The position numbers were made by a program, and so were the translations under genes. Positions 1-23,733 of a stretch of 23,733 nt of DNA are shown in pieces (the stretch's first letter is position 1; the number at the start of each line of letters is the position of its first letter). The stretch comes from a virus. The notes under the pieces were generated by a model. That model saw only the letters and a list, made by a program, of their open reading frames with translations, was not told the origin of the DNA and did no database searches. The stretch spans positions 1 through 23,733 of the IMG/VR virus record IMGVR_UViG_3300007516_002694; one strand, 5' to 3'.

Positions 1-1395
1 CCGACCAAGCCGCCCAAGCCGCCCAATCCGCCCAAGCCGCCCAAGCCGCCCAAGCCGCCCAATCCGCCCAAGCCGCCCAAGCCGCCCAAGCCGCCCAAGC
101 CGCCTAAGCCGCCTAAAGTAACTGAAAGCGTATTGGTAACAGACTCGTGTATTAAGAGATATTCATTCGATGTGCTGTCGGATGAAAACTCCGACAGGCT
201 GGACAGTGTGACTGATGCTCTGATCAAACTTAGAGAACGTAAGAAGAACAGACCTACATCTATGAAGTCTATGTCCGACATACGTAAGTCCATGGTCCCA
301 TTGCGTAGTCTGTCTTTTCAGAACGTGATTGGATGCTACGGACTGCCGGAGGCTAGCTTGATTGAAATTATTGGTGCTGAAAACATCGGTAAGTCTACGC
401 TGCTTCACTGGATACTAGGAGGGGCTATGCTAGAGGGAATCCCTTGCGCGGTGCAGGAAACAGAAGCTAAAGAACTAACACCACACTGGGCTGGTAGGGC
501 CATGCATCCTGATAGAAAACTATCGCAAAGGATGCTGGAGAGACTAGATGTATTCCCGGAGGTGTTTGAACTTACGCAGATGGAGGACAATCTATATGAT
601 TGGGTTCATACCATGCGTGTCGTAGTTGGCGTTCCTAAAAGTACGCCACTTATTATGGCTGTGGATAGCTGGTCTAAGCTGATGAACTCCTCGGAGTCTG
701 CAGGCTTCTATGACTACGGCGACAATATGGACGCCAAGGCTAAAGCTAAGAAGAAAGGTACTAACGAAGGTTCCAACTTTGTGCACGCTAAATGGGCGCA
801 CGCGTGGTGTCGGAAACTCCCAAGTTTCCTGGCTACACATAATGTAATGCTAATCATAATCTCTCACCAGAATGACTCTGTTGATATGACTGGCGGATCC
901 AGCTTTATGTCAGCGGAGTCTGGAGCTCTATGGAACAAGAAGAAAATTGGGGGGAGGGCTTTCAACCAAAACGCTTCTTTGCAATTGATTCTGTCCAGAT
1001 CTGGAGTTGCCAAGGATAGTGCTGGTACAAAAATTGGTACCAATCTTAAGATGCGCGTAGATAAGAATTCATTCGGACCAACAAACCGCATCATGGAATA
1101 CATGCTCAAGAATGACAGGTTCGTTGATTCCGAATCTAGACTGGAGCCCAACTTGATGTTCCATGAAGGCCTGGCCAAATGGTTTGCCGACGAACGTATT
1201 AAGGGTACTACAGCATCTAGAAAGAGATACACCTGTGAAGCCCTTGGGGTTGTTAATGCTACTTCGGAAGACTTCGAGACAGCTCTTAACAGTTGTCCTG
1301 CTGCACTCAACGAGATTGGGCAGGACCTGAAAATATACGGGTACGAAGACGTCGTTGATATAATTACGGCCGATGAGGGAGCCACAGTACACTAA
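1..1395 (+). CDS. recA: RecA/UvsX-like recombinase, 5' end outside window
   Basis: The frame is open from base 1, so the gene begins upstream; 464 codons are visible. This is a strand-exchange ATPase that would coat single-stranded DNA and pair it with homologous duplex during phage replication and repair. The Walker A motif GAENIGKST lies at nt 373-399. A RecA-like segment follows (VQETEAKELTPHWAGRAM, matching the acid-rich stretch after Walker A), then a Walker B strand LIMAVDSWSKL, the strand LIIISHQND, and an L2-like region starting GGRAFNQNASLQL. Together these follow the RecA core order. The N-terminus is unusual: about 13 Lys/Asn-Pro-Pro triplets precede a basic linker. A C-terminal extension of about 80 residues is not obviously RecA. 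The TTG at 133 is not a credible start because the frame continues through the proline tract. The end overlaps the next gene by 23 nt. Family assignment is firm; the phage subfamily is less so. Confidence 0.85.
   Translation, partial: PTKPPKPPNPPKPPKPPKPPNPPKPPKPPKPPKPPKPPKVTESVLVTDSCIKRYSFDVLSDENSDRLDSVTDALIKLRERKKNRPTSMKSMSDIRKSMVPLRSLSFQNVIGCYGLPEASLIEIIGAENIGKSTLLHWILGGAMLEGIPCAVQETEAKELTPHWAGRAMHPDRKLSQRMLERLDVFPEVFELTQMEDNLYDWVHTMRVVVGVPKSTPLIMAVDSWSKLMNSSESAGFYDYGDNMDAKAKAKKKGTNEGSNFVHAKWAHAWCRKLPSFLATHNVMLIIISHQNDSVDMTGGSSFMSAESGALWNKKKIGGRAFNQNASLQLILSRSGVAKDSAGTKIGTNLKMRVDKNSFGPTNRIMEYMLKNDRFVDSESRLEPNLMFHEGLAKWFADERIKGTTASRKRYTCEALGVVNATSEDFETALNSCPAALNEIGQDLKIYGYEDVVDIITADEGATVH
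7..117 (+). repeat. 9-bp tandem repeat encoding (Lys/Asn-Pro-Pro)n
   Basis: About twelve to thirteen head-to-tail copies of a 9-bp unit (aagccgccc) run from near the left edge. Single-base variants are aat for aag and cct for ccc in the last copies. The array is in frame with the RecA-like gene and encodes a Pro-Pro-Lys rod that should form a stiff polyproline-II linker. The array probably continues upstream. It is a coding minisatellite, not CRISPR, because it has no spacers. Confidence 0.95.
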
Positions 1396-1819
1396 GACAA
1401 ACGATCACATACTCCGAGGACACATAGCTAAAATATTCGGAGTTAGTGGTCGCGACCTGCAGGATACCCTGCAGGTCGCATCGTCTAGCGGGCATGTGAA
1501 GCTTCCTTTTGATTTGGAGGAAGTTGTTATTGTTAAGGAAAAGTTTCCTATTTTAGGTGCGATGGTTAAACCTAAAAGAGTGACTATATTTAGAGATCTA
1601 ATGCTGGAGCTCGAGCATGGTACCCCGGTAATACTCACAGACTCACTTTTGTCATCTCGTGATTCATTATATGCGGCTATGCCAATTGCTATAGAGGATA
1701 AACACAGTATGGTTTACACATGGTTAGACTGTATGGATTTAAATTTCCAACTTTTTATGTCTACTATAGATGATACATTAATCATAGCAGCGCCACTACA
1801 ATGTTTTAAGCGTGAATAA
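1373..1819 (+). CDS. Hypothetical protein, 148 aa
   Basis: I do not recognise this protein. It starts with ATG 23 nt inside the end of the RecA-like gene and ends 8 nt inside the next reading frame, so it sits in a translationally coupled string. It is a soluble mixed alpha/beta-type sequence. The N-terminal part (GHIAKIFGVSGRDLQDTL) could be a small helix-turn-helix or helical domain. A basic stretch (MVKPKRVTIFRD) follows, and the hydrophobic C-terminus is strand-rich. No signal peptide or membrane segment is visible. A perfect 12-bp inverted repeat lies inside it at 1452-1479. Reading-frame integrity and tight packing support it as a real gene; its position next to recA and recQ suggests a replication or recombination accessory role, which is inference only. 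Confidence 0.65.
   Translation: MREPQYTKTNDHILRGHIAKIFGVSGRDLQDTLQVASSSGHVKLPFDLEEVVIVKEKFPILGAMVKPKRVTIFRDLMLELEHGTPVILTDSLLSSRDSLYAAMPIAIEDKHSMVYTWLDCMDLNFQLFMSTIDDTLIIAAPLQCFKRE
1452..1479. other. Perfect 12-bp stem, 4-nt loop, inside a gene
   Basis: The arms gcgacctgcagg and cctgcaggtcgc are exact reverse complements around the loop atac. The structure is entirely coding and has no T-run, so it is not a standard intrinsic terminator. It could be an mRNA stability element, a translation-pausing hairpin for the overlapping upstream genes, or a protein-binding dyad. Confidence 0.85.
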
Positions 1820-2225
1820 TACTAAGACAGGAGGGGTTAGAGGAGTGATAGAGTTACTCTATCGCTTCGAGGGTCCGAACGATGCACTGACTGGAGACAC
1901 TTTAGATTGGGATGATTACTTTGCTCCTTGCGGACCAATTGGCATATCAGAGTTCAATGACCCATTCGAGATTCTTGAATGGTTTTACGAAAGACCTGAA
2001 TTGTTTGGTGGTAAAAATTGTCGCATGGTTAAAAGGCACGACGTCATAAACCTAGTTCTTAGAGGGGACAAGCATAAGAGCATATGTTTTGTAGTAATTG
2101 ATGAAAAGTTGGATTCCGGTTGGCTGTATAACGGGGGCAGAGCGCAGAGCGATATTAATAGTAAATGCAAATTAATGCTACTACCACTAAGAAGGGTTAT
2201 GAAACCATTCCATAAAAACAAATGA
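1812..2225 (+). CDS. Hypothetical protein, 137 aa
   Basis: I do not recognise this protein. The GTG at 1812 overlaps the stop of the previous gene by 8 nt and would allow coupled translation. A second candidate, GTG at 1845, is preceded by an aggagggg stretch (1829-1836), the only good Shine-Dalgarno match near a start in this region, and would give a 126-aa protein beginning MIELLYRFEG. I keep the longer form because neighbouring genes do not use Shine-Dalgarno sites. The sequence is soluble, with an acidic aromatic N-terminal half (DWDDYFAPCG, EILEWFYERPELF) and a strand-rich, basic C-terminus. The stop overlaps the ATG of the next gene. Confidence 0.6.
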   Translation: MNNTKTGGVRGVIELLYRFEGPNDALTGDTLDWDDYFAPCGPIGISEFNDPFEILEWFYERPELFGGKNCRMVKRHDVINLVLRGDKHKSICFVVIDEKLDSGWLYNGGRAQSDINSKCKLMLLPLRRVMKPFHKNK

Positions 2226-2728
2226 TGGCAAGTGAGTATAAGTCCGGGGGATTAACCCTTCTGGCTTTTGAACCGATTAATCGAAGTGCTGATTACAGAT
2301 TTCCTGTAACAGCCTCAGATGTATTAGACAATAGATGTAATTTGAATGTTGTTACGGAAGAAGGACTACTGTGTTCTAAAGTTATTAACGATGTAGAATC
2401 GATGTGTTCTTTGATGCACCATCTTGATACGGACACCGATGCTCTTCTTGGTCGTGTTATGTCTGTACACCCACGACGCACTATAGCGACTATTCTAAGA
2501 TGGGGCGCAATGCTGGATCTTCCCGGAGGTGCCGGTATATTTAGAGCAATAGATGTCGCAGAGTGTTTTTACGGGCCTGATTATTATATGACTTTCGCAG
2601 AAAGATCTGGCTTCGGACTGGATATGGTGACAAGTGCTATTGCGCCTGGTGTTAACGCTAAAGAGCTAAAAGAAAATCCGCATGAACTATGGAAGCTATT
2701 CAAGAAGATTATAGAGGCACCAAATTAG
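2222..2728 (+). CDS. Hypothetical protein, 168 aa
   Basis: I do not recognise this protein. It begins at an ATGATG that overlaps the preceding TGA and ends 40 nt inside the RecQ-like gene, so it is part of the same transcript. The C-terminal half, from about residue 85, is helical and contains a Gly/aromatic-rich core (WGAMLDLPGGAGIFRAIDVA). It ends in a basic helix, LWKLFKKIIEAPN. No membrane segment or metal-binding cysteine pattern is present. Its place between recA and recQ hints at a replication accessory role, but nothing in the sequence proves it. Confidence 0.65.
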   Translation: MMASEYKSGGLTLLAFEPINRSADYRFPVTASDVLDNRCNLNVVTEEGLLCSKVINDVESMCSLMHHLDTDTDALLGRVMSVHPRRTIATILRWGAMLDLPGGAGIFRAIDVAECFYGPDYYMTFAERSGFGLDMVTSAIAPGVNAKELKENPHELWKLFKKIIEAPN

Positions 2729-4362
2729 ACGTAGATCTCCTACTGAAGGGATCTTCCCGTATGCCTGGTGCCTTGTCACAGCTGGGATTTTCGGAGCTAA
2801 GGGAGGGACAAGGCGAACCAATCAGTAGTATTATGGGAGGTAGGGATACAATATGTATTCTGCCAACAGGCACAGGTAAATCCGGGTGCTTCATAATTCC
2901 GACGCTATGTCATGACTGGAAGACTGTTGTCATATCACCTCTGGTTGCTCTTATGCGCGATCAGGTTAAATCATTATGGCGTGCCGGTATTTCTGCTGGA
3001 GCGCTGTCTAGTGTACAGACTAACTCAGAGAATAACTCTGTGGTGCAGGCGTGGATGCGTGGGGATATTCAATTCTTGTATGTGGCACCTGAGAGGTTGG
3101 AAAACCCGCAACTTACGCAGATGCTAAACATGGTCAACCCTGATCACGTGGTGGTCGACGAAGCTCACTGCTTATCCCAATGGTCGGATAATTTTAGACC
3201 TTCTTACACCAAGGTGGGTGATATGATTGCGAGCCGCAACCCTAGAGTTGTATCAGCGTTCACTGCCACTTGTCCCGGTGAAGTTGAGTCCGACATTCGT
3301 AGAATCCTAGGTATACCTAATGCGCAGCTGTGTAGGTATTACCCCAGGCGCAGTAATCTAAAACTAAGTAGTAAGGAATACGTTGGTCCTGCTGATATTG
3401 CTAGGATGATTGATCGAGTGAAAGGATCTGTTATCGTTTATTGTTCCACCGTAAAAGGGGTTGAGGAATTGGCCGCGCAGCTATCTAGGCTTATAGATGA
3501 CGAAGTCGTACCGTTCCACGGGCGTATGACTCCAGATGAAAAGAGAACAAATCAGGATTTGTTCATGGACGGGCACGCCAAGGTTGTAGTGGCTACGAAT
3601 GCGTTCGGTATGGGTATTGATAAACCCGACATCAGGGCCGTGTTCCACCGAGACATGCCTGGTACCATAGAGCAGCTTTCACAGGAAATAGGACGGGCTG
3701 GTCGAGATGGTAAGGAGTCTATATGTGTCACTATGAAGGACGATTCTTCAGAACGTGTACAAAGATTCTTCATAGAAGCTGGTAACCCCGGCGAGAGATC
3801 AGTCAGAAGCCTTTATGAAACTCTTAAGAATAAATCTGACGGTCGTAATTGTATTAGGATGACTGGCGTTGAGCTGTCTAAGGCCAGCGGTATAAAGGAC
3901 TATCATGTCAACAGTGCCTTGAGTATACTAGCTAGTAGTGACGTTATAAAACGTTTCAGCGCCGAGGACAGGATAGCCAGAGTACGAATACTAGTTGGGG
4001 AGTCATCAGATAGTAGGCTTAATAAAGCTTTAGATTGGATACGTGAAGGCGGCGTATCCATGCCTGATGGATTCTTTGAGATAGATCTTAACTGGGTGGC
4101 CACAATGTGGGGCGTTACAGAGGCCACAGTAACACGAAATCTTAAGCAATGGGATAAGGAAGAAAAGGTAAGCTATCATGCTCCGTTTAATGGTAAAATT
4201 ACTCAGGTAGTAGGACCTGTCACTCAGGTTGATTTTGATAGATTGAAGTTGAAAGAACGAGAGGACTATAGAAGTATCCAAAAAGTTATCGACTACTTCG
4301 ATATACCAGACGACCATAAACACGAGTACATGGAGGACCACTTTAAACAGAGCTATGAGTGA
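2689..4362 (+). CDS. recQ: RecQ-like superfamily 2 DNA helicase
   Basis: An ATP-dependent 3'-5' DNA-unwinding enzyme is predicted, acting in recombination or fork repair. All SF2/RecQ motifs are in order: motif 0 FSELREGQ (34-41), Walker A PTGTGKS (59-65), motif Ia around VISPLVALMRDQ (81-92), DEAH (157-160) followed by the RecQ aromatic loop CLSQW, motif III FTAT (191-194), motif IV VIVYC, motif V ATNAFGMGIDKPDIR (302-316) and motif VI QEIGRAGRDG (332-341). Winged-helix-like sequence occupies about 440-500. The C-terminal YRSIQKVIDYFD plus a following helix resembles the RecQ zinc-binding region, but the expected cysteines are replaced (DDHKHEYMEDHF). There is no HRDC domain; 557 aa is slightly short for the family. 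It overlaps the zinc-ribbon gene by 8 nt. Confidence 0.92.
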   Translation: MEAIQEDYRGTKLDVDLLLKGSSRMPGALSQLGFSELREGQGEPISSIMGGRDTICILPTGTGKSGCFIIPTLCHDWKTVVISPLVALMRDQVKSLWRAGISAGALSSVQTNSENNSVVQAWMRGDIQFLYVAPERLENPQLTQMLNMVNPDHVVVDEAHCLSQWSDNFRPSYTKVGDMIASRNPRVVSAFTATCPGEVESDIRRILGIPNAQLCRYYPRRSNLKLSSKEYVGPADIARMIDRVKGSVIVYCSTVKGVEELAAQLSRLIDDEVVPFHGRMTPDEKRTNQDLFMDGHAKVVVATNAFGMGIDKPDIRAVFHRDMPGTIEQLSQEIGRAGRDGKESICVTMKDDSSERVQRFFIEAGNPGERSVRSLYETLKNKSDGRNCIRMTGVELSKASGIKDYHVNSALSILASSDVIKRFSAEDRIARVRILVGESSDSRLNKALDWIREGGVSMPDGFFEIDLNWVATMWGVTEATVTRNLKQWDKEEKVSYHAPFNGKITQVVGPVTQVDFDRLKLKEREDYRSIQKVIDYFDIPDDHKHEYMEDHFKQSYE

Positions 4363-4777
4363 CTTGGATCTAACCAAAGCCGTTAAGGCTATAAAGGAGT
4401 TAGGAGATCCTACTCCTTTTTCTTGGACTGATCTTCCTCGCTTTAACAATGATGTTATAAAGTGTGTTTGCGGCACATGGAAACCTCTGATTGAGATGGA
4501 GCTACTACGTACAGGTGTGGTGGACGCTCACAGCAATGTGTGTGTGGGGTGTGATGCTGGTATTAAACACGACAGAGAGCTGGCTAGAATTGTTTGTTGC
4601 GGTTGTCTTAGGGTAGTGGCTAGAATACAACCACATAAGGATCCAGTAGGGTTTAAGTTCCAGACCAATCGCAGTTACCACATTTTAAAGTGTGGGCACT
4701 GCCATCCGGGTTTGACTGAATCAGACATTCTTGAGAAGGTAATATACGACCGTTCACTAGGTCGAAAAACAAAATAA
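4355..4777 (+). CDS. Cysteine-rich zinc-ribbon protein, 140 aa
   Basis: Two likely Zn(II) sites are visible: C37-x-C39 with C63-x2-C66, and C81/C82-x-C84 with C113-x2-C116. Paired CxxC knuckles of this sort usually make a zinc ribbon for nucleic-acid or protein contacts. The N-terminus is a short acidic/basic helix and the C-terminal tail is basic (GRKTK). Its start lies 8 nt inside the RecQ-like gene, which has lost its own zinc ligands, so a partner role is attractive but speculative. It could also be a transcription or DNA-packaging accessory. The zinc prediction is strong; the function is unknown. Confidence 0.75.
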   Translation: MSDLDLTKAVKAIKELGDPTPFSWTDLPRFNNDVIKCVCGTWKPLIEMELLRTGVVDAHSNVCVGCDAGIKHDRELARIVCCGCLRVVARIQPHKDPVGFKFQTNRSYHILKCGHCHPGLTESDILEKVIYDRSLGRKTK

Positions 4778-4780
4778 AAC

Positions 4781-5335
4781 ATGAGTAAAACAGTATCAGG
4801 TTTGGAAAAACCAAAGCGGGAGAATGTTAATAAAATTCTCGCTGTTAATATGAAACCAGCAGAGTTGCGCGAGACCGATGAAGGTCTTCGCACTCTTGTC
4901 ACGTTCGTTGAGGCCAACGGGGATTCGAGAACACTAGATTGTACTAAAGAAGTGTACAGGCGTGTAGAGGGTAATCCACGACCCGGAAAGGCTCACTATC
5001 CTATGGATATGTTGTTGGATAAGAACTTCCTAATATCCGTAGACAAGCAAACCAATAAGGTTGTCGGAGTTGATGTCATGCCTAAGGTGTTGACAAATAG
5101 ATTCGGTAAACTTGCAGATCAGGATACAATCGAGTTCGTGTCCATGAGAATTAATCAGGATACAGGTGACATTGACATCAAGAGCGTACCTCCTAAGGTC
5201 GGCGCAAAGGACCTGATTAGGATTATCAATTCACTGGATAATGAGGAATTGATCACCACAGGCCAAAGGCTTGCAGGTAGATACGAAGTTATGAGCGTTT
5301 CTGGTAACTCGGTGGAGATTGATACCGCAGTGTGA
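4781..5335 (+). CDS. Hypothetical protein, 184 aa
   Basis: I do not recognise this protein. ATG follows an A-rich leader (caaaataaaac) only 3 nt after the preceding stop, with no Shine-Dalgarno site. The sequence is soluble, charged and beta-rich (LAVNMKPAELRETDEG, LVTFVEANGDSRTLDC, FLISVDKQTNKVVGVDVMP). This pattern is compatible with an OB-fold or other small beta-barrel, possibly a single-strand DNA-binding accessory given the recA/recQ neighbours; that is a guess from composition and position. It is the last gene before a 147-nt non-coding gap. Confidence 0.65.
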   Translation: MSKTVSGLEKPKRENVNKILAVNMKPAELRETDEGLRTLVTFVEANGDSRTLDCTKEVYRRVEGNPRPGKAHYPMDMLLDKNFLISVDKQTNKVVGVDVMPKVLTNRFGKLADQDTIEFVSMRINQDTGDIDIKSVPPKVGAKDLIRIINSLDNEELITTGQRLAGRYEVMSVSGNSVEIDTAV

Positions 5336-5413
5336 CACTAAAATGGGGAGGTTAGACTTACTGCAACCGACTAGTAAATAGAGTTATATAAGTTTGATGA
5401 TGGTTGTCGTCTT

Positions 5414-5456
5414 TAAGATTACGGACACGCTCATGGTGGGTTTGTCCGTAATCTTA
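5414..5456 (+). promoter_or_regulatory. 14-bp perfect hairpin in intergenic gap 5336-5482
   Basis: The arms taagattacggaca (5414-5427) and tgtccgtaatctta (5443-5456) pair perfectly around a 15-nt loop. The right arm ends in TTA then TTGAGG, so the T-run is too short for a clear intrinsic terminator. The hairpin is 26 nt before the ATG at 5483, so it may end the upstream transcript inefficiently or control the downstream gene. The rest of the gap (5336-5413) shows only an AT-rich patch around 5385 and no convincing promoter. Confidence 0.7.
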
Positions 5457-5482
5457 TTGAGGCCACTGTCTCTTACGACAAG

Positions 5483-6472
5483 ATGGAACATAAAGACAAG
5501 ACCTCGCAGGGACTTGAACTAAGGTTGTACCCGGAGCTGCGAGTCCGGGTGGGTGTGAAAACTTTGGCCATTATTCCGGGTCAGACTTTTCAGGTTTACG
5601 GATCGGATGGTCACTTTGTACCATTCCGTTACGGTATTCACTGTGCGCAAATCAGGAATGGGATGATAACCGCTTCAAACTCGTCAGACGATGTAGATGA
5701 AGCTACACTGGTGGCCGCGTTAGAAGATGTATCCGAAGAGAGTCATCGATTTCTGAGGTCCCTGTCAGGCAGACAGACAGGGGGATCCCACGGGGGGTTT
5801 AGGTACCTCAGGCCGACGAAGTTTCAGCTACCAGGCCTGTGGCCGCTGAGGGTATCGAAGCCCCCATACAGGCCATATATAGAGGGGTGCGGCGCAAGTG
5901 TAGTGGAGACTATGAAGATGGTGAATAAATATGAGCAGTCAGACGCTTATATTGAAACTCCGGTGTGGGTCACACCGGATAGTAGAGGGGATATTGAGCT
6001 GTACGACGTAACGTCTGAAGAGATGCGGACGTTTAGGTCCACCTACATCCCTTTTACGGGTAGACCTCTGGAGTCGTTGTACGACGACGACACAGAAGCT
6101 TGGCTAGCCATGCTGGCCTACCAGGCCAGCTTTGCTAGGTTGGTGCGCGAGAGCGCTATGAAGGGTCTGTTCCTCGCAATACCAGGAAAGGCCGACTCCG
6201 GTACAGTAGAGCTATGTGCGCCCAATTCAATAGACAGACTGAGGTCTTATACCGTGAGGTTGACGTCCCCTCGGGACCCTTGGATGTGGCTAGAGGGTGA
6301 TGCGCCTGCTCAAGTGCAGGCAGCACTTAGGAACGATTGGACGGGACCTGGATGCGCAGAAGTCATTACACCAATGACGACGGCGGCCCTCAGCCATAAT
6401 AGAAATTCGTTTGAGGAGTGTTCGAAAGAACAGGATGACATGGATGCTATTATGGCTTCCCTGGAAGTGTAA
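5483..6472 (+). CDS. Hypothetical protein, 329 aa
   Basis: I do not recognise this protein. It starts at ATG after acaag and ends directly before a strong terminator, so it is flanked by a hairpin on each side and may be an independent unit. The N-terminal half is beta-rich and hydrophilic (LRLYPELRVRVGVKTLAIIPGQTF). The centre is rich in Gly, Pro and aromatic residues (GGFRYLRPTKFQLPGLWPL). The C-terminus is acidic and helical (CSKEQDDMDAIMASLEV). No signal peptide or transmembrane helix is seen. Codons are somewhat richer in G/C than upstream. A virion-associated role is possible because it leads into the polymerase-like and structural genes, but no motif supports a specific function. Confidence 0.7.
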   Translation: MEHKDKTSQGLELRLYPELRVRVGVKTLAIIPGQTFQVYGSDGHFVPFRYGIHCAQIRNGMITASNSSDDVDEATLVAALEDVSEESHRFLRSLSGRQTGGSHGGFRYLRPTKFQLPGLWPLRVSKPPYRPYIEGCGASVVETMKMVNKYEQSDAYIETPVWVTPDSRGDIELYDVTSEEMRTFRSTYIPFTGRPLESLYDDDTEAWLAMLAYQASFARLVRESAMKGLFLAIPGKADSGTVELCAPNSIDRLRSYTVRLTSPRDPWMWLEGDAPAQVQAALRNDWTGPGCAEVITPMTTAALSHNRNSFEECSKEQDDMDAIMASLEV

Positions 6473-6474
6473 TC

Positions 6475-6505
6475 AACAAGGTCGCCGCGTGGCGACCTTG
6501 TTTTA
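6475..6505 (+). terminator. Rho-independent terminator
   Basis: A perfect 12-bp stem, aacaaggtcgcc / ggcgaccttgtt, with loop gcgt, is followed by TTTTA (the run begins within the stem). It begins 2 nt after the stop of the 329-aa gene and separates that gene from the RNA-polymerase-like genes. This implies a promoter of the next unit in the AT-rich 6506-6544 or transcription by read-through. Confidence 0.85.
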
Positions 6506-6544
6506 GCTGACAATACACACATTTTTAGCTTATTGTTCTTTTAT

Positions 6545-8869
6545 ATGCAATCGCAGGAACCAATGGCCCCGGAGGGTGTAGATCTGTACGACTTTGAGGA
6601 TCACTCCACGCATAGGAACTTGATATTCAATGACGCCAAGGATTCTTTACTATCTCAATTCCCACAGTCCCACAATGGTGTGCGTCTGGAATTGCATGAT
6701 GTAGATTATGCTGATCCCGATAATGTTTCTTTGTCTGATCAAAAGAAAGCTATTCTTGGTAACAAATTTTTAGCCCGCAGGTTAAGAGGAACGGTAAAAC
6801 TATTCGACGAAGAGACAAACGAGCTACTCGACGAGAAAGCGCAGACTCTAATGCGTGTGCCTTATCTGACGCAACGCGGGACATACGTGCACGGCGGTAA
6901 CGATTATGTGTCCATAGCCCAAAGCAGGTTGCTGCCTGGTATGTACACACGACTACAGAAGAGCGGTGAACTAGAGACACAAGTGAACGTCAGATCTGGT
7001 ACTGGTACAGCTTTTCGTGTTGGTCTCGAGCCTAAGACTTCCCAATACAAGATGCGTATTCAATCTGCTAATCTTCATCTGTATTCCCTACTACATGATT
7101 TGGGAACTACAGATGAAGAGCTTGAACGATTGTGGGGTAAAGGCGTACTAGATCTTAATAAGGCCAAATATGATCGTCGTGTTCTAGACAAGGCCTATCA
7201 GCGTCTAGTCAGTAGATGGGACCAGCAGGAGGATGTCACAGATGCGGATAAGGCCGTAGCAATTAAAGATGCTCTCGAGAGATCACAGGCTAATACCAGA
7301 GTCCTGCGTCGCAACGTACCCAATATGTTTGACAGGACTAAGGCGGCTGAGTGGGTGCATCAGGAGGAAGAACTTGACGCACCGGATGATCTAGATTTCA
7401 AACCAGATCTGCGACCTGAGGACATGCGGGACGAGATGAACAGAGTTTATGGGGGAGTTGGAGCTCGACTAGCTTCCATGCAGAAATGGCCTCAGAAATG
7501 GATACACCCCCAAGACCCCAATGGGTGGATGCAATGGTACGAGCAGTATCACCATGGTCGGCGCACTGCCGACGACTCTCGACAGATCAATCGCTGGAAA
7601 GGAATTAAGGCGAGACACCAGAAACAATTTGTAACTAATCCCACACCTAGAAGAGCGTACACTCTACGCAACTGGGCTATAGATCCTTTGGCCAATCTCC
7701 CGGAGGAGGAGCGTGAGAGCTTCAGAGCGCAGATGGATGCCTATAAGGAGGATAGAGACAATAGATTTCAGGTTAAGGCTGCTGTATTGTCCGAGCCTGA
7801 TCTGGCCGCAATTGCTACATTTTTAAATCGAGAGCACAGTGCGGGTTTGGATACAGATTCTAATGTGCGGGAACTGGAATCTCGTATAATGGAGTTCGTC
7901 ACTTATACGCAGGGTATAAATCCAGCAGTGTTACAGGCTGGTATAGACGGGCTGGCCAAAGTACAGAAGCAAGCCAGCGAAGCAGTCTTACACACAGTAA
8001 TGCCAGGTCACTTCATTAAGCTGGCGCGACAAGGAGCTGGTGTGTTGTTTAAGATGCCTAACGGTAAGTATCTACTACAAGAGAATCAACCGGACGACGT
8101 AGACCCGGGGGAAGAGGATACCTTAGGTAAGCTAAGACCAGCTGGGGGAGGTAAACATACCAGTGATAGAAATCTTAAGGCAACCATACTTAGGGAGATG
8201 GAGGAAGAGTTTGGTATATCGCAGGGTACGGCGGGATCCGATGTAACACTTCTTGGGTACATATCCAAAGGTAAGTTCAAGGACTGCGCCATGTTTGAAT
8301 ACTACGGACACGGTCTTAAGCCTGGTTGGTATCAGGCGTCTAATAGCTCTAACGAGAAGATAAAGTTAGTAGAGGCAGAATTGGACGATACCAGATATAT
8401 AGGTCCTAAGTTACAGTCCCTACGTCGCTACCAAAAGAACTACAGACCGTCGTCTCGTGGTAAGAGATTCGAGCCTTGGGTAGGAGTTGATTTGGACGGA
8501 ACTCTTGCGAATTATGACGGACCATGGGACCCTAATCAAATAGGAGATCCTGTACCAACTATGTTGTCCAGGGTTAAGAAGATGATAAAAGACGGTGAGA
8601 CTGTGAAGATATTCACGGCTAGAGCATCTAAGCCAAGTAGCATACCACGTATTCAAAGCTGGCTGGAGATGCATGGACTACCTCGTCTGGAGGTAACAAA
8701 CGTCAAGGATCCAGGTATGAAAGTTTTGTACGACGACAGGGCCGTACAAGTCGAACGTAATAAAGGTACTATTGTTAAGGGGGCATCGGACATGGGCGGT
8801 CAGTCTGGTGTACGCATAGATCCTAAGTATTTGGATTTGGGTAATGAGACAGAACAACATAAGTTATGA
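6545..8869 (+). CDS. RNA polymerase beta-lobe-like / Nudix / HAD fusion protein
   Basis: A 774-aa multidomain protein. Residues about 15-260 match the N-terminal lobe/protrusion of RpoB. The clearest block is VPYLTQRGTYVHGGNDYVSI followed by AQSRLLPGMYTR, matching the bacterial pattern P-L-x-T-x-x-G-T-F-x-x-N-G-x-E-R-V-x-x-x-Q, then x-R-S-P-G-V. FRVGLEPKT and LLHDLGTTDEEL follow in RpoB order. Residues about 315-410 hold a W/QWY-rich domain (WMQWYEQYHHGRR, DDSRQINRW). A Nudix domain follows at about 486-625, with box GGGKHTSDR and REMEEEFGI; the first Glu of the consensus is Arg, but the metal-binding REUxEE core is intact. A HAD phosphatase domain lies at about 643-755: DLDGT, KIFTAR and YDDRA. 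Start ATG 6545 is preferred over TTG 6533. It overlaps the next gene by 4 nt. Whether it is a polymerase part, a processed polyprotein or a relic is open. Confidence 0.8.
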   Translation: MQSQEPMAPEGVDLYDFEDHSTHRNLIFNDAKDSLLSQFPQSHNGVRLELHDVDYADPDNVSLSDQKKAILGNKFLARRLRGTVKLFDEETNELLDEKAQTLMRVPYLTQRGTYVHGGNDYVSIAQSRLLPGMYTRLQKSGELETQVNVRSGTGTAFRVGLEPKTSQYKMRIQSANLHLYSLLHDLGTTDEELERLWGKGVLDLNKAKYDRRVLDKAYQRLVSRWDQQEDVTDADKAVAIKDALERSQANTRVLRRNVPNMFDRTKAAEWVHQEEELDAPDDLDFKPDLRPEDMRDEMNRVYGGVGARLASMQKWPQKWIHPQDPNGWMQWYEQYHHGRRTADDSRQINRWKGIKARHQKQFVTNPTPRRAYTLRNWAIDPLANLPEEERESFRAQMDAYKEDRDNRFQVKAAVLSEPDLAAIATFLNREHSAGLDTDSNVRELESRIMEFVTYTQGINPAVLQAGIDGLAKVQKQASEAVLHTVMPGHFIKLARQGAGVLFKMPNGKYLLQENQPDDVDPGEEDTLGKLRPAGGGKHTSDRNLKATILREMEEEFGISQGTAGSDVTLLGYISKGKFKDCAMFEYYGHGLKPGWYQASNSSNEKIKLVEAELDDTRYIGPKLQSLRRYQKNYRPSSRGKRFEPWVGVDLDGTLANYDGPWDPNQIGDPVPTMLSRVKKMIKDGETVKIFTARASKPSSIPRIQSWLEMHGLPRLEVTNVKDPGMKVLYDDRAVQVERNKGTIVKGASDMGGQSGVRIDPKYLDLGNETEQHKL

Positions 8870-9198
8870 CCACACCGTCACTAAATAAACTATCACACTT
8901 GCAGAAGGTCGTAGCAGCTCTATACGGCGCATCCAGAGCATCCAACCAAGGTCTAAAGGATAGCGCGGACAGCTTGATCAGAAGATCAGGCTTCTTTGGA
9001 GGGGCCAGTTACCCTAGGGCTATTAAGCTGTTCCGTGAAAATGAACCAATGGCTAATACTCTCCTTGGGGGACCTAAGGGCGTAGACTGGAAGGGAGCAC
9101 AGAGTCAACTTAAAGCTCTAATACAACCTAAGGCAACCCAGGTTAAACCTATTGAGCAAGGCTTACTGGACTTAGGCCCGAAGAATACTATAGTATAG
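8866..9198 (+). CDS. Hypothetical protein, 110 aa, between beta-like genes
   Basis: I do not recognise this protein. It begins at an ATGA overlap with the beta-lobe fusion gene and ends 4 nt before the beta-fork gene, so all three are almost certainly co-transcribed and translationally coupled. It is small and basic: an N-terminal helix (LSHLQKVVAALYGASRASNQ), a Gly-rich turn (RRSGFFGGASYPRA) and a C-terminal proline-containing tail. It shows no resemblance to a known polymerase segment that I can see. Its position makes it a candidate accessory factor or a remnant of the insertion that split the beta-like gene. Confidence 0.7.
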   Translation: MTTPSLNKLSHLQKVVAALYGASRASNQGLKDSADSLIRRSGFFGGASYPRAIKLFRENEPMANTLLGGPKGVDWKGAQSQLKALIQPKATQVKPIEQGLLDLGPKNTIV

Positions 9199-9202
9199 TG
9201 AA

Positions 9203-10930
9203 ATGAGTAGGGAGAATATTAGGCGCATGATGGCCAAGGTTGATAAGGCCTTTCGTCAAAAGGAAGCTAGCTCGTTTGGTTCACACAGCCGGGAGGTTCA
9301 GGATGATGGGGAGGAATACTCACAAGTCGGTGTCGGCGGTATACTAGCAGCTACGGAGAATTTGCTTGCTGTGAACAGAGGACTGAAGCCGCCCGATGAA
9401 CGGGACTCGGCCCAGTATAAGAAGACTTTTAGGACGCACCAGCTGCTGGCAGATAGAATACGTTTGGATGCCGGTAAGCTTCGGAAGTCGCTACTGCATA
9501 GGGTGGCTAAACAGCGTAATCTTAAGAGCTTACATAGTTTTTACTTCGATCCTTACGTGGAGGGTCAAATTCTGGGTAATGCACTTAGTGCTCCTCTGGA
9601 GGAGATTAACCCTATGCAGCTGGTGGAGCAGAGCAGACGCACCACTCTAATGGGACCTGGTGGACTAGGAAGCGATCAGGCTATAACCGAAGCTACGCAA
9701 TGTCATTCCGAGGACACCAGCGTTTATACTAAGGAGGGCTGGAAGCTATGGCCTGATGTCACAACTGAAGATTTACTGGCCTGCCGTGTTAACGGAGTTT
9801 TGGAATTTCACAGAGCGGAGTCTCTACATAAGTCCTTCTATAGAGGACCTATGTATGGCGTAAAGTCTATTTCAGTTAACTTTCTTTTATCACCCGACCA
9901 TAGGTTGTTCACATCTTCCAGCGCTAGAACAGAGAATTGGCATTGGGAGACGGCAGAGTATCACCACGGTAAATACCGTTTTTACATCGCGACGGCCGAG
10001 CCCTACGCAGGCACTGATGGTTCGGAAACATTCACTTTACCCCAAGTAGAGAGACACCCCAATGGTCGAGGGCTCAAGGACATCCCCCCCATAGAAATGG
10101 GTGATTGGTGCGAGTTCATGGGCTGGTATCTATCTGAAGGTAGCTGTTATAATGGTGTTAAGGACAACAAATACTCTGTCACGCTCAGCCAATGCGAGAT
10201 TGCCAACCCTGATAAAGTAAGCACTATTAGGGATCTATGCCGCAGACTACCTTTTCACTTCAATAGGAAGGGTGTTAACTTTCGTACTAAATCCAAGGTG
10301 CTATTCAGTTATGTTGAGCAGTTTGGTAAGGCCCTAGATAAGTTCCTACCCGACTTTCTGTTTGAAGTCCGTCCTGAATTCAGACGAAGGTTTTTAAAAT
10401 CTTTTCTGGCTGGCGACGGTAGTAGTCAAAACGGTCGTAGCAAGCTGTATTCATCTTCAAGCCGAAGAATGGTGGATGGTATAGAGCGTCTCTTGATAAG
10501 TTGCGGTGCCTCAACCTCCCTTCGTAAACCATTTAAGGTCTATAACCGCAAAGGGGAACACAGTTCCTGGATACACGCGGTTCGTGAATCTTGCGTGACG
10601 GTGAAAGAGACCAAACCACAAAACCACTTCAAGGAACATTATGAAGGCCACATATACTGCGCCACCGTGCCCGGTGGGATGCTACTCACACGACGCGCTG
10701 GTATGGGTTTTTGGAGTGGTAACTCTCTTCATCCGAGTACTTTCGGATTCCTGTCCGTTTTGGAGGGACCGGAATCGAACCGCATTGGTGTAGATACAAG
10801 AGTAGCATGGGGAGCTAAACTTGGAAGTGATGGTCGCATGTACCAGAAGTTTAAAGACCGCAGAACTGGCAGATATAAATGGATGAGTCCACAGTCCTTG
10901 GATGGCCTTACTATAAAGCTGCCTGATTGA
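9203..10930 (+). CDS. RNA polymerase beta fork-like protein with intein
   Basis: Once the intein (residues 167-507) is removed, a 234-aa protein remains that follows the RpoB fork/rifampicin-pocket region. PPDERDSAQYKK corresponds to the bacterial D-D-I-D-H-L-G-N-R-R segment. APLEEINPMQLVEQSRR then TTLMGPGGLG matches N-P-L-x-E-x-T-H-K-R-R then S-A-L-G-P-G-G-L. SLHPSTFGFLSVLEGPESNR then IGVD matches V-H-P-x-H-Y-G-R-x-C-P-x-E-T-P-E-G-P-N-I-G-L. It takes up roughly where the beta-like part of the gene at 6545 stops. The C-terminal beta region carrying the active-site lysines is absent. Start ATG lies 4 nt after the preceding stop with no Shine-Dalgarno. The gene ends before a new promoter, so the rest of beta must be elsewhere or lost. 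Confidence 0.82.
   Translation: MSRENIRRMMAKVDKAFRQKEASSFGSHSREVQDDGEEYSQVGVGGILAATENLLAVNRGLKPPDERDSAQYKKTFRTHQLLADRIRLDAGKLRKSLLHRVAKQRNLKSLHSFYFDPYVEGQILGNALSAPLEEINPMQLVEQSRRTTLMGPGGLGSDQAITEATQCHSEDTSVYTKEGWKLWPDVTTEDLLACRVNGVLEFHRAESLHKSFYRGPMYGVKSISVNFLLSPDHRLFTSSSARTENWHWETAEYHHGKYRFYIATAEPYAGTDGSETFTLPQVERHPNGRGLKDIPPIEMGDWCEFMGWYLSEGSCYNGVKDNKYSVTLSQCEIANPDKVSTIRDLCRRLPFHFNRKGVNFRTKSKVLFSYVEQFGKALDKFLPDFLFEVRPEFRRRFLKSFLAGDGSSQNGRSKLYSSSSRRMVDGIERLLISCGASTSLRKPFKVYNRKGEHSSWIHAVRESCVTVKETKPQNHFKEHYEGHIYCATVPGGMLLTRRAGMGFWSGNSLHPSTFGFLSVLEGPESNRIGVDTRVAWGAKLGSDGRMYQKFKDRRTGRYKWMSPQSLDGLTIKLPD
9701..10723 (+). other. LAGLIDADG intein in beta-fork-like gene (341 aa)
   Basis: A protein-splicing element begins at Cys (CHSEDTSVYTKEGWK) and ends at Asn (GFWSGN) before an extein Ser. 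Splicing motifs are visible: block A at the Cys, block B with SPDHRLF (the H of the TxxH motif, with Ser for Thr), and block F HIYCATVPGGMLL followed by the terminal SGN. The penultimate residue is Gly instead of the usual His. Two dodecapeptides mark a homing endonuclease: EFMGWYLSEGS (about residue 303) and FLKSFLAGDGSS (about residue 396). It is inserted immediately before the conserved His-Pro-Ser of the beta fork, a typical intein choice of an invariant site. Boundaries come from the two exteins joining into a continuous RpoB-like sequence. Confidence 0.88.
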
Positions 10931-10980
10931 TATTGACCAATACTTATCACGATGGCATTCTATACACATCCTGAGCAACA

Positions 10981-11009
10981 TTGACGCTTGACGAAACATG
11001 CTCTAAGAT
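10981..11009 (+). promoter_or_regulatory. Sigma70-like promoter
   Basis: TTGACG (10981-10986), a 17-nt spacer and TAAGAT (11004-11009) form a good -35/-10 pair. The expected transcript start near 11016 leaves a short A/C-rich leader before ATG 11045. It lies in the 114-nt gap after the beta-fork gene, directly ahead of a gene with features of an abundant structural protein. If used, it means host sigma70-type polymerase reads this gene. Confidence 0.55.
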
Positions 11010-11044
11010 CACAAAATACAATCACACAACCAACTATATTGACC

Positions 11045-11827
11045 ATGAATATCAAAAACGTATCCGGTATTGAGAACTACTTTGCGGCCGGTAAACGCGG
11101 TGTAAGACTCGCCAACAACGCAACAGCCACAGTCGAAGATACCCCGGAGGCCATGAAAGATGTGTTGGCCGCTGTGTATAATGGCTTGCTGGAGATTGTA
11201 GAAACCCCCAATACCGCGGCACTTATGGGTGTGACTGATCGCCCAGTGGGTGTTCTGATTACTGTAGCCAATGATGTAGCCGAAGGAGCATACAGCATCA
11301 TCGAGGGTGTTACATTCGAGTATGTTAACACAGCGGGCGCTAGTGTAGAAGCAGGCGCTGTTGAGGTTGTTACAGACGACGACGATGCAGCTGCTGCTTC
11401 TGCTGCTCTAAAAGCAGCCATCAATGCAAATGCTACGTTGGCTGATTTGAAGATCAGAGCAATCAATGTTATTAACACCAGCGCTGTTGAAATCTACCGT
11501 ACTGATGGGGATTTGGCTACAGCCATTACGGTTGATGTTACCAACAGTACTGACACCGAGACTGCTATCGCAGGTATTGACAACACGGCCAAAAGCTTCG
11601 TTGTAGTATCTCAAGCTGGAGCAGCCACTGCTTTCACAGTTCACACCGGCCTCAAGTCTATCGACTTCTTCACCTTCTACAGCACTGTCACGGCGACAGG
11701 GGCAACGGCACCCTATGACGGTACCGCTACTCCAGAAGGAGGAAGTATTGATTTTGATAACGGAGGATCATCGGATATTGTAGGGACCGACCTCGTGTAC
11801 GTATTGGCCTACGGTACCAGAGTTTAA
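11045..11827 (+). CDS. Probable abundant virion structural protein, 260 aa
   Basis: The sequence is rich in Ala, Thr, Val, Gly and Asp, free of Cys and poor in Lys/Arg. It has alternating strand-forming stretches (VGVLITVANDVAEGAYSI, ATAITVDVTNSTDTETAIAG), as in capsid decoration, head-fibre or tail-tube proteins. A helical N-terminal segment (EAMKDVLAAVYNGLLEIVE) precedes the beta-rich body. Codons are enriched in C-ending and other apparently preferred forms, and a good promoter lies just upstream, both consistent with high expression. An in-frame TTG at 10988 would extend it, but this lies inside the promoter, so ATG 11045 is chosen. No specific family is recognised; major capsid, decoration and tail protein remain possible. 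Confidence 0.72.
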   Translation: MNIKNVSGIENYFAAGKRGVRLANNATATVEDTPEAMKDVLAAVYNGLLEIVETPNTAALMGVTDRPVGVLITVANDVAEGAYSIIEGVTFEYVNTAGASVEAGAVEVVTDDDDAAAASAALKAAINANATLADLKIRAINVINTSAVEIYRTDGDLATAITVDVTNSTDTETAIAGIDNTAKSFVVVSQAGAATAFTVHTGLKSIDFFTFYSTVTATGATAPYDGTATPEGGSIDFDNGGSSDIVGTDLVYVLAYGTRV

Positions 11828-11888
11828 CATCAACATCAAAGCGTTTGCTCTCCATCCACAAAACAAATCATTACGGCAGGAAGTGCCG

Positions 11889-11920
11889 GAATCCCCGTCC
11901 TTTAGGTCGGGGAGCTTCAA
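11889..11920 (+). other. IS200/IS605 right-end-like hairpin (degenerate)
   Basis: The stem ccccgtcc (11893-11900) / ggtcgggg (11905-11912) with loop ttta has one T-T mismatch. It sits in the context gaat...agcttcaa, the layout of IS200/IS605 right ends and the 3' part of TnpB-associated guide RNAs. A second small hairpin, cggca/tgccg, lies just upstream (11874-11888). No tnpA or tnpB is nearby. It could instead end or stabilise the mRNA of the structural gene before it. A related motif in the opposite orientation is at 17288-17322. Confidence 0.45.
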
Positions 11921-11935
11921 TCCAACTAAACAACT

Positions 11936-12145
11936 ATGAATACATCGAACGAAATGAGTGAGGAACAATTGACCAAAGCAGCAGAAGCTTGTGAGAACGC
12001 CTACGATAAAGGTTTTCTCGCTCACTGTAAGGCAGCGGGCTTCTCAGATACATCGACTCTTAACAGACACAAGCTGGCTGTAAGGCAGCGTGAACATAGA
12101 GCGACCAAGCAGGCTAATATGAGATCGGCTATTCTTGGATACTAA
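11936..12145 (+). CDS. Small basic hypothetical protein, 69 aa
   Basis: I do not recognise this protein. ATG follows an A/C-rich leader (ccaactaaacaact) with no Shine-Dalgarno. It is helical throughout (SEEQLTKAAEACENAYDKGF) with a basic C-terminal half (RHKLAVRQREHRATKQ), which may bind nucleic acid or an acidic partner. It lies between the abundant structural gene and an intrinsic terminator, so it is the last gene of that transcript. Confidence 0.65.
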   Translation: MNTSNEMSEEQLTKAAEACENAYDKGFLAHCKAAGFSDTSTLNRHKLAVRQREHRATKQANMRSAILGY

Positions 12146-12160
12146 TACTAAATTCACAAC

Positions 12161-12208
12161 ACACCCAATACCCGGTTGACTTTGCCTGGTGTTGGGTGTT
12201 TTCTTTTT
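12161..12208 (+). terminator. Rho-independent terminator
   Basis: The arms 12161-12175 (acacccaatacccgg) and 12185-12199 (cctggtgttgggtgt) pair with one G-U and one mismatch. They are followed by a T-rich run, ttttcttttt. It ends the 11045-12145 unit. The next ATG is only 2 nt beyond the T-run, so the downstream gene needs read-through or a promoter inside the upstream gene. Confidence 0.82.
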
Positions 12209-12210
12209 AA

Positions 12211-12900
12211 ATGCCTTCGATGTTTGATCTGGTTGAACCGATAAGGAAAAAACACAGAGTAACGAAAGCACTAATGTGCAGGGAGCTTGGTATCAATTAT
12301 GACTACTACTGCTCTCAGTCCAAGAATAGGAAGCATGTAAAAAGAGAGGAAGACTTTCGTAAAAGACTTCGAAAGTTGGATTACAAACTCTCTAAAGTAA
12401 CACCCACTGACGCTAGAGCCTTTTGGAGAAGATTCTTAACATCCAGCTCTATGATGGAGCTGGCACGTATGGCTACTCGTGCGGCCGTTGACAGTATAGG
12501 AACAATGAATCTGGTTTTGGTGGGCATTACTAAACTTCATGCAGCTGTGGTGGAGGGAATGCCTGATAAGACTGTTTATAAGCAGAAGATGGTATCAAAT
12601 ATGAATCCTTTGGACGGGGCCAGACTCACTTTTTTTGTTACCGGAAGTCCATTGCTGTATTACTTCGTAGAACTAAAGCACATTCGGCAGCGCATTCTAT
12701 TTAGATTCGGCAGAGGATTCAGGGATGGGGACGAGTTGGACCTTATAGGGGAGGGTCCTATATCCGTAGACACTCCGGCTTTCGTCATAAGCTACCTATC
12801 CAAAATCATAAAAGACTCAGTAAAGATTAGGAGCAACAGAGGCTATCAGAGATTCGTAGATAGCACTATAGAACGTAAAATAAAAGAGTTCGAAAAATGA
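12211..12900 (+). CDS. Hypothetical protein with helix-turn-helix-like N-terminus
   Basis: A 229-aa protein whose first 60 residues are basic and contain a possible helix-turn-helix (VTKALMCRELGINYDYYCSQ), followed by a long Lys/Arg-rich segment. The rest is helical with hydrophobic stretches (MNLVLVGITKLHAAVVEG), but no clear transmembrane helix. The C-terminus is a charged helix ending EFEK. The start follows the terminator T-run directly; another Met four codons in is also possible. It overlaps the next gene by 4 nt (ATGA). Its position upstream of the portal suggests a head-assembly role, but the DNA-binding-like N-terminus would also fit a regulator or small packaging component. Confidence 0.6.
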   Translation: MPSMFDLVEPIRKKHRVTKALMCRELGINYDYYCSQSKNRKHVKREEDFRKRLRKLDYKLSKVTPTDARAFWRRFLTSSSMMELARMATRAAVDSIGTMNLVLVGITKLHAAVVEGMPDKTVYKQKMVSNMNPLDGARLTFFVTGSPLLYYFVELKHIRQRILFRFGRGFRDGDELDLIGEGPISVDTPAFVISYLSKIIKDSVKIRSNRGYQRFVDSTIERKIKEFEK

Positions 12901-13385
12901 GTGAATTACCCGCACAAGACATGAATGATCCTTATGCGCCAGCCACAGTGGCGTATAAGCGTAAGATGCAATACGATTTCCTGGAGTCAGGTGAAGAACC
13001 GCACTCACAACAAGATTCTACAGAATGGGACGTTCCTATTCCCCTAGATAACAGCGTGTCCGCTCCTACTCACTTAAACCATACACTGGTGGAACCTACA
13101 TTGTATAAGTCAGCAGCACCGCCGCACACAGCCCCAGCTCTAAAGGAGATTGAGGTTAAAATAAGCGGCTGTAGGCTTAAGTTGCCAGTTGTTGACGTGT
13201 CCATAAACTCCAGGGGTATAGCAATCATGCTTCCCCCGGGTCGAGTATTTGAGCTGGATTTTGAGGCCGAGTTGGTGATTACATTCAGAGGTAAGTCTTA
13301 CAACGTTATATCCTTTGACCAATTTTACCCTTTTATAGGCTTGGATTGTAGTTTTGTAGCATTTATGTTTGTATCCAATGATTAA
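12897..13385 (+). CDS. Hypothetical protein with C-terminal beta-barrel-like domain
   Basis: I do not recognise this 162-aa protein. The first 85 residues are polar, Pro/Ser-rich and probably disordered (EWDVPIPLDNSVSAPTHLNH). From about residue 86 a compact beta-rich domain runs to the end (KEIEVKISGCRLKLPVVDVS, IAIMLPPGRVFELDFEAELV), resembling a small PilZ- or SH3-like barrel in pattern only. It is coupled to the previous gene by ATGA and overlaps the next by 8 nt. A head or neck accessory protein is plausible from location. Confidence 0.62.
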   Translation: MSELPAQDMNDPYAPATVAYKRKMQYDFLESGEEPHSQQDSTEWDVPIPLDNSVSAPTHLNHTLVEPTLYKSAAPPHTAPALKEIEVKISGCRLKLPVVDVSINSRGIAIMLPPGRVFELDFEAELVITFRGKSYNVISFDQFYPFIGLDCSFVAFMFVSND

Positions 13386-13554
13386 GCACGGAGCAGTTGT
13401 AGCCGGAGAGACGCCTTCCGAGGTGAGCGGTAAAACATCAGAGATTATTAAGAGCGGTACCGCCGTACTGCGGGACGAGGAGCCTAGCCAGTATAAGATA
13501 GAGAATATAAAAATAGTAGACGTCGCCATCGACGACTCCAATAAACCACAATAA
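13378..13554 (+). CDS. Small hypothetical protein, 58 aa
   Basis: I do not recognise this protein. The ATG at 13378 overlaps the previous stop, and its own TAA shares one base with the portal start, so translation is probably coupled. It is hydrophilic and Ser/Thr/Glu-rich with one basic patch. A TTG three codons upstream is in frame but less likely. Its position directly before the portal gene and its size are compatible with a small connector accessory protein. Confidence 0.6.
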   Translation: MIKHGAVVAGETPSEVSGKTSEIIKSGTAVLRDEEPSQYKIENIKIVDVAIDDSNKPQ

Positions 13555-16262
13555 TGTCTTTTGCGAATTGTAATAATGACGCGTTCAATTCCTTGAACGA
13601 CGGCAGTAAATTTTCCGATCCTTTCTTAACTCCAAGTAACGCGTTCATACCTAAGGATTTGAAATCGGCTATGGATTTCAGTCTTTTCCTGTATCACCTA
13701 AATTCCAACTACAGGCGAGCCTCTCAACGCGTGGTGGCCCACTTTGTTACTGAAATTGATTTCACTGGAGAGACAGGCGACCATAAGGAGAGGGATGAAC
13801 TTTACGATTACCTCCGCGATGGGTTGGATATATTTGGAGCCATAATGTCCATGGGGGAAGAGTGGGCGTGTTTCTCAGGGTCAACCAAGGTACCCACCAG
13901 GGATGGTGTATTCTCTATTAAGGATTTAGTGGGTCAAACTGTGGACGTTATAAGTCAAGACGGTGTCTACCGACCAGCCGAGTTTAAGTCTTTTGGTAAG
14001 CAGAGGCTTATGAAGGTGACCTTGTCTGACGGGCAGGAATTCGAAGCAACCCCCGATCACAAATGGGTGGTTCATAATGTCTTCGGCAAAGAGATCAGAG
14101 TAAACACATCAGATCTTCTATTAGGAGATAAGATCAAACGTACGGTGGCGGAACGTCCAGATAAGGACGAATCATATTACGCAGGTGTGAGACACGGTTT
14201 CGTATTTGGTAATGGTACACTGGCAGACGGAGGTGCCCACTCGACAGTTTCATTCCTAGGAGGCGACGAACACGACGTCCTGCACTATTTCGAAGGTCAC
14301 GGCGTCCACCTATTAAGCTTGGAAGGATCTCTTGTACGCGTGTCGGACTTACCTACCTACTATAAAGCACTACCCGAGCACGACGCCAGCGCCTCTTACT
14401 GGTATGGTTTTGTATGTGGTCTGTTGGCTGCTAACGGTGTAGTCGAATCACAGGGATCAGTAAGTATAGATCAAAGTAATTCGCATGAGTTGGACTCCTT
14501 AGTAGATCAACTACCTAGATTAGGTATGGCGTCCACTGAGTCAATACAGACCTTGAACAATGTTCATCAAGTTCACTTACTAAAGCAATTCATGCTACCC
14601 GGGGACTTCCTTGTTTCCAGGCACCGTGATAACTTTTCTGATGATTGGGATATACATTACACAGGTGATCAGTTCATAGATATTGAGTCCCTATCGGATA
14701 CCGACAAAGAGGAAGAGGTGTTCTGTTGCACTGAGATGGCCACGCACACATTCGTTGTTGGTAATGGTGTTCTAACCTCCAACTGCTATGGCAATTCGTT
14801 CTGGAGAATTTTCTTCCCATTTGATCGATACTTGATCGACACTAGAAATGGCGGATACGCGGAATACTCATTATCTATGTTTGGTGATGACGCCGAGTTT
14901 GATATTAGATCATTAACATACAAGGTCACAGATCCAAGGGATGCGGCTAAAGGATCGGACAAAAGAAAGAGAGTATCACTACCGTTTAGGGATAGGCGTT
15001 CCACAGACTTGAGTCGTATTAAGCTCTGCCCACTGGATCCTCGTCAGATCCGTCTTCAACATAGCTGGATCAGTAAGAAAACCAGAGTAGTGTATCAGTT
15101 TGAGGAGTGGTTCTTAAGTCAGATAAGGGAAGGTAGACTGCATCAGGTCAATGAGACGCCTATTGATATGCTTAAGGCTATTCAGAATGACGAGGATTTT
15201 CTTTTCGACGAGGACAGTGTGTTCCACTGTAAAGCTCCTACTATAAGTGGCATCAGCAATAACGGATGGGGTATACCAGAACCTATTCTAAATTACAGAT
15301 CACTGCATCAGTTACAAGTATACAGAAAGATTGATGAGTCCATAGGATTAGACCACATGCAACCGTTCCGTTTGTTCAGCCCTAACCTTGGGGGGAGCAT
15401 TGGAGACACCACCATTTACCAACACCTTGGCGTATGGGCTGATAACATCGGTAGGCTGATTGGTAATAGACGTAAGGATCCATCTAAAATGCACGCCTTT
15501 CCGTTTCCTGTTAACTATCAGGAGTTTGGCGCTGACGGTAAAAGTTTGTCACCCAAAGACCTTATTGAATTTCAAACCAACGACATGCTCGACGGTATGG
15601 GTTACCCGGCCGAACTGTTCAGAGGAAGCTTAAGCGTACAGCAGATACCAACCGCTCTGCGTCTATTTGAGAACACGTTTCACTTTCTTCATCGTAACTT
15701 TGATCAGTTTCTAAGTTGGGTCACAAGACGCACTCTAGACTACCTTAACAGAGAACAAATTGGAGTCAGTCTGCAGTTGCCGTCGATAGCTAACGATCTG
15801 GAGGAAAGACATATTTATCTGCAGCTTGCAGCAGGAGGTGAGATCAGTCGCGGTAAGGCTTACAGTCCGTTTAACATTAAGGACCCTGTACAAGAGGCTA
15901 AGGAGCGTATGCAGGAGGATATTGAGATAGAGCGAGAGAAGCAGAAGATACAGGCTGATTTTCAGAGGGAACAAACACAAGGCAGTGCGGATCAGGTTAT
16001 AGCGGGTCAGATGCAGGGACAGCCAGCAGGCGGGTCAGGTGGTAATACTACCCCATTGGATATTATGGCGCAGGCTGAGGAGCAAGCTGCTCAGCTGCTT
16101 CAGATAGAGAGCGACGGAGAGAGATCTAAGATGCTTAGGCAAATACAGGCTTCTAATCCAACACTTCATGCTGTGGTTAAGCAACAGATGGAGACTATGA
16201 GAGGTGCTGCCGCTTCACAGGGTAGGGCATCGGTAGGTCAACAATTAAGCCAGGGTGGTTGA
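13554..16262 (+). CDS. Portal protein interrupted by an intein
   Basis: After removing the intein (residues 106-410) a 597-aa protein remains. It would form the dodecameric ring at the capsid vertex through which DNA is packaged and ejected. Portal-like features include the core block GWGIPEPILNYRSLHQLQV and nearby YRKIDESIGLDHMQPFRLFS, typical of the clip/stem approach region in many tailed-phage portals. Others are the helical stretch ALRLFENTFHFLHRNFDQFL and a Gln/Glu/Ala-rich C-terminal tail (from about residue 780 of the precursor) as in portal barrels. The N-terminal NSNYRRASQRVVAHFVTEID also fits. The start shares a base with the previous stop and has no Shine-Dalgarno. The following genes look like ejection or head proteins, consistent with a portal at the start of a morphogenesis block. 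Confidence 0.82.
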   Translation: MSFANCNNDAFNSLNDGSKFSDPFLTPSNAFIPKDLKSAMDFSLFLYHLNSNYRRASQRVVAHFVTEIDFTGETGDHKERDELYDYLRDGLDIFGAIMSMGEEWACFSGSTKVPTRDGVFSIKDLVGQTVDVISQDGVYRPAEFKSFGKQRLMKVTLSDGQEFEATPDHKWVVHNVFGKEIRVNTSDLLLGDKIKRTVAERPDKDESYYAGVRHGFVFGNGTLADGGAHSTVSFLGGDEHDVLHYFEGHGVHLLSLEGSLVRVSDLPTYYKALPEHDASASYWYGFVCGLLAANGVVESQGSVSIDQSNSHELDSLVDQLPRLGMASTESIQTLNNVHQVHLLKQFMLPGDFLVSRHRDNFSDDWDIHYTGDQFIDIESLSDTDKEEEVFCCTEMATHTFVVGNGVLTSNCYGNSFWRIFFPFDRYLIDTRNGGYAEYSLSMFGDDAEFDIRSLTYKVTDPRDAAKGSDKRKRVSLPFRDRRSTDLSRIKLCPLDPRQIRLQHSWISKKTRVVYQFEEWFLSQIREGRLHQVNETPIDMLKAIQNDEDFLFDEDSVFHCKAPTISGISNNGWGIPEPILNYRSLHQLQVYRKIDESIGLDHMQPFRLFSPNLGGSIGDTTIYQHLGVWADNIGRLIGNRRKDPSKMHAFPFPVNYQEFGADGKSLSPKDLIEFQTNDMLDGMGYPAELFRGSLSVQQIPTALRLFENTFHFLHRNFDQFLSWVTRRTLDYLNREQIGVSLQLPSIANDLEERHIYLQLAAGGEISRGKAYSPFNIKDPVQEAKERMQEDIEIEREKQKIQADFQREQTQGSADQVIAGQMQGQPAGGSGGNTTPLDIMAQAEEQAAQLLQIESDGERSKMLRQIQASNPTLHAVVKQQMETMRGAAASQGRASVGQQLSQGG
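13869..14783 (+). other. Intein in portal gene (305 aa)
   Basis: Begins at Cys (CFSGSTKVPTRDGVFSIKDL, block A) and ends at Asn (HTFVVGNGVLTSN, block F) followed by an extein Cys. Block B is recognisable as EATPDHKWVVHN. The central part carries weak LAGLIDADG-like dodecapeptides (RHGFVFGNGTL and GFVCGLLAANGVV), suggesting a degenerate homing endonuclease. The residue before the terminal Asn is Ser rather than His. Removal joins GEEWA to CYGNSFWRIF without a gap. Confidence 0.88.
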
Positions 16263-16292
16263 CGCACAGCGTAAATACTGAGATCATAGAAC

Positions 16293-16538
16293 ATGACCAA
16301 GACTACGCAATTAGTGGCAGTTTTTCTGAAGCTTGCTTCAGAGGAAGATCCCGTTGCACAGATGAAGGCTAGAGTTAAGGCTCTGGAGGAATCGGGGCTG
16401 CCTAAGGGTTTGCCTGTGACGCCGGGTAATTTGGATGAGACAGACGCAGACTACGCTACAGAAAAGGACATACCAGTAGATAAGGGGTGGTCTTCTGTAC
16501 AAACACCAACAGGTAGAGGCGGAGGACCTAAGATTTAA
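16293..16538 (+). CDS. Small hypothetical protein, 81 aa
   Basis: I do not recognise this protein. It lies 30 nt after the portal gene and 3 nt before the next. The N-terminus is a short hydrophobic helix (TQLVAVFLKLASEEDPVAQM) containing a K-L-A-S motif that recurs in neighbouring genes. The rest is polar and disordered-looking, with a Gly-rich end. It may be a head-assembly accessory or scaffold peptide that is processed, which is inference from the motif and position. Confidence 0.62.
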   Translation: MTKTTQLVAVFLKLASEEDPVAQMKARVKALEESGLPKGLPVTPGNLDETDADYATEKDIPVDKGWSSVQTPTGRGGGPKI

Positions 16539-16541
16539 AGT

Positions 16542-17291
16542 ATGATCGATCCCTTAAAACCAGGTGATAATTTTCGTACTCTTACTAATGATGATCTGCA
16601 TCTGAAAGGTACAGTGGCCGACGCTACCCTAAATCTATACACGAGAAGAAACAGACCTTTATACGCCGCAGCTAATGAGTATAAAGATTATGATCAGAGA
16701 AACTCGTTGGGTTATGCGCTGGGGCAAGGTCTGCATAAGGCGATGGTGAACCCTAACCCAGTCAGCAGAACACTGGATAAGGGACCGTGGGTTGGAGGTC
16801 TACTAGGAGGCCTGGGAGCAGCTGCGATGGGTTACGGGGGCAGTAGAGCGTTTAGAGATAGGGACAGCATGCACTGGTTGGCCACCCTTCTAGCTGGCGG
16901 AGTGGGTGCCGCCGCTGGTGCCTACTCAGGTAATTGGCGTTCTAAACGGGCAGGCTGGCGCATGGGTAACGACGGGCGTCAACAGGTAATGGAAGCAATA
17001 AACTCAGCTCCCGGATTGTCTTTTCAACAGAGAAGTCAGTTCATGTTGGGGGTTTCCAAACTTCCAGACACGCAGGTTAATCAGTTAGCTTCTCTGCTGC
17101 GTACAGCGACCGGATTCGGCGTAGGGGCTTTGGTGGCTAAATTTCTATCTGGCGCAGGGCTGGGGGGCATGTTACTAGGAGGTCTTATCGGCGGTGTTAT
17201 TGGTAACGCTTTTAACCCACGACAACCTAAAGACGGGCTAGGACGTCCTAGCTTGAACAATCATGATATGTTTGGTAATCCTTTTATTTGA
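16542..17291 (+). CDS. Glycine-zipper, probably membrane-inserting virion protein
   Basis: The 249-aa product has three Gly/Ala-rich hydrophobic stretches at about 82-101 (WVGGLLGGLGAAAMGYGG), 111-129 (HWLATLLAGGVGAAAGAYSG) and 189-223. The last is a long GxxxG-type glycine zipper. The rest is soluble and basic (WRSKRAGWRMG). Such segments occur in phage internal or ejection proteins that insert in host membranes, and in some holins; the length and position after the portal favour an ejection or internal-head role. No signal peptide is seen. The stop overlaps an IS605-like hairpin. Confidence 0.68.
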   Translation: MIDPLKPGDNFRTLTNDDLHLKGTVADATLNLYTRRNRPLYAAANEYKDYDQRNSLGYALGQGLHKAMVNPNPVSRTLDKGPWVGGLLGGLGAAAMGYGGSRAFRDRDSMHWLATLLAGGVGAAAGAYSGNWRSKRAGWRMGNDGRQQVMEAINSAPGLSFQQRSQFMLGVSKLPDTQVNQLASLLRTATGFGVGALVAKFLSGAGLGGMLLGGLIGGVIGNAFNPRQPKDGLGRPSLNNHDMFGNPFI

Positions 17292-17322
17292 CATCCTCAC
17301 CGACCTAAAGCCCGTGGTTTCA
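17288..17322 (-). other. IS200/IS605 right-end-like hairpin (degenerate, reverse)
   Basis: Read on the minus strand this gives ttgaaaccacgggctttagg then tcggtgaggatgtcaa. It shares the arrangement gaa..cc..cg..ctttaggtcgg.gag..tcaa with the plus-strand motif at 11889-11920. The stem here is weakened by mismatches. It occupies the short gap before ATG 17337. A remnant transposon end or a mobilised structured repeat are both possible; no transposase or TnpB gene is nearby. Confidence 0.42.
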
Positions 17323-17336
17323 ACCCAATTATTTAT

Positions 17337-17957
17337 ATGAACACACAACATTTTGACTTTGGAGTAAAGCTAGCAAGCTTTGCATACGATGTAGGGCCTT
17401 CTGAGTTTGAAGTAAGAGCGGCTTACTCAGCATCCCTTGATGCTTCGCCAGAAGTGTCGCAACTAGTATGTAAGATGGCTGCATCTATATACGAATGCGC
17501 AGACAGAAAGAAAGATTTCGCTTTTCACTTATATGACGGTCTAAGCAAAGAGGCTTCTTGGTGTGACAACTACAACGAATTCTCCGACTGTGTAATAGAT
17601 GCGCTTCAAACTATTATGCCCATCCTGGAAGAAGAGGACATGCAGAAGAAGGCCGGAGTAAGGTCGACAATAGCTGGTCTTATAGGAAGAGGGGCAGGCA
17701 TGGCTCCCGGAGCTGTCAAGACACTTGCAGCCGCAGGAGTATTGGGTGGGGGAGCTGTGGGATCACTGGCGTGGTATGCCAATAGAGACGTACAGGAAGA
17801 TGAACAAGATCTGGAGGCTTTGAAAGCCCGGGTAAAGAATTACAGCAGGATTACAGACGAGATAAACGACAGACTACGAGCTTCGGGCTACTCTCCATCA
17901 GACTCAGAGGGTGAGGATATTGTAAAGTCAACATCAGGCGCTGAATATGTATCCTGA
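17337..17957 (+). CDS. Virion-associated protein with glycine-rich membrane segment
   Basis: A 206-aa protein. Residues 1-100 are soluble, helical and acidic. Residues about 126-148 form a Gly/Ala-rich hydrophobic segment (VKTLAAAGVLGGGAVGSLAW), and the acidic C-terminal region is coil-like (DEQDLEALKARVKNYSRI). Short repeats K-L-A-S (11-14), K-E-A-S (71-74) and K-K-A-G (104-107) resemble motifs in neighbouring genes and might be processing sites. The start follows an AT-rich leader with no Shine-Dalgarno. It overlaps the next gene by 11 nt. It is likely an ejection or internal-head protein, but no family is recognised. Confidence 0.65.
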   Translation: MNTQHFDFGVKLASFAYDVGPSEFEVRAAYSASLDASPEVSQLVCKMAASIYECADRKKDFAFHLYDGLSKEASWCDNYNEFSDCVIDALQTIMPILEEEDMQKKAGVRSTIAGLIGRGAGMAPGAVKTLAAAGVLGGGAVGSLAWYANRDVQEDEQDLEALKARVKNYSRITDEINDRLRASGYSPSDSEGEDIVKSTSGAEYVS

Positions 17958-18384
17958 TAATCTGCCAGCCTATCATTCTGGTAATTTGCCTAGCTTGTTG
18001 TCGTCAGGCAGGGGTACTAGTCGCGCTACTGAGCAAGAGCCTGACTCTGTAGAATCAGATGAAGATATACCCGAATACGACGAGCAGGAGGTAGACGGCG
18101 ATGACGAAGAATGGTCAGATAAACCCACCTACGCTCAGCAGTTGGTAGAGTATCCAAGCACCTGCAAGGTATGTAAACCTCAGATCAGAATTTTTGATTT
18201 GCTGAATAAAGAGGAGCTTAATCGCTACAATAGTACTCTAGCTATGTCGGATCCACCTGAGGCCCCGTCAGCTATCATAGTTGAAGACAAAGTACATGAT
18301 CCTTCTGCCACAGGTAAGTGGCTTGCCATGGTACGCTATCGTCGAGTACTATATAAGAAGCTCATCAAGCGAACACAAACATGA
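17947..18384 (+). CDS. Acidic hypothetical protein, 145 aa
   Basis: I do not recognise this protein. It starts inside the end of the previous gene and ends with an ATGA overlap into the next. Residues about 28-60 are strongly acidic (SDEDIPEYDEQEVDGDDEEW). A CxxC (STCKVCKP) follows at about 76-79, then a basic C-terminal tail (YRRVLYKKLIKRTQT). The acidic/basic polarity suits an assembly or chaperone-like role. Function is unknown. Confidence 0.62.
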   Translation: MYPDNLPAYHSGNLPSLLSSGRGTSRATEQEPDSVESDEDIPEYDEQEVDGDDEEWSDKPTYAQQLVEYPSTCKVCKPQIRIFDLLNKEELNRYNSTLAMSDPPEAPSAIIVEDKVHDPSATGKWLAMVRYRRVLYKKLIKRTQT

Positions 18385-19664
18385 AGAAAGAAGCTTTACT
18401 CTCTAAAAGGGATTTGGACCTTATCAGGAATTTCTTGGTAGGTGGAGTAGCTGTCGGAGGGGCGGCTGGTTTGGCTACTTCTGCGGTGAACCATCTTAAT
18501 ACGTTGAATAAGGAGAAGCCCTCCACATCCGATGATGATGATACACTTTATCTAAACATGCCTAAACAGGCCGTTATTGGTGGAGGAGTCGCATTGGCTG
18601 GTGGTGTTCTCGCTGGACTGGGTTCATATGCTGCCGTTAGAAAGATACACCAAAGTATCAAGCGTAAGAGGCTACAGGAACAATTGGATCTAGCGCAGCA
18701 GGGTTACATAGATTCTATCGAGGGGGAAGCCTCTCACGAAAAAGGTGCAGCAGGTAAACCAATGAGTTCTTTGGAGGCCCTAGCTAGTTCGCCAATCGCA
18801 CTTACTCTTCTTCTTGGATTGGGGTCCGGTGTTATGGCACATAAGGCGCTGGATAAGGCCATGCCCCCAACTCGTAAACGTCTTACTAAGGGACCTAGAC
18901 GAGTTCTACTTAGACAGCCAGAACTTGAAGAAGATGATCCAGAAGTAAAGGAAGCCTCTTACAACGTCGATGATGGTATTGAGTTTCTGCTTAACTTAAC
19001 TCTAGGAGCCGTGAAGAGTTCGTCGCATAGTGACCTTCCAGATCTTGTATACGCACTTACAAACGGACGAGCTGAGGAGCTTAATTGCCTCAGTACGGCG
19101 CATGGTGTAACAGCCATGCTCAGTGCCACTAAGGGGGCTTCTCTAGACTACTGCGGCGATAAACGCAGGGCTCTAGGTATTTCTTTCTCGGTGAAGAGTG
19201 CAGAATTTGGTCCTCTAGTCCAACTGTTGACCGCTGCAGAATTCGCCGATAACTATCCTGTGTTCTTCAAACTGGCCGGCCAACTTAGTGACAAAGAAAG
19301 CGAGGCACTGGCTGGAGTTATAAGCGCACTAGGGGCAGCGGGAAGGTACGACGTATTTAACGGACACGTTAGCAAGTCGGACACACACTTAGACAAGGAA
19401 GCATCTTTTAATACAGGATCTATTCTTCAATCTCTGCTTGCGCAAAAAGATCAAGTTGCTCCTGACGAACAACTAACTGACCAACAGGATACAGAGATGT
19501 CCACCTTGCAAGGGGAACGAACAGAACATGGATCCGAGTCTAAAGACTTTATAGACTCCCTCCTGTCAGGATCTGACGATGAACGCAGCGATGTAGTATA
19601 CTCAGACGAGGAGCAGGAGAGGTCAAACGACGTCCAGAGCACTATGCAAACCCAACAAGCGTAG
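18381..19664 (+). CDS. Large protein with N-terminal membrane segments, 427 aa
   Basis: Hydrophobic Gly-rich segments lie at about 17-36, 64-86 and 134-156 (FLVGGVAVGGAAGLATSAV, GGGVALAGGVLAGLGSYAAV, IALTLLLGLGSGVMAHKAL), separated by basic loops (KIHQSIKRKRLQE). Residues 190-340 are helical and soluble. The C-terminal 80 residues are strongly acidic and Ser/Asp-rich. K-E-A / K-L-A / K-G-A tetrapeptides recur (start MKKEA, VKEASY, FFKLAGQL, DKEASF). Third of three consecutive glycine-rich proteins after the portal, it is a good candidate for an ejection or internal virion protein. Its 3' end overlaps the RuvC-like gene on the other strand by 23 nt. Confidence 0.68.
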   Translation: MKKEALLSKRDLDLIRNFLVGGVAVGGAAGLATSAVNHLNTLNKEKPSTSDDDDTLYLNMPKQAVIGGGVALAGGVLAGLGSYAAVRKIHQSIKRKRLQEQLDLAQQGYIDSIEGEASHEKGAAGKPMSSLEALASSPIALTLLLGLGSGVMAHKALDKAMPPTRKRLTKGPRRVLLRQPELEEDDPEVKEASYNVDDGIEFLLNLTLGAVKSSSHSDLPDLVYALTNGRAEELNCLSTAHGVTAMLSATKGASLDYCGDKRRALGISFSVKSAEFGPLVQLLTAAEFADNYPVFFKLAGQLSDKESEALAGVISALGAAGRYDVFNGHVSKSDTHLDKEASFNTGSILQSLLAQKDQVAPDEQLTDQQDTEMSTLQGERTEHGSESKDFIDSLLSGSDDERSDVVYSDEEQERSNDVQSTMQTQQA

Positions 19665-20190
19665 ACTTGACGCAGTGGGCAATTAGAGCGGCATCAATAA
19701 GGCCATCGTGAGGTTTCTTACTTCTCGCTGTAGCGAGGAATGTTTCTTTAGGAAACAAGCGTCTGGCAGCAAGAAGACTGGTCGACTTTGTATCTACTTT
19801 GTATCGTATTTTACCAGTAGAAGTTTTCTTCCCGGTATTAACTAGTATTTTTTCTATACCATTCCAGCTGACAGCTTGCCACGCCTTCGGTTGTATTTTT
19901 CGAAATGGTATACTAGCGTTGTAAAGAGACGCTTCCATGATGCCGTTAATCCATCCGAATTGGAAAGTGCTTTTTGCACTTGATCCAAATATTGCATGTA
20001 CATCCTCCATGGCGCATGCCACAACGTCGTAGGTTTCGCTCAGTTCCTTAATAGTACGAAGAAGATTAGAAACATCCACATTGTTACCTATGGATGGAGG
20101 TTGCACAAAGATTATAGAATCCCCGTTAAGGGGCAAAAAACAATACGCTCCGGTTTTTCCGGGGTCCACCCCAACTACACATTTATTCAT
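19642..20190 (-). CDS. ruvC: RuvC-like Holliday-junction resolvase / RNase H-fold nuclease
   Basis: A 182-aa protein with the acidic motifs of RuvC-type nucleases: motif I GVDPGKTGAY (D9), motif II CAMEDVHAIFG (E62) and a C-terminal motif KPHDGLIDAALIAH (D162/D166). It would cut branched DNA such as Holliday junctions during replication or before packaging. Start MNKCVVGVDPG puts the motif near the N-terminus as usual; a longer frame to 20325 exists but overlaps the divergent gene. The gene is antisense to its neighbours. It overlaps the 3' end of the gene at 18381 by 23 nt, and its start codon shares two bases with that of the divergent gene at 20189 (cATG). No space is left for a promoter, so expression must come from within a neighbouring gene. 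Confidence 0.83.
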   Translation of the reverse strand: MNKCVVGVDPGKTGAYCFLPLNGDSIIFVQPPSIGNNVDVSNLLRTIKELSETYDVVACAMEDVHAIFGSSAKSTFQFGWINGIMEASLYNASIPFRKIQPKAWQAVSWNGIEKILVNTGKKTSTGKIRYKVDTKSTSLLAARRLFPKETFLATARSKKPHDGLIDAALIAHCVKSTLVGFA

Positions 20191-20782
20191 GACAAACAAC
20201 GCATACGAAGGTCTAGACGCGCCTGCAACTAAAAAATTGGAAGAAACAGCAGCAGCCCTTTCGGGCTTTAAGAATAGTAACGAACCGTTTAATATTTCCG
20301 GATACTTATGTTCAGATGGGAGCATGTGTGACTACAACGGGTTGCGGTATCTAGAGACGGGAGGTTATATTAGGTTGGTTATGGACAGCTGTGAGTGGCT
20401 GACTAATCTAATTAGCACAGCATCGTTACCATCTGACGTATCTATGGAGGCGGCTGATGAGCAGTTGACCAGCTGGAATAAGACACTCACAAAGGAAGGA
20501 CATGGACGTGCGTACAAGGAGGCAGATTACCATGACGACAGTGGATCTTTCTCTATGTTCAACACTAATCCCGGTGTTCTGATCATTAAGAATCTGGAGC
20601 TTATTGGATCCATGCAACATCATAACAAATCCGAGAAGCCTTCACCGAAGAGTGACAAGGCCAAGGCCAAGGCCTGGATAAGATACAACTCTCCTCTTAA
20701 TAGATACGTAGGACAACTTAATCTGGCCAGTGATAAATTCGATTCATTATATCCATTCGAGTTAAGTGCTGAATCTGTATAA
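20189..20782 (+). CDS. Hypothetical protein, 197 aa
   Basis: I do not recognise this protein. The ATG overlaps the start codon of the divergent RuvC-like gene (shared cATG), so no promoter lies between them. It is soluble and charged: an N-terminal helix (APATKKLEETAAALSGF), an aromatic/Cys-containing middle (CSDGSMCDYNGLRYLETGG) and a basic C-terminal segment (KSEKPSPKSDKAKAKAW). A longer frame starting with TTG at 20081 is less likely because it would cover RuvC coding sequence. The next gene begins 8 nt after its stop. Confidence 0.65.
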   Translation: MTNNAYEGLDAPATKKLEETAAALSGFKNSNEPFNISGYLCSDGSMCDYNGLRYLETGGYIRLVMDSCEWLTNLISTASLPSDVSMEAADEQLTSWNKTLTKEGHGRAYKEADYHDDSGSFSMFNTNPGVLIIKNLELIGSMQHHNKSEKPSPKSDKAKAKAWIRYNSPLNRYVGQLNLASDKFDSLYPFELSAESV

Positions 20783-20790
20783 ATTCAAGT

Positions 20791-21300
20791 ATGAGTAATG
20801 AGTTAAAGATAAGTAGACTATTCGATGACATTGAATTCTCATTTCAAGATGCGTCATTTGATAAGGCTCTTATAGGAACAGCTCAAAAGTTGGATAGGGT
20901 TCTGCCTATGTACAGCTGGAGAGCCGCCAAGTCCATTCTGAGCGAGGAGCCGCCTGTAGACGTCTACAGGCGGCTCCAGCCCCTACTAGAGTCTCGAGAG
21001 TCTCTGATACTCCACACACTGCCGTGGAGGGAGCTGTGGTCTTGGGCAACCATTATGGAGCTTCCTAGATACGATCAGTTGGATAAGGCGGTAGTAGGGT
21101 ATGTAGAGGACTCTGAAGATGGGTATCCGTCTTTAGTATATAATTTACCTTTAGCAACTAACCTAATAGCCAGATCACAGGACGACAGTACGATCAGTAA
21201 TAGTAATCAAAGTATGTTCTCTGCGGGTCTTTTCCTGGAGCGTAGAGTATTAACTTTGGACTTAGGATATGGTTCTCCGTGGTTTTTAACACCTGTGTAA
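20791..21300 (+). CDS. Hypothetical protein, 169 aa
   Basis: I do not recognise this protein. ATG follows an AT-rich leader without Shine-Dalgarno. It is helical in the first half (DKALIGTAQKLDRVLPMYSW), with several Trp residues and a beta-rich, hydrophobic C-terminal end (TLDLGYGSPWFLTPV). A perfect 32-bp palindrome lies inside the gene (20946-20977). It ends before a 137-nt gap that carries two hairpins ahead of thymidylate kinase. Confidence 0.65.
   Translation: MSNELKISRLFDDIEFSFQDASFDKALIGTAQKLDRVLPMYSWRAAKSILSEEPPVDVYRRLQPLLESRESLILHTLPWRELWSWATIMELPRYDQLDKAVVGYVEDSEDGYPSLVYNLPLATNLIARSQDDSTISNSNQSMFSAGLFLERRVLTLDLGYGSPWFLTPV
20946..20977. other. Perfect 32-bp palindrome, no loop
   Basis: The left arm ggagccgcctgtagac and right arm gtctacaggcggctcc are exact reverse complements with no spacer. 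It lies wholly in coding sequence (...EEPPVDVYRRLQ...). With no T-run it is not an ordinary terminator. Such a symmetric site could be a protein-binding dyad, a cruciform or a strong mRNA hairpin. Confidence 0.9.
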
Positions 21301-21361
21301 TAGAGAGCATAGTAGCGTTACATACTATTGATAAGACTAGTGCTAACTGGTGTTGTCAAAA

Positions 21362-21427
21362 GCGTCGATCACTCGACGCATATGCAGCTTACGCTGCTCC
21401 CATGGTAAAGGTAAATGCGTAAGCTGC
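21362..21427 (+). promoter_or_regulatory. Two hairpins in leader of thymidylate kinase
   Basis: Hairpin 1 is gcgtcga/tcgacgc (21362-21379, loop tcac). Hairpin 2 is gcagcttacgc/gcgtaagctgc (21384-21394 and 21417-21427, 11-bp perfect stem, 22-nt loop). Hairpin 2 ends 10 nt before ATG 21438, where it could hide or release the start or end upstream transcripts. A nine-codon frame from ATG 21415 overlaps the true start by 4 nt, and a seven-codon one starts at 21402. The rest of the gap, from 21301, shows nothing else clear. Confidence 0.65.
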
Positions 21428-21437
21428 TAAATTTTAA

Positions 21438-22103
21438 ATGAGTAGTATCATAATAGCATTTGAGGGTTGTGATGGCTCTGGTAAGTCATCTCAGATACGT
21501 CTATTAAAAGAGGAGATACACAAGCGTAACGCAGACCTGCCAGAGGATATGCAGGCTCTTACGACTATAATGTATCAGAACCCAGGAGGTACGGATCTGG
21601 GTAAGTTCGTCAGGAATGAGCTTCTTAAGAGGGAGGCTCTCACAAATCGGGAACGCTTACAGGGCATGCTTATGGCCCTTACCAGCGTTGCCGAGGACAT
21701 TAACACAAAGGTAGGAGTGTCAGAATCTCTTCTACCTGCCGGTACTCAGGTGTATGTATTGTTGGACAGGTGGGTACTGAGCACAATCATATACCAAGCA
21801 CTACTTGCTCGGGAGAGTGTCTACGACATTCACAAAATCATACACACGACGTTAGAACCCACTGGTGTTAAACCAGATATGTATATGGTGTACCAAGTTT
21901 CTCCTGACGTGGCTTGGAGTCGGATATCGTCCCGAGGGGAGTTAAAGACCGTATTCGAAAAGAAGGACAGTATTCAGAGAATAGCTACGGCTTACAATTT
22001 CGCGGACAGTTTAGTAGATTCCCCGGTTATTTCTATTGACGCGACGGTGGATATGGAAACAGTATGGCGTAGTACAGCACAAGCTGTGTTTGGTCATGGT
22101 TGA
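21438..22103 (+). CDS. tmk: Thymidylate kinase (dTMP kinase)
   Basis: Transfers phosphate from ATP to dTMP to give dTDP, supplying dTTP for phage DNA synthesis. Evidence: P-loop FEGCDGSGKSSQ (residues 8-19), the NPGGTDLGKFVR block corresponding to the PGGTxLGExIR signature, and the DRW motif VLLDRWVLSTIIYQA in place of the DR(Y/F/W)xxSSxAYQ signature. The length (221 aa) fits the family. ATG 21438 follows an AT-rich stretch after a hairpin. It overlaps the next gene by 8 nt. Confidence 0.9.
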   Translation: MSSIIIAFEGCDGSGKSSQIRLLKEEIHKRNADLPEDMQALTTIMYQNPGGTDLGKFVRNELLKREALTNRERLQGMLMALTSVAEDINTKVGVSESLLPAGTQVYVLLDRWVLSTIIYQALLARESVYDIHKIIHTTLEPTGVKPDMYMVYQVSPDVAWSRISSRGELKTVFEKKDSIQRIATAYNFADSLVDSPVISIDATVDMETVWRSTAQAVFGHG

Positions 22104-22350
22104 AGAAAACGACGTCACAAACGAATTGATAGACAGGTTGGACAGTTTATGCCCGGATCTGCAGGAGGCCTACGAACTGCTGTTGGAAGACGGCGACACC
22201 GTAGGCATTGATGAACTTACTCTGTATCTAGTTAGAGAGGTATGTGCATGCTCAAGGGGGACACACGACCCCGATGTGGCACAGCGTCACTTTACCGACA
22301 GGCTTAGAGATGTGCGCATGGAGCTTAGCTCTATCATCAGCAACTTGTGA
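22096..22350 (+). CDS. Small acidic hypothetical protein, 84 aa
   Basis: I do not recognise this protein. Starts at ATG 22096 inside the end of thymidylate kinase; a longer frame from 22036 would overlap too much. Acidic, helical N-terminal half (EENDVTNELIDRLDSLCPDL) with two Cys near the middle of the protein (REVCACSRG) and a helical C-terminus (DRLRDVRMELSSIISNL). Its stop overlaps the GTG of the 50-aa gene that follows. Confidence 0.65.
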   Translation: MVEENDVTNELIDRLDSLCPDLQEAYELLLEDGDTVGIDELTLYLVREVCACSRGTHDPDVAQRHFTDRLRDVRMELSSIISNL

Positions 22351-22499
22351 AAACTCTAATAGTCACGAGTTATCAGGCCGAGCAGGTAAAAATACTTCGC
22401 GGAAAAGGCCGATCCCTTAGCGAGATCGGCCTGATACTGGGAATACACAATAGGACAGTCCGTGCTGTTCTGGCCGGTACGGCTATTGTGACACCTTAG
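22347..22499 (+). CDS. Small helix-turn-helix protein, 50 aa
   Basis: GTG at 22347 overlaps the previous stop (GTGA) and the frame ends at TAG 22497-22499. The sequence from residue 13 (QVKILRGKGRSLSEIGLILG) through IHNRTVRAVL has the spacing of a helix-turn-helix like that of resolvases and sigma-like or Hin-type DNA-binding domains, with little else in the protein. It would bind DNA or act as a small regulator. It contains two competing inverted repeats (22371-22436). Because it is too short for standard cutoffs, the call rests on the coupling overlap and the motif. Confidence 0.62.
   Translation: MKTLIVTSYQAEQVKILRGKGRSLSEIGLILGIHNRTVRAVLAGTAIVTP
22371..22436 (+). promoter_or_regulatory. 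Mutually exclusive hairpins inside the 50-aa HTH gene
   Basis: Arm A (tatcaggccga, 22371-22381) pairs perfectly with 22426-22436. Arm B (aggccgatc, 22406-22414) pairs perfectly with 22424-22432. The right-hand arms overlap, so A and B compete for the same strand. This is the geometry of an attenuator or translation switch, or of a repeated operator half-site. Confidence 0.65.
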
Positions 22500-22694
22500 T
22501 TAGGTGTGTTGTTGCTTAGTCTTGTAAGGATAGGCCACAGCGATTGCTGCGGCTCCTTGTGGCGCTCTGACGATAGCAGCGCTATGGACTTTAGGTACGA
22601 CTAGAAGGGATGATTGATCTGCCCCGCTGGAGGCTGTTCCAGCTACAGTTGCACGCCAGTTGCCGCGTTGCATCGCATTTTGAGAGTTGCTCAT
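22500..22694 (-). CDS. Small hypothetical protein on minus strand, 64 aa
   Basis: I do not recognise this protein. It is convergent with the HTH gene and its stop begins one base after that gene's TAG. The product is Ala/Ser-rich with one basic N-terminal stretch (QRGNWRATVAGTASSGADQS) and a beta-like hydrophobic part (LLVVPKVHSAAIVRAPQGAA). The start is directly behind an inverted repeat (22696-22715). An accidental frame is possible, but the clean boundary with the convergent gene argues for a real one. Confidence 0.5.
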   Translation of the reverse strand: MSNSQNAMQRGNWRATVAGTASSGADQSSLLVVPKVHSAAIVRAPQGAAAIAVAYPYKTKQQHT

Positions 22695-22695
22695 A

Positions 22696-22715
22696 GTAGG
22701 GTTAATTTAACCTAC
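22696..22715. promoter_or_regulatory. Operator-like inverted repeat
   Basis: GTAGG(G)TTAA and TTAACCTAC pair around a central T, with one bulged G. It lies immediately upstream of the minus-strand 64-aa gene, in the divergent control region 22695-22931. It could be an operator or a start-region hairpin. Confidence 0.45.
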
Positions 22716-22787
22716 ATGATGCCATTACGCAACGAAAAGATATCTATCGGGGGCGACACCCTCTATAAAAAGAGCTTTATGTAATTT

Positions 22788-22896
22788 GCTGATAAGGTGG
22801 ACCGTAGTTAGGCCGACCAGTGAGCGCACGCCGTAGCTGGTAGTGCGCTCCGTGGTCGCCCTAGCTTATCGGCAAGAGCCTCAGGTATAACTGAGG
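22788..22896 (+). ncRNA. Structured leader RNA, candidate cis-regulatory element
   Basis: An outer stem gctgataag / cttatcggc (22788-22796, 22865-22873) encloses a long stem. That inner stem is gacca (22815-22819) with tggtc (22853-22857), a 2x2 mismatch, then gagcgcac (22822-22829) with gtgcgctc (22843-22850) and a 13-nt loop. A second hairpin cctcag/ctgagg (22879-22896) follows, then an unstructured A-rich leader to ATG 22932. It does not form a tRNA cloverleaf. A cis-acting leader of the downstream gene or a small RNA are both possible. Upstream (22716-22787), an AT-rich tataaa patch at 22764 lacks a good -35. Confidence 0.6.
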
Positions 22897-22931
22897 AAGA
22901 CCAAACAATAAAACAAAACAAACAATAAAAT

Positions 22932-23246
22932 ATGAGTAATGACATCATCACACCCGCCACGACCCTCAAATCAATCTGGGCTCGCTCAGACAGCGACGCT
23001 GAGATCGAAAACCTCGGCCTCGCCGAACGCAAGGTCGGTAACTCGGCACGCGCCGATCTCCTCGTCAAGGAAGTCGCGGTGATCGACGCCCGCCAGAATG
23101 CAATCAAAGCGGTCGAGAACGCTAAGCACACTGGCGACTTCGCCCCCATCGCCTCGGCGGAGCTTCAAATCCTGAACACCGAGAAGGTCCTCTCCGTCAC
23201 CCAGGAGGTGTACCGTCGCTATTTTGGTACCCTGCCGACTTCCTAA
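22932..23246 (+). CDS. Hypothetical protein with strongly C-ending codons, 104 aa
   Basis: I do not recognise this protein. It is mainly helical and soluble (DSDAEIENLGLAERKVGNSA, LLVKEVAVIDARQNAIKAVE), with no Cys and no membrane segment. Codons end in C far more often than in neighbouring genes (atc, ctc, gtc, gcc, cgc, gac). This suggests either very high expression matched to a GC-rich host or recent transfer from a GC-rich genome. ATG follows an A-rich leader (aaacaataaaat) behind a structured RNA, and a strong terminator follows the stop, so it forms its own transcription unit. A structural or host-control protein would fit but is not shown. Confidence 0.75.
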   Translation: MSNDIITPATTLKSIWARSDSDAEIENLGLAERKVGNSARADLLVKEVAVIDARQNAIKAVENAKHTGDFAPIASAELQILNTEKVLSVTQEVYRRYFGTLPTS

Positions 23247-23263
23247 CTTGGTGGGTTAATTTC

Positions 23264-23299
23264 ACAGTCGGGAGAGCGATTGCTCTCCCGACTGTTTTC
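23264..23299 (+). terminator. Rho-independent terminator
   Basis: A perfect 14-bp stem, acagtcgggagagc / gctctcccgactgt, with loop gatt, is followed by ttttct (the run begins at the last stem base). It lies 17 nt after the gene at 22932 and ends its single-gene unit. Confidence 0.9.
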
Positions 23300-23321
23300 T
23301 AAAATTTTATCTACCACTAAC

Positions 23322-23555
23322 ATGCTTAATATAGAAATTGGGGACACAGTTGAATTGAATAATGGCGCGGAGTGTTTGGTAAAGGAACATGAATCCTACC
23401 CTGATAGGGCGCGGCTTGCCGATTATTGGTATCACAAGGACACGGGTTTACTTGGGTCCCATGAGGATGATAAAGAACATCACCTCCACGTCAAAAGAAT
23501 CATCTCCCGTAATGGTATACATTACACAGAATCACTCCTCACATGCTTAATATAG
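23322..23555 (+). CDS. Small SH3/KOW-like hypothetical protein, copy 1 (77 aa)
   Basis: Begins MLNIEIGDTVELNNGAECLV, a pattern (short beta strands around a GD turn) typical of small SH3- or KOW-like phage accessory proteins; the rest is acidic and His-rich (SHEDDKEHHLHVKRI). The ATG at 23322 follows the terminator and an AT-rich leader; an in-frame TTG inside the terminator is rejected. The gene is the first member of a near-exact tandem duplication with a period of 221 nt, and its 3' end runs out of frame into the start of copy 2. Function unknown. Confidence 0.7.
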   Translation: MLNIEIGDTVELNNGAECLVKEHESYPDRARLADYWYHKDTGLLGSHEDDKEHHLHVKRIISRNGIHYTESLLTCLI

Positions 23556-23733
23556 AAAGTGGCGACACAGTTGAATTGAATAATGGCGCGGAGTGTTTGG
23601 TAAAGGAACATGAATCCTACCCTGATAGGGCGTGGCTTGCCGATTATTGGTATCACAAGGACACGGGTTTACTTGGGTCCCATGAGGATGATAAAGAACA
23701 TCACCTCCACGTCAAAAGAATCATCTATCGTAA
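23543..23733 (+). CDS. Small SH3/KOW-like protein, copy 2, cut by window end
   Basis: Starts at ATG 23543 and stays open to the last base, where one codon is incomplete. It repeats copy 1 with three amino-acid changes in the shared part: Ile6Ser, Arg to Trp within DRAW, and Ser to Tyr near the end. It starts 13 nt before the stop of copy 1 in a different frame, so the two genes overlap. Whether further copies follow cannot be seen. Confidence 0.72.
   Translation, partial: MLNIESGDTVELNNGAECLVKEHESYPDRAWLADYWYHKDTGLLGSHEDDKEHHLHVKRIIYR

What the first reader, a model, noticed from the sequence alone, without database searches (positions are those of the whole stretch)
6545..10930. Split RNA polymerase beta-like protein in a phage
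Seen: 6545-8869 contains the RpoB lobe block (VPYLTQRGTYVHGGNDYVSI, then ...LPGMYTR), and the exteins of 9203-10930 contain the RpoB fork/rifampicin-pocket block (NPMQLVEQSRR, MGPGGLG, SLHPSTFGF, LEGPESNRIGVD). They occur in RpoB order on the same strand. Known: some large phages encode virion or early RNA polymerases with beta subunits split over several genes. Inference: this phage carries a divergent beta subunit split here, by insertion of a W/QWY-Nudix-HAD segment and a 110-aa gene. The active-site C-terminal part of beta is not in the window, so it may be encoded elsewhere or lost.
Basis: partly seen in the sequence, partly recalled or inferred. Interest (0 to 1): 0.92.

Follow-up and report, generated by a model that had tools for sequence, protein, structure and literature searches.

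The report
Phage RNA polymerase split into pieces
This phage genome encodes two pieces of a bacterial-type RNA polymerase that its relatives make as one or two long proteins, and one piece has gained extra enzyme domains that vary from phage to phage and are probably carried into the host cell at the start of infection.

Summary
Residues 65-252 of the first protein match RpoB profiles (E 1.9e-6) and fold like the beta protrusion/lobe. The spliced 9203-10930 product carries Rpb2 domain 3, interrupted by a 341-aa intein. These are separate adjacent genes in at least 20 distinct related contigs.

The window is a 23.7-kb fragment. Large relatives (196 and 212 kb) encode the missing parts elsewhere as three further genes: beta-C, beta'-N and beta'-C, with the catalytic motifs intact. 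So the core enzyme is five polypeptides. Most of the wider family (over 120 IMG/VR stretches, Salmonella phage Arash, Vibrio phage D69) instead fuses beta to beta'-N; six contigs have all of beta and beta' in one chain of about 2,100 aa. On the tree the window's split clade is single (SH-aLRT 100) and nested among fused lineages, so the splitting is derived.

The Nudix/HAD segment did not cause the split: several split relatives lack it. The tail of the first fragment is a cargo slot holding Nudix, HAD, InPase, 2H/Acb1-like, GH108 or nothing. Arash's fused homolog was the most-detected virion protein by MS. Best reading: a virion RNA polymerase whose first fragment became a polyvalent-type carrier.

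The parts
6545..8869 (+). gene for beta-N fragment (774 aa) with an enzyme-domain tail
6581..7369 (+). RpoB protrusion/lobe part, residues ~13-275 (E. coli beta ~50-410)
   Evidence: NCBIfam rpoB E 1.9e-6; Foldseek top 50 all RNAP beta; alignment to E. coli and fused homologs
7460..7699 (+). QWY domain (WIHPQDPNGWMQWY...), conserved in many split relatives, absent in others; function unknown
7730..7984 (+). short helical linker domain shared with several relatives
   Evidence: 'mid' query; AlphaFold helices
8027..8305 (+). Nudix hydrolase domain; REMEEEFG of the Nudix box kept, first Nudix Glu replaced
   Evidence: Pfam NUDIX E 0.0017, below cut-off; in relative L002 E 3.4e-4 at the cut-off
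8480..8752 (+). HAD-family phosphatase domain (DLDGT, FTARA, DDRA motifs)
   Evidence: PHROG 1238 E 7.3e-10, PHROG 415 E 7.8e-6
8866..9198 (+). 110-aa gene of unknown function, found only in this species
9203..10930 (+). gene for beta fork fragment, interrupted by an intein
   Evidence: Pfam Rpb2_3 E 7.9e-5
9203..9700 (+). N-extein (NPMQLVEQSRR, MGPGGLG)
9701..10723 (+). 341-aa intein with LAGLIDADG domain (C...GN|S)
   Evidence: Pfam LAGLIDADG_3 E 1.1e-4; boundaries; absent in homologs without insert
10724..10930 (+). C-extein (SLHPSTFGF, LEGPESNRIGVD); ends where other split fork proteins end
13554..16262 (+). portal protein gene (with its own intein 13869-14783), neighbour of the RNAP genes in fused and split relatives

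Best explanation
The two genes encode the first two of five polypeptides that together make a bacterial-type (double-psi-barrel) phage RNA polymerase core: beta-N, fork, beta-C, beta'-N and beta'-C. The last three are encoded outside this fragment. The enzyme is most likely made late, packaged in the head and injected, where it assembles without alpha subunits and transcribes early phage genes. The split is derived: the family ancestor carried beta fused to beta'-N in one protein, which was cut at the end of the lobe, after the fork and between beta and beta'. The new C-terminus of beta-N, at the end of the lobe, then served as an attachment point for varying enzyme domains, which travel with the polymerase in the manner of polyvalent proteins. 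Shown here: homology, separate genes, conserved split, missing parts and catalytic motifs in relatives, nested phylogeny, variable cargo, portal linkage. Inferred: packaging (by homology to Arash), assembly and activity of the window's own enzyme, and the role of the cargo.
For: Homology and fold. Separate adjacent genes in at least 20 distinct contigs. Missing pieces elsewhere in G003 (196 kb) and G005 (212 kb), with DxDGD and the paired-Lys motif; beta-C also stands alone in G013, G015, G016, G020 and G022. Fused state widespread; one-chain state. Intermediate G014 keeps beta-C fused to beta'-N. Trees. Virion detection of Arash gp206 (3516 spectra, the most of any protein) and gp216: PMC10585845. 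Portal gene next door in fused and split members. No alpha in 14 records, control positive. Purifying selection on beta-N, fork and tail (dN/dS 0.03-0.24). Cargo: InPase E 5.5e-51, 2H phosphoesterase 1.8e-9, GH108 2.7e-9; Acb1 at its cut-off and DUF6624 4.5e-12.
Against: The window's own beta-C, beta'-N and beta'-C were not seen, and no contig could be linked to it. Virion packaging is known only for Arash, which branches far from the split clade. The fork fragment gave a poor stand-alone model (pLDDT 54). The Nudix match in the window is below Pfam's cut-off. Backbone support between fused lineages is partly weak, and the larger tree used a quick search without bootstraps.
Confidence: 0.78

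Rival explanations
1. It is a non-virion RNAP, made after infection for middle or late genes, and its tail domains act as ordinary enzymes in the infected cell.
For: phiKZ-type phages have such an enzyme (PMC7598289). G003 also encodes a sigma-70-like protein, which could serve a newly made polymerase.
Against: The family seems to have one RNAP set per genome. In Arash that set is in the virion. The genes sit next to portal genes. A GH108 lysozyme tail makes most sense on an injected virion protein.
Confidence: 0.2
2. The fragments are relics of a decayed polymerase, or have been reused as structural proteins without transcription activity.
For: The active-site part is missing from the window.
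Against: Relatives keep all five pieces with catalytic motifs. Both fragments are under purifying selection in relatives. Inteins persist in conserved catalytic-core sites, in frame.
Confidence: 0.07
3. The multi-piece state is ancestral (a remnant of early multi-protein polymerases) and the fused forms are derived.
For: This has been proposed for phiKZ-type phage RNAPs (PMC7824862).
Against: Within this family the split clade is nested in fused lineages; only 6 state changes are needed against 23.8 in shuffles. A split clade member, G014, retains the beta-C/beta'-N fusion.
Confidence: 0.08

Closest known systems
Salmonella phage Arash gp206/gp216 (OQ632216; PMC10585845)
   Same: Homologous RNAP (about 24-34% identity over matched parts); portal gene next to it; gp206 and gp216 found in virions
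   Different: Arash has beta and beta'-N in one 1525-aa protein plus a separate beta'-C; no cargo at the lobe end. The paper calls gp206 simply beta and gp216 beta'.
mReC, multi-subunit RNAP-encoding Caudovirales (PMC7481178)
   Same: IMG/VR tailed phages with a bacterial-type RNAP forming a clade apart from cellular enzymes; probably overlaps this family
   Different: Their main text does not describe fused, one-chain or split architectures, inteins or cargo; membership could not be checked against their contig list.
phiKZ/AR9-type jumbo phage vRNAP and nvRNAP (PMC7598289, PMC7824862)
   Same: Beta and beta' split over several proteins, beta' cut after the catalytic barrel, no alpha subunit; AR9-type vRNAP carries an extra HD phosphohydrolase domain
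   Different: Those genomes carry two RNAPs and no sigma factor; here one set per genome, sigma-70-like proteins in some, and clear similarity to bacterial RpoB.
Polyvalent proteins, including N4 virion RNAP (PMC5512222)
   Same: A virion-type polymerase protein fused to disparate enzyme domains (InPase, 2H phosphoesterase, lysozyme), encoded beside head genes
   Different: N4 vRNAP is a single-subunit T7-type enzyme; here the carrier is one fragment of a multi-subunit bacterial-type enzyme.
P23-45 tail-tape-fused vRNAP (PMC10770324) and crAss-like phage RNAP
   Same: Virion-linked RNAPs of the cellular superfamily in unusual fusions
   Different: Known here from the abstract and general knowledge only; not a divided beta subunit with variable cargo. 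No direct comparison was made.

Membership tests
Bacterial-type RNAP beta subunit (RpoB) | Protrusion/lobe and Rpb2 domain 3 recognisable by profile and fold | tested here: met
Bacterial-type RNAP beta subunit (RpoB) | Catalytic beta barrel with paired lysines, partner DxDGD in beta' | not testable with these tools
   Outside the window fragment; present in split relatives G003 and G005
Arash-type phage RNAP family | Sequence homology along the beta part and portal-gene neighbourhood | tested here: met
Arash-type phage RNAP family | Presence in the virion | not testable with these tools
   Only published for Arash
phiKZ-type jumbo phage RNAPs | Two RNAP sets (virion and non-virion) per genome | tested here: not met
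   One set found in G003, G005 and Arash; records may be incomplete
phiKZ-type jumbo phage RNAPs | No sigma factor encoded | tested here: not met
   Sigma70_r2 in G003, Arash and D181; no match in the other 11 records
phiKZ-type jumbo phage RNAPs | Sequence relationship to phiKZ/AR9 subunits | tested here: inconclusive
   No phiKZ-type record among tblastn hits of beta-C; best 60 PDB chains shown are cellular
mReC | RNAP clade separate from bacterial RNAP | tested here: met
   Relatives only, 100/100 support, bacteria as sole outgroup
mReC | Major capsid protein of PF07068 | tested here: inconclusive
   No match anywhere, including controls
Polyvalent proteins | Several domains of disparate activity in one polypeptide | tested here: met
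   Window: RNAP fragment, QWY, Nudix (below cut-off), HAD; relatives with InPase, GH108, 2H/Acb1
Polyvalent proteins | Injected into the host with the DNA | not testable with these tools
   Needs virion proteomics and injection assays

The most novel reading that the evidence does not exclude
Fission of a virion RNA polymerase turned its first beta fragment into a modular delivery vehicle: varying cargo enzymes, including Acb1-like 2H phosphodiesterases, pyrophosphatases, Nudix/HAD nucleotidases and lysozyme, ride on the polymerase lobe into the host and blunt nucleotide-signal defences or aid entry while the same complex starts early transcription.
Probability: 0.45. Interest if true: 0.88.

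Novelty: new variant of a known kind. Interest (0 to 1): 0.77.

Why it matters
How and why phage RNA polymerases came to be split is open: ancient remnant, inheritance from cyanobacteria, or splitting by mobile introns have all been proposed for the phiKZ type. This family shows a full series within one clade, from a whole beta-beta' in one chain to five polypeptides, with an inferred direction. It also links a multi-subunit polymerase to polyvalent-type cargo, which makes the idea of a polymerase that delivers counter-defence enzymes directly testable.

Tried and rejected
Insertion of Nudix/HAD as the cause of the split: rejected. Homing-element split in D181 as an intermediate: rejected, because the interruption is a 931-nt group I intron (RF00028, 100.7 bits) absent from sister phage D69. 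Introns in the window, L002, L004, L007 or six other loci: none found at gathering scores. Alpha subunit: none found. Fork fragment structure: low confidence, so not searched. Capsid test for mReC: uninformative. Linking a beta-C contig to the window's phage: none came from L001's dataset among the 80 loci kept. No known family was found for the QWY domain; it matches uncharacterised stretches in Vibrio jumbo phages pVa-21 and pVp-JHP1101. VIA-align of the whole 774-aa model gave Z 11 but large rmsd, so Foldseek and sequence profiles carry the fold claim.

Full report
Check of the observation. The window is an IMG/VR virus fragment of 23,733 bases. Residues 65-252 of the first protein match the NCBIfam rpoB model at E 1.9e-6 and the second protein matches it weakly, outside its intein, in the expected order. 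The second protein also passes the Pfam cut-off for Rpb2 domain 3. A profile built from 19 homologs of the first fragment finds E. coli RpoB among 500 shuffled decoys (E 3e-5), and one from 11 fork homologs finds it at 1e-14. The fork profile finds solved RNAP beta chains at E down to 1.7e-13. The AlphaFold model of the first protein is confident for residues ~20-260, and the top 50 Foldseek matches are all RNAP beta chains.

Anatomy. Alignment with E. coli beta and fused homologs puts the first cut near E. coli residues ~400-418, in the stretch between the last lobe strand and the helix starting at GILSKDD (residue 418); the fork protein ends near residue ~615, and beta-C begins aligning near 645-650. 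The first protein continues past the RNAP part with a QWY domain, a short helical domain, a Nudix domain and a HAD phosphatase domain. The fork gene holds a 341-aa LAGLIDADG intein at 9701-10723, between TQ and SLHPS, next to the rifampicin-pocket region. A 110-aa gene of unknown function lies between the two genes and is seen only in this species.

Is the split real? Contig L001 is 99.92% identical to the window over 16.8 kb. At least 20 distinct contigs carry beta-N and fork as separate genes, in many of them between recQ and the portal gene. In G003 the genes are 20 nt apart and in G005 they overlap by a few bases, and no intron was found at Rfam gathering scores. Both fragments show purifying selection: dN/dS 0.03-0.15 for beta-N, 0.04-0.14 for fork and 0.14-0.24 for the tail, in two pairs of relatives.

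Where is the rest? In G003 (196 kb) beta-C is a 643-aa frame, beta'-N a 465-aa frame with GADFDGD, and beta'-C a 1171-aa frame with two inteins, at three distant places; G005 (212 kb) is alike. The paired lysine motif and the aspartate triad are kept. Beta-C also stands alone in G013, G015, G016, G020 and G022, while G014 keeps beta-C fused to beta'-N (1225 aa). So the complete enzyme of the split clade is five polypeptides. The window's own three missing parts were not seen, because the record is a fragment.

The wider family. Arash gp206 (1525 aa) is beta fused to beta'-N, and gp216 is beta'-C. Vibrio phage D69 has the same fused gene as one 1527-aa frame. In D181 and D148 the gene is interrupted, in D181 by a 931-nt group I intron with a homing endonuclease gene, so D181 is intron-interrupted rather than split. 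A scan with a beta-C profile found 123 matching stretches in IMG/VR; 80 loci were kept. Of these, 49 carry beta-N, fork, beta-C and beta'-N in one frame, 20 have beta-C alone, and 8 have beta-C with beta'-N. Six contigs have all five segments, including beta'-C, in one frame of 2069-2123 aa. In the tree the split clade (17 rows, including G014's locus) has SH-aLRT 100 and is nested among fused lineages. The four architecture classes need 6 changes against 23.8 on average for shuffled labels. A smaller, more careful tree gives the split clade 100/100 support. A second, independent cut lineage (L208, L211, L226) also has beta-N as a separate short gene. The direction from fused to split is therefore an inference with good but not complete support; deep branches are long and some are weakly supported.

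How it probably works. In Arash, gp206 gave the most spectra of any virion protein and gp216 was among the top five (PMC10585845). The RNAP genes sit beside the portal gene in fused and split members alike. No alpha subunit was found in 14 records in which the control search worked; sigma-70-like proteins were found in G003, Arash and D181 only. The most likely role is a virion RNA polymerase that is injected and transcribes early genes. Virion packaging for the split clade is inferred from Arash.

The tail as a cargo slot. At the same position the six fused homologs aligned run straight on with no insert. Split relatives carry no recognised domain (G003, L158, L159), QWY alone (G005), QWY with Nudix (L074), InPase (L095, E 5.5e-51), a 2H phosphoesterase (L084, E 1.8e-9; L254, 6.1e-9), a 2H domain reaching the Acb1 cut-off plus DUF6624 (L252), or GH108 lysozyme with Nudix and HAD (L002). 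InPase, 2H phosphoesterase, GNAT and lysozyme domains are described in polyvalent proteins, and the N4 virion RNAP is one of them (PMC5512222). The best match of the window's HAD domain in phage records is in Tunturi_5 gp273, which also has Nudix, GNAT and an ADP-ribosyltransferase domain of polyvalent proteins and lies beside a minor head gene. This fits a model in which the freed end of beta-N collects enzymes that act early in infection. That these enzymes act against host defences is a hypothesis; no activity was tested.

Comparison and novelty. The enzyme works like the split virion polymerases of phiKZ-type phages, but it is not filed with them: only one RNAP set per genome was found, some members encode sigma factors, and similarity to bacterial RpoB is plain (beta-C to PDB chains, E 8e-57 for one sequence). 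It belongs to the Arash-type family, which probably overlaps the mReC of Weinheimer and Aylward; their main text does not describe fused, one-chain or split forms. I rate it a new variant of a known kind. The library searched holds open-licence papers only, so prior notice elsewhere cannot be excluded.

Noticed in passing
L219, L220, L224, L229, L236, L240: Six IMG/VR contigs encode the whole beta and beta' RNAP core in one open frame of about 2,100 aa.
   Followed up: partly
L009:20769-21699 (Vibrio phage D181) versus L156 (D69): A 931-nt group I intron with a homing endonuclease gene interrupts the fused RNAP gene in D181 but not in D69.
   Followed up: yes
G003:C1:32273-35785 and G005:C1:4724-8221: Beta'-C genes hold two inteins each, placed in or next to the bridge helix and trigger loop of the active centre (read from the sequences).
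   Followed up: partly
window 13869-14783: The portal gene has its own intein (about 305 aa).
   Followed up: no
L084, L103-L111, L158, L159 fork genes: A second intein site in the fork gene, at GPE|S, is used by many relatives; these inteins are often related to the window's intein at the other site.
   Followed up: partly
L100, L102, L109 fork genes: In some relatives the fork gene, not beta-N, has about 410 extra codons at its start, so the split point may gain domains on either side; the true start codon was not checked.
   Followed up: no
L158 (Bacteroidales MAG), L159 (Oscillospiraceae MAG): Split-clade phage contigs binned into gut bacterial genomes; the hosts are uncertain.
   Followed up: no
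W01:7422-8102 (Arash): A 227-aa Arash frame matches residues 216-318 of beta'-C gp216 at E 4e-5; meaning unknown.
   Followed up: no
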